Shown: piece after piece, positions 1-64,000 of the stretch
Numbering within the stretch: the first letter of the stretch is position 1
How the letters are laid out: every line of letters starts with the position of its first letter
Translations under genes and position numbers: made by a program
Assembly (NCBI GenBank): GCA_003577165.1
Contig: QEUM01000001.1
Span: 186,001 to 250,000 of the forward strand
Source of the DNA: Armatimonadota bacterium
Lineage (GTDB): Bacteria > Armatimonadota > Fimbriimonadia > Fimbriimonadales > ATM1
Direction of reading: 5' to 3'
DNA: 64,000 bases
Notes under the pieces: model-generated
What the model saw: the letters and a program-made list of their open reading frames with translations, nothing else
Told to the model about the DNA's origin: nothing
Database searches by the model: none

Positions 1-264
1 GATGCTCGTCGGAGACAGGAGGTCGTATTGGTAGTTCTGTTCGTAAACTTCGATCGGCGAGTCTGGCGTGAGCGAACGGAAACTCACACTCGTGGGATCG
101 ATTTGCGCAGCGACATCTTCGACGCGGAGTTCTTGGCGGTTCGCTTGCAGCGTGAACTGCCGAACCTCTTTGACCAAAGCGAAATTCGCGTTGTAGACCG
201 TGATTTCGACGCTGATCGGCGCGGTTGCCAGTAGGGCCCCTGCCGTTAAGAGTGGGTGCAGCAT
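1..264 (-). CDS. DUF4139 family secreted protein (N-terminal part, cut by window edge)
   Basis: Only the first 88 codons are in the window; the gene runs off the left edge. The ATG at 264 follows a strong Shine-Dalgarno (AGGAGGT, about 10 bases upstream). The protein opens with a short hydrophobic leader and continues with the motif VYNANFALVKEVR, a conserved Asp-Pro-Thr-Ser stretch and EQNYQYDLLSP. These are typical of DUF4139 proteins, which are extracytoplasmic beta-rich proteins of unknown function. A second family member lies at 52738-54303. The family call rests on motif resemblance in a partial sequence; function is unknown. Confidence 0.7.
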   Translation of the reverse strand, partial: MLHPLLTAGALLATAPISVEITVYNANFALVKEVRQFTLQANRQELRVEDVAAQIDPTSVSFRSLTPDSPIEVYEQNYQYDLLSPTSI

Positions 265-333
265 GATTGTGTGACCTCCTGAGTACTCGAATTCACCCTT
301 TAGACGTCCTGAATTTCATCGGGTTATCCCATC

Positions 334-1476
334 CTAATAGGACGGGACGGTAGGGTCGATCTCCTCGGACCAGGCGTCGATTCCGCCCTCGACGTTGGCC
401 ACTTGCGTGAAGCCCTGGTCAATCAGGAACGAAGCGATCGAGTGGCTTCTCAGCCCTGAGTGGCAGATGACATAGATTTCCGAGTCCTTGTTCAGCAAGT
501 GCAATTTTGCCGGCACGTCGGATACGGGGATGTGAACTGATGGATGGATGGCTGCGATCTCCCGTTCGTAAACCTCTCGGACGTCCAAGAGAGTGTGCGG
601 CCGTCCCGACGCCAACACGGACTGGAGTTCTTGAACCGTGACTGACGGCACCGATTTTCTCTGGCTCTGTGTCTCCGGAACGGCGTTGCAGAACGACTCG
701 TAGTCCTGCAGTTCGCGAATGTGGGCATTCGGGCCGCAGATCGGACACTCGTCGGACGCCCGGATCCGAAATGAGCGCATCTCCATCGAGAGAGCGTCGA
801 TCATCAGGAGTTTGCCAATGAGAGGCTCTCCGATGTTGAGGATCAGTTTGAGGGCCTCAGCGGCTTGGATCGTGCCGACCATGCCGGGGAGAACTCCCAG
901 CACTCCGGCCTCGGCGCATGTGGGCACGCTGCCAGGTGGGGGCGGCTCGGGATAGAGACATCGGTAACAAGGTCCCTTGCCGGCCCAGAACACGCTCACC
1001 TGTCCGTCGAAACGGAAGATGGAGCCGTAGACGTTGGGCTTGCCGAGCAGAACGCAGGCGTCGTTGACGAGGTATCGCGTCGCAAAGTTGTCGGTCCCGT
1101 CCAGCACCACATCGTAGGGTTGCAAAAGCTCGAGCGCGTTTTCGCTCGAAAGCCGAACCTCGTGGGTTTCCACCTCGATGTCGGGATTCAGAGCGCGCAG
1201 TTTTTCCGATGCGCTTTCCGTCTTCGGGCGATCTTCGTCGGTGTCGAAGTGGAGGATTTGGCGGTGCAGGTTGGTTCTGTCCACCCGGTCGAAGTCGAAG
1301 AGTCCCAGTCTCCCGACCCCTGCGGCGGCGAGGTAGTAGGCCGCGGGCGAGCCGAGGCCACCCAGGCCGACGATCGCCACACTGCCCTTCAGAAGGCGCT
1401 CCTGGCCGAGCTGGCCTACCTCGGGCATGATGAGGTGGCGCAGGTACCTCTGTTTCTCGCTTTGGGTGAGACTCAC
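334..1476 (-). CDS. moeB: MoeB/ThiF-type adenylyltransferase fused to a rhodanese domain
   Basis: This E1-like enzyme adenylates the C-terminal Gly-Gly of a small sulfur-carrier protein (MoaD/ThiS type) so that sulfur can be loaded for molybdopterin, thiamin or thiolation pathways. Residues 1-240 form the ThiF/MoeB domain, with GLGGLGS near residue 37 for ATP and a zinc site from CYRC and CPIC. Residues about 280-380 are a rhodanese domain with active-site loop CHSGLRS. At 380 residues it has the length of MoeZ-like fusions. The start is a GTG at 1476. The partner carrier protein is not in the window, so the pathway cannot be fixed; a MocA-like protein at 33373-34017 would fit molybdenum cofactor use. 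Confidence 0.9.
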   Translation of the reverse strand: MSLTQSEKQRYLRHLIMPEVGQLGQERLLKGSVAIVGLGGLGSPAAYYLAAAGVGRLGLFDFDRVDRTNLHRQILHFDTDEDRPKTESASEKLRALNPDIEVETHEVRLSSENALELLQPYDVVLDGTDNFATRYLVNDACVLLGKPNVYGSIFRFDGQVSVFWAGKGPCYRCLYPEPPPPGSVPTCAEAGVLGVLPGMVGTIQAAEALKLILNIGEPLIGKLLMIDALSMEMRSFRIRASDECPICGPNAHIRELQDYESFCNAVPETQSQRKSVPSVTVQELQSVLASGRPHTLLDVREVYEREIAAIHPSVHIPVSDVPAKLHLLNKDSEIYVICHSGLRSHSIASFLIDQGFTQVANVEGGIDAWSEEIDPTVPSY

Positions 1477-1485
1477 GCACCCAAG

Positions 1486-1491
1486 ATGTTA
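1486..1491 (-). promoter_or_regulatory. Candidate -10 box (TAACAT) of the MoeB-rhodanese gene
   Basis: TAACAT on the minus strand ends nine bases before the GTG start at 1476, and no Shine-Dalgarno lies between. This fits a leaderless or near-leaderless transcript. No convincing -35 box is visible. Confidence 0.3.
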
Positions 1492-1528
1492 TCCGCTCGG
1501 CAGCGGGCCGTGACAGAATGCGAGGCTC

Positions 1529-2116
1529 ATGGGATGCGAAGTCGTCCTCGCGAGCAGGTCCCCACGCCGCATCGACCTTCTCCGCACGGTCGTGCCCGAC
1601 TTCATCGTCGATCCGGCCGATTTGGACGAATCGCTTCCCTCCGGAGGCGACCTCGATCCGGAGGCGGTCGCGGCTGAACTCGCTGCCCGAAAGGCGGACG
1701 AAGTGGCGGTGAGGCATCCCAACTCGCTCGTCATCGGCGCGGACACGGTTGTTGCCCTCGACTCCACGCTCTTCGGAAAGCCGGAGAGTCCGGGAGACGC
1801 AGAGAGGATGCTTCACGGCCTCAGCGGGAAGACCCACAGAGTCATCACCGCTGTCGCTTTTCGACTTCGCAGCCAGTCCATTTCGTTTGACTTCCGGGAG
1901 ACGACGAGGGTCACTTTCAGGGAGCTGACTCACGAAGAGATCAGCCGATACGTTGCGACGGGCGAACCGTTCGACAAGGCGGGTGGATACGCGGTACAAG
2001 GGGGGGCACGAGAATTCGTTGCCGCATTGTCCGGCGACTATGACAATGTGGTCGGGCTGCCGGTCACGCGGTTGAAGAAGGAACTCAAGTCAGCCGGATT
2101 CCTCGCAGCCGACTAG
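1529..2116 (+). CDS. maf: Maf family nucleotide pyrophosphatase
   Basis: Maf proteins hydrolyse non-canonical or modified nucleoside triphosphates (dTTP/UTP/m5U or similar) to monophosphates, as house-cleaning enzymes or in septum control. The 195-residue product has the N-terminal signature LASRSPRR, the central GADTVV motif with its Asp, a GKP motif and the late GDYDNVVGLPV segment. All are diagnostic, and the length is normal. It is divergent from the MoeB-like gene, 52 bases apart, and converges on pdhB. Substrate specificity cannot be assigned safely from sequence. Confidence 0.93.
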   Translation: MGCEVVLASRSPRRIDLLRTVVPDFIVDPADLDESLPSGGDLDPEAVAAELAARKADEVAVRHPNSLVIGADTVVALDSTLFGKPESPGDAERMLHGLSGKTHRVITAVAFRLRSQSISFDFRETTRVTFRELTHEEISRYVATGEPFDKAGGYAVQGGAREFVAALSGDYDNVVGLPVTRLKKELKSAGFLAAD

Positions 2117-2130
2117 GCGTCTGTCCGAGA

Positions 2131-3108
2131 TCAGCCGAGCGTCGCCCGAGCGACAGCTAGGGCATCGTCCTTGTTCGGGATGCAGAGAAGTTCGAGGTTT
2201 CGCGCGTACGGCATTGGCACGTTGAGGCCACCGACGCGTCCGACGGGAGCATCGAGGTCGTCGAAGCACGACTCTTGAATTCGAGCGACGATTTCGGCGC
2301 CGTAGCCTCCGTTGCGCCAGTCCTCGTACACGACGACCGCGCGATGCGTTTTGCGCACGGAGCCGAAGATCGTCTCCGTGTCGAGGGGAACTAATGACCT
2401 CACGTCGATGACTTCCGCGCTCACGCCCTCTTGGTCGAGCGCCTCGGCGACCTCCATGCAGACGTGCGCCATTCGCGAGTAACCGATCAGGCTGATGTCC
2501 GTTCCTTCATGTCTTACGGCTGCCTGTCCGAACGGAACGAGGTAGTTCGTGTCCTCGGGGATTTCACCTTTGATGCCGTAAAGCCCAGGATTCTCCGTGA
2601 AAATCACAGGATTGTCATCTCGAACCGAAGTCTTCAACATGCCGTAGACATCTGCCGGAGTCGATGGAGCGACTACTTTCAAGCCGGGAACGTGTGCGTA
2701 CCAACCTTCCAGGCTGTGGCTGTGTTGGGCGCTCAATTGGTTGGCCGCCCCCCCTGGTCCACGAATGACCATCGGCACTGAGAATTGACCGCCGCTCATG
2801 TAGTGGACCTTCGCCGCGTGGTTGATGATCTGATCCAGAGCGAGAATAGAGAAACTCATGGTCATCATCTCGACGATCGGCCTCAAACCCATCATGGCTG
2901 CGCCGGTCGCAATGCCCACGATTCCAGGTTCGGAAATCGGCGTGTCCAACACTCGCTTCTGCTTGAATCTCTCGAACAGCCCTTGCGTGACCCTGAAGGT
3001 TCCCTGGTAGCGGCCGATGTCCTCCCCGATCAGGAACACGTCTTCGTCGCGTTCGATTTCCTCGACGATGGACTGCCGGAGCGCTTCTCGGTAAGTCAGT
3101 GTCGGCAT
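2131..3108 (-). CDS. pdhB: Pyruvate (2-oxo acid) dehydrogenase E1 component, beta subunit
   Basis: This is the beta half of the heterotetrameric E1 that decarboxylates pyruvate or a branched-chain 2-oxo acid using thiamine diphosphate. The 325 residues show the transketolase-like pyrimidine-binding half (GEDIGRYQGTFRVTQGL; PISEPGIVGIATGAA) and the C-terminal transketolase domain (VIDVRSLVPLDTETI; YEDWRNGGYGAEI). The start ATG overlaps the alpha-subunit stop by one base (TAATG), so translation is coupled. No E2 or E3 gene is in the window, so pyruvate versus branched-chain substrate is unresolved; pyruvate is the more likely by overall motif pattern. Confidence 0.9.
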   Translation of the reverse strand: MPTLTYREALRQSIVEEIERDEDVFLIGEDIGRYQGTFRVTQGLFERFKQKRVLDTPISEPGIVGIATGAAMMGLRPIVEMMTMSFSILALDQIINHAAKVHYMSGGQFSVPMVIRGPGGAANQLSAQHSHSLEGWYAHVPGLKVVAPSTPADVYGMLKTSVRDDNPVIFTENPGLYGIKGEIPEDTNYLVPFGQAAVRHEGTDISLIGYSRMAHVCMEVAEALDQEGVSAEVIDVRSLVPLDTETIFGSVRKTHRAVVVYEDWRNGGYGAEIVARIQESCFDDLDAPVGRVGGLNVPMPYARNLELLCIPNKDDALAVARATLG

Positions 3109-4157
3109 TAGTGGCCCCTCTCCGGCTCCATGTCCGTGTACACGTCTGCGTAGACCGCGTCCGGCTCGGGCTTGGGCTGCGCGGCGGCCGCCTCGTAGAC
3201 GGCTTCCATCTCCTCCTCGGCTTCGCGTTGGATTGCCTCGAGTTCCGCTTCCGAGGCGATACCGTTCTCCGTTAAGTGCTTTCCGAGAAGCAGGATCGGA
3301 TCCCGCTGCTTCGCCCTTTCGACTTCTTCGGGAGTGCGGTAGAGGCTTTGGTCGTTATCCGCGGCCCCGTGACCTGCGAAGCGGTAGTTCATGATTTCAA
3401 GGAAATAGGGACGGTGGGTTTTTCGGACCTTTTCAATGATCCGCTTCGCGTGTTTGCGGACCTGCAACACGTCCATACCGTCGATCCGTTCATGCTCCAT
3501 GTTGAAGCCTTCGGCTCGTTTGTGGAGCTCCGGATCGGCGGCGTGATATTCAAGCCGCGTTCCCATTGCAAATTCGTTGTTCTCGATGATGAAGATGACC
3601 GGAAGGTCCCAAAGCGAGGCCATGTTCATGACTTCGTAGAGCACGCCGGCGTTCGCGGCTCCATCTCCCAGGAAGCAATGCGTAACCTCATTGCCCCCTC
3701 TGTATTTGGTGCCGAACGCCAATCCAACTCCGAGGGCTGTGTGGCCACCAACGATGCCCCACCCGCCATAGAAGTTGTGTTCCTTGCTGTAGAGGTGCAT
3801 GGAGCCGCCCTTTCCCTTGCTGAGGCCGGTCGCTCGGCCCATGATCTCGGCCATGCACTCCAAGGCGTCGCATCCAAGATAGAGAGCGTGCCCGTGGTCT
3901 CGGTACGCCGTGATGACAGGGTCGCCCGGTTGAATACTGCTGAGCCATCCGATGGCGGTTGCCTCCATCCCGTTGTAGACGTGCAGGTAGCCGCCCGCCA
4001 GGCCGGAGCGATATGCACGCTCTGATTGCCCTTCGAAGGCGCGGATGCGGCACATTTCTCGGTAGAAGCCGATGAGTTGTTCAGGAGTCTCTGATCCTGC
4101 GCCATTCGTACGCGGCGAAACTCTTTCCTTTTTGGATGACTGTGATTTCGTTCCCAA
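3108..4157 (-). CDS. pdhA: Pyruvate (2-oxo acid) dehydrogenase E1 component, alpha subunit
   Basis: This is the thiamine-diphosphate-binding alpha subunit of E1. The 349-residue protein carries the ThDP motif GDGAANAG...IIENN, the conserved YRDHGHAL segment and the GKGGSMH loop that is phosphorylated in eukaryotic homologues. The start is a TTG at 4157, supported by a good AGGAG six bases upstream; an in-frame ATG with comparable support is not seen. It leads the two-gene pdhA-pdhB operon (TAATG junction). A Lys/Ser-rich tail of about 20 residues precedes the domain. Confidence 0.9.
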   Translation of the reverse strand: MGTKSQSSKKERVSPRTNGAGSETPEQLIGFYREMCRIRAFEGQSERAYRSGLAGGYLHVYNGMEATAIGWLSSIQPGDPVITAYRDHGHALYLGCDALECMAEIMGRATGLSKGKGGSMHLYSKEHNFYGGWGIVGGHTALGVGLAFGTKYRGGNEVTHCFLGDGAANAGVLYEVMNMASLWDLPVIFIIENNEFAMGTRLEYHAADPELHKRAEGFNMEHERIDGMDVLQVRKHAKRIIEKVRKTHRPYFLEIMNYRFAGHGAADNDQSLYRTPEEVERAKQRDPILLLGKHLTENGIASEAELEAIQREAEEEMEAVYEAAAAQPKPEPDAVYADVYTDMEPERGH

Positions 4158-4255
4158 TGAGAACTCCTACCAGCAGATTGCCAGACACCTCGGGTGCTAA
4201 CGCATTGCGAGTGGCGCTTCGGCGGCAGGCACATCATACCCGCCGGCGGGTACGT

Positions 4256-4939
4256 CTACAGGTGTCGGAACTTCCGTTCTCGCGCAGTCCGACGGTCGAG
4301 GAGGGCCACTTCCTGCCGAGCCCCCTGCATCAGCGATGAGTCCACTGTGCCGTCGGCGTCGCGGTCTGCGCCGACCCGCCAGACCTCATCTGCCAGAGAC
4401 CTTGCCGCATCGAGGTCCATCTGCGGATCATAACGGCTCACCAAGAGCGTCGTCATCCGCTCTTCGGCCTCGGGCGTTCCGGCAATGCAGGCGTACTGAT
4501 GATGAACTTCGAAGTCGCCGTCGTAGCGGAGTTTAAAGAACAGGTCGTCGGCAGGCGTGCGATTCATCTCTGCAAACAGAGCGTTGATCACGAACGGGGC
4601 CGTCGTAATGTCGCCGAAGGCCCGTCTTAGGGGGCTGCTCAGGGCAAAGCCGACGACTCGGCCAATGGTCACATCCTCTTCGCTCCGCGAATAGCCTTCC
4701 TGATGCGCAAAGTCCACGGCAGTGAGCCGGAGGGACTCCACGTCCGCTTGCTGACCGATCGCCGAAAATGCGAGGCGATCGTAGACCTCGTACACCTTCC
4801 TGACTTGCTTTCGATAGGTGAACAGGAGCACGCCGTCCGTGATGCCCAGGCCAATCACAGGCGACCCCCCCCTGAGCCTCGCCTCGATGTATCCGGCGCG
4901 CTGGTGAACGCTTTCTTGCCAATCGTAAGGACTGATCAT
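4256..4939 (-). CDS. prcA: 20S proteasome alpha-type subunit PrcA
   Basis: Alpha subunits form the outer rings of the 20S core and gate substrate entry. The 227-residue protein has the bacterial PrcA N-terminus (YDWQESV.QRAGYIE), the RLRGGSPVIGLG strand, KVYEVYDRLAFSAIGQQAD and DFAHQEGYSRSEEDVTI. All are highly characteristic of actinobacterial-type PrcA. The start ATG is seven bases after prcB, in the order prcB-prcA as in actinobacteria. No pup-like ORF, PafA/Dop ligase or Mpa/ARC ATPase is present in the window, so targeting must be encoded elsewhere. The C-terminal 30 residues are charged and not conserved by eye. Confidence 0.92.
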   Translation of the reverse strand: MISPYDWQESVHQRAGYIEARLRGGSPVIGLGITDGVLLFTYRKQVRKVYEVYDRLAFSAIGQQADVESLRLTAVDFAHQEGYSRSEEDVTIGRVVGFALSSPLRRAFGDITTAPFVINALFAEMNRTPADDLFFKLRYDGDFEVHHQYACIAGTPEAEERMTTLLVSRYDPQMDLDAARSLADEVWRVGADRDADGTVDSSLMQGARQEVALLDRRTARERKFRHL

Positions 4940-4946
4940 GGTGGGA

Positions 4947-5699
4947 TTATCCGGCCTTTGTTACTGAGTGAATCGCGGAAGCCAGCACTTCATCTTCCAC
5001 TCTGCGAATGCCCTCTGCCGTGAGAGTTTTCGCCAATGGCGGGACGTGCTCCAGCCCTCCCGTGGCGCTGTCGAGTTGCGCGGCAATGTCCAACATTTGC
5101 ATTCCGTCTTTTAGTACGTCTTCGAGCGGCCTGGTATCGAAAGGCCCCTTGGATCGCGTGATGTAGTCGAATACTCCGCGAATCCGCTCTGAACCCGATC
5201 CTGCCGCTGCGAACGCGCCGCTCTCGAATCGCGCTCCCATCGCGTCGTAGAAGTAGATGCCGAACTTCTTCGACACCTCGTCGTATGCGCTCACGACGGG
5301 CACGAAGATGCCGATTCCCTCCATCGTCATTGAGAGGTTGCCCGAAAGCGCTCGGCTCACTTCCTGGAGTTTTCCCTCCAGGCTCATGTCCTGCAACTGA
5401 GTGCGGGCGTAGTACTTGAATGCATGGCTCAAGTACCGGACGATCTCGACGCTCCGCGCAAAAGAGCCGGAGATGGCCACCATCGTCGAGTCGTCGAGGG
5501 AGAGGATCTTCTCCGCCTTGTCGTACATGATGAAGTTCGCCGACGTCGCTCGACGGTCCCCGAGGTTGAGAATTCCCTTATCGAATCGGAGGGCGAGAAC
5601 CGTAGTGCCGTGCGCTTCGGTCGCGCCGGGTGGCACAGGGCCCAAACTCTTCGGGAAGTCGACCAGTTCCGCAAACGATTTCGCAGGGCGAATGCGCAT
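4947..5699 (-). CDS. prcB: 20S proteasome beta-type subunit PrcB (with propeptide)
   Basis: The beta subunit is the N-terminal-nucleophile protease of the 20S core. The 250-residue precursor has a propeptide of about 31 residues ending in AHG, then TTVLALRF, so Thr32 should become the catalytic Thr1 after self-cleavage. In mature numbering Asp17 (GDRRATS) and Lys33 (DKAEK) are both present, as is the GSGSE segment, so the active site looks intact. It precedes prcA by seven bases. The upstream minus strand has TACTAT 11 bases before the ATG and no clear Shine-Dalgarno. Autoprocessing is inferred from the family. Confidence 0.92.
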   Translation of the reverse strand: MRIRPAKSFAELVDFPKSLGPVPPGATEAHGTTVLALRFDKGILNLGDRRATSANFIMYDKAEKILSLDDSTMVAISGSFARSVEIVRYLSHAFKYYARTQLQDMSLEGKLQEVSRALSGNLSMTMEGIGIFVPVVSAYDEVSKKFGIYFYDAMGARFESGAFAAAGSGSERIRGVFDYITRSKGPFDTRPLEDVLKDGMQMLDIAAQLDSATGGLEHVPPLAKTLTAEGIRRVEDEVLASAIHSVTKAG

Positions 5700-5795
5700 G
5701 TACTCGCGAAATAGTACCGCCCAACAGGGAAAAGAGGGACGGGCGGGGGGTCGGGCGCGTGCTGAGACTGCCCGGAGTCGAGGGCCTTCCGCCGG

Positions 5796-5801
5796 TAGAA
5801 T
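5796..5801 (+). promoter_or_regulatory. Candidate -10 box (TAGAAT) of the acyl-CoA dehydrogenase gene
   Basis: TAGAAT is followed by six bases and the ATG at 5808, without a Shine-Dalgarno. Transcription would start at or next to the start codon, giving a leaderless mRNA. Confidence 0.5.
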
Positions 5802-5807
5802 CCGCCC

Positions 5808-7007
5808 ATGGATTTCTCCCTCTCAACCGAGCACAACCAGATCCGCGAAGCGGCGCACAAGTTCGCGCAGTCCGAGATCGTCCCAGGCCTACGCGAGAGG
5901 GATCGGGAGGCTCGGTCGGATCGGGGGATGCTCGACAAGATGGGGGCCGCGGGGTTTCTGGGGGTCTGCGTACCCGCGAAGTACGGCGGGATGGACGCTG
6001 ATTACATCTCTCTCGGAATCGTCTGCGAGGAACTGGAGCGGGCAGACACCAGCGCTCGCGTGGTGATGAGCGTCCACACAGGCCTGCACACGATGACTCT
6101 CATGCAATGGGGAACGGAGGAGCAGAAGGCGAGGTGGCTTCCGGACCTCGCGACCGGCAAGAAGATTGCTGGATTCGCTCTGACGGAGCCGAACGCAGGA
6201 AGCGACGCCGCGAACATTCGAACGACGGCGATTCGGGACGGCGACGGTTATGTCTTGAACGGCTCGAAGACCTGGATCAGCCTCGCGAACTTCGCAGATC
6301 AGTTCCTGGTTATCGCGCGCCTCGCAGGAGGATCGGAGGACTCTAAGCGGCCTCGCTACGCTGCGTTCATCGTGGATCGGACGCTTCGGGGATTCAGCAG
6401 CAAGGCCATCCACGGCAAACTCGGGGTTCGCGCCGGAGATACGGGCGAGATCTTTTTCGACAACGTGCGAGTCGGAGAGGACTGCATGCTAGGCGAGGAA
6501 GGGGATGGCTTTCGAGTTGCGATGAGCGCGCTGGACCATGGGCGGTTCACCGTCGCGTCAGGCTCGGTGGGCATCATCGTCGCGTGCTTGGACGCCTGCA
6601 CGAAGTACGCGAACGAAAGAACGGTGGGCGGCAAGCCGATCGGCACGAAGCAACTCGTGCAGCAGATGATCGCTTCGATGGTGCAGGGGCGCGACATCGG
6701 CAGACTGCTGTATTACCAAGTTGGATGGATGAAGAACGTCGGCTTACGGCACACGCGAGAAGTGTCGCTCGCGAAGTGGACGAACTGCGCTGCAGCATTC
6801 GACGCCGCCAACAAAGCCATCGAAATCCACGGGGCCTATGGCTACGCCGACGAGTTCCCTGTGGAGCGCTATTTCAGGAACTCGCGCGGAGCCGTCATCT
6901 ATGAGGGCACTCACGAGATTCACACCATCGTGCAAGCGGAGTACGAACTGGGCATGAGGGCGGACAAGCCTCTCAAGCACACTTTGCCGACGTGGCCGTT
7001 TTCATAA
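5808..7007 (+). CDS. Acyl-CoA dehydrogenase
   Basis: This FAD enzyme carries out the alpha,beta-dehydrogenation of acyl-CoA thioesters in fatty-acid or branched-chain amino-acid breakdown, passing electrons to ETF. The 399-residue protein has the N-terminal helical domain, the flavin motif FALTEPNAGSDA and WISLANFAD in the beta domain, and a C-terminal helical domain ending YGYADEFPVERYFR...YEGTHEI. The Glu of YEGT is the usual catalytic base. Length is typical of short/medium-chain types. The MCC-type carboxylase at 16529-18118 would fit branched-chain amino-acid use, but exact chain-length specificity cannot be read. Its last six bases overlap the convergent acetyltransferase gene. Confidence 0.92.
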   Translation: MDFSLSTEHNQIREAAHKFAQSEIVPGLRERDREARSDRGMLDKMGAAGFLGVCVPAKYGGMDADYISLGIVCEELERADTSARVVMSVHTGLHTMTLMQWGTEEQKARWLPDLATGKKIAGFALTEPNAGSDAANIRTTAIRDGDGYVLNGSKTWISLANFADQFLVIARLAGGSEDSKRPRYAAFIVDRTLRGFSSKAIHGKLGVRAGDTGEIFFDNVRVGEDCMLGEEGDGFRVAMSALDHGRFTVASGSVGIIVACLDACTKYANERTVGGKPIGTKQLVQQMIASMVQGRDIGRLLYYQVGWMKNVGLRHTREVSLAKWTNCAAAFDAANKAIEIHGAYGYADEFPVERYFRNSRGAVIYEGTHEIHTIVQAEYELGMRADKPLKHTLPTWPFS

Positions 7008-7526
7008 CGCGCCACGCTCAATGGACTTGGCCATCACGACGCTCCTGTAGTTGACCGGCGCGCCCCACGAGTGCGTGGCGACGATTTGATAGCCCCACCG
7101 CTCATACAGTTGAATGAGGTGATGGGCCAATTCGCTTGTGTCGAGAGCGATGCTCTTCGCGCCCAACTCGCAAGCACGGGCCTCTACATGACTTAGCAGG
7201 GCCCTGCCGATGCCGGCTCTCTGCAGATCTGGTTCGACGGCGAATTGCGTGAAATAGCAAACGTCTGGATCGCTGTAAAGGGCTGGCGCGCGGCGGTTGA
7301 CGCCTCCGGGGCCGACGAGGGTGATCGTCCCAACGATCTTGCCGTCGCACTCCGCAACGTAGGTTTCGCCCTGCGAGATCCGATCGATCGTAACTTCCTC
7401 CGGCTGCGACGTTGCAGTAAAGTGGAGGCCCATTTCCAACAGAGGCCGATAGGCCCGATGCAGGAGGCGCGTCAATTCCTGCACGTCGTCGCTGGGGACC
7501 CAAGGGCGAATCCGCACGTTTTGCAC
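7002..7526 (-). CDS. GNAT family N-acetyltransferase
   Basis: This is a 174-residue single-domain GNAT protein that transfers acetyl from acetyl-CoA to an amine of unknown substrate. Beta-strand 4 and the acetyl-CoA pyrophosphate loop are clear: FAVEPDLQRAGIGRALL matches the Q/R-x-x-G-x-G/A signature. LYERWGYQ marks the C-terminal acceptor region. The N-terminus RIRPWVPSDD is typical of RimI-like stand-alone acetyltransferases. It converges on and slightly overlaps the acyl-CoA dehydrogenase gene. No neighbour reveals its substrate. Confidence 0.85.
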   Translation of the reverse strand: MQNVRIRPWVPSDDVQELTRLLHRAYRPLLEMGLHFTATSQPEEVTIDRISQGETYVAECDGKIVGTITLVGPGGVNRRAPALYSDPDVCYFTQFAVEPDLQRAGIGRALLSHVEARACELGAKSIALDTSELAHHLIQLYERWGYQIVATHSWGAPVNYRSVVMAKSIERGAL

Positions 7527-7588
7527 TGGGACGAGTATGGAACGCCGGGACGCGGCTGATGCAATCCCCTCGTGTCCTGAACTTCCGG

Positions 7589-7594
7589 TAGTAT
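7589..7594 (+). promoter_or_regulatory. Candidate -10 box (TAGTAT) of the prolyl oligopeptidase gene
   Basis: TAGTAT lies six bases before the ATG at 7601 with no Shine-Dalgarno, consistent with a leaderless transcript. Confidence 0.5.
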
Positions 7595-7600
7595 CCCGTC

Positions 7601-9745
7601 ATGTCCCGCACAGGCATCACGACCCTTGTTGCTGCCTTCGCTCCGCTCGTGTGCGCTTGGGCCATGGCGACGCAGAAGATGACTTACCCCCAGACAAAGA
7701 AGGTTGACCAAGTTGACGAATTCTTCGGCACGCGTGTCGAGGACCCTTATCGGTGGCTGGAGGACGCAGACTCTCCTGAGACCCGCGCCTGGATCGAGGC
7801 CCAGAACAAATTGACATTTGGTTATCTCTCGGGCATTCCAGAAAGGTCGCGCATTCGCTCGCGGATGATGAACCTGCTGAAGTACGAGCGTTTCGGGGTT
7901 CCATCGAAAGAGGGGGGGCGATATTTCTTCACCAAGAACGACGGCTTGCAGAATCAGAGCGTTCTGTACGTGGCGAACAGCCTCTCCGCAAAGCCGCGCG
8001 TGCTTCTCGATCCAAACAAACTCTCGAAGGACGGCACGGTCGCGCTCGCAGGTTATGCGATCAGCCGTGACGGGAACTACATTGCCTATGGCCTCGCTTC
8101 CGCGGGTTCCGACTGGACCGAGTGGCGAGTCCGCGACGTCCGGACGCTCAAGGACTTGCCCGATCGCATTCGGTGGGTCAAGTTCTCGGGCGCGTCTTGG
8201 ACCAAAGACGGAAAGGGATTCTTTTACAGCCGATATGACGCTCCCGCACCAGGCGCGGCGCTTCAGGCCGCAAACTACTATCACAAACTCTACTTCCACC
8301 GGATCGGAACAGACCAATCGGAAGATGTGCTGATCTACCACCGTCCGGACGAAAAGGAGTGGGGATTCGGAGGCCAGGTCACAGAAGACGGCAAATACCT
8401 GATCATCACCGTGTGGCAGGGCACCAATCGCGAGAACCGTGTGCTATTCAAGGATCTCGCGGACACGGGCGGCAGCCCGATCTGGCTCGTGAGGGAGGCA
8501 GAAGCGGAGTACACCTTCGTCGGCAACCAAGGAGCCACGCTGTGGTTCGTCACCGACAAAGACGCGCCCATGAATCAGCTCGTCTCGGCGGATGTCTCGG
8601 TGCCGGGCAGGCCGGTTTGGGAGACGGTGATCCCTGAGTCGAGCGACAAACTGGAAGGCGTCGCGGCAGTCGGCGGGTCGCTCCTCGCAAGTTATCTTCA
8701 TGATGCGCAAACGACCGTCAAGCGATTCTCGACGACCGGGACTCCGATCGGAGAAGTGAACCTTCCGGGAATCGGAACCGCCGGCGGCTTCAGCGGGAAG
8801 TTCGCCGACCAGGAGGCCTTTTACTCGTTCACGAGTTTCACGGTGCCCACGACGATCTATCGGTACGACACCGCGCATGACAAGTCGACGGTTTTCAGAA
8901 AGCCTCAGGTGAAGTTCAATCCGGAGGATTACGAGGTCAAGCAGGTCTTCTACACGAGCAAGGATGGCACCAGGGTGCCGATGTTCATTACTCACAAGAA
9001 GGGGATTCGGCTCGACGGTTCCAATCCAACGCTCCTCAACGGATACGGAGGATTCAACGTATCACAGACGCCTTACTTCTCTGTCATCAACCTGGTGTGG
9101 ATGGAGATGGGCGGCGTGTTTGCTGTGGCAAACATCCGTGGCGGCGGTGAATACGGAAAGGCATGGCATGATGGCGGTCGCTTGAAGAACAAACAAAACG
9201 TCTTCGACGACTTCATCGCCGCCGCCGAGTATTTGATTGCCGAGAAGTACACGAAGCCAGCTAAACTCGCGATCGAAGGTGGAAGCAACGGCGGTTTGCT
9301 CGTCGGAGCGTGCGTCAACCAGAGACCAGACCTATTCGGCGCTGCGCTTCCGGCGGTCGGAGTGATGGACATGCTTCGTTTTCACAAGTTCACCATCGGG
9401 TGGGCCTGGGTTTCCGATTACGGATCGCCGGACGACCCCGAGGACTTCAAGGTACTCCTGTCCTACTCGCCGTATCACAACTTGAAACCTGGGACGAGTT
9501 ATCCGGCCGTACTCGTAACAACCGGGGATCATGACGACCGGGTCGTCCCGGCGCACAGTTTCAAGTACGCCGCGCGGCTTCAAGAGTGTCAGGCTGGGCC
9601 GGCGCCCTGTTTGATTCGAATCGAGACCTCGGCCGGTCACGGGGGGGGCAAGCCGATTTCGAAGGTGATCGAGGAGTCGGCGGACCAGTATGCGTTCCTC
9701 GTGAAGAACTTGCAAATCAGCCTTCCGGCATCGTTTGGCAAGTAG
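7601..9745 (+). CDS. Prolyl oligopeptidase (family S9A), probably exported
   Basis: S9A enzymes cleave short peptides after proline inside a cavity closed by a beta-propeller. The 714-residue protein starts with a hydrophobic leader of about 24 residues ending near AWAMA, then the family opener EDPYRWLEDADSPETRAW. A seven-bladed propeller spans about residues 75-430, followed by an alpha/beta hydrolase domain. The catalytic triad is visible: Ser in GGSNGG, Asp in DHDDRVVP and His in SAGHGGG. RGGGEYGKAWH is also conserved. The leader suggests a periplasmic location. A run of eight G codes for the glycines next to the catalytic His. Confidence 0.93.
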   Translation: MSRTGITTLVAAFAPLVCAWAMATQKMTYPQTKKVDQVDEFFGTRVEDPYRWLEDADSPETRAWIEAQNKLTFGYLSGIPERSRIRSRMMNLLKYERFGVPSKEGGRYFFTKNDGLQNQSVLYVANSLSAKPRVLLDPNKLSKDGTVALAGYAISRDGNYIAYGLASAGSDWTEWRVRDVRTLKDLPDRIRWVKFSGASWTKDGKGFFYSRYDAPAPGAALQAANYYHKLYFHRIGTDQSEDVLIYHRPDEKEWGFGGQVTEDGKYLIITVWQGTNRENRVLFKDLADTGGSPIWLVREAEAEYTFVGNQGATLWFVTDKDAPMNQLVSADVSVPGRPVWETVIPESSDKLEGVAAVGGSLLASYLHDAQTTVKRFSTTGTPIGEVNLPGIGTAGGFSGKFADQEAFYSFTSFTVPTTIYRYDTAHDKSTVFRKPQVKFNPEDYEVKQVFYTSKDGTRVPMFITHKKGIRLDGSNPTLLNGYGGFNVSQTPYFSVINLVWMEMGGVFAVANIRGGGEYGKAWHDGGRLKNKQNVFDDFIAAAEYLIAEKYTKPAKLAIEGGSNGGLLVGACVNQRPDLFGAALPAVGVMDMLRFHKFTIGWAWVSDYGSPDDPEDFKVLLSYSPYHNLKPGTSYPAVLVTTGDHDDRVVPAHSFKYAARLQECQAGPAPCLIRIETSAGHGGGKPISKVIEESADQYAFLVKNLQISLPASFGK

Positions 9746-9752
9746 AGAGCCG

Positions 9753-10739
9753 TCAGTCTGGATGAGGCCGGGAACCGTTCACCTTGGCCAGGTGAACTAA
9801 CGCATCGCCTCGGCTGACGAGAGGACAAACGAGGCTACCGATGACGAGACCGTCGAAGGGCGCCTTGACGCGAGTCGTGGAGCGGCCGAAGATGTCGCCG
9901 ATCTCGACAACCTCTTCTCCCTTTTTGACGTCGGTTCCAGGCGACACGAGTACGTGCGCGATTCCGCCCCCCTCCGCCCTGACCCAGGTGCTTTCCCAGG
10001 CCCAGCTCGGCTCCTCGAGAGGCTCCGCGTCTTCATCGCTCTCCAGGATGCCGAGTTCGGTGAGAACGCGGAGCGTGCCGCGAACGCCGATCCGGATTCC
10101 CTCTGTATCAAATCGGAGGGTTTCGCCGGTCTCGTAGACGAGAACTTCCACTCCGCGCGCGTTGGCGACGGCGCGCAGCGATCCATCACGGAGTCGCGCG
10201 TTCACAACGACCGGCGCGCCAAACTTGGCGGCCAAGTCGCAAGATCGTTTGTCGCCGAACCCGATCCTGACTTGTGGCATGTTCGCGCGATTGTTCGATC
10301 CGGAGTGCAGGTCGATTCCGAACTCGCACTTTCGAACGATTTCCTCCATCAGGAGGTTCGCGACGCGCGAAGACATGGAGCCGCGCGCGGATCCCGGGAA
10401 CACCCTGTTCAGGTCGCGTCGATCCGGCATGTACCTTCTCTGAGTCAGGTATCCGAATACGTTGACCACGGGCACGCAGAGCACTGCGCCGCGCATTTTT
10501 TGAGGTCGCAGCCGACGCATCACCTGCGAGACGATCTCGATGCCGTTGAGTTCGTCGCCATGAATCCCAGCGGAGATCCAGACGGTTGGGCCAGGAAGCG
10601 CGCCGTTGAAGGCGACTACGGGAATCGCGATCAGGTTGCCTGTCGAGAGGTGAGAAACCGGGAGTTCGATTCGCCTTTGGCGACCCGGCGGAATCAACTG
10701 CTGGGCGATCTGGAGGCCTTCCTTCGACTTCTTTGCCAA
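9753..10739 (-). CDS. Succinylglutamate desuccinylase/aspartoacylase family zinc hydrolase (M14-like)
   Basis: Members remove an acyl group from amino acids or act as zinc carboxypeptidase relatives. The 328 residues contain the zinc ligands in GIHGDELNGIE (His, Glu) and DLHSGS (second His), plus VPVVNVFGY and RDLNRVFPGS, which mark the AstE/AspA-like subgroup. The C-terminal 90 residues look like a small beta-barrel or lipoyl-like domain (LVSPGTDVKKGEEVVEIGDIF), common in this subgroup. The start is taken as a TTG at 10739, which is uncertain. The substrate is unknown and neighbours give no clue. Confidence 0.8.
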   Translation of the reverse strand: MAKKSKEGLQIAQQLIPPGRQRRIELPVSHLSTGNLIAIPVVAFNGALPGPTVWISAGIHGDELNGIEIVSQVMRRLRPQKMRGAVLCVPVVNVFGYLTQRRYMPDRRDLNRVFPGSARGSMSSRVANLLMEEIVRKCEFGIDLHSGSNNRANMPQVRIGFGDKRSCDLAAKFGAPVVVNARLRDGSLRAVANARGVEVLVYETGETLRFDTEGIRIGVRGTLRVLTELGILESDEDAEPLEEPSWAWESTWVRAEGGGIAHVLVSPGTDVKKGEEVVEIGDIFGRSTTRVKAPFDGLVIGSLVCPLVSRGDALVHLAKVNGSRPHPD

Positions 10740-10776
10740 CCCAAGAGGTTAGGACCTTCTGACGCAGCGGAAGGAT

Positions 10777-12558
10777 TCAGAGACCGACGCCGGGAAGGCC
10801 GCCGGGAATGATCACCGGAGGCTCCTTGACTCCCGCTTTGTCGCGGCGCGCCCTCTCTTTCCTCACGGCTGCAAGCAAGTCGCTTTGGGCATCCGGTGAC
10901 GCGGCAGGATTCGCGAAGGCCCTGCGGAAGACGGGCCACATTGGCTCGATGCCATGCGACAGATCGAACACCATCACGCCCTGCGAACTGCCGCAGGCTG
11001 CTTGGAGCGCTCGGAGGAGGCCATCGGGGTTGCCCGTGTATTGGTCCAGTGCAATCCCCGCATACGTCCACGCCTGGTCCCGAACTGCGCGATTCGCGAG
11101 TTGGCCGGCCGCCTCGATCGTGTTGCCGATCGGGATTCCCTCCTCGAGGCCGTCGGCCATCGTCGGGGTGGGATAGTAACAGCCTGGAATGAAGAGATCG
11201 AGTTCGGAGGCGAATCCGGTCTTCGCATACGCGGGCGTCAGGAACCAAAAGCCGGCCGAGAATTGGTCCGCGGCCCAGTTTGCGCCGAACTTCGGATACT
11301 CCAAATAGCCAGACCCGGCGTACACGCCGAAAAGCGCTCCCGGACGTGCCGCACGGACGGCTCTTGCGGCCTCCCGGACCCAGTCCCGCAGCGTCTCGGC
11401 TCGAAAGGTCAGCCACTCCTCGTAGTAAGGCCCGATTCGGACGCCCTGCTGGAGGGCCGGAGTGAAGGTGAATCGGAAGACGTCGTCCGGCCAAGTGATC
11501 TTCCTCCCGATCCGGCGCTCGAACATTGCCCGCGTCCTCGGACCGAAGTCCGCGTTCAGCCCCGCGTAGCGTAGACGGTCGTCGTAGATGACTCCGTCGA
11601 CCGGGTACCGGCCGACGACCTCCCGCAGGATGTCGAGGTTGCGGCGCTGCACCGCAGGCTCGTTCGGATTCATCATTAAGGGGATCTGGTCTTGAAGGTC
11701 CGCCGAAGTGCGAAATGCTGCTTCGGTCTCAATTCGAACGAAATCGCCCAGCGAGAAAGATTCCGACAAGAACTTTCCGGCGTCACCGACTCCCGCGAGG
11801 AGTGCGCCGTTTCGTGGGACGACTGTAGTTCCGACGCCCACCACACGTCCGTCTCGCGCAACCGATATGGTGGTCGGTGGAGAGGGAAATCCCTTCACAT
11901 TGTCGGGGCTTGAAAAGGAACTGATCGCGCTTCCATCCGCGACCGCGAAGTTCTGCGTTCGGTAGATTGGAAACTTCGATGCGCCGGTGACGACATACGG
12001 AATCGGCTCATAGAGCACGGATTGCCAGAGGGGCCAATCGTATCCGAGTCCTTGTCCTGTCAAGCGATGGCCTTCGCTAAACGCGTTCAGGCTTATGAAT
12101 ATCCGAATGCCATTCGATCTGCACTCTTTCACCATCGCGTCGAGCGGGTCGAAGTCGGCCGGAATTTGCGCGCCTCGCCACTCCGTTAGTCTTGGCGCAA
12201 ACGCGGAGGGATACACGGTGAATCCAACAATCGGCTTCACGTCGAAAACCACGCCGTTGAAGCCGCTTTCTTTGATCGTTGTGACGAGAGACTGAACGTC
12301 TTCTGCAGAGTTGTACTTCTCCACGTTGGCTGTGGCGTCGATCCACAAATACCTTGCCTGCAAGCGGCGCTTTCTCGCGTACTCCTGCGCAACGCCGACG
12401 CTGTTTCCAACGGCGTCGAGAATCAGGGGGGGCAAGCCTGCCAAGACTTCGACCGGTTTAAACCGGCCTGCGTATGGCGGCAAATCGAGTTTGGAACCTG
12501 AACTCCCAGTTATGGAAGGGACCGTAAGGGTCGCCGCGAGGAGCCATCCGGGACGCAT
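10777..12558 (-). CDS. Secreted GH10-like (GHL10/YngK-type) glycoside hydrolase family protein
   Basis: The 593-residue protein begins with a signal-peptide-like stretch (about residues 1-20). At about residue 70 it enters a TIM-barrel domain resembling the GHL10/DUF187 family: RYLWIDAT, GFNGVVFDVKPIVGFTVYPS, DPLDAMVKECRSNGIRI, VDGVIYDDRLRYAGLN and LFGVYAGSGYL. Such proteins are thought to act on polysaccharide or peptidoglycan outside the cytoplasm, but few have been tested. The C-terminus is proline- and glycine-rich. It is followed 37 bases later by the M14 gene on the same strand. Catalytic acids cannot be assigned confidently. Confidence 0.75.
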   Translation of the reverse strand: MRPGWLLAATLTVPSITGSSGSKLDLPPYAGRFKPVEVLAGLPPLILDAVGNSVGVAQEYARKRRLQARYLWIDATANVEKYNSAEDVQSLVTTIKESGFNGVVFDVKPIVGFTVYPSAFAPRLTEWRGAQIPADFDPLDAMVKECRSNGIRIFISLNAFSEGHRLTGQGLGYDWPLWQSVLYEPIPYVVTGASKFPIYRTQNFAVADGSAISSFSSPDNVKGFPSPPTTISVARDGRVVGVGTTVVPRNGALLAGVGDAGKFLSESFSLGDFVRIETEAAFRTSADLQDQIPLMMNPNEPAVQRRNLDILREVVGRYPVDGVIYDDRLRYAGLNADFGPRTRAMFERRIGRKITWPDDVFRFTFTPALQQGVRIGPYYEEWLTFRAETLRDWVREAARAVRAARPGALFGVYAGSGYLEYPKFGANWAADQFSAGFWFLTPAYAKTGFASELDLFIPGCYYPTPTMADGLEEGIPIGNTIEAAGQLANRAVRDQAWTYAGIALDQYTGNPDGLLRALQAACGSSQGVMVFDLSHGIEPMWPVFRRAFANPAASPDAQSDLLAAVRKERARRDKAGVKEPPVIIPGGLPGVGL

Positions 12559-12586
12559 TCCGGAGTCATACCCTGCCCGGTGGCGC

Positions 12587-13549
12587 CTAACGGAGCCCGA
12601 GGCGAACGAGATCCTTGAGCATCACCAGTCCGACCACCTTTCCGTCGTCGATGACTGGCATTTCGCCAATTTTTTGGGGCAAACTTTCAAATAATTCCAG
12701 CGTCTCGACTGCGGTCATCGTGGCGGGCACCGTCCTCGGGTTCGGAGTCATTAGGTTCTCCGCTTTCATCGAGAGCACATCGGCGCCAGATTCCAGGAGC
12801 CTTCGACGGATGTCGCCGTCGCTGATTAGGCCGACGAGAGTTCGATCGGGCTCCACGACGCACGCCGCTCCGACCCCCGCGGAGGTGATCGCACGAAGGA
12901 CGTCCACCACGGGCGTCTCCCTTCCCACTGTCGCGATGTCGTCCCAGGGGCGCATCGCATCTGTTACCTTCATCAGCAGTCGGCGACCCAAAGCGCCGCT
13001 TGGATGGTAGAGCGCGTAATCGTCCTTCGTGAAGTTCCGTTCCTGCATCACAGCGAGCGCGAGTGCGTCGGAGAGCGCGAGCATGACGGTCGTGCTCGTC
13101 GTGGGCGCTAAATTGTGCGGGCATGCTTCCCTCTCGACGCTGACGTCGAGAACCAAGTCGCTCAGTCGCGCAGCGGTGCTATGCGGCCGACCCGTGACGA
13201 GAATCGTTCTGGCGCCTATCTGCCTCAGTGGTGGAAACAACCGCAGGATCTCTTCGGTTTCGCCGCTGTTTGTGAACAGAACGACGATGTCTCTGCTCGT
13301 CACCATCCCGAGGTCTCCGTGGACCGCTTCAGCGGGATGGAGGAAGAGGCTTGGCGTTCCGGTGCTGCTCAAGGTGCTCGCGAACTTCTTTGCGATGTCA
13401 CCCGCTTTCCCAATGCCTGCAGGAATGACGCGTCCATCGCATTCGAGCATCCATTTCGCGGCTGTTTCAAAGTCGCCGTTAAGGCGATCGGCAAGCCGCA
13501 GGATTTCCTGCGCTTCCTGGACCAGCGTCGCCTTGAGGCGCGGCAACAT
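12587..13549 (-). CDS. kdsD: Arabinose-5-phosphate isomerase (KdsD/GutQ family)
   Basis: The enzyme converts ribulose 5-phosphate to arabinose 5-phosphate, the first step toward Kdo for lipopolysaccharide. The 320 residues comprise a SIS domain (about 30-180: [46 protein letters not shown]) and two CBS repeats (about 205-320: [34 protein letters not shown]). The ATG at 13549 gives the normal family length. The frame stays open far upstream but without family sequence. Its presence implies an outer membrane with Kdo-type LPS, as an inference. Confidence 0.92.
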
Positions 13550-13555
13550 GGCGAG

Positions 13556-13561
13556 AGCATA
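13556..13561 (-). promoter_or_regulatory. Candidate -10 box (TATGCT) of kdsD
   Basis: TATGCT on the minus strand ends six bases before the kdsD ATG at 13549, with no Shine-Dalgarno between, again suggesting a leaderless transcript. Confidence 0.4.
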
Positions 13562-13591
13562 CCGAACCCTCCCCCCCAGGATGCTGACGGT

Positions 13592-15022
13592 ATGCTTCGC
13601 ACCGTGAACATGCAAGCAAGACCGGAACCAGTTGCGAGCGCACAAGCCTGGTTGGAAGCGCACGAGCAAGAACTCATCGAGGACACTCGAGAGATCCTGC
13701 AAATCCCCTCTGTCGAAGGCGAGCCGGAGCCGAACGCCCCCTTCGGGCATTCCCTTCGGGAGGCACTCGACTGGGCGCTTGCAAAGAGCGAGTCGTGGGG
13801 CTTTCGATGTCGAGACGTGGAGGGCTATGCGGGGCATGCCGAGTTCGGAGATGCAGAGCCGATGGTGATGGCGCTTGGGCATCTCGATGTCGTTCCAGTT
13901 GGGACCGGGTGGAAACATGAGCCGTTCGGGGCGGAAATCGACGGCGAGTACCTGTACGCTCGCGGCGCGGTCGATGACAAGGGCCCGACCGTGGCCGCGA
14001 TGTACGCTGCGCGAGCACTGAAGGAAACGGGCGCGCCATTGCCCGCGCGACTGCGAATCGTTTTCGGATGCAATGAGGAGAGCGGGTTTAAGTGCGTCGA
14101 GCGATATTTTCAAGTCGAAGAGGCGCCGACGTACGGAGTTGCACCTGACGCAGGTTGGCCACTGGTGCACGGTGAGAAGGGCATCGCCAACCTCACCGTT
14201 CGCATCCCCAAACCGAAGGGCCCACTTCAGATCGTCGAAATCGCTGCCGGGTCCAGGCCGAACATCGTTCCGGACGACTGTCAAATGAGGCTGAGTTTCT
14301 CAGAACCGCATCGAAGCCGAGTGGAAGAGATCTGCGCGAACTACTGGGATGAGAACGTTTCCATATCGGTCGAGAACGGAGCCGTAAACGTGCGTGCGAA
14401 GGGCCGCGCCGCTCATGGTTCGCAGCCGTTCCTCGGCGACAATGCAATCGTTCGCGCACTCAAAGTCGCTTGCGACCTCGCGCCACCCGAAGATCAGGCT
14501 CTCTACCAATCGATCGCGGCGATCGGACACATGAGCGGTGCCGGCCTCGGCATTCACGGAAACGACACCGAGTCGGGAGAGTTGACTTCGAATCTCGCCC
14601 TCGCAGAGACGGAAGGTGACGCGATCGCATTCACGGTCAACGTTCGGTATCCAGTCACATGGTCTGGTGAGGATCTCAGACGAAGGTGCGGGGCCTACAT
14701 GAAGAAGACCATCCCCGGGGCGGAACTCGCTTCGATGACGGACAGCGCCCCCCTCTATTTCCCGCTGGACCGAGAGCCTGTGCTGTCCATCGTGGAGGCA
14801 TATCGAATTGAAACAGGCGACATGGAGTCCGCGCCAACGACGATGGGAGGAGGAACTTATGCTCGCGCGGTTCCGAACACGGTCAGCATCGGGACAGGGT
14901 GGCCCGGCGACGGCCCCGCCCATGAACACGACGAGAGGATCAAGGTGTCGCACCTTTTGAAGATGAGTAAGATCTACGCGCACATCTTGTATCGCCTTGC
15001 TCAAATCTCCGAAAGAGCGTAG
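13592..15022 (+). CDS. pepV: M20 family dipeptidase (PepV-like)
   Basis: This is a zinc dipeptidase of the PepV/Sapep group. The 476 residues show [14 protein letters not shown] (zinc His and catalytic Asp), [11 protein letters not shown] (bridging Asp), GCNEESGF (catalytic and zinc Glu), VAPDAGWP and a late GGGTYAR segment, the standard PepV order. The lid domain is long, as in PepV. The start is chosen at ATG 13592 with AGGA about ten bases upstream; ATG 13610 is an alternative. The frame is open back to about 13115, but that stretch lies over kdsD and is not family-like. The 3' end overlaps the DUF92 gene by 22 bases. Confidence 0.88.
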
Positions 15023-15681
15023 CCAAGGAACGCGGCGAACGAGGTGGTGATTAGATTCACCAGGTCATTCGACAGTCGAACGAACGACCGGTCGCCGCGC
15101 GCTTTGCTCTGGAAGAGTTCGCCGAGAACGCTATCCACAAGGCATCCGACGAAGCCGACGGCGGCGATCCACAGTACACTCCGATTCGGTCCAGCAATTG
15201 CGAAGACGAATGCCACAAGCGTCGCTCCGATCGCCGCACCGGCAAGGCCGATTGCGGACACCGCCCCCTCTGTTCCCACTGGAACGTGACGCCTGCTCAG
15301 CAGTGACCTTGGCTCCGCGCCGAATCTCATCCCCACTGCAGTCGCGAATGTGTCCGCGCACGCGGCAGCGAGCGAGGCTGAGCCCGCGACGACGAATCTC
15401 GGATCCTCAAGATACCAAGAAAGTAGCGCGCAAACGAGTGCAGGCCCACTGTTCGCGATGACCTGCGTTGCGCGGCGAGAATCGGAATGGTCGCGTTCAG
15501 GTCGGCTCAGAACGCGTTCGAGCAGCATCGATCCCAAAGCGAATGTCAAAAGGGGGCCAGCCAATCGGAATCCCGTGATCTCCCAAAGCGTGCCTCCTAC
15601 GATCGCTGCTGCGATTGCGCCGTCAAGCGTCAGCCGCGATGTCAGCCACAGCGCGAGAGCGCACACAACCGCGTAGACCAC
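15001..15681 (-). CDS. DUF92/TMEM19 family membrane protein
   Basis: This 226-residue, strongly hydrophobic protein has about six predicted membrane helices. Family features are [14 protein letters not shown] near the N-terminus, [11 protein letters not shown] (Ala-Asp-Thr), and [19 protein letters not shown] near the end. In plants and cyanobacteria a relative (VTE6) is a phytyl-phosphate kinase, so isoprenoid-phosphate kinase activity is possible, but I only infer this. The GTG start at 15681 has AAGGA upstream. It sits between the AroE-like gene and pepV, overlapping the latter by 22 bases convergently. Confidence 0.8.
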
Positions 15682-15689
15682 GTTTTCCT

Positions 15690-16550
15690 TTAGAACTTAT
15701 CTCGCGGGCCGGCCAATCCAACGGCGCGCAGCATCGCAGTACGCGGAGCCTCTCCTTGAAGCCACCACTCGTATGCGATCGCAGCCTGCTCGACCAGCAT
15801 CTCACGACCGTCTATGACACGGAGTCCTCGGAGACTCGCGGCACGAAGGAACTCGGTGCGCTTCTCGCGGAAGACCAAGTCGAACGCGACCGCGCCTTTC
15901 TGAACGTGTTGCCATTCGACGGAAGGCTGCTCGCCGACTCGCTTGCCGAGGGACGTCGCGTTGACGATGAGTCTGCATCCGGCAGGCGTCGGCGTTGCGG
16001 AAATTTCGACGTCACCGAGTTTTGCGAGCGTCGTTTGCAGCAGGCGCATCTTCGCCGCGCCTCGATTCCAGAGCTTCACTCTCCATCCGGTTTCGAGCAG
16101 AGCCGCAATCACGCTGCGCGCGGCCGAGCCGCCGCCCAGGATGAGAGCGGTCCCGGGTTCGACGTCTCGCAGCAGAGTGTTTACCGCCGCGACTTCCGTG
16201 TTCTGTCCGTAGATGCCCTCTCGAAACAGGAGGGCGTTGGCCGTAGCCATTCCGTGGCGGACAATGAAGAAACTCTCCGCCATCCTTGCTGCTGCGGGCT
16301 TGTGGGGCACGCCGATGTTTGCGCCCAAAAAGCCCTTGGCGATGAGATGTCGAACGCAGTCAGCAAAATCTGCAGCCGACGTGTCTAAGGAGAGGTACTC
16401 GGCGTCCAAACCGTCTGCGACGAAAGCGGAGCGCATCATCACTTCGTACAGTTCGCCATCGGCGAAGTTTCCGATGAACGCAAATCGGAGCCGCCTTCCT
16501 GAGTCGCCAATGTCTCGCCAGTTCACGGCTACATCCGGATGACCGGCCAC
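15690..16550 (-). CDS. Shikimate dehydrogenase-like protein with altered substrate site
   Basis: The overall fold is that of AroE: a substrate domain (about 20-118), an NADP domain with [11 protein letters not shown] near residue 136, NATSLG, AFDLVF, and the C-terminal [11 protein letters not shown]. However, the N-terminal Ser-x-Ser that binds shikimate is replaced (Glu33 and Tyr35 in an aligned [10 protein letters not shown] segment), the following His-Asn is Met-Arg, and the catalytic Asp of NTDG is Glu119 (NTEV). The catalytic Lys84 (VPHK) remains. It may act on another substrate or be a weak enzyme. The start is GTG 16550, overlapping the carboxylase gene by 22 bases; GTG 16526 is equally possible. 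Confidence 0.8.
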
Positions 16551-18118
16551 TCCGTTGGGCTAACTTCTGCATGAAGCGAGGCCGAAAGGCAGAGCCCGAT
16601 CGCTGTTCGCGTCTCGGTCGGCAGGATGATGCCGTCGTCCCACAGCCGCGCCGTCGCGTAGTAGGGTGAGCCCTCGCGTTCGTACTGTTCGCGAACCGGA
16701 TCGCCTATGGCTCTCTTCTCCTCATCGGAGATTTGACCCTTCATCTCCTTGATGGTGATGAGAACTTGAGCCGCTTGTTCCGCGCCCATCACCGATATTC
16801 GAGAGTTAGGCCAGCTGAAGAGGAACCGTGGACCATAGGCGCGCCCACACATCGCGTAGTTCCCCGCTCCGTGCGAGCCGCCGATGATCACCGTCAGTTT
16901 CGGTACTGACGCCGCGGAAACGGCCTGCACCATTTTCGCTCCGTCCTTCGTGATGCCGCCCTCTTCGTATCGCTTCCCCACCATGAAGCCACTGATGTTT
17001 TGCAGGAACACGAGCGGCGTCCGTCGCTGACAGCAGAGTTCGATGAAATGAGTGCCTTTCAGTGCACTTTCGCTGAAGAGCACGCCGTTGTTAGCGAGGA
17101 TGCCGACCGGAAATCCCATCCACCTCGCAAATCCGCACACAAGTGTCGTGCCGTACTCCTTCTTGAATTCGTGGAATCGCGAGCCGTCCACCAGGCGCGC
17201 GATCACCTCGCGCACTTCATAGGGCGATCGGGGATCAGGTGGGATGATGCCCATGATTTCCGCCGCATCGAACAGTGGTTCCTCGACAGCGAACGGCGCC
17301 GCCATCGCATTCGGGCTCGGCAGCGTCTCGACGATGTTGCGAACGATCTCAAGGGCGTGGTCGTCATCCTGAGCGAGGTGGTCCGTCACGCCGCTCACGC
17401 GGGAGTGCATTTCCCCCCCTCCCAGGTCTTCGGCCGACACTTCCTCGCCGGTCGCGGCCTTGACCAGGGGGGGACCCGCGAGATAGATGGTCCCCGTGCC
17501 CTTGACGATGACGTTCTCGTCGCTCATTGCGGGCACATAGGCGCCGCCGGCGGTGCACATTCCCATGACTGCGGCGATCTGATAGACGCCCGCAGCGGAC
17601 ATCCTTGCCTGATTGTAAAAAATTCGACCGAAGTGCTCTTTGTCGGGAAACACTTCGCTCTGCATCGGAAGGAAGACGCCTCCCGAGTCGACGAGATAGA
17701 CGATGGGCAGGCGATTCTCAAGAGCAACCTCTTGAGCGCGCAGGTGCTTGCGGATCGTCATCGGATAGTACGTCCCGCCCTTGACCGTCGCGTCGTTCGC
17801 GACGATCACACACACGCGGCCGGAGATTTGGCCGATGCCCGTGATGATCCCCGCCGAAGGCACTTCCCCTTCGTACATCTCCCACGCTGCGAGCATTCCG
17901 AGTTCGAGAAAAGGCGTGTTGGGGTCGATGAGTCGCTCAATGCGTTCGCGCGCCGTGAGTTTCCCACGCTCGTGTTGAAGCGCACGCGCCTTCTCTGGAC
18001 CTCCGAGGCGCACGATGCCGCGCACTTCCTGCAATCGTTGGGTCAGGGCGTCGTATGCGGCGGAATTCGCGTGGAAGTCGGGTGAGCGTGGATTTACGTG
18101 AGATCGAATCGGTTCCAT
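16529..18118 (-). CDS. Acyl-CoA carboxylase beta subunit (methylcrotonyl-CoA carboxylase type)
   Basis: This is the carboxyltransferase subunit that moves CO2 from carboxybiotin to an acyl-CoA. The 529 residues show [16 protein letters not shown], the oxyanion loops [13 protein letters not shown] and [14 protein letters not shown], and [13 protein letters not shown]. The stretch [19 protein letters not shown] is typical of methylcrotonyl-CoA (leucine breakdown) or geranyl-CoA carboxylases rather than propionyl-CoA carboxylase. The biotin-bearing alpha subunit is not adjacent. Substrate choice is inferred from motif resemblance. Confidence 0.88.
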
Positions 18119-18167
18119 GCCCTGGGGGGTTATACCACCGGGAGGGGGAACCTCCGGCGCGCCTCAC

Positions 18168-19028
18168 TCAGCGGATCGCGGTCCTGCTCACACGACAGGG
18201 GGAACCCTCGCTCGTCGTCCATAAGGAGTTGCCGCCCGGATCGAATGTGATCGCCTCGCCCTGGAACTCCCCGGTAACGGGAATCACAGTCGGAGTGCCG
18301 TCCATCCAGCGTCCGCCTTCCGGGACGGACCAAATCCTTGCGGACGTGTACGTTCGGACGACGACACGCTTGCCGTCTAGGCTGACTGCGCCACCGGTTG
18401 CGAGGGACGCTGGGCCAGGGCCTTTTTCAAATTCGGCCACTCCAACGAACTTCATTTTGTTGCGGCCTTTCAGTTTCGGACTGTCGATTCGGTAAACGCG
18501 GGAGGCTCCAGAAGACTCTTTCGACACGAGTTCGATTGCGCCATTTGGAAACACAAGCAGCGTCTCGCAGTCCCTGGGCCCGTCCGGATACTCCAATTCG
18601 AACCTGTCGAACCGATTCAGTTCCGCCTTCGGCGTCTCCAAAGTAGGCTCCTCAACACGATAGACAACGACGAACGCGCGCTGCTTCCGATTGTCACCGA
18701 TGTCGCCGAAGTATAGGTAGTTCTTGTTGCTGACGCGCGCCGCGGCCATGTCCTCCCAATCCGTCGCGGTTGCACCCTTCAATGCAAATTCACCAGCCAC
18801 TTTGCCCTCATCGGTGAATGCGAAGAAACGTGCGGTATCGCCGCTATCGTTGTGAGTCCACCAGAGTTTGCGGGCGGCAATCGAGTGCGCGAGTCCGCTG
18901 CTTTCCTGTATGGCGGGGTCAGAAAGCGCAAACTCGAATTTCGTCTGCGGCGGCTCGAGCGATGATGGGGCCACCTCTGCCCGGTAGCATCCGAACACCG
19001 CAAGCCAACAGAAAACGAGGTTTGCCAT
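18168..19028 (-). CDS. Putative secreted lipoprotein with beta-propeller-like repeats, function unknown
   Basis: The 286-residue product starts at ATG 19028 with a hydrophobic stretch ending in a plausible lipobox (VFGC at residues 11-14). The body holds WWTHNDSGDTARFFAFTD, TDWEDMAAAR, YLYFGDIGDNRKQR and a C-terminal GEAITFDPGGNSLWTTSEG. This pattern recurs in uncharacterised secreted propeller-like proteins, with phytase-like or NHL-like blade motifs. The frame is open further upstream, but that region lies inside the OGG gene and has no signal. It follows ogg by seven bases, so it is probably the last gene of ligA-ogg-lipoprotein. Function is unknown. Confidence 0.65.
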   Translation of the reverse strand: MANLVFCWLAVFGCYRAEVAPSSLEPPQTKFEFALSDPAIQESSGLAHSIAARKLWWTHNDSGDTARFFAFTDEGKVAGEFALKGATATDWEDMAAARVSNKNYLYFGDIGDNRKQRAFVVVYRVEEPTLETPKAELNRFDRFELEYPDGPRDCETLLVFPNGAIELVSKESSGASRVYRIDSPKLKGRNKMKFVGVAEFEKGPGPASLATGGAVSLDGKRVVVRTYTSARIWSVPEGGRWMDGTPTVIPVTGEFQGEAITFDPGGNSLWTTSEGSPCRVSRTAIR

Positions 19029-19035
19029 CGTGAGG

Positions 19036-22720
<3,685 letters not shown>

Positions 22721-22744
22721 TGCCGCGGCAGAATCATCTGGCTT

Positions 22745-23626
22745 TTACGAACCCGTTTTCGGCACAAGCAGCATCTTCATCGCTGTGTTGCCGACCATGT
22801 CGATCGCCATGCCCATGTCGGGTATCTCCATCTTCTGAGTGGCCTGCATCAGCGTGTCCATTGAGAGAGTTCTTCCAGTCTCTTTTTCGATGAGCGCTTC
22901 TGCGTTCATCTCCATCGTCCCGGTCATGAGCATTCTCATGCCGCCCATTGCGGCGCCCATATTGGGATCGGATTCGAGCATCTTGCCGATGTCCATGTTG
23001 ATCGGGATCGCTCCCGTCATCTTGACGATGAGCACCGTCTTCCCTTCATGCTCTTTGGTACCCGACAAGACTGCCTTCAACTTGACTTCCTTGTCGCCTG
23101 TCATCGGGTTCTTTGGGAAAGTGACCTCCCAGGAATCACCGACTTTGACGGGCGCCTCCGGAAACTCGATGAACATCGTCGAGAACGTGTTCATCTGGTT
23201 CATCATCATCTGCATCTGCGCGGAGCCTGTGGGCATATCGACGCTTGAGATTCGATTGCGGCCGTCCAACTTGCAAGCGAACTCCAACTTCTCAGGCATC
23301 TGGGCCATCTGACCTTGCGCCATGTCCTGGAACTGCCCAAAGTCGAACTTGAAATCCGACATCTTCACTTTGAGGTCCGCCTTGGCGCCTTCTTCGATCA
23401 GTTGCAGCTGCTTCACGGTCATCAGCATGCTGCCCGACATGTCGAACGGCGTGTCGCCACCACCCATCATGCCGGCGATCGTTTGGGATGACTTGAATTC
23501 AAACTTGTAGACGTCTTCCGCCCCCGCCTCTAACTTGCGCCGAAGGGTGAACTGGTCACCGCTCTGGGTCGCCAGCGCGAAACCCGCTGCCAGCAAGATC
23601 GACACTCCAAGCACTCGATGTTTCAT
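22745..23626 (-). CDS. Secreted DUF6263-like protein, function unknown
   Basis: The 293-residue product has a clean signal peptide (KHRVLGVSILLAAGFALA) and then beta-rich sequence containing KFEFKSSQTIAG, GRNRISSVDMP, EFPEAPVKVGDSWEV and EKETGRTLSMD. The phrase around KVGDSWEV and the following tail is typical of DUF6263-type secreted proteins of unknown role. It is notably Met-rich (MMGGG, QMQMMMNQMN, GAAMGGMRMLM). The start ATG overlaps the upstream stop (ATGA), so translation is coupled. The Met richness might bind a soft metal, but that is speculation. Confidence 0.6.
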   Translation of the reverse strand: MKHRVLGVSILLAAGFALATQSGDQFTLRRKLEAGAEDVYKFEFKSSQTIAGMMGGGDTPFDMSGSMLMTVKQLQLIEEGAKADLKVKMSDFKFDFGQFQDMAQGQMAQMPEKLEFACKLDGRNRISSVDMPTGSAQMQMMMNQMNTFSTMFIEFPEAPVKVGDSWEVTFPKNPMTGDKEVKLKAVLSGTKEHEGKTVLIVKMTGAIPINMDIGKMLESDPNMGAAMGGMRMLMTGTMEMNAEALIEKETGRTLSMDTLMQATQKMEIPDMGMAIDMVGNTAMKMLLVPKTGS

Positions 23627-24408
23627 GGTTGCTTCTCCCGTAGTTCGAAGGACGTTTTGAGACGTCGGTCACCCGCCTTCTGACCTTCTAATGAGTATAC
23701 GACGGAACGAGCGTCGGCGGTTACGTTCGCCTGGCGGATTCTGCCCGAAGGGCCCGTCATGTAGACGGCGCCGGTTCCCTCCACGTGGGTCACGACCCGG
23801 AAGCGAGCCCCCTCCTTGCCGAGGATGGGATTCCGATTCTCGTCCTCCCAGGTCTCGTAATCCTGGGTGACTTTCAGATCGAACCTCTCGCCAAGCTCCC
23901 CCCGGCCCTTGTGAACCACCTCGTACCGGACCTTGCTTTCTCCGAGGTTTCGAACGAAAGCGAAGGGTACGTCAGGCTGCACTCCGCCTTCCGGGAACTC
24001 CAGCAGAAACACCGTCAACTCGGGCATGTGCCGCGTGTGTAGGCCGGGCAACTTGATCGGCAGTTCCAAGTCCGGTGCGTCCGTCTTCAGGATCTTCCCG
24101 AGCGGCGTGAAATCGAAGTTGGTGTCTGGGAAGTACTCCTTTGCCGAGTCCAGGCTTAGGGGCAACCGAACGTAGCCTATCCCCTGCTCGTCCATGACGC
24201 TCAAGTCGAACGAACCGAGGCGCAAGAAACCCTTACCCGCGGCCTTCTGCTGAAGTTCAATCGAAAACTCGAGGCGCGCTTTCTGTTCGATCCCACCCAA
24301 CACGGGAAGATAGCCGTCGAAGTCCACGCGTATGCCGTAGGCTTGAGGAGTCGAGGGTAGCGAGTAGCTAAAGGCGATCTGCCCAACGAGTCCAAACAGC
24401 GCGATCAT
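23623..24408 (-). CDS. Secreted protein of unknown function, first of a three-gene set
   Basis: The 261-residue protein begins with a leader (MIALFGLVGQIAFSYSLP) and continues with amphipathic beta strands. There are no obvious catalytic motifs; visible landmarks are RVDFDGYLPVLGG, FPEGGVQPDVPFAFV, YETWEDENRNPIL and AVYMTGPSGRI. It ends with an ATGA overlap into the DUF6263-like gene. The middle segment, a high-proline section followed by a transition to VTADARSVVYSLEGQKAGDR, resembles the ends of its two neighbours in style, suggesting divergent paralogues. Function is unknown. Confidence 0.55.
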   Translation of the reverse strand: MIALFGLVGQIAFSYSLPSTPQAYGIRVDFDGYLPVLGGIEQKARLEFSIELQQKAAGKGFLRLGSFDLSVMDEQGIGYVRLPLSLDSAKEYFPDTNFDFTPLGKILKTDAPDLELPIKLPGLHTRHMPELTVFLLEFPEGGVQPDVPFAFVRNLGESKVRYEVVHKGRGELGERFDLKVTQDYETWEDENRNPILGKEGARFRVVTHVEGTGAVYMTGPSGRIRQANVTADARSVVYSLEGQKAGDRRLKTSFELREKQP

Positions 24409-24437
24409 TTCGCTATTCCTTCCGCATCGTGTCGCGC

Positions 24438-25538
24438 CTATCCGCTCGCGGGCTGCGGTACAGAGCGGGTCGAAGAAGACTTATTGCGAAGGACGGCTTT
24501 TCGCACCTGCTCGATTTTCTCAGGTGTCACCGCGCGCTCGAAACTGCGAAAGCCTGCAAGGTGAAACCCGTGCTTCTGCGCCAGTTTCCGCATCTCCTTG
24601 ACCTGCTCGACGGACACGTCCTTGCCGAGCGTGAAGGGCTCCGGCCTGTCTTCAAGCGCGAGAATCATCGTCTCGCTCATGCACGCGTAAGCAGTCTGTT
24701 CAGGGAAGCCGAAGTCGAAGCCGAACTTCACCTCTCCTGGAACTTCCACAACCCCCCCCTCGATGACGAGAACGTCGTCTCGTTCTTCCGCGACGCGGGT
24801 GCTCACGTCGCGCGGACGCGCGACGTCACAAACCACCGCGCCGGACTTCAGGTGTTCCGGCTGGATGAGTTCCGAATCGCTGCTGGTCACAGTGATTACG
24901 ATGTCGGCCTCGCGAATCGCCGAGATGTCGGTCGTTGCGATCGCGCCGTGGCCGACTTCGTCTGCGATCGCTTGGGTGCGCTCGACATCGCGCCCAACCA
25001 AAATCGTCTTTGCGACATCGGGAGCGAGAACGACGGCGCAAGTTCGACCGATCGAGCCGGTCGCGCCGACGACCGCAAGCACAGCGCTCGACAACTCGAC
25101 TCCCATTTGCCTGGCAGCTTCGACAGCGCCGTCGATGGCCGTCGCGACAGTGTAACTGTTCCCCGTCGTAACGGGGATCGGGCTTCGCTTCGCAATCGTA
25201 ATGCCTCCGTCGCCTACGACAGCCGTGAAGGCGCCAAGGCCGACGATCTTCGCCCCCAGGCGAGCGGCCATGTTGCAGGCATCGACGATCTTCTCGTACA
25301 CCTCCTCCTGGGGGAGTTCGAGCATCATCTTCGGCGTAAGCGGGCAGCCAACGAACCAGCCCCGTGTCTCGGCGCCGGTCAGGGAACGGATGCCCTTGAT
25401 CTCGCTGACATACATCGGCTTCTTCCGCCTCAGAAGCCACTCAATGACGCGCAGCGGCAGGTACCGCGCGATGGGGTATTTGCGAGACACGTCGCGCCGG
25501 GCATCGATAGGGTGGATGATAAAGGCGAAGGGCGTCAT
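24438..25538 (-). CDS. Acyl-ACP reductase-like protein (cyanobacterial AAR superfamily)
   Basis: The 366-residue protein shares the architecture of cyanobacterial long-chain fatty acyl-ACP reductase, which makes fatty aldehydes with NADPH. It has an N-terminal substrate domain (HPIDARRDVSRKYPIARYLP), LGAFTAVVGDGG, TTGNSYTVATA and a Rossmann fold with VVGATGSIGRTCA. The segment YACMSETMILALE holds a Cys in the region of the acylated cysteine of AAR. The start ATG 25538 matches the conserved N-terminus; 25 further upstream in-frame residues look spurious. No aldehyde-deformylating oxygenase gene is nearby. Many non-cyanobacterial members exist with unknown role, so the substrate is uncertain. 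Confidence 0.75.
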   Translation of the reverse strand: MTPFAFIIHPIDARRDVSRKYPIARYLPLRVIEWLLRRKKPMYVSEIKGIRSLTGAETRGWFVGCPLTPKMMLELPQEEVYEKIVDACNMAARLGAKIVGLGAFTAVVGDGGITIAKRSPIPVTTGNSYTVATAIDGAVEAARQMGVELSSAVLAVVGATGSIGRTCAVVLAPDVAKTILVGRDVERTQAIADEVGHGAIATTDISAIREADIVITVTSSDSELIQPEHLKSGAVVCDVARPRDVSTRVAEERDDVLVIEGGVVEVPGEVKFGFDFGFPEQTAYACMSETMILALEDRPEPFTLGKDVSVEQVKEMRKLAQKHGFHLAGFRSFERAVTPEKIEQVRKAVLRNKSSSTRSVPQPASG

Positions 25539-25654
25539 GCGAGCCGACCCGAGGACATTATGGCCGAGTGCCAAGCAGGAGTACCAGCCGCCCCGCCGAA
25601 TTCCCGATAGCACGTCGCGGCAGTTCGCACGTCTAATCAGGTGGACGACTCACT

Positions 25655-26185
25655 ATGACCCTCACGATTCTCGGGAGCCTGCTCATCGCCTTTTCACCGC
25701 AGGGCGGAGGCCAAGCTAACCCCCGCGTGTCCATCGTTGTAGAGAACAGGGGGACGATGGTCGCTGAACTCTTCCCGAATGAGGCGCCCAAGACCGTGGC
25801 TCGATTTGTACAGTTGGTGAAGTCCGGGTTCTACGACGGCGTTCGGTTCCACCGCGTAGAGAACGCGCCGAGGCCGTTCATCATCGTCGCCGGTGACCCC
25901 TTGACGAAGAGCCTCCCGATCACGGATCCGAAGGTCGGGACAGGCGGCACCGGAACTCGCCTGCCATTCGAGAAGAACAACGTTCAGTTCCTCAACGGCA
26001 CTCTCGGGCTCGTTCGCGATGTACGCGACAAGGATAGCGGGGACTGTCAGTTCTTCATCTGCAACGGCGACCAGCGATTTCTCGAGCACAGCTACGTTGG
26101 ATTCGGAAGAGTGATTCAGGGCCTTGAAGTCATTCCCAAAGTTCAAGTGGGAGATAAGATCGCCACGATCCGCGTCGTGAATTAG
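25655..26185 (+). CDS. Peptidyl-prolyl cis-trans isomerase, cyclophilin type, exported
   Basis: Cyclophilins catalyse proline isomerisation during folding. The 176-residue protein has a short hydrophobic leader, then the cyclophilin core: NEAPKTVARFVQLVKSGFYDGVRFHRV, IVAGDP, a shortened loop, DSGDCQFFIC and FGRVIQGLEV. The Arg and Phe of FHR and the QFFI segment are active-site positions; the usual GGDPTGTG loop is changed to AGDPLTKS. The leader suggests a periplasmic chaperone. The ATG at 25655 has AGGTGG upstream. A strong terminator lies 38 bases after the stop. Confidence 0.85.
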   Translation: MTLTILGSLLIAFSPQGGGQANPRVSIVVENRGTMVAELFPNEAPKTVARFVQLVKSGFYDGVRFHRVENAPRPFIIVAGDPLTKSLPITDPKVGTGGTGTRLPFEKNNVQFLNGTLGLVRDVRDKDSGDCQFFICNGDQRFLEHSYVGFGRVIQGLEVIPKVQVGDKIATIRVVN

Positions 26186-26222
26186 AGACCGGAAACGAAC
26201 TGCAAAAGCAATCAAAGATGTT

Positions 26223-26258
26223 ACGGGACCGGCGCTAAGACAAAAGCGCCGGTCCCGT
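26223..26258. terminator. Bidirectional intrinsic terminator
   Basis: A perfect 14-base inverted repeat (26223-26236 and 26245-26258) encloses an eight-base loop. A short T run follows on the plus strand and A-rich sequence on the other side gives T on the minus strand. It sits between the convergent cyclophilin and flgE genes, so it can stop both. It is the clearest terminator in the window. Confidence 0.85.
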
Positions 26259-26282
26259 TTGCGTTGTCAGTTATTGGTCAGG

Positions 26283-27560
26283 TTAGCGCTTCATGCTGAG
26301 CAAGTCCTGAAGCATCTCGTCAACGGTCGTAACCACGCGAGTGTTCGCCTGGAATCCGCGCTGCGTGACGATCAGGTTCGTGAACTCGCTTCCGAGGTCC
26401 ACGTTGGATTGCTCAAGGAAGCCTGCATTGATGCTTCCGCGACCCGCCGATCTCGGAGGACCCACAACGGGCACACCCGAGTTGTCGGTGTTGCGCCAGA
26501 GGTTGTTGCCGATCCTCTCGAGACCTGCCGGGTTCGGGAAGATCGACATCGCGATCAGTCCGAGAGAACGAGTCAGACCGTTCGTAAACAGGCCTGTAAT
26601 CGTTCCGTCGACGCCGATGCTGAAGTTTGCGAGCGAGCCAGGCGGGAATCCGTTCTGGTCCGTCATCTGCACCTGCGTTTCCGTGTTCAGCTGGCTGATC
26701 GCGCTGAATCCAAGGTCAACGACGAATGGCGGCGCGCCGTTTGCCGACGGCACGGTCACCTGCTGCACTGCAGTCGCGTTGATCAAATTGCCCTGAGCGT
26801 CGAAGTAGAGCGGCTCGCCCGAAGTCGAGGAGTCGCCGACTGGCGTCGACCCTTCGACGGCGGACCAGTCCCAACTCGCAACGGCGCCGGGAGGCGGCGT
26901 GCCGACGGGCGGTACCTGGTGATTCGTGAACGTGATGTTGATGTCGTGAGAACCGCCCAAAGAGTCGTAGACTCGGAAGGTGCTCTCCCAACTTTCCGCC
27001 GGGCTCGCAGCAGAATACAGGTTGCCCGCGAAGTTCGCCGCGGTCGTGACTTGAACCGCCTTCAGCGAGCCAAGCGGAATCGTCAGAGTGCTGGATGGAC
27101 TGATCGGCACGTTCGTGTCGATATTCCCGAACGAGTCTGCACTCCAACCGAGGAGGCGTTCACCCGTCGTCCTCTGCACGAGAGATCCGCTTGCGTCCAG
27201 GTCGAAGCCTCCGTCTCTGGTGTAGGCGACTCGTTCGCCGTTGGCGACCAGGAAGTAGCCATTGCCCTGCACGGCCAGGTCGGTCGTCTTGTTGGTGGAT
27301 TGAAGCGATCCCTGATCGAGATTCGTGTCCGTTCCACCGACGATGACGCCGAGGCCGTACTGGACGGGGTTCGTTCCGCCGAGTCCGTTGTTCTGCGGTC
27401 GCGTCGCGCCACGAATAGTCTGCGCGATCATCTCTTGAAAGGTCACTCGGCTTCCCTTGTACGCCGTCGTATTGACGTTGGCAAGGTTGTTGCCGATGAC
27501 GTTCATGCGCGTTTGCTGCGCTTTGATGCTGGCGACGCCAGCGAGCAATGCTTGAAGCAT
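26283..27560 (-). CDS. flgE: Flagellar hook protein FlgE
   Basis: FlgE polymerises into the universal joint between basal body and filament. The 425-residue protein has the N-terminal rod/hook signature (NVIGNNLANVNTTAYKGSRVTFQEM), TDLAVQGNGYFLV in the FlgE D1 region, and the C-terminal heptad helix (QSNVDLGSEFTNLIVTQRGFQANTRVVTTVDEML). The ATG at 27560 has AGGAGG ten bases upstream. It is the last gene of the fliK-flgD-TIGR02530-flgE cluster and ends at a strong terminator. Variable surface domains lie between about residues 150 and 330. Confidence 0.95.
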   Translation of the reverse strand: MLQALLAGVASIKAQQTRMNVIGNNLANVNTTAYKGSRVTFQEMIAQTIRGATRPQNNGLGGTNPVQYGLGVIVGGTDTNLDQGSLQSTNKTTDLAVQGNGYFLVANGERVAYTRDGGFDLDASGSLVQRTTGERLLGWSADSFGNIDTNVPISPSSTLTIPLGSLKAVQVTTAANFAGNLYSAASPAESWESTFRVYDSLGGSHDINITFTNHQVPPVGTPPPGAVASWDWSAVEGSTPVGDSSTSGEPLYFDAQGNLINATAVQQVTVPSANGAPPFVVDLGFSAISQLNTETQVQMTDQNGFPPGSLANFSIGVDGTITGLFTNGLTRSLGLIAMSIFPNPAGLERIGNNLWRNTDNSGVPVVGPPRSAGRGSINAGFLEQSNVDLGSEFTNLIVTQRGFQANTRVVTTVDEMLQDLLSMKR

Positions 27561-27655
27561 TTTCTCTTGTTCCTCCTGTGCTATTTGGCGCGGCCGTTCG
27601 ACGCATTCAGCGTCGGACGATCAGGAGGCTTCCCCACCTCTCGATGGGGTCCAGC

Positions 27656-28030
27656 CTATACGAATACCGCGCTGTCAACGTTCGTGAACACGTTTTCCTT
27701 GAGTTGGTCTTTGGCGACTGCTGTGATCACCGTGCGGTTGCGCACGCTGACGATGAGCGCCACTTCGTCGAGCATGACGAGAGACTCCTTGCTGCCCTTC
27801 CCTGCGGCCCGTTCCATGCCGGCGGCAACCCTTTCCCAATCCTGCTGGGAAAGTTCGATGCCTCGGCTGTTGAGCCGCGTTTCGGCGTGTCCGGAAAGCC
27901 GCAGGTTTAGGCGGCTCTGAAGGACTTCGCGAAACGACGCCGCGTCAGGCGCGCTGCGCTGCTGCGGCGCTTGCGTCGCCGGCGCATTGATGAGCGCTTG
28001 GACTTTCGGATTGAGGATCTTCTCAGTCAT
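27656..28030 (-). CDS. Flagellar operon protein, TIGR02530 family
   Basis: The 124-residue protein matches the small family encoded between flgD and flgE in many Gram-positive and deep-branching bacteria. The diagnostic part is residues 45-124: SGHAETRLNSRGIELSQ, GSKESLVMLDEVALIVSV, RNRTVITAV and ENVFTNVDSAV. Its role in hook assembly is not well established. The ATG has GAGGTGA upstream and the gene lies 23 bases after flgD. The first 40 residues are Ala/Gln/Pro-rich and probably disordered. Confidence 0.88.
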   Translation of the reverse strand: MTEKILNPKVQALINAPATQAPQQRSAPDAASFREVLQSRLNLRLSGHAETRLNSRGIELSQQDWERVAAGMERAAGKGSKESLVMLDEVALIVSVRNRTVITAVAKDQLKENVFTNVDSAVFV

Positions 28031-28053
28031 TCATTCACCTCGTTGAACTCAGG

Positions 28054-28446
28054 TCAGCCTGTGATCTTCATCACGCTTTCGAGGGGATGCCGGACTCCGG
28101 CGATCACCACAAAAACACGCTGACCGTTCGATTCGACCGCTTCGACTCGCCCCTGGGCGAACCCATTGCCGATGCCCGCGTCGTCAGTGCGAACCATGAC
28201 TTGCTTTCCAAGCAGGTTTGCCGCCTGAGACGCCTGCATGCTCACCGCAAGGCGATCGACTCCTTGCACCAGTCCGAGCTGCGCCATCTGCGCGAAGAAG
28301 TCTCGATCCGACATCGGCTCGAGAGGATTCTGCGTCGCCAATTGCGCAGTCAACAGTTGAAGAAACGCTGCCTGGTCCAGGAAGTTGCTCTTCGCGGGCG
28401 GCGGATCCGGGAGGACGTATTCGGTGTTGATTCCAGATACTTGCAT
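28054..28446 (-). CDS. flgD: Flagellar hook assembly protein FlgD (short form)
   Basis: FlgD caps the growing hook. The 130-residue product contains the conserved N-terminal region: FLDQAAFLQLLTAQLATQNPLEPMSDRDFFAQMAQL. It then has a short domain with GKQVMVRTDD and VEAVESNGQRVFVVI. It lacks the FlgD-Ig/Tudor C-terminal domains of enteric FlgD (over 200 residues), as is common in Bacillus-like versions. A strong TAGGAGG precedes the ATG at 28446, nine bases after fliK. Confidence 0.9.
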   Translation of the reverse strand: MQVSGINTEYVLPDPPPAKSNFLDQAAFLQLLTAQLATQNPLEPMSDRDFFAQMAQLGLVQGVDRLAVSMQASQAANLLGKQVMVRTDDAGIGNGFAQGRVEAVESNGQRVFVVIAGVRHPLESVMKITG

Positions 28447-28455
28447 TAGGGCCTC

Positions 28456-30156
28456 CTACACGCTCACGTCCAATGCCGATGTCGAGAGTCGGAGAAACGG
28501 ACGAGACGAGACTCGGATCGCTCCTTCCACGGACTCGGGCTGAAGCAGCCGCCTCAACTCCGTCCACTGTCGAGATTCTGCGTCCCTCTTGCCGCCTGCA
28601 TCAGAGCCGACGAACATCTGTCCGAGTTCCAGCCCTCGATTCTGAAGGGCCTGCACGAGTTGGTCGCGGTTCGACTCAAGCAACGCGCGCACGTCCGAAG
28701 ACGATGCAACGATGTGAGTCTCGACGCGGTGTCCGGTTGTCTTGACCGTCAGCTCGATCTTGCCGAGTTCGGGTGGATCGAGCCGCAGAGTCACGGAGCG
28801 AGGTTTCGCAGAGTCGATGAGTTCCTGAACGCGCTCGATCACCCGCTCGATGACCGCGGATGAGACAGCAGGCTCAATCTTGGCTGGCTGCGTTCTCACC
28901 GAGACTTCGGGCCGGTGTGTGTGCGTCGTCGGAACGGGAGCAACCGAATTCTCCTCTTCCTCGCGTCCTTCGATTGCCTTCGGTGACGGGATCTTCTCTT
29001 CGATCGCGCGAGCCGTCAAGATCACCTTGACTTTGTCGTTGATGGGCGCGAGATCGATCCCAATCGCTGAGACGACGGGCTGATGATTCGAGGAGTGATT
29101 CGACGTCCGGATCTGGTCAAGCAGCGCCTTCGCCTTGGCGGCGAAGTCCTGCAGCGACTCGGGAATCCCGACTGTGTCATCGCCCGCGGCAATGGACTTC
29201 AGGATCGAGGCCACCTTCTCGACGGGCACCTGGACGCTCTCGACGAGCGACTTCAGGCTCTTTCGAATGTCTGCGATGAGGGTGGCTGACGTACGATCCG
29301 GCGTGTCCGCATGAGCCCGCGTCGTCGGGCCAAGGTGGTCCGACGCGACGTTCACAGGCAGGGCCTGAGTGCGGGGAAGCCTGTCTTCCACGCGATCGGG
29401 TCTCGCCGAGGTTTCGGGCGCTCCCTTCTCCGTCTCGATGAAGGTGTCGCCGGTGCCGTTCGCGACGGCCGTTCTGGGGATCATCCGGTCAATGACCGGC
29501 TTCTCCGTCCCTTCGGCGTCTGCTCCGCCCCGGGAGGCGGGTAGGCCAGAAGGATCAGACTTAGCCTGGATACCACCCCCGGCTCGGGCTGAGGCCCGAG
29601 GGAGGCTGATCTCGTCTTGAGACAGGTCCTTCGACTCCGTGCCGAGAACAGGCTTGCCCCAGGCGGACAGCGTCGGGGCTGGCCCTAAGATCGTGTCACC
29701 TGAGTCGGTCGCGGTCTCGCCTTCCCCTGAGACCAGGCGGTCGTTCGCGGCCCGGGTGACCGGACCTCCGCTGGCCCAGTCGCGTGCCGTTGAGGCCTGG
29801 GGTTGGCGCGTGGTGCGAGTCGAGGCGGCCGGAACAGGGGGAAACGCGGCGAGCCGCGGCCCTCCCGGGTTCTTGTCCACGCCGTCCAGCTTGTTCGAAC
29901 CTGATGTCGTCTGCGGTTCGTCGGCTTCGGCGTAGTTCTCTATGTTTGTCGATGGCTCCGGTGGCGGGCTTACTGGCGTTGGTGTGGGCACGGCTGCGGC
30001 CAAGACGATTGCCTCGTCGACAACAGCGTCCACCTCCTTCCCGTCTCCCAGTTCGAGATCCGGGAACGCCGGTCCGCCATCTTTGCCCTTGGGCAGTTCC
30101 TTCGCCGGATCAGCCGTCGCCGCCGGCACAAAGGCTGCCGCAAAGTCAATTTGCAT
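28456..30156 (-). CDS. fliK: Flagellar hook-length control protein FliK
   Basis: FliK measures the hook and switches the export gate to filament proteins. The 566-residue protein has a long Pro/Ala/Thr-rich, probably disordered N-terminal ruler (1-420). The conserved C-terminal Flg_hook domain follows (about 430-520), with VTLRLDPPELGKIELTV, VETHIVASSSDVRALL and LVQALQNRGLELGQMFVGSD. AAGGAGGT lies nine bases before the ATG at 30156. It is the first gene of the hook cluster. The low-complexity ruler is expected to vary between relatives. Confidence 0.9.
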   Translation of the reverse strand: MQIDFAAAFVPAATADPAKELPKGKDGGPAFPDLELGDGKEVDAVVDEAIVLAAAVPTPTPVSPPPEPSTNIENYAEADEPQTTSGSNKLDGVDKNPGGPRLAAFPPVPAASTRTTRQPQASTARDWASGGPVTRAANDRLVSGEGETATDSGDTILGPAPTLSAWGKPVLGTESKDLSQDEISLPRASARAGGGIQAKSDPSGLPASRGGADAEGTEKPVIDRMIPRTAVANGTGDTFIETEKGAPETSARPDRVEDRLPRTQALPVNVASDHLGPTTRAHADTPDRTSATLIADIRKSLKSLVESVQVPVEKVASILKSIAAGDDTVGIPESLQDFAAKAKALLDQIRTSNHSSNHQPVVSAIGIDLAPINDKVKVILTARAIEEKIPSPKAIEGREEEENSVAPVPTTHTHRPEVSVRTQPAKIEPAVSSAVIERVIERVQELIDSAKPRSVTLRLDPPELGKIELTVKTTGHRVETHIVASSSDVRALLESNRDQLVQALQNRGLELGQMFVGSDAGGKRDAESRQWTELRRLLQPESVEGAIRVSSRPFLRLSTSALDVSV

Positions 30157-30186
30157 GGCAGTACCTCCTTGGGTGTACCAACCTGA

Positions 30187-30214
30187 TCATCGGCAGCAAT
30201 CAGGGGATCGTTCA
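30187..30214 (-). promoter_or_regulatory. Possible sigma-28-like promoter upstream of fliK
   Basis: On the minus strand TGAA is followed after 16 bases by GCCGATGA, close to the flagellar sigma factor consensus TAAA-N15-GCCGATAA. It lies 31-58 bases before the fliK start. One mismatch in each box and one extra spacer base leave this tentative. Confidence 0.3.
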
Positions 30215-30235
30215 GGCCGTCGGCGACCGCTATGT

Positions 30236-30241
30236 TAGAAT
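30236..30241 (+). promoter_or_regulatory. Candidate -10 box (TAGAAT) of hisC
   Basis: TAGAAT ends seven bases before the hisC ATG at 30249 with no Shine-Dalgarno between, indicating a leaderless transcript. Confidence 0.5.
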
Positions 30242-30248
30242 CCCGCCG

Positions 30249-31352
30249 ATGCCGCAGGCGACCAAACCCCACCTCGAGAACCTCCGGAAGTACTCACCGG
30301 GAAAACCGATCGAGGAACTCAGGAGAGAACTGGGAGTCGACAGGATCTCGAAACTGGCGAGCAACGAGAACCCCATCGGACCTTCTCCGCTGGCGCTGGC
30401 GGCCGTGCGCGCGTGCCTCGATGACGTACATCGGTATCCCGATGCTGCGCAGTACGAAGTGAAGAGCGCGATCTGCGACGTGTTTGGGGCGGCCCCTGAG
30501 AACGTGGTTGTCGGCAACGGAAGCGACGAACTCATCCATTACCTCGGGGTGGCTTTCCTCTCGCCAGGTGATGAAGTCGTCGTAGGAAGTCCGTCGTTTA
30601 TCCAGTACACGGCGGCGGCAATTCTCAATCAGGCGGACATCAAGAGCGTTCCGCTCGATCCGTCGGAGAGGATGGACCTCGAAGCGATGGCCGCGGCCTG
30701 CAGCGATCGTACGAGGCTCGTTTGGGTCGCGAATCCAAACAACCCGACGGGAACGATCGTCATGCGAGAGGAATTCGACCGCTTCCTCGACTCGGTGCCC
30801 CGCACCGCGACCGTCGTGCTCGACGAAGCGTACTTCGACTTCGCGCGCGACGAAGCAATACCCGACTCGCTCGAACTCGTCAAGGCGGGCCGCAACATCA
30901 TCGGCCTTCGGACATTGAGCAAGTCCTATGGTCTCGCCGGACTACGAATCGGGTTCGCGTTTCTGCCTCCCGAGACGGCGGATGTCATCGAGAGAATGAG
31001 GGAGCCGTTCAACGTCAACCTGCTGGCGCAGCGCGCCGCGGCTGCAGCCTTGTACGATCGGGAGCACCTCGAGAACACTCTGCACCACAACCGCAAGTCG
31101 CTCGAACGCATCTCTCGCGCCGTCTCCTCATGCGGAGGCAAGCCAACCAAGAGTTTCGCAAACTTCGTCTGGGCCGAATTTCCATTCGATACGAAGCCGC
31201 TATTCGACGCGCTGCTGCGTCAGGGCGTCATCGTGCGCACTGGCGACATTTTCGGCCGACCCACGTGCCTACGCATCAGCGCAGGAACCGACGACGAGAT
31301 GGAACACTTCGAGGCCAGCCTTCCAAAGGCGGTCGAGATGTTGAACCCCTGA
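30249..31352 (+). CDS. hisC: Histidinol-phosphate aminotransferase
   Basis: HisC is a PLP enzyme of histidine synthesis and can also transaminate aromatic amino-acid precursors. The 367 residues show KLASNENPIGPSP, GNGSDELIHYLGVAF, NPNNPTG, VLDEAYFDF and the PLP-Lys loop TLSKSYGLAGLRIGF, with a late Arg in CLRISAG that binds phosphate. The frame is open 465 bases further upstream over fliK, but the family N-terminus starts at ATG 30249, just after a -10-like box. It lies divergently from fliK with 92 bases between them, and the next gene starts ten bases after its stop. Confidence 0.93.
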   Translation: MPQATKPHLENLRKYSPGKPIEELRRELGVDRISKLASNENPIGPSPLALAAVRACLDDVHRYPDAAQYEVKSAICDVFGAAPENVVVGNGSDELIHYLGVAFLSPGDEVVVGSPSFIQYTAAAILNQADIKSVPLDPSERMDLEAMAAACSDRTRLVWVANPNNPTGTIVMREEFDRFLDSVPRTATVVLDEAYFDFARDEAIPDSLELVKAGRNIIGLRTLSKSYGLAGLRIGFAFLPPETADVIERMREPFNVNLLAQRAAAAALYDREHLENTLHHNRKSLERISRAVSSCGGKPTKSFANFVWAEFPFDTKPLFDALLRQGVIVRTGDIFGRPTCLRISAGTDDEMEHFEASLPKAVEMLNP

Positions 31353-31361
31353 GAGGCGAAA

Positions 31362-33311
31362 GTGGTCTTAATGAGAGTGTCGCGAAAGTGTGTAACTAGT
31401 GTCTTTCGCTGCCTGTGTTCGGCGGCTTTGGGGTTGATAGCGTGGTCGGCATACGCGCAAGGATCGCGGCTCGTGATCGTGAGCTGGGATGGTGCGCCGG
31501 ACTGGGTCGTGGATCGCCTGCTGGATGAAGGCCGACTTCCAAACGTCGCGCGCATGAAGGCGCAAGGAGCATGGGCAGATCGAGTAGTCATGGGGATGCC
31601 GTCTGTCACGGCCGTTGGCCACGCAGTTCTCTGGACGGGCGCATGGCCTGCCTTGAACGGCATCACGGGGAACGAAGTTCCCGTCCTTCCGCGCAAAGAC
31701 CACACAGTCGTTGAAACGCGATCCGGTTTCTCGTCCGACGGGCTGCTGGCGGAGCCTGTTTGGCTCAGCGCCCTCAAAGGCGGCCGATCCGTCGCTTTGC
31801 TCTCAGCGACTCAGTCCTATCCTCCCGATCCTTACGTAGCAGCGATCCGAGAAATGATGGCCGCCGACGAGAAGGCGGGTCGCGATTACCGGGCACTCCC
31901 TTCGAAGTTCATCGCCTTGAGCGGATTCGAGAGGCAGTTGAGCGCGCCAAAGGTCTACGCGGATGTTCGTGCCCTCGTAGACTCGAAGAGGCTCGGCCGC
32001 GAGGGGAAAGAACTCGCCATCCGCGTCGCAGACGACAATCTCCTCATCTTCTTTCCGCGCGGCGAGGATGGGACGTACAAAGAGTGCGCGATTTACCGGG
32101 TCGAAGACGACGCTCTCAAGTTTGCAGCTTACATGAGTTATCCGGACATCAAGTTCAGCAGCCCCATTGAAATCCGTAAGGGCGCGGATTGGGGTCTGCT
32201 TTCCTTTTCTCTCATGTCCCTCACACCGGATATGAGCAGCTTTCTCCTGTATCAAGGCGATTGCGACGCCTTCCTGGGCCACTGTGACGAAGCGCGTCTG
32301 CGCGCTTACGTGTTCGCGGCCGGAGGTTTTCACGATCTCCCGATACGCGAAATCTACGCGAAAGGGGGATTCGGGCCCACACTTTGGCAGGGAGGCGGGG
32401 GAGAAGCGGAGGAGCGGCTCCTTCTCCTTGTGGAGCGCGACTTCGAGAGGCTCTCGCAAGGCTTTGAGCACGCGATGAGGTTTTTCGATGCGGACTTGAT
32501 CACCCACTACAGTCCGGCCATCGACACGTTTGGCCATCTTGTCATGGGAGTATTAGATCCATCCAGCCCACGACACAACCAGGATCTCGCCAACGAACTC
32601 TGGCCTGTCTATGCGCGTTTCTACGAACTCGCGGATAGGTGGCTCGGACGGGTTCTTCAGGCAGCCGGGCCGACTTCCATCGTGGCGTTGGTCAGCGACC
32701 ATGGGATGGAGGGGATCGCCAGGAGGGTCTCTGTCAATAGAATCCTCGTCGACGCAGGGCTTGCAGTAACCGCGGACGGTCGTGAAATCTCCGTCAACTC
32801 CCTCGCCCTCTCTCCTCCGTGGATGGACATTGGAGTCGTAGTCAACGACAAGTCGTGGAAGGATGGCGTCGTGGACGCGGATCGCCGCAGCGAAGTCCTC
32901 GAACGGGCCAAGGCCGCTCTGCTTGCAGCGAAAGATCCAACCACCGGAACCCAACTCATCCGGCGTGTGTACGACGCATCGGAGATCGTTGGAGGGGGGG
33001 GTGATGCAGGATGCGACTTGTATTTGGACTTCGCGCCCGGCTATGAGCCGGCCGGTGGCTTGAGCGACAAATTGGTCGTGGATGCCGATCCGGTGCTGGG
33101 CGCCGGCACGCATGGCTTTCTGCCTGAGCGACGCTCGATGAACGCGATCTTCTATGCCCTCGGCCCTGGCATCACGAAAAGTCGAAATTTGGGCGTCATC
33201 CAGGGCGTGGACGTCATCCCATCTCTCTGTCCTCTTGCCGGAATCCCCACGCCGCGTGACGCGGTCGGAAGGAATCTGCGACTCAGGGAGCCTGGGGAAG
33301 AGGAGTGGTAG
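31362..33311 (+). CDS. Secreted alkaline phosphatase-superfamily phosphodiesterase (type I PDE/nucleotide pyrophosphatase-like)
   Basis: The protein cleaves phosphodiester or phosphate bonds outside the cytoplasm. After a signal peptide (ending near AYAQG) comes IVSWDGAPDWVVDRLL with a metal-binding Asp. VTAVGHAVLWTGAWPALNGITGN carries the nucleophile region, with Thr or Ser. ALVSDHGME and GAGTHGF supply further metal ligands. The 649-residue length includes a large central insertion. The GTG start at 31362 has GAGAGG five bases upstream; ATG 31371 is an alternative. The gene follows hisC by nine bases. The last six bases overlap the 3' end of a tRNA on the other strand. Confidence 0.85.
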   Translation: MVLMRVSRKCVTSVFRCLCSAALGLIAWSAYAQGSRLVIVSWDGAPDWVVDRLLDEGRLPNVARMKAQGAWADRVVMGMPSVTAVGHAVLWTGAWPALNGITGNEVPVLPRKDHTVVETRSGFSSDGLLAEPVWLSALKGGRSVALLSATQSYPPDPYVAAIREMMAADEKAGRDYRALPSKFIALSGFERQLSAPKVYADVRALVDSKRLGREGKELAIRVADDNLLIFFPRGEDGTYKECAIYRVEDDALKFAAYMSYPDIKFSSPIEIRKGADWGLLSFSLMSLTPDMSSFLLYQGDCDAFLGHCDEARLRAYVFAAGGFHDLPIREIYAKGGFGPTLWQGGGGEAEERLLLLVERDFERLSQGFEHAMRFFDADLITHYSPAIDTFGHLVMGVLDPSSPRHNQDLANELWPVYARFYELADRWLGRVLQAAGPTSIVALVSDHGMEGIARRVSVNRILVDAGLAVTADGREISVNSLALSPPWMDIGVVVNDKSWKDGVVDADRRSEVLERAKAALLAAKDPTTGTQLIRRVYDASEIVGGGGDAGCDLYLDFAPGYEPAGGLSDKLVVDADPVLGAGTHGFLPERRSMNAIFYALGPGITKSRNLGVIQGVDVIPSLCPLAGIPTPRDAVGRNLRLREPGEEEW

Positions 33312-33382
33312 CGGAGGTCGGACTCGAACCGACGACCCTGCGGGTATGAACCGCATGCTCTAACCAACTGAGCTACTCCGCC
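33306..33382 (-). tRNA. tRNA-Met (anticodon CAT), elongator type
   Basis: Minus-strand cloverleaf of 77 bases including an encoded CCA. It has acceptor stem GGCGGAG pairing with CTCCGCT (G1-U72 wobble), D arm GCTC...GAGC, anticodon stem TGCGG/CCGCA with loop TTCATAC, and T arm GTCGG/CCGAC with TTCGAGT. The anticodon stem lacks the three G-C pairs of initiator tRNA, and G1-U72 is not the initiator C1-A72 mismatch, so it is the elongator. It overlaps the stop codons of both flanking genes. Confidence 0.95.
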
Positions 33383-34017
33383 GGGGAGCCGCGATTGTAC
33401 CCAAGCCCCGTCGGGCCGAATCCTGCGATGGACAGAAGCCGGGCGTAGTCGTCCGGGGTGTCGATGTCGAGGAACTCGTTCGGGGAGCCGCAGGCGACAA
33501 GCTTCCGCGCTAGCGTCGGCAGGAATTCGCGGAGCGTCCCGCCATGACGAAGGTGCTCACGCAGGCTGAGGAATGTCGAAGAGCGGAGGAGCACAGGGTG
33601 CTTCGGTCTGCCTTCAGACTCCGGCTGCACGCAGGCGAAGTCGTCTGAGAGTTCCGCAAGCACCGCGCGGATGGTCGCCGAAGTGAGGAGCGGCATGTCC
33701 ACCGGACAAAGCGCTGCCCAACGAGAACGGCAGTCGTCGATCGCTTCCAAAACCGAACTGGCCATGCCCTGATCAGGATCGAGGTTGAAGATGTACCTCA
33801 CTCCGAGTAGGTTCGCTTCGCGAGCGAGGTCTTCGTCGGTCGTACGCCCGATCACTCGGATGCGCTTGAGGCTGGCGTTCCGAAACGCATCTGTGACTCT
33901 TCTAAACAACGATCCGTCTCCAAACGGAAGCGTCGCTTTATGACCGCCGATGCGACTTCCCTCACCGGCCGCGAGGATGTACACCTCAACCCGTTCGCTT
34001 AGCGATGTTTCGGACAT
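33373..34017 (-). CDS. MobA/MocA-like nucleotidyltransferase
   Basis: These proteins transfer CMP or GMP to molybdopterin cofactors. The 214-residue protein has the signature LAAGEGSRIGGHKATLPFGDG, then LDPDQGMASSVLEAI and CPVDMPLLT, the classic MocA layout. The C-terminal RPKHPVLL and DIDTPDDY segments also match. It starts at ATG 34017, overlapping dinB by 32 bases; a GTG at 33984 would nearly remove the overlap. Its TAG stop lies inside the tRNA-Met gene, at positions 8-10 of the tRNA. A role in molybdenum cofactor synthesis is inferred. Confidence 0.82.
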   Translation of the reverse strand: MSETSLSERVEVYILAAGEGSRIGGHKATLPFGDGSLFRRVTDAFRNASLKRIRVIGRTTDEDLAREANLLGVRYIFNLDPDQGMASSVLEAIDDCRSRWAALCPVDMPLLTSATIRAVLAELSDDFACVQPESEGRPKHPVLLRSSTFLSLREHLRHGGTLREFLPTLARKLVACGSPNEFLDIDTPDDYARLLSIAGFGPTGLGYNRGSPAE

Positions 34018-34462
34018 ATATGATTTGCCCTGCGTGGTAGTAGTCGTGCTCGATGAGCATCAGCAGGAACTGCTCTACCGTTTGCCGCTTCCCTCCCCAG
34101 CCCGCAACTTTCCGTTCCAGATCGGAGTCACTGAGACGGTTCGTAATCTCCTCCAGGCCACTCTGCGCTCGCATGAGATCCGTGATCATTTCAGGCAACG
34201 ATGCCTTGCAGATCTTGAGATTGTCCCACGTCAAAGAAGAATCGCCGAAGGCGTGGCTGCATTGCACGAGTTTGTCGCCGGTCACATGATAGAGGATGTC
34301 CTGAATAGATCCGTTCATCCATGGAAATCCTTCCGACTTGTCCGGTGTCCATGTGAACACATCCTCTTCGACTCCGTCAAGCGATCCCAAGAGCGAATGC
34401 CACGGGCTCTTTCGAAACGCCCGGTCCTGCAATCTCCTCAGAAATTCGACCTTCGATTCCAT
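33986..34462 (-). CDS. DinB family protein
   Basis: DinB-like proteins are four-helix bundles with a three-His metal site, often thiol-dependent enzymes or stress-induced proteins. The 158 residues show HVTGDKL in helix 2 and EHDYYHAGQI in helix 4, supplying three His ligands. EFLRRLQDRAF opens helix 1. The start ATG overlaps the last base of the pyrophosphatase gene (TAATG). Substrate is unknown; the position between ppa and a MocA-like gene gives no functional hint. Confidence 0.75.
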   Translation of the reverse strand: MESKVEFLRRLQDRAFRKSPWHSLLGSLDGVEEDVFTWTPDKSEGFPWMNGSIQDILYHVTGDKLVQCSHAFGDSSLTWDNLKICKASLPEMITDLMRAQSGLEEITNRLSDSDLERKVAGWGGKRQTVEQFLLMLIEHDYYHAGQIIYVRNIAKRTG

Positions 34463-34965
34463 TAGATGCGGAACCGACTGATGAGTTCCTTGGCTGTCTC
34501 CGCCCCCTCCCAGCCGAGCACCTCCACCGTCTTGTCCTCCAATTCTTTGTACACTTCGAAGAAGTGCACGATCTCCTTTCGTGTGTGCTCACCCAAGTCC
34601 TCGAGTGACATGATCCCGCTGAATCGAGGGTCCCGCGTGGCGACGGCGAGCACTTTGTCATCCCTTCCCTTTTCGTCCCTCATGCCGAGAATGCCGATCG
34701 GCCGGACCTCGACGACGCAGCCGGGAAACGTCGGGTGCGAGATGAGCACTAAGAGATCGAGGGGGTCTCCATCCGTGTAAATGGTCTGAGGAATGAAACC
34801 GTAGTCGTAAGGATAGAACAGGGGAGAATAGAGAACTCGGTCAAGCCGAACCACACCGCTCTCCATATCGATCTCGTATTTGTTCGAACTGCCTTTTGGG
34901 ATTTCGATGATGCAGTTCACCACGTCAGGCGCGAGATCGCCGATCTCGACATTGGCGAGGGACAT
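34462..34965 (-). CDS. ppa: Inorganic pyrophosphatase (family I)
   Basis: The enzyme hydrolyses pyrophosphate and drives biosynthesis forward. The 167-residue protein has EIPKGSSNKYEID, YPYDYGFIPQT, DGDPLDLLVL and the DEKGRDDKVLAV segment. The metal-binding acidic residues of DGDPLD are intact. Length is normal for bacterial soluble PPases. The ATG at 34965 has no Shine-Dalgarno but a -10-like box six bases upstream. It heads a run with dinB and the MocA-like gene. Confidence 0.96.
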   Translation of the reverse strand: MSLANVEIGDLAPDVVNCIIEIPKGSSNKYEIDMESGVVRLDRVLYSPLFYPYDYGFIPQTIYTDGDPLDLLVLISHPTFPGCVVEVRPIGILGMRDEKGRDDKVLAVATRDPRFSGIMSLEDLGEHTRKEIVHFFEVYKELEDKTVEVLGWEGAETAKELISRFRI

Positions 34966-34971
34966 GCGAAG

Positions 34972-34977
34972 ATGCTA
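34972..34977 (-). promoter_or_regulatory. Candidate -10 box (TAGCAT) of ppa
   Basis: TAGCAT on the minus strand ends six bases before the ppa ATG at 34965, with no Shine-Dalgarno between, fitting a leaderless transcript. Confidence 0.45.
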
Positions 34978-35022
34978 CCTTAGGCCCCGAATCCGACCGC
35001 CGCTTTGCAACGTACTTCCTTC

Positions 35023-35697
35023 ATGGCAGCGCTACTGCGTGGAGTCTGGCTGGTGCTCGTTTCAAAGCGCCTCTGGCCGTACGTGTTCATCCCCCTCCTC
35101 CTCGCTGCACTGTTATACGCGGGCATCTTTTTCGGTGGGCTCTATTGGCTGATTCCGCTTCTTAAGGACAGGATCGCGGGCGATGGGCTCATCGGCACGG
35201 TGGTCGGCTGGCTCGGGAACCTGCTCTGGATTGCAGTATGCGCCTTGTTCGCGAATCTCACCTTTGTCGGCGTTATTGGCTTGTTCAGTGCGCTGTTCTG
35301 GGATTCTCTCTCGGCGAAGGTCGAGGAAATCGTGTTCGGCAGCGTGCCGAGGTCCTCTGCTGGCTGCGGGCTGCTTCTATGGGATGCTGTGGCCAGGATC
35401 GGGATTAGCGCGATGCTGTTCGTAGTTGGTCTCGTTCTGAGCCCCTTCTGCGGGATCAGCATTGCGGTGACGACGGGCCTGCTCTGCCTGCTCGACTTTA
35501 GTTCCTGCGCGTACCTTCGCCGAGGCATCTCCATCGGCGGCCAGATGAATCAAGTGTTCAGATCGCGAGCGGCGCCCGGATATATCGCTGCCTCGGCGTT
35601 CGCCTCAACGATTCCGTTCCTGTTCGTCTTCCTTATCCCGGGAATGGTCGCAGGCGGCACCATTCTGTGTCGCCAGCAACTCGAGACTAACCGTTGA
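35023..35697 (+). CDS. EI24 domain (CysZ-like) integral membrane protein
   Basis: The 224-residue protein has about five or six hydrophobic helices. It opens with the family pattern LRGVWLVLVSKRLWPYVFIPLLLAALLY. FANLTFVGVIGLF, SALFWDSLSAKVEEIV and GLVLSPFCGISIAVTTGLLCLLDF follow. The EI24/CysZ family includes the sulfate permease CysZ, but transport substrate cannot be inferred for distant members. The start is taken at ATG 35023; a TTG at 35005 is possible. Its 3' end overlaps secA by 11 bases convergently. Confidence 0.72.
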   Translation: MAALLRGVWLVLVSKRLWPYVFIPLLLAALLYAGIFFGGLYWLIPLLKDRIAGDGLIGTVVGWLGNLLWIAVCALFANLTFVGVIGLFSALFWDSLSAKVEEIVFGSVPRSSAGCGLLLWDAVARIGISAMLFVVGLVLSPFCGISIAVTTGLLCLLDFSSCAYLRRGISIGGQMNQVFRSRAAPGYIAASAFASTIPFLFVFLIPGMVAGGTILCRQQLETNR

Positions 35698-38600
35698 CTT
35701 CGCGGTAGTGACAGTGCTTGAACTTCTTACCGCTCCCGCAGGGGCAGGGGTCGTTGCGCTTGACGCTCTTCCAGTCGATTTCGCCGTTTCCAGATCCTGC
35801 GACAGGTGTCGTTTTTGCGCCGTCGATTCTCTGCATCTGCGGTTTCGGTTCGGCCTGCCGCTGCACGGTGGTTCGGTATATCCCCATCACGGTCAGGTCC
35901 CGAACGCCGCGCATCGTGTCCTCGAAAATCTGATGCGACTCTTTGCGGAAGGCAATCAGCGGATCGACCTGCCCGTAGCCTCGGAGTCCGATTCCCTCTC
36001 GAAGTCTTTCGACTAACTGGAGGTGCTCAGTCCACTTGCGCGTAATCGCCTGCAGAAGCACGAAGCGTTCGACGAGCCGGAAGTCATCGCCCAGTTCCTC
36101 CTCTCGACGCCGATAGGCTTCGAGAGCCCAGTTCGTCGCGATCTCCGTGACGTCGGCCGTGTCCTTGTGGCCCTCGAAATCGCCCGGGCCGCCGTAATCC
36201 ACTGCAGGAAAGATGCCAAGCAGATCGCGATAGAGCGCATGGAAGTCCCAAGTCGTGCGATCGATGCCGTCGGGAGCGTACTTCATCACGACTTCCTCGA
36301 TGGCCTCCCGAATGTACTCCTCGATGAGCGGACGCGGATCCTTTCCTAACAGATACTCGCGTCGCATGCTGTAAACGTGCTCTCTCTGAGCGTTCAGCAC
36401 GTCGTCGTATTCGAGGACGTTCTTCCGGTACTCGAACAAATGCGTCTCGATTCGCTTTTGAGTTTTCTCGATCATCCCGCTCAAAAACTTTGCGTGCACT
36501 TCTTCGAAGTCCGGCCACGCTTTCAGGAGCGGGTTCTCCATCATCTTCGGGTTAAAGATTTTCCACAGTTGGTCTTCGAGCGACACGAAGTAGCGGCTCT
36601 CGCCGGGATCACCTTGACGACCGGAGCGGCCTCGCAACTGATTGTCAATTCGTCGGCTCTCGTGACGCTCAGTGCCGAGGATGTAGAGGCCGCCGAGTTT
36701 GCGAACCTCTTCGGCCGCTTCTTGGCGCTCCTGCTCATCGAGAGGCAGGGGCGGAGCGGCCCTTTCCAAGCCCCCCCGGCGGTGAGTCGCAAATGTCTCC
36801 GCGGAGAACTCGTCGTCGGAGCCTTGCGAGAACTGAATCTCGTCCGACTTCACGCGCCCTCCGAGCAGGATGTCCACGCCGCGGCCCGCCATGTTCGTCG
36901 CGATCGTGACTGCGCCCTTACGTCCCGCCTCCGCGATGATGAGCGCTTCCTTCTCGTGGAACTTCGCGTTCAAGACGTTGTGCGGAATTCCGTGTCGCAA
37001 TGCCTCATCGAGATACTGTCGATTCTCTTTCGAAACTTCGAAGTAGGTGAGGAACCAATTTGCCAGGTCATCAGCGAGCGGATCGTGCGGCAGGTTGAGA
37101 CTGCGCGCTGCGTCCTGAAGCGTCCGCATCTTGGCGTCGTCGAGCGACGTCGAGATCTGCTTGTACGCCTCGTGCTTGTCCTTCTTTGACGACCCCTTCT
37201 CGCTCTCGACCGCGACCTTGATCCGCTCGGCCAGCAGCATTTTCTGGAGCATGTCCGCCTGCAACCGACGGCTGATCCGCTCCGACATCTCGATGGATCT
37301 CGTTCCCACCAGCACGGGCTGCTGCTTGGTATAGAGGCGAAGGATTTCTCTTGAGATCGCCCGAAACTTCGCTTCTTCCGTTTTGAAGACGACATCCGGA
37401 TGATCCGCTCGGATCATCGTTCGGTGAGGCGGAACGGACACGACTTCGAGACCGTAGATTTTTCGGAATTCGTCTTCTTCCGTCTTCGCCGTGCCCGTCA
37501 TGCCGGCGAGTTTCTCGTAAAGACGGAACAGATTCTGGAATGTGATGACGGCCACCGTCTGACTTTCACGCTGGACTGTCACCCCTTCCTTCGCCTCGAG
37601 AGCCTGATGGATGCCATCACTCAGTCTGCGGCCGAACATCAAGCGGCCCGTGTTCTCGTCGACCAGGATGACTTGGCCGTCTTTCACGACGTATTCGACG
37701 TCACGCTCGAAGAGCCCCTGGGCTTTGATCGATGCGTTGATGTAGTGCATCAGGTCCGGGTGATTGGCGAGATTGTCAATCCCGAGAAGTTCTTCGACCC
37801 GGTCGTAGCCGGCTTCGGTCAGGTTTGCAGAGTGGTTCTTCTTGTCCACCGTGTAGTGGTCACCCGGCTGCTCCTCCTTTCCTCCCTTCTGAAGCCGTGC
37901 GACCACGTCGTTGATCTTCTTGTAGATGGTAACGTCTTCCGAAGAGGGTCCGCTGATGATGTGCGGGGTTCGCGCCTCGTCGACCAAGATGCTGTCGACT
38001 TCGTCGACGATCGCATAGTGAAGTTCTCGCATCGAGAGGTCTTCGACGCTCATCGCCATGTTGTCGCGAAGGTAATCGAATCCAAACTCGTGGTTGGTGC
38101 CGTAGACGACATCGCACTCGTAGGCTTCGCGTCGTGAACAGTCAACCAAGTTCGAATAGCGCGGATCTCGATGCTGTGCGCCGGGCACATATCGATAACT
38201 TCCACCCAACTCGTCCGTCTCAGGCGACTGTCCTTGGATGACGCCAACAGACAGCCCTAGCATATGATAGATGGGGCCCATCCACACCGCGTCGCGCCGC
38301 GCGAGATAATCGTTGACCGTGACGAGGTGAACGCCTCGGCCTGTGAGAGCGTTCAAATACAGCGGCATGGTCGCGACGAGCGTCTTTCCTTCGCCCGTCT
38401 TCATCTCTGCAATCTTGCCTTCGTGGAGTACGGCGGCGCCCAGTACCTGCACGTCGAAGTGGCGCATGTGCAGAGTGCGCTTAGAAGCCTCCCTGACGAG
38501 GGCAAACGCTTCGGGCATCAAATCATCCAGCGGGACGCCACTCTTTGCGCGCGCCTTCAGTTCCTCGCTCGCCTTGGCGATCTCGTCATGCGACATCGCC

Positions 38601-38707
38601 TCGAATTTCGATTCGAGGGCGTTTACTTGTTCAACGACCGGCAGGAGGCGCTTTGTCTCATCTTCGCTCTTGTCGAAGATGCGCCGGAAAAATGTGTCAA
38701 TCTTCAT
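35687..38707 (-). CDS. secA: Preprotein translocase ATPase SecA (long form)
   Basis: SecA pushes unfolded preproteins through SecYEG. The 1006-residue protein is complete: Walker A in MKTGEGKTLVA, the DEVDSILVDEARTPH motif, preprotein cross-linking domain, NBD2 with GRGVDILLGG and QLRGRSGRQGDPG, helical scaffold and a C-terminal zinc tail CPCGSGKKFKHCH. It is longer than the usual 840-900 residues. About 90 extra residues lie between residues 482 and 571, between SERISRRL and GIPHNVLNAK. The VAR segment after ILLGG (about 60 residues) is also long. The N-terminus starts MKIDTFFRRIFDKSED. No other sec gene is adjacent. Confidence 0.96.
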   Translation of the reverse strand: MKIDTFFRRIFDKSEDETKRLLPVVEQVNALESKFEAMSHDEIAKASEELKARAKSGVPLDDLMPEAFALVREASKRTLHMRHFDVQVLGAAVLHEGKIAEMKTGEGKTLVATMPLYLNALTGRGVHLVTVNDYLARRDAVWMGPIYHMLGLSVGVIQGQSPETDELGGSYRYVPGAQHRDPRYSNLVDCSRREAYECDVVYGTNHEFGFDYLRDNMAMSVEDLSMRELHYAIVDEVDSILVDEARTPHIISGPSSEDVTIYKKINDVVARLQKGGKEEQPGDHYTVDKKNHSANLTEAGYDRVEELLGIDNLANHPDLMHYINASIKAQGLFERDVEYVVKDGQVILVDENTGRLMFGRRLSDGIHQALEAKEGVTVQRESQTVAVITFQNLFRLYEKLAGMTGTAKTEEDEFRKIYGLEVVSVPPHRTMIRADHPDVVFKTEEAKFRAISREILRLYTKQQPVLVGTRSIEMSERISRRLQADMLQKMLLAERIKVAVESEKGSSKKDKHEAYKQISTSLDDAKMRTLQDAARSLNLPHDPLADDLANWFLTYFEVSKENRQYLDEALRHGIPHNVLNAKFHEKEALIIAEAGRKGAVTIATNMAGRGVDILLGGRVKSDEIQFSQGSDDEFSAETFATHRRGGLERAAPPLPLDEQERQEAAEEVRKLGGLYILGTERHESRRIDNQLRGRSGRQGDPGESRYFVSLEDQLWKIFNPKMMENPLLKAWPDFEEVHAKFLSGMIEKTQKRIETHLFEYRKNVLEYDDVLNAQREHVYSMRREYLLGKDPRPLIEEYIREAIEEVVMKYAPDGIDRTTWDFHALYRDLLGIFPAVDYGGPGDFEGHKDTADVTEIATNWALEAYRRREEELGDDFRLVERFVLLQAITRKWTEHLQLVERLREGIGLRGYGQVDPLIAFRKESHQIFEDTMRGVRDLTVMGIYRTTVQRQAEPKPQMQRIDGAKTTPVAGSGNGEIDWKSVKRNDPCPCGSGKKFKHCHYREVNG

Positions 38708-38800
38708 GCTGGATAGGGCGCCTTGACGGAAGAGCGCTGGGCTCGTCTTTCTGTCGCGCTGAGTTCAAAAGTATACCTTTCTACGTTCCGATCGCACCGT

Positions 38801-39481
38801 ATGTCTGCATCTGGAAGGACGTGGCTCGACGCGCTGAATCGAGAGATCGAAGCCTGCGAACGATGCCCTCGCCTCGTAACCTACCGCCAGGAAATCGCCG
38901 TGGCGAAGCGTCGCGCCTTTCAGGATCACGTCTATTGGGCGAGGGGAGTGCCCAACTTCGGACCTTCGGACGCAAGTCTGCTCGTGGTGGGCCTCGCGCC
39001 CGCGGCCCACGGGGCGAACCGAACGGGACGAATGTTCACGGGCGACCGGAGCGGCGAGTGGCTCTACAGGGCCCTCCACAAGGCAGGCTTTGCGAACCAG
39101 CCTACAGCGGTGGGCCTCTCTGACGGACTCGAACTGCGCGACTGCCTCATCACGGCCGTCTGCCATTGCGCCCCGCCCGGCAACCGACCGGACCGGCTTG
39201 AACTGGCCGCCTGCAACCCTTACTTGAGGCGAACCCTCGACGGGACTCCCTGGAGCGTTGTGGTGGCTCTCGGAGGCGTCGCTTGGTCGTCTCTCGGGGC
39301 GACCCTCGGCGTGAGGCTCCCCCCCTTCCGGCACCTCGCCGAGGCTGCCATCGAACCAGATCGAACGGCGATCGCGAGTTACCACCCGTCCCAGCAGAAC
39401 ACCTTCACCGGAAGGCTGACAGAGACGATGCTGGACGCGGTCTTCCAGCGAGCCAGGGAACTCCTCAGTCGAGACGAATGA
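38801..39481 (+). CDS. udgB: Uracil-DNA glycosylase, family 5 (UdgB type)
   Basis: UdgB removes uracil and other deaminated bases from DNA. The 226 residues hold an Fe-S cluster signature: CERCPRLV near the N-terminus, then CHCAPPGNRP and a further Cys. The motif VVGLAPAAHGANRTGRMFTGDRSG is typical of family 5, which has Ala where family 4 uses another residue. SYHPSQQNTFTGRLT marks motif B with its His. The start ATG 38801 matches the family N-terminus. It is divergent from secA, with 93 bases between, and overlaps the DprA-like gene by 17 bases convergently. Confidence 0.88.
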   Translation: MSASGRTWLDALNREIEACERCPRLVTYRQEIAVAKRRAFQDHVYWARGVPNFGPSDASLLVVGLAPAAHGANRTGRMFTGDRSGEWLYRALHKAGFANQPTAVGLSDGLELRDCLITAVCHCAPPGNRPDRLELAACNPYLRRTLDGTPWSVVVALGGVAWSSLGATLGVRLPPFRHLAEAAIEPDRTAIASYHPSQQNTFTGRLTETMLDAVFQRARELLSRDE

Positions 39482-40277
39482 CTCTTACCCGCCGGCCGGC
39501 GTCCTGCGCTTGCCCAACCAGCCTCTCGACGTTGCCCCCTGCCCTCGGCTGAACGGCGACGATTTCGTCAGCCAGGCCCACGACGGCCGCGTCGCGGCGG
39601 GCATTGTGCCCCCTGCAGAACCCGTCATGGGGTCGGTGTTCTGTCACCACGAGGTCGGTCTGGGGGTCGAACTGGAAGCGCCAGAGCCTCGCTGCCCGAA
39701 ACGGCTCGTCCGTCAGGTCGGGCCCGAGGGCGGAGAACAGGCCGCGATCCAGGACGAGAACGCGGGGAGAGCCCCACCGGAGGGGCACCACTGCGGCGCG
39801 CTGATATGCCGGCGAGTTCGCGCTCGTCACCAACGACTTCGCCTCCAGCACGCCGCGCTCCGCTTGCCTCTCGATCTCATCGGCCGCGCGTTTGTCTACG
39901 TCACGGCTCCCGAGGACGGCGAAAGTCGCGCCGGAGAGCACCATCGTGTTCCCGTAGAGCCAGAGCATGGGTGGGGGCTTCCTTGAGAACTCGGCCAGCC
40001 GATTCGGATAGCCTGGCTCGCCCAGGAACACAAGTTGGACGGGCTTCTCCGAAAGGCGCCCGATCGTTTCGTCCACTAATGGGCGGAGACGCTCGCTCGC
40101 CGCGATCGCGCTCGCGGACTTTTCGCGAAGCCCATACTGTTCTTGGAGTTCCCTCGCGCTTAGCGCGAAGAACTCATTCGGAGTGCGCCCCAACTCGGCA
40201 TTGCGCTTCAAGACTCTTAGAGCGGTCGCGCCGCCGACGCCGGGTGTCAACGCCAACGCGATTCTCAGTTCATCCAT
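39465..40277 (-). CDS. DprA/Smf-like protein, divergent
   Basis: DprA loads RecA onto incoming single-stranded DNA. The 270-residue product begins with a helix-hairpin-helix-like segment (ALTPGVGGATALRVL). It continues with a Rossmann-like domain: GEPGYPNRLAEFSRKPPPMLWLYG, AVLGSRDVD, LVTSAN, VLVLDRG and a late GLADEIVAVQ...GNVERLVGQAQ. These follow DprA order. The usual SGLARGID nucleic-acid loop is replaced by SANSPAYQR, so DNA binding may differ. The start ATG 40277 overlaps the phosphorylase gene by eight bases. The assignment is by motif order and not certain. Confidence 0.6.
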   Translation of the reverse strand: MDELRIALALTPGVGGATALRVLKRNAELGRTPNEFFALSARELQEQYGLREKSASAIAASERLRPLVDETIGRLSEKPVQLVFLGEPGYPNRLAEFSRKPPPMLWLYGNTMVLSGATFAVLGSRDVDKRAADEIERQAERGVLEAKSLVTSANSPAYQRAAVVPLRWGSPRVLVLDRGLFSALGPDLTDEPFRAARLWRFQFDPQTDLVVTEHRPHDGFCRGHNARRDAAVVGLADEIVAVQPRAGGNVERLVGQAQDAGRRVRVIRLD

Positions 40278-41001
40278 TTCGTAGCCGTTCACACGCCCGG
40301 AAAAGGATGTTCGCAATCCCTTCCGAGGACCCCTTCGTCGCCTCCTCGACTTCTCCGTGGCTAAGCGGACGCGGAGAGAGTCCTGATGCCAAGTTTGTCA
40401 CGATCGCAAGCGCTGCGTACGGCACTCCCGCCTCCCTCATCGCGATCGCTTCGGATCCGGCGGTCATTCCCACAACATCCCCCCCGAGAGTGCGATACAT
40501 GGACACCTCTGCCGGCGTTTCGTAACGAGGGCCGTCTGTGCACACATACACGCCTGCATCCTGCACGGGCTGCCCCAACTCCCCACCGCACTCGATCAGG
40601 TGCTGTCGAAGGCGGAGGTCGAAGGGATTCGTGAAGTCCGTGTGACGCACTTCGTTCTCAAACCGGGTGAGCTGGCGGCCGGTCGCGTCGATGAAATCGG
40701 AACACACGACGAGCGTCCCGACAGGCCAATCCGTCCGGAGGCTGCCTACGGCAGCCGTGCTGTAACAACCTTCGAGCCCAAGCCTCGCGCAGGCGTCTGC
40801 GAAGGCGACGTAGTTCGCACGGTGCGGCGCGACCGAGTGGCCGACCCCATGACGTCGAAGAAGAAGGACACCCGGCACATCGTCGAGCCGCTCGAAGGTC
40901 ACCAAACCGTGTCGCGTGGGGACCTTGAGGGTCCGTCCTCTTCCTCGGAATTGCTGGGCGACCCCGGTTCCGGCAATGATCGCGACGTTCGCGGAGGCCA
41001 T
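40270..41001 (-). CDS. MTAP/PNP family purine nucleoside phosphorylase
   Basis: The enzyme cleaves a purine nucleoside or methylthio-nucleoside with phosphate. The 243 residues show HRANYVAF, YSTAAVGSL, DGPRYETPAE, VVGMTAGSEAIAMREAG and VTNLASG, in MTAP family order. In adenine-specific MTAP the base-binding motif has Asp (TDYD); here the Asn-containing TNLA suggests a 6-oxopurine such as methylthioinosine, inosine or guanosine. This is inference. The start codon is preceded by a -10-like box and no Shine-Dalgarno. It is slightly shorter than most MTAPs. Confidence 0.82.
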   Translation of the reverse strand: MASANVAIIAGTGVAQQFRGRGRTLKVPTRHGLVTFERLDDVPGVLLLRRHGVGHSVAPHRANYVAFADACARLGLEGCYSTAAVGSLRTDWPVGTLVVCSDFIDATGRQLTRFENEVRHTDFTNPFDLRLRQHLIECGGELGQPVQDAGVYVCTDGPRYETPAEVSMYRTLGGDVVGMTAGSEAIAMREAGVPYAALAIVTNLASGLSPRPLSHGEVEEATKGSSEGIANILFRACERLRNG

Positions 41002-41009
41002 ACGGAACG

Positions 41010-41015
41010 AGTGTA
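41010..41015 (-). promoter_or_regulatory. Candidate -10 box (TACACT) of the nucleoside phosphorylase gene
   Basis: TACACT on the minus strand ends eight bases before the ATG at 41001, with no Shine-Dalgarno, fitting a leaderless transcript. Confidence 0.4.
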
Positions 41016-41039
41016 TCCGAAGGAAATCAGACCGCCGTC

Positions 41040-41714
41040 GTGAATCTTTTCATCGAAATGTGTCGCGAACTGGCGGAGAGGTTACGAGAACGGGGGCCTG
41101 GTGCCCTCTCCACGGTCGAACTTATCGGCCTCGCCCTCTGCGATGACGACACCCCCATCGAGGAGGCCCTCAACGTTGGGGCTGCGGTCGCAAAGGCGGT
41201 CGGCAACATCCGCGACATGCACCAAGTGTCGCCCACCACTTTGGCCGACCTAGGGTTTGCTGACTCGGCCAAGTGCGCTCGGTTCCTCGCGACGGTCGAG
41301 TTGGGAAGGAGGACTTGCGATCGTGGTCGCGGCTTAGCGACGGAGATCACGGGCCCTGCCGACGTGGCCGCGATGTTCGAAGATCTGCGCACGCTCAAGC
41401 AGGAACACTTCTGCGTTCTGCTCGTCGACGCTAAGAACCGCCCGATCAAGCGGTGGACGGTGCATATCGGGACTCTCACGATGTCGGTCGTGGGACCCAG
41501 AGAGGTGTTTCGAGAGGCGGTACGTGAAGGCGCTTGCGGCATCTTTGCCGTTCACAACCATCCGAGCGGCGACCCGACGCCCAGCAGTGAGGATTACGAA
41601 GTCACCGGAATGCTGTGCGAGGCTGGTAAGGTGCTGGATGTTCCTTTGATCGACCACATCATCATCGGCGAGCGAGACCACACAAGCCTTCGTTCGTTGG
41701 GCGCAATTCGGTGA
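41040..41714 (+). CDS. radC: RadC family JAB/MPN-domain protein
   Basis: RadC proteins are widespread JAMM-fold proteins of unclear role, once linked to DNA repair. The 224 residues have the N-terminal helix-hairpin-helix (ERLRERGPGALSTVELIGLAL) and the metalloprotease motif VHNHPSGDPTPSSED with complete His-x-His-x10-Asp. The C-terminus LIDHIIIGERDHTSLRSLG is typical. The start is GTG 41040; an in-frame ATG at 41058 is also possible. The last four bases overlap the translin-like gene's upstream GTG (GTGA), so the two are probably one operon. Confidence 0.9.
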   Translation: MNLFIEMCRELAERLRERGPGALSTVELIGLALCDDDTPIEEALNVGAAVAKAVGNIRDMHQVSPTTLADLGFADSAKCARFLATVELGRRTCDRGRGLATEITGPADVAAMFEDLRTLKQEHFCVLLVDAKNRPIKRWTVHIGTLTMSVVGPREVFREAVREGACGIFAVHNHPSGDPTPSSEDYEVTGMLCEAGKVLDVPLIDHIIIGERDHTSLRSLGAIR

Positions 41715-41719
41715 CAAAC

Positions 41720-42343
41720 ATGCCATCAGATCTAACCGACATCACGAACCGACTCCGGCAAGACATGGAAGCGCAGCACGCTGCGCGCGAAACAGGGCTC
41801 GCTGGCGGCCGCCGCATCATCCAGTTGAGTTCTCGCGCGATCAAGCACATCCACCGACGGCAGTCCGACGAGACGGAGAAACTGCTGGTCGAGTTGAGGC
41901 AACTTGTGAAATCGGTCATTGAATCTGTGCGGCAGTTCCCGGCCATCCAATATTCCGCTGCGCTGCAGGATGCGATCAAGGAATACGTCGAGGCGGAGAC
42001 TCTATGCGCGATCGTCGAGGGCGCTGCTCTTCCCGAGCCGTCCGAATTGGGCGTCACTGCACAAGCCTACGTCAACGGGCTGTGCGAGGCTGCGAGTGAG
42101 TGCAGGCGATATGCGCTTGACACATTACGGGCTGGCGACTTTCAGAGGGCGAGAGCGCTTGCCGACGTAATGGAAGACATCTACGACGAACTCATCACGT
42201 TCGACTTTCCGGATGCGCTCACCTCCAATTTGCGCCGCAACGTCGACGCGCTGCGAGCGGTGCTCGAGAGGACGCAAAGCGACTTGGCGGTCACTGCGAC
42301 TCAATTAGAGTTGATTGCAGAGTTGCAGAAAGTGAAGCGCTAA
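41720..42343 (+). CDS. Translin family protein
   Basis: Translin is an octameric single-stranded RNA/DNA-binding protein; with TRAX it makes the RNase C3PO in eukaryotes. The bacterial-style product here is all-helical, about 207 residues. It shows family landmarks: GGRRIIQLSSRAIKHIHRRQ near the N-terminus, DAIKEYVEAETLCAIVEG, QAYVNGLCEAASECRRYALD, MEDIYDELITFDFPD and LRRNVDALRAVLERTQSDL. The start is ATG 41720; an upstream GTG at 41711 overlaps the radC stop. It lies immediately downstream of radC, suggesting a nucleic-acid role. Function in bacteria is not known. Confidence 0.82.
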   Translation: MPSDLTDITNRLRQDMEAQHAARETGLAGGRRIIQLSSRAIKHIHRRQSDETEKLLVELRQLVKSVIESVRQFPAIQYSAALQDAIKEYVEAETLCAIVEGAALPEPSELGVTAQAYVNGLCEAASECRRYALDTLRAGDFQRARALADVMEDIYDELITFDFPDALTSNLRRNVDALRAVLERTQSDLAVTATQLELIAELQKVKR

Positions 42344-42361
42344 GCCGCCTCGCCAGTCTTC

Positions 42362-44845
42362 TTAGTTCGGCTGGAGTTGCTGCTCTTCGACCGCTTCGCC
42401 GGACGGCGGGACGTCTGCTTTGCGAAACAACACCTGCCCGGTTTCGTCTAGCTCGACGCGAATTTTGTCGCCCTCGCTAAACCTCCCGAGCAGGATTTCC
42501 TCCGAGAGCGGATCCTCGATGAACCGCTGAACTGCTCTTCGGAGAGGGCGCGCACCCATGTCCGGTTGGTAACCTTCCCGGGCGAGCATTTCCTTGACGT
42601 TGTCAGCCAATTCGATTGAGATCCGGTTTCGCGCCGCCTGTTCGTTCACTCTCTTGACCTGGAGATCGACGATCTTCAGAATCTCTTCTTTCGAGAGGTG
42701 GTGGAAGACGATGACTTCGTCTACACGGTTAAGGAACTCCGGCCTGAAGAGTTTCTTCATTTCGGAGAGCATCTTGTTCTTCATCGCCTCGTAGGCTTTT
42801 GGATCGTTCGGATCGAACCGAGACTCCCTGAAACCGATTCCGCGCTCCTCTTCGATCGGTTTGACGCCGACGTTCGACGTCATGATGATCACGGTGTTGC
42901 GGAAGTCGACGACGCGGCCCTGGCTGTCCGTCAATCGGCCGTCTTCCAAGACTTGAAGCAAGATGTTGAAAACTTCCGGATGCGCCTTCTCGATTTCGTC
43001 GAGCAGCACCACGCAGTACGGATTGCGGCGAACCGCTTCTGTGAGTTGTCCGCCCTCTTCGTGGCCCACATATCCCGGAGGGGCGCCGATTAGGCGGCTC
43101 ACCGCGAACCGTTCCATGTACTCGGACATGTCGATCCGAACCATGCTGTTCTCGTTCTCGAACATGTAGTTCGCGACGGCTCGCGCCATTTCGGTCTTTC
43201 CGACGCCGGTCGGGCCGAGGAAGATGAAACTGCCCATCGGCCGCTTGGGATCCTTGAGACCGCTTCGGGAGCGGCGCACTGCGCGAGAGATCGCGGTCAC
43301 AGCGTCGTGCTGACCTATGATCCGCTCGTGGAGGACATCCTCCATCCGGAGCAGTTTCTGGCTTTCTGTCTCGACGAGGCGAGCCACTGGAATGCCAGTC
43401 CAGGTTTGGACGATGTGCGCAATGTCGTCTTCGCCGACGATGAGGTCGCCCTTGTGCTCGGCGTTCCAAGCCGTCTCGCGCTCCTTGAGCGACAAGTCGA
43501 GTTGAGCGATCTCCTGTTCAAGTTTTTCGATGCGACCGGTGAGGTCCTGGCGCCTCTGCGCCTTCTCTAATTCTTCGGTTAGGCCCTGAAGGTGCTGCCT
43601 GTCTTGACGGATGTCGAGCGGTGGCAGCGTCTGCATGAGCCTCGCGCGGCTTGCCGCCTCGTCGATCAGGTCGATCGCTTTGTCCGGCAGAGTTCGGTCG
43701 CTGATGTACCTTTGCGAGAGTTGAACGGCCGCTTCGATGGCGTCGTCACGAATCTCGACTTTATGATGCGCTTCATAGCGCTCGCGAAGGCCCTTGAGGA
43801 TAGAGATTGCCTCCTCCTCAGTCGGCTCGCGGACGATCACGGGCTGGAATCGGCGTTCGAGCGCAGCATCCCGCTCGATGTACTTGCGGAATTCATCCTG
43901 CGTCGTGGCGCCGATGCATTGGAGTTCACCTCTTGCGAGGGCCGGTTTCATGATGTTTGAGGCATCAATCGCGCCTTCTGCGGCGCCCGCGCCCACGAGA
44001 GTGTGCAACTCATCGACAAAGAGGATGACCTCGCCATCCGCCTTGCGAACTTCCTCCATCACGCGCTTCATTCGCTCTTCGAACTCGCCCCGGTATTTCG
44101 TTCCGGCAACGAGTGCGGCAAGGTCCAGAGCGACGATGCGCTTGTCCTTGATTTGCTCAGGGACATCGCCCGCAACGATCCGTTGCGCCAGGCCTTCTGC
44201 GATTGCTGTTTTGCCTACGCCGGGCTCGCCAATCAAGCAAGGGTTGTTCTTGGTGCGCCGGCTTAGGATTTGCATGACGCGTTCGATTTCGTTGTGACGC
44301 CCGACCACGGGGTCCAACTTTCCTTGCCGCGCCATTTCGGTCAGGTCACGACCGAATTCGTCAAGTGTTTGCGTTTGCGACCGACTCGATCGGCCCGCAC
44401 GCGGAGGCGCTTCGTTGTCTTGCAGCGCCATGACTTCCCTTCGCGCGCGTTCGAGGTCTACGTCGAGCTTTGCGAGAACGCGACCTGCAAGACCGTCTCC
44501 CTCGCGGATCAGTCCGAGAAGCAGGTGCTCCGTTCCGATGTAGTTGTTATTGAGAGTTCGAGCTTCGTCATAAGCCAAGTCGATGACCCGCTTTGCCCGA
44601 GGCGTAAGCGTCATGTCTTGGACTTGCTTTTGATCGCCGCGCGGTAGTTGCTTTTCGACTTCGGAACGAATCTTGCTGAGGCTCACTCCGAGTTTTTCGA
44701 GAACTCGCGCGGCAACGCTATCCGGCTCGCGAACGAGACCGAGCAAGAGGTGCTCGGTGCTTACATAACCCTCACCGAACTTCTGCGCCTCTTCTTGTGC
44801 GTAGAAGACAACCTTCCTAGCTCGCTCGGTAAACCTTTGCCACAT
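42362..44845 (-). CDS. clpC: ATP-dependent Clp protease ATP-binding subunit ClpC
   Basis: ClpC is an AAA+ unfoldase that feeds ClpP, often using arginine-phosphorylated substrates marked by McsB. The 827 residues include two Clp-N repeats (1-150), AAA-1 with Walker [10 protein letters not shown], Walker B and [12 protein letters not shown], a UvrB/C-like M-domain (about 410-480), and AAA-2 with GPTGVGKTE and [11 protein letters not shown]. The D2-small domain ends in a short polar tail. The ClpP-contact loop is in the expected region. It starts 59 bases downstream of the McsB-like gene. No ctsR or mcsA gene is visible next to them. Confidence 0.96.
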
Positions 44846-44904
44846 TTTCTTTTGAGACTGGACTAGTCTGCAACTTTCAGACGTTTAGAGATGCGAATAG
44901 TTCC

Positions 44905-45972
44905 TCAGTCACTGTACCTGATGGACTTTGACCCCATCTTAGTTTCGGTCGGGATCCAGTCCAACTTCATGTCGAGGAAGCGTCGCATCAGATGCGCTCG
45001 CCTCAGATTCGCCGTTGGCTCGTCCGCCTCTCCGAAGCAGATCAAAGCCATCAGTGCGTCAAGGTCCCGCTGCGGCCTCGCCACCATTCCCAAGAGGGAG
45101 CCAAGCCTGAGCCAACTGAGACACCGCACGGCGGCTGCCACGTTCAGGCCGTCCGAACTTCCGACCGTGGAGATCGCGGTCGAGATCGCTCGGTCGGCGC
45201 GTCCATCGAGCAGTTGGATGCGGGCCTGGCGCTCCTTATTCATTAAGTGCCGGACTGCCTCGGTCAATTCGCCCGCAGTCCTGCGGGTTGTTCCAACTTG
45301 CACGTACGCTCCGACGGCCCTGGTTCTCTCTCCGAGTACACCTCGGATTTCAAGGCCTTCCGATTCGAGCAACAACGCCTCGGCCTCGGCGGTTCCCGAG
45401 GCCGCCAGCCCGGGCAGGTGCAGGAGCACGCTCAGCCTGTACCCGGCGCCGCTGTTTGGCGGCGAACTGGCCAGATAGGCGCCGCCCTCGTCGGTCTTCC
45501 AGGAGAGCGAGGACGCCAGGCGGGACTCCATGACGGCCACTGCCGTCCAAGCCGTCTCGAGGCTCAGGCCGCCCGTCACTGCCTGTATTCGCAGGTGATC
45601 CTCCTCGTTGACCATCACGGAGACCGTCCGCGATCGGTCCATCAGGAGCGTCCGGCCGCGCTGGCCGAACGGGAAATCCGGGGCCACAAGCCGGCTGCCG
45701 ACCAGCAGAGCCCTCTCAGGAAGGCTCATGGAGTCGAGCGCCATCAGGCCGCTCGCGGCGGCCTCGACCCGACGCCGCACCTCCTCCAACTCTCCGGCAG
45801 AGGCGAGATGAGGAAACGGCAGGTCCCTCAAGTTGCGCATGATGCGCGCCCGACTGCTCACGACGAACTCGTGATAGGGTGCGTCTCCGACCAACCAGTC
45901 CGGGGGCTGAGTGGATCGGAGAGCAGCCTCGACCCATGAGTCGAAATCCGTTCGCTCCTGTCGAACCGCCAT
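44905..45972 (-). CDS. McsB-like protein-arginine kinase homologue with altered active site
   Basis: McsB phosphorylates arginines to mark proteins for ClpCP. The 355 residues follow McsB throughout: FVVSSRARIMRNL, APDFPFG, MVNEEDHLRIQ (residues 122-126 NEEDH kept), YLASSPPNSGAGYRLSV and GERTRAVGAY. The catalytic Cys of TSCPTN is Ser170, and the second catalytic Glu (GEGSEA in Bacillus-type McsB) is Arg218. The allosteric RDxxRA motif reads ANLRRA (321-326). It may be a weak kinase or a non-catalytic adaptor that still works with ClpC. ATG 45972 is chosen because a divergent promoter occupies 46000-46029; ATG 46026 and longer frames are alternatives. Confidence 0.75.
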   Translation of the reverse strand: MAVRQERTDFDSWVEAALRSTQPPDWLVGDAPYHEFVVSSRARIMRNLRDLPFPHLASAGELEEVRRRVEAAASGLMALDSMSLPERALLVGSRLVAPDFPFGQRGRTLLMDRSRTVSVMVNEEDHLRIQAVTGGLSLETAWTAVAVMESRLASSLSWKTDEGGAYLASSPPNSGAGYRLSVLLHLPGLAASGTAEAEALLLESEGLEIRGVLGERTRAVGAYVQVGTTRRTAGELTEAVRHLMNKERQARIQLLDGRADRAISTAISTVGSSDGLNVAAAVRCLSWLRLGSLLGMVARPQRDLDALMALICFGEADEPTANLRRAHLMRRFLDMKLDWIPTETKMGSKSIRYSD

Positions 45973-45999
45973 TCTCACTTTCAATGGACGCGAAAAGGC

Positions 46000-46029
46000 T
46001 TGACTTGGCATCTGCTCGACCCGCATAAT
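46000..46029 (+). promoter_or_regulatory. Sigma-70-like promoter for the isocitrate dehydrogenase genes
   Basis: TTGACT, an 18-base spacer and CATAAT lie 32 bases before the ATG at 46061, with AGGT as a weak Shine-Dalgarno ten bases before that ATG. Apart from the one ahead of the CDF gene, it is the only place in the window where both boxes are recognisable. It also separates this operon from the divergent McsB-like gene. Confidence 0.5.
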
Positions 46030-46060
46030 GCGAGCGGATTCCCCCTCCAGGTAAATCAAA

Positions 46061-46363
46061 ATGTTCAAACTCGTCGGCGTCGATCTGTATTTGCGATCCG
46101 ATTCCGTCCCGGAATTGCCGCGTGAATCGGGAAAGTTCACGCTCACGTTTATTTCCAATCGCGGCACGAAGATCTGGCCGCCGCCCGCGCCGGCGATCGC
46201 ACTGAGCGACTGGCTTCAGTGTCGTTTCGAATCAACGGGCGACATCACGGACGCTGACGCTGAACAACTGCTGCAAGAGATTTCTCAATTAGGGTTTCAC
46301 TGGACAAAAGCGCAAAAACTGTACACCAAAGACGGGGAAAAGCAGTACAGCCAGCCTTACTAA
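46061..46363 (+). CDS. Stand-alone C-terminal domain of Thermus-type isocitrate dehydrogenase
   Basis: This 100-residue protein matches the C-terminal extension of Thermus thermophilus isocitrate dehydrogenase as I know that sequence. KLVGVDLYL aligns with its VVGVDVFV, LTFISNRGTKIWPP with LKMISNRGTQVYPP, and LQCRFESTG with YRCRFLYTG; TKAQKLYTKDGE also resembles the end of that protein. In Thermus the domain follows the catalytic part and helps dimer stability. Here it is a separate gene upstream of the catalytic gene, which lacks it, with a 41-base gap. Its own ATG and promoter make it a real gene. I infer that the two products still associate. Confidence 0.72.
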   Translation: MFKLVGVDLYLRSDSVPELPRESGKFTLTFISNRGTKIWPPPAPAIALSDWLQCRFESTGDITDADAEQLLQEISQLGFHWTKAQKLYTKDGEKQYSQPY

Positions 46364-46404
46364 TGAATTTGGCAGGGCGACGGGCTTGAGGTTAAGACTA
46401 CAAG

Positions 46405-47406
46405 ATGGCACATAAGGCTTGCATCATTCGCGGAGACGGAATTGGTCCGGAAATCTCCGATGCCACAGAGAGAATCATCGCCGCATCCGGCGTCGACATC
46501 GAGTGGATTCCACTCGATGCGGGGCTCAAGTGCGTGGAAGCGGGAGAGCCAATCGTCCCCGATCGAACTCTCGACAAGATCGCCGAGGTCGGAGTCGCCC
46601 TGAAGGCGCCGATGACGACGCCGATCGGAAAGGGCTCCGTGAGTCCAAACGTTACGCTTCGAAAGCGCCTTGACCTATTTGCCTGTGTTCGCCCGGCGAA
46701 GTCCTTCCCAGGAGTGCCGACGCCGTTCGAGGGCCTCGACGTCGTCATCTTCCGTGAAAACACAGAGGACCTCTACGCGCAAATCGAGTACATGGAGACG
46801 CCAGCCGTCGCCATGTCCACGAAGATCATCAGCGAGCCGGGGACAGAGAGGATTTGTCGAAGCGCGTTCGAGTACGCAAGGGCGAACGGACGGAAGATCG
46901 TCACCTGTGTTCACAAGGCGAACATCATGAAGGTGAGCGATGGCCTGTTCCTTCGGACTTTCCAGCGCGTCGCGCAGGACTACCCCGACATCGAGTCTTG
47001 GGACGTGATCGTGGACGCGCTCTGCATGCAGTTGGTCACGAAGTGGCGTCAGTTCGACGTGTTGGTTCTGCCGAACCTCTACGGTGACATCGTCAGCGAC
47101 CTGGCCGCTGGCATGATGGGAGGACTCGGCGTCGCCCCCGGCGCGAACTACGGCACTCACGCAGCGGTCTTCGAAGCCGTTCACGGATCGGCGCCGAAGT
47201 ACACGGGGCAGAACAAAGTCAACCCGATGGCCCTCCTGCTGAGCGGAACGCTAATGCTTCGGCACTTGGGCGAGCGGAAGGCTGCAGAAGACATCGAAGC
47301 GGCAGTCTCGCAAACCGTATCGGCGGGAATCAAGACTTACGATCTCGGCGGAACGGCGAAAACGAGCGAATTCGCCGACGCTGTGTGCTCGCTTCTGAAG
47401 GGCTAA
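46405..47406 (+). CDS. icd: Isocitrate dehydrogenase (NADP type), catalytic part
   Basis: The enzyme oxidises isocitrate to 2-oxoglutarate in the TCA cycle. The 333 residues show IIRGDGIGPEI, SPNVTLRKRLDLFACVRP (substrate-binding Ser, Asn and Arg), FRENTEDLYAQIEY, HKANIMK (catalytic Lys region) and NLYGDIVSDL. HGSAPKYTGQNKVNP contains the Lys-Tyr pair that binds the 2'-phosphate of NADP in other IDHs. The protein stops where the catalytic domain ends; the C-terminal domain of Thermus-type IDH is encoded separately just upstream. Its last four bases overlap the FKBP gene convergently. Confidence 0.88.
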   Translation: MAHKACIIRGDGIGPEISDATERIIAASGVDIEWIPLDAGLKCVEAGEPIVPDRTLDKIAEVGVALKAPMTTPIGKGSVSPNVTLRKRLDLFACVRPAKSFPGVPTPFEGLDVVIFRENTEDLYAQIEYMETPAVAMSTKIISEPGTERICRSAFEYARANGRKIVTCVHKANIMKVSDGLFLRTFQRVAQDYPDIESWDVIVDALCMQLVTKWRQFDVLVLPNLYGDIVSDLAAGMMGGLGVAPGANYGTHAAVFEAVHGSAPKYTGQNKVNPMALLLSGTLMLRHLGERKAAEDIEAAVSQTVSAGIKTYDLGGTAKTSEFADAVCSLLKG

Positions 47407-48107
47407 TCGCCGATCGAAACGAGTTCCAGTTCGAACACGAGCGTGCTTCTCGGTGGAATGCGCGGCGGCCTGCCGGCCTCTTTGTATGCCAATGGGTACG
47501 GAATGGTCACAGTGCGCTTCTCGCCCAGTTTCATCCCGATCAGGCCCTGCGTGAAGCCTTCGATAAGTCGCGTAACTCCAACTTCCACTTCAAGCGGCTC
47601 ATTTCGATCGTGCGATGCATCGAACTGCAGGCCATTTAGGAACTTCCCTCGATAGTGCACCTTGATCCTGTCTCCTGACTTGACAGCTGCGCCCGTGCCG
47701 GGAGTCGTCGTCTTGACCTCGATTTTCGGTTCCGCGCCTTTCTTGTCGACGCGAAGCAGTTCGACCTCGAAGACGAGCGTCGAGTTCGCAGGAATCTCCC
47801 CGGCTTGCTTGTCTCCATAACCGAAGGCCGGCGGAACGAGAAGCACTCGCTTGCCTCCCACTTTCATTCCCTTGACCCCGACGTCCCATCCTTTGATCAC
47901 GTCGCCGGCGCCTACGGCAAACGCCAGGGGGGGCTTGCCGTTCGTCGTGTCGAACTCGTAACCCGTCTGCAGCCAACCGCTATAAAGAACGGTTGCGACG
48001 TCTCCGTCGCCAACTTCAAGTCCGGTTCCAATCTTCTTGTCAATCATCTGTATCTCGTCGGCTGCGGAAGTCAGCAAGGCAGCGGTGGCGATAAGGGAAA
48101 CAAGCAT
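47403..48107 (-). CDS. Exported FKBP-type peptidyl-prolyl isomerase with two FKBP domains
   Basis: The 234-residue protein starts at ATG 48107 (AGAGGA upstream) with a signal peptide (LVSLIATAALLTSAA). Two FKBP domains follow. The first has VATVLYSGWLQTGYEFDTT, VIKGWDVGVKGMKVGGKRVLLVPPAFGYGD and STLVFEVELL. The second has IKVHYRGKFLNGLQFDAS, LIEGFTQGLIGMKLGEKRTVTIPYPLAY and STLVFELELV. Aromatic and Asp residues of the active site are present in both. It likely assists periplasmic folding. An in-frame extension upstream would overlap parB and has no signal sequence. Confidence 0.9.
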   Translation of the reverse strand: MLVSLIATAALLTSAADEIQMIDKKIGTGLEVGDGDVATVLYSGWLQTGYEFDTTNGKPPLAFAVGAGDVIKGWDVGVKGMKVGGKRVLLVPPAFGYGDKQAGEIPANSTLVFEVELLRVDKKGAEPKIEVKTTTPGTGAAVKSGDRIKVHYRGKFLNGLQFDASHDRNEPLEVEVGVTRLIEGFTQGLIGMKLGEKRTVTIPYPLAYKEAGRPPRIPPRSTLVFELELVSIGD

Positions 48108-48124
48108 AGTAGTCCTCTCTGATT

Positions 48125-48961
48125 CTAAGTGTCGATGCGCACGCCAAGAAGTTCGATAATGCGCGTAAGGTCCCCTTCGCCGAAGAACGTCACCTCGATC
48201 CTGCCTCGCCCGTTCCGCGAAACGATCTTGCATGGCGCTCCCAGCCGCTCCGATAGGGCCGACTCAAGGGGAGTTGGCGTTTGAGGCTTGGCTTCCGCAC
48301 CTCTCGCCCGAGTGCTTCGCTGACGCGCCAACTGCTCGATCTCGCGCACGGAGAGACCGCGTTCCAAGATGAGGTCGTGGACCGCTAACTGTTCCGTCGC
48401 GGTGTCGAATTGAAGAAGCGTCCTGGCGTGGCCCTCTGTGATCTGGCCACTCGCGAGCGAACGCTGAATCGGCTCCGGCAAACGGAGCAGTCTCAAGGCG
48501 TTGGCGATCGTGGGTCGGGACTTCCCGACACGTTGCGCCACATCGTCCTGGGTCAATCCGAATTGGGTGATCAGCGCCTGGTAGGCCGCCGCGGCGTCAA
48601 GGGGCGAGATGTCTTCCCGCTGGAGGTTTTCGATGAGCGCGATCTCCATCGTCTCCTGGGTCGTAGCGCTCCGCACAGTCACCGGGACTTCCGTGAGGCC
48701 CGCCAACTTTGCTGCGCGCCACCTCCGCTCCCCGGCGAGAATCAGATATCGGCCCTGATCCATCGGTCGAACGATGATCGGCTGGAGCAGTCCGACGTGG
48801 CGGATGGAATCCGCCAATTCGCGCAGTGATGCTTCGTCGAAAGTGCGCCGCGGTTGCGACGGGTTCGGCACCAGCGCTTCCAGCGTGACCTCGCGGACGC
48901 CGTCAGACCGCTGCTGCTCCCCGAGCAGTTGGCTCAGACCTTTGCCGAGTCCCCTACGCAC
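48125..48961 (-). CDS. parB: Chromosome-partitioning protein ParB
   Basis: ParB binds parS sites and spreads as a CTP-dependent clamp. The 278 residues include RGLGKGLSQLL, PNPSQPRRTFDEASLRELADSI, the CTP-binding AGERRWRAAKLAG, ENLQREDISPLDAA, and the helix-turn-helix QDDVAQRVGKSRPTIANALRLL. The C-terminal dimerisation domain is short but present (ERLGAPCKIV). The start is a GTG overlapping the parA stop by eight bases. I did not find a clear parS consensus in this window by eye. Confidence 0.95.
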   Translation of the reverse strand: MRRGLGKGLSQLLGEQQRSDGVREVTLEALVPNPSQPRRTFDEASLRELADSIRHVGLLQPIIVRPMDQGRYLILAGERRWRAAKLAGLTEVPVTVRSATTQETMEIALIENLQREDISPLDAAAAYQALITQFGLTQDDVAQRVGKSRPTIANALRLLRLPEPIQRSLASGQITEGHARTLLQFDTATEQLAVHDLILERGLSVREIEQLARQRSTRARGAEAKPQTPTPLESALSERLGAPCKIVSRNGRGRIEVTFFGEGDLTRIIELLGVRIDT

Positions 48962-49712
48962 AGTTCATCACCTCGTCGGCAAGCTGTGAGTATGCCGCAG
49001 CCCCTTTCGACTGCGGATAGAGGACGACCGCAGGCTCGCCGAAGCCCGGCGCCTCGCTCAGGCGAACGTTTCTCGGAATCGTCGTTTGTGATACAGTTTT
49101 GTCGAAAAACTTACGCAATTCCTCCTCAACCTGGAGGCTGAGGCGGTTCCTCGGATCGTACATGGTCAGCAGGACTTTGGCGATGCTCAACTGCGGGTTG
49201 ATTCTTCTACGGATGACGTCGAATGTCGAAAGCAGTTGGCTGATGCCTTCCAGCGCATAGAACTCGCACTGCATCGGGACGAGCGCCGAGTCGGCTGCTG
49301 CCAGCGCGTTGATGGTCAAGATGCCGAGCGACGGAGGCGCGTCGATGAGAATCCACTCGTACCGCTCGCGAAGCGGTGAGAGCGCGTCCCGAAGGAGTGT
49401 CTCTCTTCCGACCGCGCCGAGAAGGGCGGGTTCGGCGCCCGCTAGATCGATCGTAGAGGGAAGCATGTCGAGGCCTGTGACCGACGTCTTCACGACGGCC
49501 GACTCGGCAGGAACGCCTTCTGCCAAGACCTCGTACAGGCTGGCGGCAAGGGCGTGCTTGTCGATCCCCAATCCGGTTGTGGCGTTGCCCTGTGGATCGG
49601 CGTCCACGAGCAGCACTCGCTTGCCCTTGAGGGCGAGCGCTGCAGCCAAATTCACGGCCGTTGTGGTCTTCCCGACGCCCCCTTTTTGATTCACAACAGC
49701 CCAGACCGGCAC
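48954..49712 (-). CDS. parA: Chromosome-partitioning ATPase ParA
   Basis: ParA is a Walker-type ATPase that positions the chromosome origin with ParB. The 252 residues contain the deviant Walker A KGGVGKTTTAVNLA, switch I region LLVDADPQGNATTGLG, IDAPPSLGILTINAL and the C-terminal YDPRNRLSLQVEEELRKFF. The start is a GTG at 49712 with a -10-like TAGAAT six bases upstream and no Shine-Dalgarno. parA-parB form an operon. hisS is divergent, only 52 bases away, with its own -10 box. Confidence 0.95.
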   Translation of the reverse strand: MPVWAVVNQKGGVGKTTTAVNLAAALALKGKRVLLVDADPQGNATTGLGIDKHALAASLYEVLAEGVPAESAVVKTSVTGLDMLPSTIDLAGAEPALLGAVGRETLLRDALSPLRERYEWILIDAPPSLGILTINALAAADSALVPMQCEFYALEGISQLLSTFDVIRRRINPQLSIAKVLLTMYDPRNRLSLQVEEELRKFFDKTVSQTTIPRNVRLSEAPGFGEPAVVLYPQSKGAAAYSQLADEVMNCA

Positions 49713-49718
49713 TCGCCT

Positions 49719-49724
49719 ATTCTA
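49719..49724 (-). promoter_or_regulatory. Candidate -10 box (TAGAAT) of parA
   Basis: TAGAAT on the minus strand ends six bases before the parA GTG at 49712, with no Shine-Dalgarno, fitting a leaderless transcript. Confidence 0.5.
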
Positions 49725-49750
49725 CCGATGGGCCCCAGAGGACGGTCGGC

Positions 49751-49756
49751 TACAAT
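49751..49756 (+). promoter_or_regulatory. Candidate -10 box (TACAAT) of hisS
   Basis: TACAAT ends eight bases before the hisS ATG at 49765, with no Shine-Dalgarno. It is divergent from the parA box 27 bases away. Confidence 0.5.
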
Positions 49757-49764
49757 ATCGGGCG

Positions 49765-51030
49765 ATGCGATTTCAGGCACCCAGGGGCACGGAAGATGTG
49801 GTGCCGAACGAGTCCCGCACATGGGTTTGGCTTGAGCAGACCTTCAGAGAACTCTGTCACAGATACGGTTACTCGGAAGTCAGGACGCCCACGTTTGAGG
49901 ACACGGGCCTGTTCACGAGAGGGCTCGGCGAGGGAACCGACATCGTTAACAAGGAGATGTACACCTTCGTGGATCGAGGCGGACGTTCGATCACGCTCAA
50001 GCCCGAAGGAACCGCGCCCGCGATTCGCGCTTACGTCGAGCACAGCCTCGGAAGTCAAGGGCAGATCACGAAACTGTTCTATGTCACTCCCATATTTCGA
50101 TACGAGCGGCCCCAGAAGGGCCGACTTCGCGAAGCGCATCAAACGGGACTCGAACTGATCGGCGCGCAGACGCCCGAGTCGGATGCGGAAGTCATCGAGA
50201 TGTCAGTTCGCTTTTATGAGATGCTCGGGCTGAGGAACTTAGCCGCGAGAATTAACTCGCTGGGATCGAACGAGTCACGGAAGACTTATCGCGAAGCGCT
50301 TCTTGAGCACGCGCGACCGCTGCTCGCCGACTTGCCCACTGAGTTTCGTGAACGATGCGAGAAAAACCCGTTGAGGATTCTCGACTCGAAAGACGAGACG
50401 TTGCGCGAACGGCTCACTGACGCTCCTGTGATATTGAATTACCTGGATGACGAATCGAGACGACACTTCGAAGCGATCCAGGGGTGCCTCAGCGCGCTGG
50501 ACATTCCCTACGTTGTGGATCCAAGGATCGTGCGCGGGCTGGACTACTACACCGGGTGTGTTTTCGAAATTCACGCCGAAGGAATCGGCGCACAGAGCGC
50601 GCTATGCGGCGGCGGGAGGTATGACGGCCTGATCGAGGAGATCGGGGGGCCGCCTACGCCCGCCGTAGGTGTCGCGATGGGAATCGAACGGGCCCTTCTT
50701 GCTTTAGAGGTCTCCGGCGCCGCGCCTGCGTTTGAGCCGCTCCTGCACCTGTTCGCCGTTTGCCTCACCGAACGGCACGCGGAGTTCTGCAAGATCGTGT
50801 CGCAACTGCGAGGCCAAGGCATCCGCGTCGACACCGACCTCCAGTTTCGCTCCGCAAAGAGCCAGTTTCGCCAAGCGGACAAAAGTGGCGCAAGTTTGGC
50901 ATTGGCGATCGGCGACGACGAACTCGACTCCGGCACTTTCAAGTTAAAGCGACTTGCGGACGGCGCGGAGTTCACGTCCACCGCGGACACGCTCTACGAG
51001 GACACTCTCGCTTACGTCTCGCGTTCGTGA
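49765..51030 (+). CDS. hisS: Histidyl-tRNA synthetase
   Basis: This class II synthetase charges tRNA-His. The 421-residue protein has the N-terminal APRGTEDVVP, motif 1 (RTPTFEDTGLF), motif 2 (FRYERPQKGRLREAHQ), the HisA-like RGLDYYTGCVFEI, CGGGRYDGLIEEIGG and motif 3 GVAMGIERALLAL. The C-terminal anticodon-binding domain begins at about residue 330. Length is normal. No T-box or long leader precedes it; the gap to the divergent parA is 52 bases. Confidence 0.97.
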   Translation: MRFQAPRGTEDVVPNESRTWVWLEQTFRELCHRYGYSEVRTPTFEDTGLFTRGLGEGTDIVNKEMYTFVDRGGRSITLKPEGTAPAIRAYVEHSLGSQGQITKLFYVTPIFRYERPQKGRLREAHQTGLELIGAQTPESDAEVIEMSVRFYEMLGLRNLAARINSLGSNESRKTYREALLEHARPLLADLPTEFRERCEKNPLRILDSKDETLRERLTDAPVILNYLDDESRRHFEAIQGCLSALDIPYVVDPRIVRGLDYYTGCVFEIHAEGIGAQSALCGGGRYDGLIEEIGGPPTPAVGVAMGIERALLALEVSGAAPAFEPLLHLFAVCLTERHAEFCKIVSQLRGQGIRVDTDLQFRSAKSQFRQADKSGASLALAIGDDELDSGTFKLKRLADGAEFTSTADTLYEDTLAYVSRS

Positions 51031-51062
51031 TCTTCGGGTTTCCGGTGGATGACTGTGATTCC

Positions 51063-51581
51063 CTATGTTCCGGCGGGCAACGGCGCGCCGTTCAGTTGTT
51101 CGATCGGCTCGTCTTCCTCTCCGGTCGGTGGCGGGAACATCTGCGCTTCCGTGCGCATGAAGAACTTGAAGTCCTTTCTCATGTAGATCACGGAGTTGCC
51201 ACCCGACGACATATCCAGGCTCTTTCCTGACAGCACTTCGAACGTCGGCGCCGCATCGTCGGACGGCTTCTGGTACGTGAACTCCTCGATGAGAATTCCG
51301 TACGCAGACTCGTTCATCACGCTTCGCAGTTCCGTCAAATTCTCGGGCCAGCGTCCATTCGTCTGCACATAGGTTTGCATCGTACGGGAGATCTCAGGCA
51401 CGGCCGCTTGAATCGTTGCCATCTGGGAGATGGTGCCGATCATTTTCTTGCCCTCCTTCGAGGCAAAGAAACTCATCACGAGCGCAACGAGCACGATGAT
51501 GCCGATCAGTACGACGGCGATGATTCCGATGGCAACGTAGAGAGCCGTTCGATTCGGCCTGGGTGGGGGAGGATAGTTCAT
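51063..51581 (-). CDS. Small membrane-anchored protein of unknown function
   Basis: The 172-residue product (ATG 51581, overlapping the M42 stop by four bases) has a Pro-rich cytoplasmic N-terminus (MNYPPPPRPNR). One strong membrane helix follows at about residues 13-40 (ALYVAIGIIAVVLIGIIVLV). The extracytoplasmic part includes MATIQAAVPEISRTMQTYVQTNGRWPENLTELRS. That segment resembles the start of pseudopilin-like domains (helix then NGRWPENL), but I see no prepilin cleavage site. Function is unknown; it is transcribed with the M42 peptidase. Confidence 0.6.
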   Translation of the reverse strand: MNYPPPPRPNRTALYVAIGIIAVVLIGIIVLVALVMSFFASKEGKKMIGTISQMATIQAAVPEISRTMQTYVQTNGRWPENLTELRSVMNESAYGILIEEFTYQKPSDDAAPTFEVLSGKSLDMSSGGNSVIYMRKDFKFFMRTEAQMFPPPTGEEDEPIEQLNGAPLPAGT

Positions 51582-52651
51582 AGGGTCCTCGGAGTGAAGT
51601 CGGTCTTGGGCGTTATTTTGCGACAAGTCGCGGCCATGAGTTGCGCGCACTGCTCGACGTCTCGCAGGGATAGGGTCTCCACGGGCGTGTGCATGTACCG
51701 GATCGCTACCCCAAACAGCCCGGTAGCCATTCCCGGGCCAGCGATCTGCATCGCGTTAGCGTCCGTCCCCGTTCCTCCGGGCTCGACCTCGATCTGAATC
51801 GGTATCCCCTCGTCGCGAGCCGCGCTCTGCGCCAAACCGAACAGGACGTGGTTGACGTTGGCCCCGCGAGCAATGACCGGGCCCTTCCCCATCGCGAGTT
51901 CGGGCACCTGACGTTTGTCGACCGAGGGGTAGTCCGTCGCATGCGTCACGTCTACCGCAAAGCCGACTTGGGCACCGCTCGCGAACGCGCTGGTGCGCGC
52001 GCCGCGCAAACCGATCTCCTCCTGCACAGTGCCGATGGCGATGACACCCACGCCGCGTGGCGGACGGTTCTCGCCGAGGAGTCGAAGCGCTTCGGCAACG
52101 ATGAAGGCCCCCATCTTGTTATCAAAGCCCCGCGCAGTCGCAATGTCGTCTGTCAGTTTCTGGAATTCCCACTGATATGTGACAATGTCACCCAATTCGA
52201 TGCGCTTCAAAGCATCATCCTTGTTGGATGCTCCGATGTCGATCCACAACTCGTGAAGTTCAGGCTTCTTCGCGCGTTCTTCGGTCGTGAGCAGATGGAT
52301 CGCTTTGCGCCCAATGACACCTGGCACCCGTCCCGACTTGGCATGCATCCACACCCTCTGCCCGATCGGAATGACCGAGTCGTGCCCACCGATGGCTTGA
52401 AAATGCAAGTAGCCCTCGTCCGAAACGTAGTGCACGGCGAAGCCGATCTCGTCAAGATGGCCCGCCAGCATGATCTTGAGCCGTGCGTCGGGGTTGATGG
52501 CGGCGCACACGTTGCCGAGCACATCGGTCTTCACATCGTCAGCGAACGGCGCCACGTACCTGCGGAAGACTTCCGCCGCCGCCATCTCGTACCCGGAAGG
52601 CGATGGTGTGTTCACCAACTCCTTCAGGAAGGCGAGAGATTCCCTCCTCAT
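51578..52651 (-). CDS. M42 family metallopeptidase
   Basis: M42 enzymes are tetrahedral (TET-like) cobalt- or zinc-dependent aminopeptidases, some annotated as endoglucanase. The 357 residues start at ATG 52651 with RRESLAFLKELVNTPSPSGYE. They have LAGHLDEIGF (His-x-Asp), RGFDNKMGAFIVAEAL (metal Asp), VQEEIGLRGAR (Glu pair) and VDVTHATD, then a C-terminal YMHTPVETLSLRD (last metal His). The active site is complete. A -10-like TANNNT is less clear here than elsewhere. It overlaps the small membrane-protein gene by four bases. Confidence 0.9.
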   Translation of the reverse strand: MRRESLAFLKELVNTPSPSGYEMAAAEVFRRYVAPFADDVKTDVLGNVCAAINPDARLKIMLAGHLDEIGFAVHYVSDEGYLHFQAIGGHDSVIPIGQRVWMHAKSGRVPGVIGRKAIHLLTTEERAKKPELHELWIDIGASNKDDALKRIELGDIVTYQWEFQKLTDDIATARGFDNKMGAFIVAEALRLLGENRPPRGVGVIAIGTVQEEIGLRGARTSAFASGAQVGFAVDVTHATDYPSVDKRQVPELAMGKGPVIARGANVNHVLFGLAQSAARDEGIPIQIEVEPGGTGTDANAMQIAGPGMATGLFGVAIRYMHTPVETLSLRDVEQCAQLMAATCRKITPKTDFTPRTL

Positions 52652-52737
52652 GCGGGCTATATTGGCTGAAATCCCTTCTCGCCCGGTGGGGGAGTACCAA
52701 CCCACTGGGCCGTTCGTCCAATACTCGGGAGGTCCGA

Positions 52738-54303
52738 ATGTTGTCGCTCGTCGTCCACGCAGTCAGCCTTAGCGCTGCAGTTCTGTCCGCACCTGTCACC
52801 ACGAAGGTCGCCTCCGCAGCTCTCTTCAAGAACGGCTACGCCGTCGTCGTCCGCGAGGCGCCCCTGTCGGGTGGGGAGACGTTGGTCCGGGGCGTGCCGG
52901 TAGGCGCCCTCGGAACCCTCTGGCTCACCGCAAGCGAGGGGACCACTCTCACGTCCGCGACGAACCTCGAAGTCGAAACGGAGTCTGAGCGACCCATTCA
53001 ATCGCTCGATGAAGCGCTTGCAGCGAACGTCGGTCGGACGCTCGTGATTTCGGTCGCCCGGGGTTCTGAGACCAAACAGATTGCCGGCAAACTCCTGTCC
53101 GCCGACGGCAGTGTCGTAGTCGTGGAACGGATTCCATCCGAAGCGACGGGTCGCGGCGTGGAAGTTCTTCAAAAGTCTGCGGTCACCGGAATCTCGGCGC
53201 ACGAAGGCGGCGAGGTGATCTGGAAACGAAAACAGACTTCGAGGGAGCGACTGGTGCGCGTTCGGTACCAGGGCGCGGCGTCGGGCAAACTGTATGTGCT
53301 CTCTCTCGAATCCGGCATGACGTGGGCGCCCGCTTACGCCGTGGACATCTCCGACGAGAAGATGCTTACAGTGACAGGCAAAGCGACGGTTCTCAACGAT
53401 CTTGCGGATATCGAAGGCGTTGACGTCCGACTCATCACCGGATTCCCGAACATCCCCTACTTGTCGTGGGTGGACCCATTCACCAGCGGTCAGCCAGTCC
53501 AACAGTTTGCGGCGGCGATGATCGGCGCAGGTTCTCCGGAGGCGCTTCGAGACCGAAATCAGGGCTTCTTGGCGAATCAGTCTATGGGACGAGGCGGGGG
53601 TGGTGCGTTCGACGCCGGCGCAGGATGGACGCCAGCGCAACTGCCGGGAATTCAGATGGAGGATCTGTTCTTCTACAGGCTGCCTGCGCTGACGCTGAAA
53701 AGGGGAGAGCGGTCTTACGAGGTGCTTTTCAACTCGAAGTCCGCCTATGAGCACGTCTACACCCTTGACGTCCCCGACCCATTCCAAGCGGGCACGTCTC
53801 TGCAGCAGGCCATGCCGGACACAGGCGACGTCTGGCACTCTTTGAAATTCAAGAACACCAGTTCCTATCCATGGACGACTGCGCCTGCCGTCACCCTGCA
53901 ACGCGGGTCCATTCTTGGACAGGACGTCATTCGCTACTCTCCGGTCGGCGCGGAAGTGCTGCTTGCAATCACGAAAGCGCTCGACATCAAGGCAGACTTG
54001 GCGGAAGAGCAGGTTTCGCTGCAGCACAATGCGCTCACGATTCCGGGACGCACGCCCTACGCGATGGCAACCATCAAAGGAATCGTGTCGCTCCACAACC
54101 GTAAGCAGGAGACCGTCAAGATGAAAGTCACGAAGATCCTCACCGGGGCCCTCATCAGCGCAGATGCGAATCCCAAGACCACGACTCTCCCTCAAGGGCT
54201 TCAAGGGGTCAATTCTCAGCAAAGAGTCGAGTGGGAAATCGAACTTCGAGCAGGCGAACAACGGCGAATCAACTACCAGTACAAGTTGTACGTGAACCTC
54301 TAA
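52738..54303 (+). CDS. DUF4139 family secreted protein
   Basis: The 521-residue protein has a signal peptide (MLSLVVHAVSLSAAVLSAPV) and then VASAALFKNGYAVVVREAPL, the same opening strand as the truncated gene at the left edge. The DUF4139 core spans about 170-510: YVLSLESGMTWAPAYAVDI, TVTGKATVLNDLADIEGVDVRLITGFPN, MEDLFFYRLPALTLKRGERS and VEWEIELRAGEQRRINYQYKLYV. A Gly-rich linker (GRGGGGAFDAGAG) lies in the middle. GGGAGG precedes the ATG at 52738. Function of the family is unknown. Confidence 0.82.
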   Translation: MLSLVVHAVSLSAAVLSAPVTTKVASAALFKNGYAVVVREAPLSGGETLVRGVPVGALGTLWLTASEGTTLTSATNLEVETESERPIQSLDEALAANVGRTLVISVARGSETKQIAGKLLSADGSVVVVERIPSEATGRGVEVLQKSAVTGISAHEGGEVIWKRKQTSRERLVRVRYQGAASGKLYVLSLESGMTWAPAYAVDISDEKMLTVTGKATVLNDLADIEGVDVRLITGFPNIPYLSWVDPFTSGQPVQQFAAAMIGAGSPEALRDRNQGFLANQSMGRGGGGAFDAGAGWTPAQLPGIQMEDLFFYRLPALTLKRGERSYEVLFNSKSAYEHVYTLDVPDPFQAGTSLQQAMPDTGDVWHSLKFKNTSSYPWTTAPAVTLQRGSILGQDVIRYSPVGAEVLLAITKALDIKADLAEEQVSLQHNALTIPGRTPYAMATIKGIVSLHNRKQETVKMKVTKILTGALISADANPKTTTLPQGLQGVNSQQRVEWEIELRAGEQRRINYQYKLYVNL

Positions 54304-54314
54304 GCCGGTAATCT
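54286..54314 (+). promoter_or_regulatory. Candidate promoter (TTGTAC-N17-TAATCT) of the CDF exporter gene
   Basis: TTGTAC, a 17-base spacer and TAATCT precede the ATG at 54322 by seven bases, with no Shine-Dalgarno, so the mRNA would be nearly leaderless. The -35 lies inside the end of the DUF4139 gene. Confidence 0.45.
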
Positions 54315-54321
54315 TAGAGTG

Positions 54322-55236
54322 ATGGCGTCGCGACCGATGGTGGACACCCGCCGGAAGGCGGTTGCCGCCCTCGTATCCGTTCTCTCGAACCTGTTGCTTA
54401 CTCTAGCAAAGGTCGTCGCCGCAATTCTGTCAGGGAGCATTTCGGTCCTTAGCGAGGCGGTTCACAGCGCAGGGGACATCGTTGCGAGTCTCCTCGCCTT
54501 CGCGAGCGTCCGAGTGTCTGACCGGCCCGCGGACCCAGAGCATCCGTTCGGACACGGAAAGGTCGAGTCCTTCGCGGGCCTCGCAGAGGCGCTGCTGCTG
54601 ATAGGCGCCGCCGGATACGTCGGCTGGGAAGCCGTGCACCGCCTGTCTCATGGCCGCACGATCGAAGTCGACATCGGTCTGTGGGTCGTCGGTGGGACCG
54701 CCGTCTGGAACGTGTTCGTCGGACGATACCTCTCGCGGGTCGCCAAAGAGACCGACAGCGAAGCGCTGGCGGCTGACGCCGCGCACATCACCGCAGATGT
54801 TGTGACGAGCATGGGAGTCTTCATCGGCCTCGCGCTCGTGAAGATCACGAACGATCCGATCTACGACCCGATCGTCGCCCTCATGTTGACGGCGTGGATT
54901 CTCTGGATGGCAGGCAAGATCGCGTACAACTCGTTTAGCCTGCTCATCGACACAGCACTGCCGGCCGAGGAAGTGGAGTTAATCACCGACATCATCCGCA
55001 CCCACCCCCGGGTTCTCGACTGGCATCAACTGAGAACTCGTAAGTCGGGATCGCACCGTCATGCGGACGTTCACGTGCTGGTGGACGACAACCTGAGCCT
55101 GGTCGAGTCTCATCGAATCGCAGAGGAGATCGAGGACCGCGTACGATCCTCGCTCCCGAACGTGAGCATCAACATTCATATGGAGCCCTACCTTCTTGAG
55201 AAGAGGCACCGTCGAGATGTGCACGGTGAAGGGTGA
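54322..55236 (+). CDS. Cation diffusion facilitator (CDF) family metal exporter
   Basis: CDF proteins export Zn2+, Fe2+, Co2+ or Mn2+ in exchange for protons. The 304 residues contain six hydrophobic helices. Helix 2 has SEAVHSAGD and helix 5 has ADAAHITAD, so the transport site is His/Asp-His/Asp. HPFGHGK lies in the loop after helix 2. A cytoplasmic C-terminal domain of about 90 residues (LDWHQLRTRKSGSHRHADVHVLVD) is complete. The metal cannot be told with certainty; HxxxD in both helices suggests zinc. The stop overlaps an upstream GTG of the next gene. Confidence 0.9.
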   Translation: MASRPMVDTRRKAVAALVSVLSNLLLTLAKVVAAILSGSISVLSEAVHSAGDIVASLLAFASVRVSDRPADPEHPFGHGKVESFAGLAEALLLIGAAGYVGWEAVHRLSHGRTIEVDIGLWVVGGTAVWNVFVGRYLSRVAKETDSEALAADAAHITADVVTSMGVFIGLALVKITNDPIYDPIVALMLTAWILWMAGKIAYNSFSLLIDTALPAEEVELITDIIRTHPRVLDWHQLRTRKSGSHRHADVHVLVDDNLSLVESHRIAEEIEDRVRSSLPNVSINIHMEPYLLEKRHRRDVHGEG

Positions 55237-55238
55237 AG

Positions 55239-58166
55239 ATGGCGAACTGGCCGAAGGCTCAGGTCTCCTTGCTCGAAGCGACGCCTGGTTTCGCCACCCT
55301 GAAGGCCGTCGTCTCGGAATTCCTAAAGCATGACTCCGCTGCGATCGTCTCGACCTCCGCTCCAACGCTTGCGCTTGCGAGAGACATCGTCCTTGAGAGC
55401 TCAGAGGACGGGGGGGCCTCACCCGAAGTCGTGGGCGAGATTCGGTCGCTTGGCGATCTCGTCGGAATGTTCGCGAACTGCGCGGACTTGCCGATCCGCA
55501 GAGTAGTGGGTCGCGACCATCAGGCAGCAATTGCCGCTCTCATATCGGCAGACCTCGTAGAGGGCAGCCCCTTTGCGAAGGCGAAATCCCTTCGCGGGTT
55601 TCACCTGGCGTTCGCCGATGCCGCAAGCGAACTTCGGTATGCGTGCGTCGAACCCAACGTGCTGAAAGGACTCGAAGGCAAACCGTCGCATTTCGCCGAC
55701 ATGGTCTCCAAGTTTGAGTCTTCCTTGGACCACAACCGACTTACGACATTGTCTCTGGCGATGATGCGCGTGATCGAATCACCGCCCGTTCGACCAAGCG
55801 GCCTCGGAGTCGTCTATTGGGTGGGAGAAAGACAGTGGCCGGAGCTGTTCCTCCGATTCGCTTCGTGGATGGCTGCCTCGGGGATCGCAGTCGTGCTCGT
55901 GTGCGAGAAGCATGGGGAAGACGCCGAGTTCTTTCCCGAGACCGTGAAATTGCGAGAACAATTCTCATCGTCTGCTCGCGCTGGACACTCCGACCCAGTT
56001 AGAGCGACCCAGTCGGCCCGGCCAACACAGATCAGGATTGCGCGTACTGCAGACGTGACGATGGAAACCGAGTGGGCTCTCCGCCATGCGGTGTATGCGA
56101 ATCGAAATGGCACTCCGTGGAGTCGAATCTGCATCTTGTGCCGGGCCCTCGATGAATACGGTCCGCTCCTGGAAGTTGCAGCGACTCGATTCGGCGTCGA
56201 CCTCGAGATCTCGAGGCCTGAGCCGCTCCTCGCAAACGGTTTTGCGAGGCACCTCATGGCTGTGCTGGACTGCGTCGCCGACCCCTTTGCAAGAGGTGTA
56301 GCGGACCTCTTCCAGTCTCCCTACTGGCGACTCAGCAGAGAGTCCAGGGCGGGTGCATCGCAGGCTGCGAACGCGCTGCGAAGGTCTTCCAACTTCTGGC
56401 ACGCGGCGTCGGAATCACCGCCCACGGAACTGCCTTTGTCGTTCGGCAACGTGCTTCGGTGGCGCAAGTCGAATCAGGACCGTGCGCTCACCCTGTCCGG
56501 CTGGGTTCATGAATTGAGCCACTTGCTGGCCGAGGTCGACTGGCTCGACATGGGATCGGACGGCGACTCTTTCGCTGCAACTCGCGACGCCGCTGCGCGG
56601 CATGAACTCGTGAACTCACTTTTCGTGCACGCGCTCAAAATGCCGCCTGGCACGAAACTGAGTTGCGTGGAATTCGTTCGCGCCGCGCGCGAAGCCTGGA
56701 GAGATGCAACTTACCGCGTACACCGTTTCGGGGACCTGCGCGTCGTCTCCGACGTGCATCAGGTCGGAAACTGCGAATACCTAATCGCTCTTGGAATGGT
56801 TGACGGCCGATTCCCTCACAGGCGCGTTGAGAATCCGATCCTCCTCGACGAAGCGCGCCAGAGAATCCCCGATCAGCCCCTAAGATCGAGTTACGAAGTT
56901 GCAGAAGAAGAGAGGCGGGAGTTTTATCGGCTGCTGTGCGCAGCCGACGCCATCGACTTTTTCTGGCCGGCACAGGTCGGTGACCGGATCAACATCAGGT
57001 CGGTCTTCCTCGAAGAGATGGTGTCGAGCGATCCGGACGTACAGCAGATCGAATACCCTGTGGAACGGAGGTTTCCAGATACGACCCACGCCGTCACGCA
57101 AGCGGAAGCCATCGCGGCTGCCGAGTGGAGGAAGTTCTCCGGCAAGGACCCGCTCAAACTGGATGAGGAACTCGAAGCCGCTGCCGCTGCGCTTAAATCG
57201 TTCACCCAGAACTCTTCCGATACGGCGATACGATCTCCCAATGTGCGCAACTTACTGGGCGAGTTGCCCCCCCGGCTCACACTGTCGCACCTCCAATTGC
57301 TGCGCTACTGTCCGTTCCAATACTTCGCGCGAGCGAAGCTAGGCCTGAGCGGCGAAGATGCAGCCTGGACAACAGACTTGATCTACAAGGCGATCCGCAA
57401 CGTGGACCTCACATCGGCCGAATCGGCGGAAGATCTCGAACGGCGACTCCTCGGCGCCCTCGATCTCATCCTTGAGCAACATGGCGCGCAGTTCGACGAC
57501 CACACGTTGGAGGTCATTCGCGTTTCGGCTCCCAAACTGCTGCGTAGTTTCGCAATCCGAGAGATGAACGCGCGGCATCTCTGGCAACTGCAAGCGGTTG
57601 GACAAAACCTCTCTTTGCATGACTTCGCCGCCCAGGGCGGAGCAAACTTCCGAACGGCAATACCAATGGGCGACCGACAGGTTCCTGTGGACGAACGAAT
57701 CGACGTCCTCTACAGCCGCGACGGCTCCCTCGTGCCGTTAAGATTTGGATATTTCTCAGGGCCGGATCCAGACGAACGATTTCGATTTAGCGCGGGCACT
57801 CTACTTCTGCTCTTGCCGCGCGACCAGGCAGACGCAGCAGCCTGCTTCGACAACCCTCAGTTTCAGCGCCGAAAGCTACTGATCCGACCGAATCGCGGTT
57901 CCGCAAAGAGAGTCGAGCAGCACCACGACAAGGGTCTGTACGCAGACACAGGATCGGGAGAAGACGAACATCACGGTCAAGAGACATTTCGAAGGTTCGC
58001 GGAGAGATACGCGAACGAAGTTAAGAACCTGATTCGAGTTGCGATGACAGGCGATCCCGTCCCGACACCGGGAGAACACTGTACAAGGTGCAACTTGGGG
58101 CCGTTTTGTCGCCGGTCAGAGTTTTCCAACCCTTACATTCTCGCGCTGGACTCCTCACCGCCATGA
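55239..58166 (+). CDS. AddB-like (RecBCD/AddAB accessory) protein with degenerate nuclease motif
   Basis: The 975-residue protein resembles the AddB side of helicase-nuclease complexes. The N-terminal half is helicase-like in layout but has no Walker A. The C-terminal third opens with LTLSHLQLLRYCPFQYF, the AddB nuclease-domain start, and closes with C948-x2-C951-x5-C957. With Cys691 these give the four Fe-S cysteines. Between them, the expected G-x-x-x-H is TDLIYKAI, and the catalytic D-Y-K is VPLRFGYF (832-839), so the PD-(D/E)XK triad is lost. ATG 55239 has AAGGGTG upstream. The next gene, a UvrD-like helicase, overlaps by four bases (ATGA), so they form one complex. Nuclease loss is my inference. 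Confidence 0.72.
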   Translation: MANWPKAQVSLLEATPGFATLKAVVSEFLKHDSAAIVSTSAPTLALARDIVLESSEDGGASPEVVGEIRSLGDLVGMFANCADLPIRRVVGRDHQAAIAALISADLVEGSPFAKAKSLRGFHLAFADAASELRYACVEPNVLKGLEGKPSHFADMVSKFESSLDHNRLTTLSLAMMRVIESPPVRPSGLGVVYWVGERQWPELFLRFASWMAASGIAVVLVCEKHGEDAEFFPETVKLREQFSSSARAGHSDPVRATQSARPTQIRIARTADVTMETEWALRHAVYANRNGTPWSRICILCRALDEYGPLLEVAATRFGVDLEISRPEPLLANGFARHLMAVLDCVADPFARGVADLFQSPYWRLSRESRAGASQAANALRRSSNFWHAASESPPTELPLSFGNVLRWRKSNQDRALTLSGWVHELSHLLAEVDWLDMGSDGDSFAATRDAAARHELVNSLFVHALKMPPGTKLSCVEFVRAAREAWRDATYRVHRFGDLRVVSDVHQVGNCEYLIALGMVDGRFPHRRVENPILLDEARQRIPDQPLRSSYEVAEEERREFYRLLCAADAIDFFWPAQVGDRINIRSVFLEEMVSSDPDVQQIEYPVERRFPDTTHAVTQAEAIAAAEWRKFSGKDPLKLDEELEAAAAALKSFTQNSSDTAIRSPNVRNLLGELPPRLTLSHLQLLRYCPFQYFARAKLGLSGEDAAWTTDLIYKAIRNVDLTSAESAEDLERRLLGALDLILEQHGAQFDDHTLEVIRVSAPKLLRSFAIREMNARHLWQLQAVGQNLSLHDFAAQGGANFRTAIPMGDRQVPVDERIDVLYSRDGSLVPLRFGYFSGPDPDERFRFSAGTLLLLLPRDQADAAACFDNPQFQRRKLLIRPNRGSAKRVEQHHDKGLYADTGSGEDEHHGQETFRRFAERYANEVKNLIRVAMTGDPVPTPGEHCTRCNLGPFCRRSEFSNPYILALDSSPP

Positions 58167-60532
58167 TCTCGTTCGTTCCCGAACAAGAGGAGGCCATTCG
58201 CGCTGACTCCGAAACGCTCGTCATCCGAGCAGGCGCCGGGGCAGGAAAGACGCACGTTCTGGTAAGCCGGTATCTTCGTTACGTCTGTGAGGAATCCGGC
58301 ACGCCGGAAGAGATTCTCGCAATCACGTTCACCCGAAAGGCTGCCGCAGAAATGCGGCTTCGAATTGCAGAAGAACTGAGGAAGAGAGATCTCGAGCGGG
58401 AAGCGCGGCTCGCCCTCTCGGGTCCCATCACGACCGTGCATGCCTACTGCGAGCGGCTGCTGCGTGAATATCCATTCGAGGCCGGCATTGACCCAGATTT
58501 CGACGTTCTCTCGGAGGATTCCGCGCCTGATCTCTTCCGCAGGGCTTCCGAGCGCGCCATTCACGAATTGACGGCCGAAGACGAATTCGTTCGAGCAGCG
58601 GTGGAGCAGTACGGAGACCGGAATCCACTCTCCGGCGACGATCTCGCCGGCAAGATCGCTCGAATCGTCACGGAATTTCGCACCGCCGGAAGAACTCCCG
58701 AAAGGCTGGAGGAACTCACTGAATCCCCCGCTGCCGTCGAACGATCCTGGGAGTACAGGATTCGCGATCTTCTTACCGAGTTGCTGGGCGAGCCGCCGCC
58801 CGATGGCTGGCAACTCGATCTCGATGCCGTGCTGAGTCTCCTTGCCAGCAAAAAGATTCGCAAGCCGGCGTGGGTGTCGAAGGCGTTGCCTCTCGGTACC
58901 GATCCGACAATGACCGCTGTAGCCGTCGGCCTGGCGCGACTCGGCCTCCTCGCTTGGCGGATCGGACTTGCAGAAATGCGGGCCGGCAATTTCTTAGACT
59001 TTTCGGAACTCGAGTTGCGCGCATGCGAACTACTTGAAACACATCCGCATCTCCTGGAAGGCAAATACCGGTGGCTCCTCGTGGACGAGGCCCAGGATCT
59101 TAATCCACTTCAATACAGACTGATTCGGGCGACGCCCACGCGGAGCCTCGTGCTCGTCGGCGACCCTCAGCAGGCGATCTACGGCTTCCGTGGCGCGCGC
59201 CGCGAGCTCTTTATTCGTCAATTCGATGCCGCTCTCTGCAAGACCCTTTACACAAACTGGCGCAACCCGCGACCGGTGCTTCATGTCGTGGAGTCGATCT
59301 TCAAAAGCATCTGGAACGACGAGTTCGTGCAAATGAGACACCCCCATGCGCGCGAAGTAGATCCGTTCGGCGAAGAAGTCTCGAACGAGTCCGACCCTGG
59401 GGCCGAAAGGTCGGAACCCGTCGAGATGTGGCACCTCGACGATCGAAGCGTCGGGATTCAGATAGCAACGGGAGTTCATGAGTTGATCGCAGAGGGCATT
59501 CCTCCACGCGACATCACGATCCTGTTGCGCAGTCACGCCGACGTGGAGCCCATTGCGATGGGGCTGGCGTCACTTTCGATTCCGTACTCCGAGTCAGCGA
59601 CCGGCCGGCACTATTTCTCGCGCCAGGAAGTCCTGGACGTTGGGAGCGTGCTCAAGGCGCTCTGGGATCCCAAGAGCGACCTGCATCTCCTCGCAACGCT
59701 GAGATCTCCCATCGTCGGCGTGAGCGCTGACGGCGCATTCGCTTTGGCGCTGCACGCGAAGTCGGGCGGTATCTCGGCGTACGAGGCTCTCGGAACGGAC
59801 GAGCTGACTTTCGACAAGAGCGATCTGCGTGCGCTGGACGCATTCTCATCTTGGTTTCATCGGCTGTCTCGACGAATCGAGTGGCTGCCTGCGTGGCAGA
59901 TTCTCTCCGAGTTGGCCGAGGCGACGTCGCTCGATGCCCGGCTTGCGACTCTTCCGCACGGAGATCAACTCATCGCAAACGTTCGTCAGATGTTCTTGTA
60001 CGCTTGTGATAGGCCGGAGATGAACGGCCTCGAGTTCGCGGTTTGGCTCGAGAACAAGCGCAGGCTCCGAACTCAGAAGGGAGATGCCGCGGTCCTTTCG
60101 GACTCGGCCGATGCGGTTCGCATCACGACGATTCATCAAGCGAAGGGGCTCGAATGGCCCGTCGTCGTCCTCTACGCCAAGTCGAGCGCAGGCTCTCGTT
60201 GGGTGGATCTCTTGATCGACGGGGACGGAGGGGTTGTGGTTCCGTGCACTCAAAGCACGAAGGTGTCCTGCTACCACGCGGTCGCAGCGCAAAGAGAGGA
60301 GCACGAGCGGGCCGAAGATCGAAGGCTCCTGTACGTCGGGATGACGCGAGCAAAGCGTAGGCTGTGCATCGCGCAACCTCCTTCAGCGAAAGCGAAGCGG
60401 AACTCCTGGGTGGACCTCGTCAATCGGATCCGTCCACGCAGCGGACCCACACCTATGATCCGTGTGCGCCGCTTTGATCGGGAGCCGACGGAGCGAGATG
60501 GCTCGACGGTCTCAACGCATACCACGAAATAG
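58163..60532 (+). CDS. UvrD/AddA-like superfamily 1 DNA helicase without nuclease domain
   Basis: This is a 3'-5' SF1 helicase motor. The 789 residues show motif Q (FVPEQEEAIRAD), Walker A (RAGAGAGKTHVL), ITFTRKAAAEM (motif Ia), LLVDEAQDLN (II), VGDPQQAIYGFRGA (III), YTNWRNP (IV), TTIHQAKGLEWPVV (V) and RRLLYVGMTRAKRRL (VI). It ends about 60 residues after motif VI, whereas AddA and RecB continue with a nuclease domain. The start ATG overlaps the AddB-like stop. Its last 80 bases overlap the MFS gene convergently. Likely role: recombination-type DNA unwinding with the AddB-like partner. Confidence 0.9.
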   Translation: MISFVPEQEEAIRADSETLVIRAGAGAGKTHVLVSRYLRYVCEESGTPEEILAITFTRKAAAEMRLRIAEELRKRDLEREARLALSGPITTVHAYCERLLREYPFEAGIDPDFDVLSEDSAPDLFRRASERAIHELTAEDEFVRAAVEQYGDRNPLSGDDLAGKIARIVTEFRTAGRTPERLEELTESPAAVERSWEYRIRDLLTELLGEPPPDGWQLDLDAVLSLLASKKIRKPAWVSKALPLGTDPTMTAVAVGLARLGLLAWRIGLAEMRAGNFLDFSELELRACELLETHPHLLEGKYRWLLVDEAQDLNPLQYRLIRATPTRSLVLVGDPQQAIYGFRGARRELFIRQFDAALCKTLYTNWRNPRPVLHVVESIFKSIWNDEFVQMRHPHAREVDPFGEEVSNESDPGAERSEPVEMWHLDDRSVGIQIATGVHELIAEGIPPRDITILLRSHADVEPIAMGLASLSIPYSESATGRHYFSRQEVLDVGSVLKALWDPKSDLHLLATLRSPIVGVSADGAFALALHAKSGGISAYEALGTDELTFDKSDLRALDAFSSWFHRLSRRIEWLPAWQILSELAEATSLDARLATLPHGDQLIANVRQMFLYACDRPEMNGLEFAVWLENKRRLRTQKGDAAVLSDSADAVRITTIHQAKGLEWPVVVLYAKSSAGSRWVDLLIDGDGGVVVPCTQSTKVSCYHAVAAQREEHERAEDRRLLYVGMTRAKRRLCIAQPPSAKAKRNSWVDLVNRIRPRSGPTPMIRVRRFDREPTERDGSTVSTHTTK

Positions 60533-61661
60533 CGAGGGGGAGCGCCATCACCACTCCGGCGGTGACATAAGGCAGCGGATGCCACACGCCGAACAGTGAG
60601 TTCCCCACAGTCGGGCCCAGGATGCGCGCCATCGCCCCGAGTCCTTGCGTAACGCCCATTACGCCGCCTTGAATTGACTTCGATGCAGTCTTACTGATCA
60701 GCGCCTGAACTGAGGGTGTGTACATCGCCGACCCGGCAGCCAAAGGAATGCTCACAAGGTAAACCGCCGCCGGGCTCGGCACGAACGGCAGGATCGCAAG
60801 GAATGGCGCGACCATTAAGATCCCCGCCCGTATCATGCGGACTTCTCCGATTCTCCGAACGAGCCTGCCGACTACAGCGGCCTGCATGATCACCATCACA
60901 AGCCCGACGAATCCTAAGATCCTTCCACTCGGTCCTTCCTCCAATCCAAACCGATGGAACATCAGGCGGAAGAAAGTGGACTCCATGTTGGAGAAGGCGA
61001 AGTTGTACGCAAAGAACATCAACAGCAACGCGCCGAGTTGCGGGTTTGTTACAGCCTGAACGAACTTCGAAACGCTGAATACGGCTGCGGACTCGCGACT
61101 TCTCTCCCCCCGAGGTTCTGGCAGAGCGACGAGAATCCAGAAGACGTTAACGACGCAGATGACCGCGCTCACTTCTCCCAGCAAGCGGTTCCCGCCGTAT
61201 TCGGCCAGTTGCCCGCCCACGACGGGCCCCAGGATGAATCCCATGCCAAATGCAGCGCCAATCAAGGCCATCGCCTGCGCGCGCCTTTCCGGGGGGGAGT
61301 TATCGGCGACGTAAGCGAAGGCTGCAGAGAGGTTGGATGCGCCGAGACCCCCAAATATGCGCGAGGCAAGGATCCACCCGACCGTGTCCGCGCGAGCGTA
61401 GAGAACGAAGGAAATAACGTTCAGAATCGCTCCAGCCAGCAGCACAGGCTTCCTGCCGAACCGATCGCTGAGCCGACCCGCAATCGGGGCGGAGATAAAC
61501 GTCGCCAGCGAGAAACTCGCGAGGATCAACCCGAGGTGCCAGTCCTTCGTACCGAACCGCTCCAACGTCAACTGAAGGTTCGGCATCACGAGTCCGAAAC
61601 TCAGCATGTCGACCATCACGGTGACGAAGATTGCGGAGAGGGCGCGAGTTTGGGAGGACAT
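60453..61661 (-). CDS. Major facilitator superfamily transporter (TetA/multidrug-like)
   Basis: The 402-residue protein has about 12 membrane helices. Motif A is GRLSDRFGRKPVLL in loop 2-3, and AFGMGFILGPVVGGQL matches motif C of drug:H+ antiporters (12-TMS DHA1). An MFS half-repeat is visible at AAVVGRLVRRIGEVRM. It resembles tetracycline-type exporters in layout; the substrate is unknown. The C-terminus is short and polar. It is convergent with the helicase gene and overlaps it by 80 bases. The ATG at 61661 has TATCAT 13 bases upstream. Confidence 0.88.
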   Translation of the reverse strand: MSSQTRALSAIFVTVMVDMLSFGLVMPNLQLTLERFGTKDWHLGLILASFSLATFISAPIAGRLSDRFGRKPVLLAGAILNVISFVLYARADTVGWILASRIFGGLGASNLSAAFAYVADNSPPERRAQAMALIGAAFGMGFILGPVVGGQLAEYGGNRLLGEVSAVICVVNVFWILVALPEPRGERSRESAAVFSVSKFVQAVTNPQLGALLLMFFAYNFAFSNMESTFFRLMFHRFGLEEGPSGRILGFVGLVMVIMQAAVVGRLVRRIGEVRMIRAGILMVAPFLAILPFVPSPAAVYLVSIPLAAGSAMYTPSVQALISKTASKSIQGGVMGVTQGLGAMARILGPTVGNSLFGVWHPLPYVTAGVVMALPLAISWYALRPSSHLAPSAPDQSGAHGS

Positions 61662-61717
61662 CCGATCCGGGAGATGATAACAGAAAGGCGCGTGACCTCG
61701 CGGGGTCCACGCTTAGG

Positions 61718-63211
61718 CTATTCTTCCGGCGACAGAGGACGCAGCGTCGGAAAGAGAATGACGTCGCGAATGCTGTCCGCTCCGCCGAGGATCATCGCCA
61801 ATCGGTCCATGCCAATACCGAGGCCTCCCGTTGGTGGCATGCCGATTTCCAATGCGTACAGGAAGTCCTCGTCAACTGGATTTGCTTCTTCGTTTCCAGC
61901 AGCGAGCATTTCGGCCTGACGTTCCATTCGGGTGCGCTGGTCGATCGGGTCGTTGAGTTCGCTGAAGGCATTGCAGATCTCCCTGCCGCCGATATATCCT
62001 TCGAACCGCCGCGTCAAACGAGGATTCGCAGGATGCGTCTTCGCAAGAGGCGAGGTTTCCAGCGGATAGTTCTCAACGAAGGTCGGCTCCAGCAATTCGG
62101 GCTCGACGAAGCGCTCCAGCAGCTTTTCGATGATTCCGCCCACCGAGTCCTCGTCCTCCGACGAAATACCGACTCGCTCTAAGGCTGCCTTCGCGGACTC
62201 AAGGTCGTCGAAGGCGGATGGCGACACTCCAGCGTACCGTTCGATCGCTTCGAGCAGATCGATCCGATGCCACGGCTTCGAGAAGTCAACTGCCCTTCCG
62301 TCGACTGTAATCGTCTCTGAATCGAACACCTCCACGGCAACGTGTCGAACCAGTTCCTCGACCAGTTGCTGGATGTCTTCCATCTTAGCGTAGGCTTGGT
62401 AGAGTTCAAGAAGCGTGAATTCCGGGTTGTGTCGCGTGCTGATGCCTTCGTTTCGGAAAACCCTCCCGATCTCATAGACCTTGTCGAGGCCTCCCACGAT
62501 GAGGCGCTTCAAGTGGAGTTCAAGGGAGATGCGCAGCTTCAGTTCGATTTCGAGCGCGTTGTGAAACGTGATGAATGGCCGAGCTGCCGCGCCGCCGACC
62601 TCGTGTTCCAAAACCGGCGTTTCGACTTCCAAAAAGCCTCTTGCGTCTAGGTACCTTCTCGTCTCTTGCACGATGCGCGAGCGCGCGATGAGCAATTTCC
62701 GACTCGTGGGATTCGCGATCAGGTCGAGATAGCGCCGCCTGTACCTCTCTTCGACGTCCGCGAGGCCGTACCACCTCTGGCCCTCTTTCTCCTTGCCCAA
62801 AGGGAGCGCGTGGAAGCACTTTGCGAGAACAGCAAGTTCACGAACGTGAATGCTTGTTTCCCCGGTTCGAGTCTTGAATACCTCTCCCTTCACGCCGACG
62901 ATGTCCCCTATGTCGACGAGTTTGAAGATCTCCCACGCCGGATCGCCGACGTCGTCTTTCTTTATGTAGACCTGGATGCGCGCGCCGTCGCGAGTAATGT
63001 CTGCGAAGGACGCCTTCCCCATTTCGCGGAGCGAGGTGATACGACCCGGAAGCGAAACCACGGTCCCCTCGAGTTCCGAGAATCGTTCATGAATCTCCGC
63101 AGGCAGATGGCTGGTCGGATACTCCTCGAAAGCGTAAGGGTCGTGACCCAAGCTTCTGAGCTGTTCGAGTTCACGAATTCGGATCGATCGGACGTCGCCT
63201 TCGGCGCTCAC
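61718..63211 (-). CDS. lysS: Lysyl-tRNA synthetase, class II
   Basis: This class II synthetase charges tRNA-Lys. The 497 residues contain an N-terminal OB anticodon-binding fold (VSLPGRITSLREMGKASFADITRDG), motif 1 (GFLEVETPVLE), motif 2 (VYEIGRVFRNEGISTRHNPEFTLLE) and motif 3 (GLGIGMDRLAMIL). It is complete and of normal length. The GTG start at 63211 overlaps the greA stop by four bases (GTGA), so greA-lysS are co-translated. Confidence 0.97.
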   Translation of the reverse strand: MSAEGDVRSIRIRELEQLRSLGHDPYAFEEYPTSHLPAEIHERFSELEGTVVSLPGRITSLREMGKASFADITRDGARIQVYIKKDDVGDPAWEIFKLVDIGDIVGVKGEVFKTRTGETSIHVRELAVLAKCFHALPLGKEKEGQRWYGLADVEERYRRRYLDLIANPTSRKLLIARSRIVQETRRYLDARGFLEVETPVLEHEVGGAAARPFITFHNALEIELKLRISLELHLKRLIVGGLDKVYEIGRVFRNEGISTRHNPEFTLLELYQAYAKMEDIQQLVEELVRHVAVEVFDSETITVDGRAVDFSKPWHRIDLLEAIERYAGVSPSAFDDLESAKAALERVGISSEDEDSVGGIIEKLLERFVEPELLEPTFVENYPLETSPLAKTHPANPRLTRRFEGYIGGREICNAFSELNDPIDQRTRMERQAEMLAAGNEEANPVDEDFLYALEIGMPPTGGLGIGMDRLAMILGGADSIRDVILFPTLRPLSPEE

Positions 63212-63702
63212 TTCACGGATTTCCCGATCCGGAGGATTTCGTACGTGACCTTGCCGGCGGGCGCGTCGAAAGTGAATTTCTCACCCTTCTTTCTCCCGAG
63301 AATCGCCACTCCGAGCGGCGAGTCGTCCGATACGAATTCCGGACCGCGTTCTGCTTCGGCATCGCTTACGAGGATGACGTCAATCTTCTTGCGCCCCCTC
63401 GTGTCCAACAGGCTGACCCTCGAGCCGATGCCGACCGTCCTCGTGGGCACGTCGGCGGCGGAAAGGACGGCTGAGTTCGAGAGAACCTCCTTGAGGTACT
63501 CGATTCTCTGCTCGATCACCGCCTGCTCAAACTTGAGTTCGTCCAACTCGCTGTTGTCCTCACCGAATTCGCCGTGCTCGCGGCTCTCCCGGAGCCTCTC
63601 GGCCAACTCATGGCGGCGGACGGTGGAGAGATGCTCGAGTTCCTTGGTTAAGGCTTTGTGACCTTCCGGGGTCAGCCAGATTGCGTCTTCTCTCTCGGGC
63701 AT
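63208..63702 (-). CDS. greA: Transcription elongation factor GreA
   Basis: GreA rescues backtracked RNA polymerase by stimulating transcript cleavage. The 164 residues show the N-terminal coiled-coil LTPEGHKALTKELEHL, a tip FGEDNSELDELKFEQ and the FKBP-like C-terminal domain VGIGSRVSLLDTRG...SDDSPLGVAILGRKKGEKF. The tip has Glu-Asp-Asn where E. coli has Asp-Leu-Ser-Glu-Asn, so the acidic pair is shifted. ATG 63702 has GGAG seven bases upstream and fits the family start; a longer frame exists upstream. Divergent from the gene at the right edge. Confidence 0.92.
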   Translation of the reverse strand: MPEREDAIWLTPEGHKALTKELEHLSTVRRHELAERLRESREHGEFGEDNSELDELKFEQAVIEQRIEYLKEVLSNSAVLSAADVPTRTVGIGSRVSLLDTRGRKKIDVILVSDAEAERGPEFVSDDSPLGVAILGRKKGEKFTFDAPAGKVTYEILRIGKSVK

Positions 63703-63755
63703 GCGGGTCTCCAGGGCGCGGGCCGCCCAGAGGGGGCCCACCTCAAAGTCGGCGC

Positions 63756-63761
63756 ATTATA
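63756..63761 (-). promoter_or_regulatory. Candidate -10 box (TATAAT) of greA-lysS
   Basis: A perfect TATAAT on the minus strand lies 53 bases before the greA ATG, leaving room for a leader with the GGAG Shine-Dalgarno. No clear -35 is visible. The remaining 166 bases up to the divergent gene at 63928 show nothing else I can name. Confidence 0.5.
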
Positions 63762-63927
63762 ACCGAACCGCCGCACCTGCCACGGGGCCGGCCCCACGGC
63801 TGCCCGGACTGAGGAAACGGCGAATCGGACCGAATATCCAAGTGAGCCGGACTAGGTTAGTTCGGCCTGGCGTCAAAGGACTGCACGCCGAATAGACCAC
63901 GGATTGGCGCTCGATAGGAAGCGTCAC

Positions 63928-64000
63928 TTGAGAATACTGGACCGACTTTTCGGCCCGACCAGCGACCGGTTGGAACTCGCCCTTGGGCGAGCCGCCAAGC
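63928..64000 (+). CDS. Start of an unidentified gene, cut by the window edge
   Basis: A TTG at 63928 with AGGA eight bases upstream opens a frame to the window end: LRILDRLFGPTSDRLELALG then RAAK. The sequence is amphipathic and reminiscent of the N-terminus of FHA-domain proteins with a DUF3662-like helix, but 24 codons are too few to decide. It is divergent from greA. Confidence 0.4.
   Translation, partial: MRILDRLFGPTSDRLELALGRAAK

Follow-up and report, generated by a model that had tools for sequence, protein, structure and literature searches.

An AddAB-type helicase pair without recognizable nuclease sites in a lineage of Armatimonadota

The addB-addA gene pair

The window, i.e. the whole stretch of 64,000 nucleotides that was analysed (contig C18, 186001-250000), comes from a 2.75 Mb genome assembly of 23 contigs and 97% completeness. 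It carries two full-length open reading frames that are coupled through a shared ATGA (58163-58166), in which the addB stop codon overlaps the addA start codon:

55239..58166, + strand: addB-like gene (975 aa), apparently inactivated helicase-like domains and an apparently inactivated nuclease domain, Fe-S cysteines retained
58163..60532, + strand: addA-like gene (789 aa), SF1A helicase without a C-terminal nuclease domain

Genes for flagellar proteins (FlgE-like and FliK-like), SecA and a ClpB/ClpC-type ATPase (26283-30156, 35687-38707 and 42362-44845), also present in the window, are ordinary. There is no RecD-like gene beside the addB-addA pair.

The initial annotation had interpreted the two genes as an AddAB-like pair and proposed a structural comparison with Bacillus AddB, and fold models of both subunits agree with this interpretation. 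The AlphaFold model of the AddB-like protein, based on a 38-row alignment, is a confident one (pLDDT 83.8); its best PDB match in a Foldseek search is Bacillus AddB (3u4q_B, E = 2.2e-27), and the top five matches are all Bacillus AddB chains, followed by AdnA and then by RecC. The AddA model (pLDDT 85.4) best matches Bacillus AddA (4cej_A, E = 5.9e-38), with a TM score of 0.76 normalised to query length. A phmmer search with AddB against PDB sequences gave no match, so that its relationship is visible only by profile and fold; judged by its predicted fold, the product of 55239-58166 is an AddB-type subunit. In AddA, Pfam detects the N- and C-terminal UvrD domains, and the nearest NCBIfam models are addA_Gpos and then RecB, both far below the equivalog cut-off. 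The two genes are adjacent in most genomes of the family of the source genome (f1) and of its sister family (f2). In family f43 of the same order, addA was not found directly beside addB.

Loss of the AddB nuclease site and retention of the Fe-S cysteines

AddB relatives were gathered from the phylum and from family f1, which gave a motif table of 57 sequences. Thirty-eight of these, 32 from f2 and six from f1, represent 24 genera (18 and six, respectively); one further genome (G111) was left out of the table because its addB gene is interrupted by unknown bases near the 3' end. The residues of interest in the nuclease domain of the source AddB are as follows:

57309..57311, + strand: Cys691, first Fe-S ligand (38/38 in f1 and f2, 19/19 in the comparison set)
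57372..57395, + strand: TDLIYKAI, residues 712-719, site of the lost GxxxH motif (by alignment)
57732..57755, + strand: VPLRFGYF, residues 832-839, site of the lost (I/L)-D-Y-K motif, with Asp replaced by Gly837 and Lys by Phe839 (by alignment)
58080..58109, + strand: Cys948, Cys951 and Cys957 (C-x2-C-x5-C), the other Fe-S ligands (38/38 and 19/19)

In the alignment with Oceanobacillus AddB, which has all five catalytic residues (G, H, D, D and K), the corresponding columns of the source AddB hold A, D, D, G and F, leaving the first Asp (D822) as the sole survivor. The Pfam profile PDDEXK_1 reaches 20.2 bits, short of its cut-off of 22, and its match is confined to the N-terminal portion of the domain around Cys691. 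The catalytic residues are absent throughout the lineage: in all 38 AddBs of f1 and f2 the nuclease triad is gone and the pair of second acid and Lys is missing. The four cysteines are retained in every one of the 57 sequences tabulated and are among only 11 columns that are invariant in the 38 AddBs (about 20% identity). C691, F693, E775, C948, C951, C957 and R958 are found in 38/38 sequences, and R779 and R878 in 37/38. With identities of about 20-25%, these alignments can be relied on at the cysteines and the helicase motifs and less so elsewhere; AddB evolves rapidly (families share about 25% identity), so that column assignments outside the conserved blocks are somewhat uncertain. The two claims made for this domain at the outset, that the cysteines with their C-x2-C-x5-C spacing are intact and that the GxxxH and D-Y-K motifs have eroded to TDLIYKAI and VPLRFGYF, are thus both upheld by the alignment.

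The domain might still cut by means of a relocated active site, given the conservation of E775, D871 (acidic in 35/38) and R878. However, D and R at positions 871 and 878 are also frequent in AddBs with a live nuclease, the 38 AddBs have neither a conserved Lys column nor a new conserved acid cluster in the nuclease domain, and most f2 members have a gap at the position of the second acid, which makes such a site very improbable.

AddA: a motor without a nuclease

The source AddA has a complete set of SF1A motifs and ends about 60 residues past motif VI, and Pfam finds no PDDEXK_1 domain in it; its description as a 789-residue helicase that lacks the nuclease domain therefore stands, in agreement with the model. 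No PDDEXK domain was found in 29 AddAs of f1 and f2, and the SF1A motifs are invariant. A contig scan on conserved helicase motifs returned, among the matches listed, mostly distant AddAs and PcrA, which served as controls only; in the motif search of other phyla, genuine AddAs among the matches listed almost always have a nuclease domain of 230-400 residues after motif VI.

Outside f1 and f2, PDDEXK_1 is present in the AddAs of f23 and f32 and was not found in those of f3, f4, f6, f10 and f26; the AddAs of f43 and f44 likewise stop about 50 residues past motif VI. Because short AddAs also occur in families with a live AddB (f3, f4, f6, f43 and f44), the loss of the AddB nuclease in f1 and f2 was probably preceded by that of the AddA nuclease, which would amount to a stepwise erosion. 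One f3 genome with a live AddB (G191) encodes a second AddA/RecB-like helicase of 1056 aa that has a set of nuclease motifs.

Phylogenetic distribution of the loss

All five catalytic residues (GHDDK) are present in all nine outgroup AddBs, in the families f3, f4, f6, f32 and f23 of the phylum, and in f43 (nine genomes) and f44, which belong to the same order as f1 and f2. In a tree of the helicase-like part of AddB the state of the nuclease changes three times, once on the branch leading to f1 and f2 (support 100), whose dead AddBs form a single fully supported clade, and twice in f10. Since the triad persists in three families of the same order (f3, f43 and f44), the loss in f1 and f2 is best placed on one ancestral branch, and the finding of the same state in 38/38 sequences from 24 genera excludes chance or assembly error. 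In f10, two genomes (G022 and G155) have AddBs without the triad; the two changes inferred there could instead be one loss followed by a regain.

The losses are thus a property of the entire lineage, and the suggestion that the pair is a nuclease-free relative of AddAB is supported by the alignment, the Pfam scans, the confident fold model and the comparison across the lineage. The openly accessible literature, to which the search was confined, yielded no report of a lineage-wide AddAB without any nuclease site, and a search for Armatimonadota together with AddAB gave nothing relevant.

Walker A motif and Chi-contact residues of AddB

Alignment with Bacillus AddB points to further losses, of the Walker A motif and of a Chi-contact Phe, that were absent from the initial annotation. 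The residues concerned are:

55629..55631, + strand: Glu131, aligned to the latch residue E129 of Bacillus AddB
55827..55829, + strand: Glu197, in the column of the Chi-binding F210 of Bacillus AddB
56856..56858, + strand: Arg540, aligned to the latch residue R629 of Bacillus AddB

The AddB Walker A motif is missing from all 38 sequences of f1 and f2. It is present in f3, f4, f6, f10 and f44, in 5/9 outgroups and in 2/9 members of f43, a family whose pattern shows that Walker A can go without loss of the nuclease. The F210 column holds Phe in only 3/38 AddBs of f1 and f2 (i.e. it is lost in 35). Among AddBs with a live nuclease, Phe occupies this column in 11/11 from the order and in 14/16 of the others. 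In Bacillus AddB the F210A substitution impairs the response to Chi (PMC4824097). The enzyme is probably Chi-blind, as far as these aligned residues can tell, although F210 sits in a degenerate motif-II-like element, so that its loss may reflect a general relaxation of the domain and not Chi function alone. The column of the second Chi-binding residue, F68, is too variable for a verdict, and the latch Arg (R629 column) is kept in 29/38 sequences. The dead AddBs of f10 (G022 and G155) keep both Walker A and the F210-type Phe, which makes their nuclease losses look more recent.

Purifying selection on the dead domain

In the four close pairs of genomes with computable dS, the dN/dS ratio of the dead nuclease domain is 0.076, 0.019, 0.034 and 0.088 (dS being low in the last pair); that of AddA is 0.072, 0.018, 0.033 and 0.21. 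The dead domain is under purifying selection, which rejects pseudogene decay. Fast divergence and catalytic erosion might suggest that addB and addA are decaying relics, but full-length coupled frames in about 40 genomes, invariant SF1A motifs and dN/dS values well below 1 in both subunits already refute this view, which we regard as scarcely tenable. The low dN/dS, together with the invariant residues and the missing Lys column, argues that the domain is retained for a role other than DNA cutting.

Candidate partners elsewhere in the genome

With both cutting sites gone, strand trimming would have to come from separate enzymes. The search for another AddA or RecB with a nuclease domain, suggested in the initial annotation, came back empty: the only UvrD-type helicases (UvrD_N) of the source genome are PcrA and the AddA at 58163-60532. 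Of 51 good genomes of the order, all encode RecJ and 50 encode RecO; both proteins are widespread in bacteria, so that their presence is not specific. Non-homologous end joining is a poor substitute, as Ku was found in only 13/61 genomes of the order and not in the source genome. One additional nuclease deserves consideration:

contig C8, 78380..79183: stand-alone PD-(D/E)XK Fe-S nuclease (268 aa), one copy in the source genome

Its gene lies close to the apparent end of rpoC. It could be a separate, possibly docked, nuclease subunit of a split AddAB whose helicase part does the unwinding. The GxxxH-type, D, DYK and Cys motifs are conserved in 30 aligned copies, the protein is present in all genomes of the order that were sampled and in 8/8 genomes of f1, and in f1 and f2 it is as universal as RecJ and RecO; with 43-70% identity across these two families it is far more conserved than AddB. 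Its best NCBIfam match, weak and far below the cut-off, is to the AddB of alphaproteobacteria. However, at E <= 1e-5 the phylum sample contains 86 further genomes with this nuclease, among them relatives whose AddB nuclease is intact. Such a spread outside f1 and f2 marks it as ancestral and as predating the loss, so that we reject it as a dedicated replacement and retain it only as a rival; moreover, its gene is unlinked to addAB in the genomes seen. We consider a split AddAB of this kind conceivable but rather doubtful.

A second PDDEXK_1 match in the source genome proved to be Cas4, which adjoins Cas1 and Cas2 (contig C19, 40748-43069) and is not a repair nuclease. The source genome accordingly has CRISPR adaptation genes despite an AddAB that is apparently unable to degrade DNA. 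Elsewhere, spacer acquisition is linked to RecBCD, and the lineage is relevant to the question of how cells without a degrading AddAB carry out CRISPR adaptation and phage restriction.

Proposed mechanism

We favour, with a probability of roughly 55%, a helicase-only AddAB that unwinds DNA ends and works with RecJ and RecFOR, its Chi regulation having lapsed. AddA would be the single SF1A 3'-5' motor and AddB, like RecC, a scaffold without catalytic activity that holds the duplex end and separates its strands; the Fe-S staple, required for the binding of broken DNA, would keep this scaffold together. The complex would unwind the ends of double-strand breaks without cutting; another enzyme, most probably the exonuclease RecJ, would then trim the 5' strand, with RecFOR loading RecA. 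As no nuclease would be left to attenuate, regulation by Chi would have lapsed. We infer complex formation, unwinding activity, the hand-off to RecJ and RecFOR and Chi-blindness from the comparisons above and from a laboratory precedent. In the Escherichia coli recB1080 mutant, RecBCD is nuclease-dead, keeps its helicase and does not load RecA; RecJ takes over the degradation of the 5' strand and RecFOR the loading of RecA (PMC3375238). The authors compare the pair of helicase and exonuclease with Sgs1/Dna2 and BLM/ExoI. Retention of the cysteines fits the need for the Fe-S cluster in AddAB binding of broken DNA that is reported in the title of Yeeles (2009), as cited in PMC4824097.

Of the roles initially envisaged, pure unwinding combined with a nuclease from elsewhere fits best, given the near-universal RecJ and RecO and an intact stand-alone nuclease in every f1 and f2 genome searched. 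A machine for RecA loading only is less probable: in RecB the nuclease domain doubles as the RecA-loading domain (PMC3375238), and AddA here has none. Alternatively, the pair might have become a fork-processing or anti-recombination helicase that no longer resects, leaving breaks to RecQ and RecJ, as the loss of both the nuclease and the Chi-contact residue would allow. This is unlikely, as the cysteines on which the binding of broken ends depends do not vary and the source genome offers only PcrA besides AddA, and no Ku.

Comparison with known systems

Textbook models place an integral nuclease that is attenuated at Chi at the core of AddAB and RecBCD function. The machine described here, kept for its motor and its Fe-S grip on the DNA end after losing every nuclease site, would show that evolution can separate the two functions. 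It leads to the prediction that the role of the Fe-S staple lies in binding ends and not in cutting. It also opens a test of whether Chi recognition deteriorates when the nuclease that it regulated is gone, with the live-nuclease sister families of the same order as natural controls.

The pair resembles Bacillus AddAB in the fold of both subunits, the pairing of the genes, the Fe-S cysteines, the single AddA motor and the latch Arg (in most members), but Bacillus has two nucleases where this lineage has neither, and the AddB Walker A and F210-type residue are lost here. The single-nuclease AddABs of f3, f4, f6, f43 and f44 share the short AddA without a nuclease and differ in their intact AddB nuclease. 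In isopod Wolbachia strains the AddA nuclease has been lost through a premature stop (PMC4224334).

AdnA and AdnB each have nuclease and motor domains. AdnAB is similar in consisting of two UvrD-like subunits with relatives of the nuclease domain, and in the structural search AdnA ranks directly behind AddB; it is nevertheless a weaker match, and a nuclease and motor in both subunits were not found here. An AddB-like subunit that has been inactivated is already known from RecBCD, in which RecC also combines an inactivated helicase with an inactivated nuclease domain (Rigden, 2005; PMC1185551). Unlike AddA, RecB keeps its nuclease, and RecD provides a second motor; the AddB-type Fe-S cysteines are kept here, and RecC is a weaker structural match than AddB. 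A functional parallel is the E. coli recB1080 or recB1067 RecBCD acting with RecJ and RecFOR, a helicase-only enzyme for which other proteins provide the nuclease and load RecA (PMC3375238). This working mode is the one expected here, except that a point-mutant laboratory state there would be the fixed wild type of a lineage here. On balance, we lean towards a lineage-wide, selected helicase-only AddAB in which a RecC-like inactivation of AddB arose independently and was combined with an absent AddA nuclease and lost Chi regulation, so that resection would be divided between enzymes as it is in eukaryotes (BLM/Sgs1 with Dna2/Exo1).
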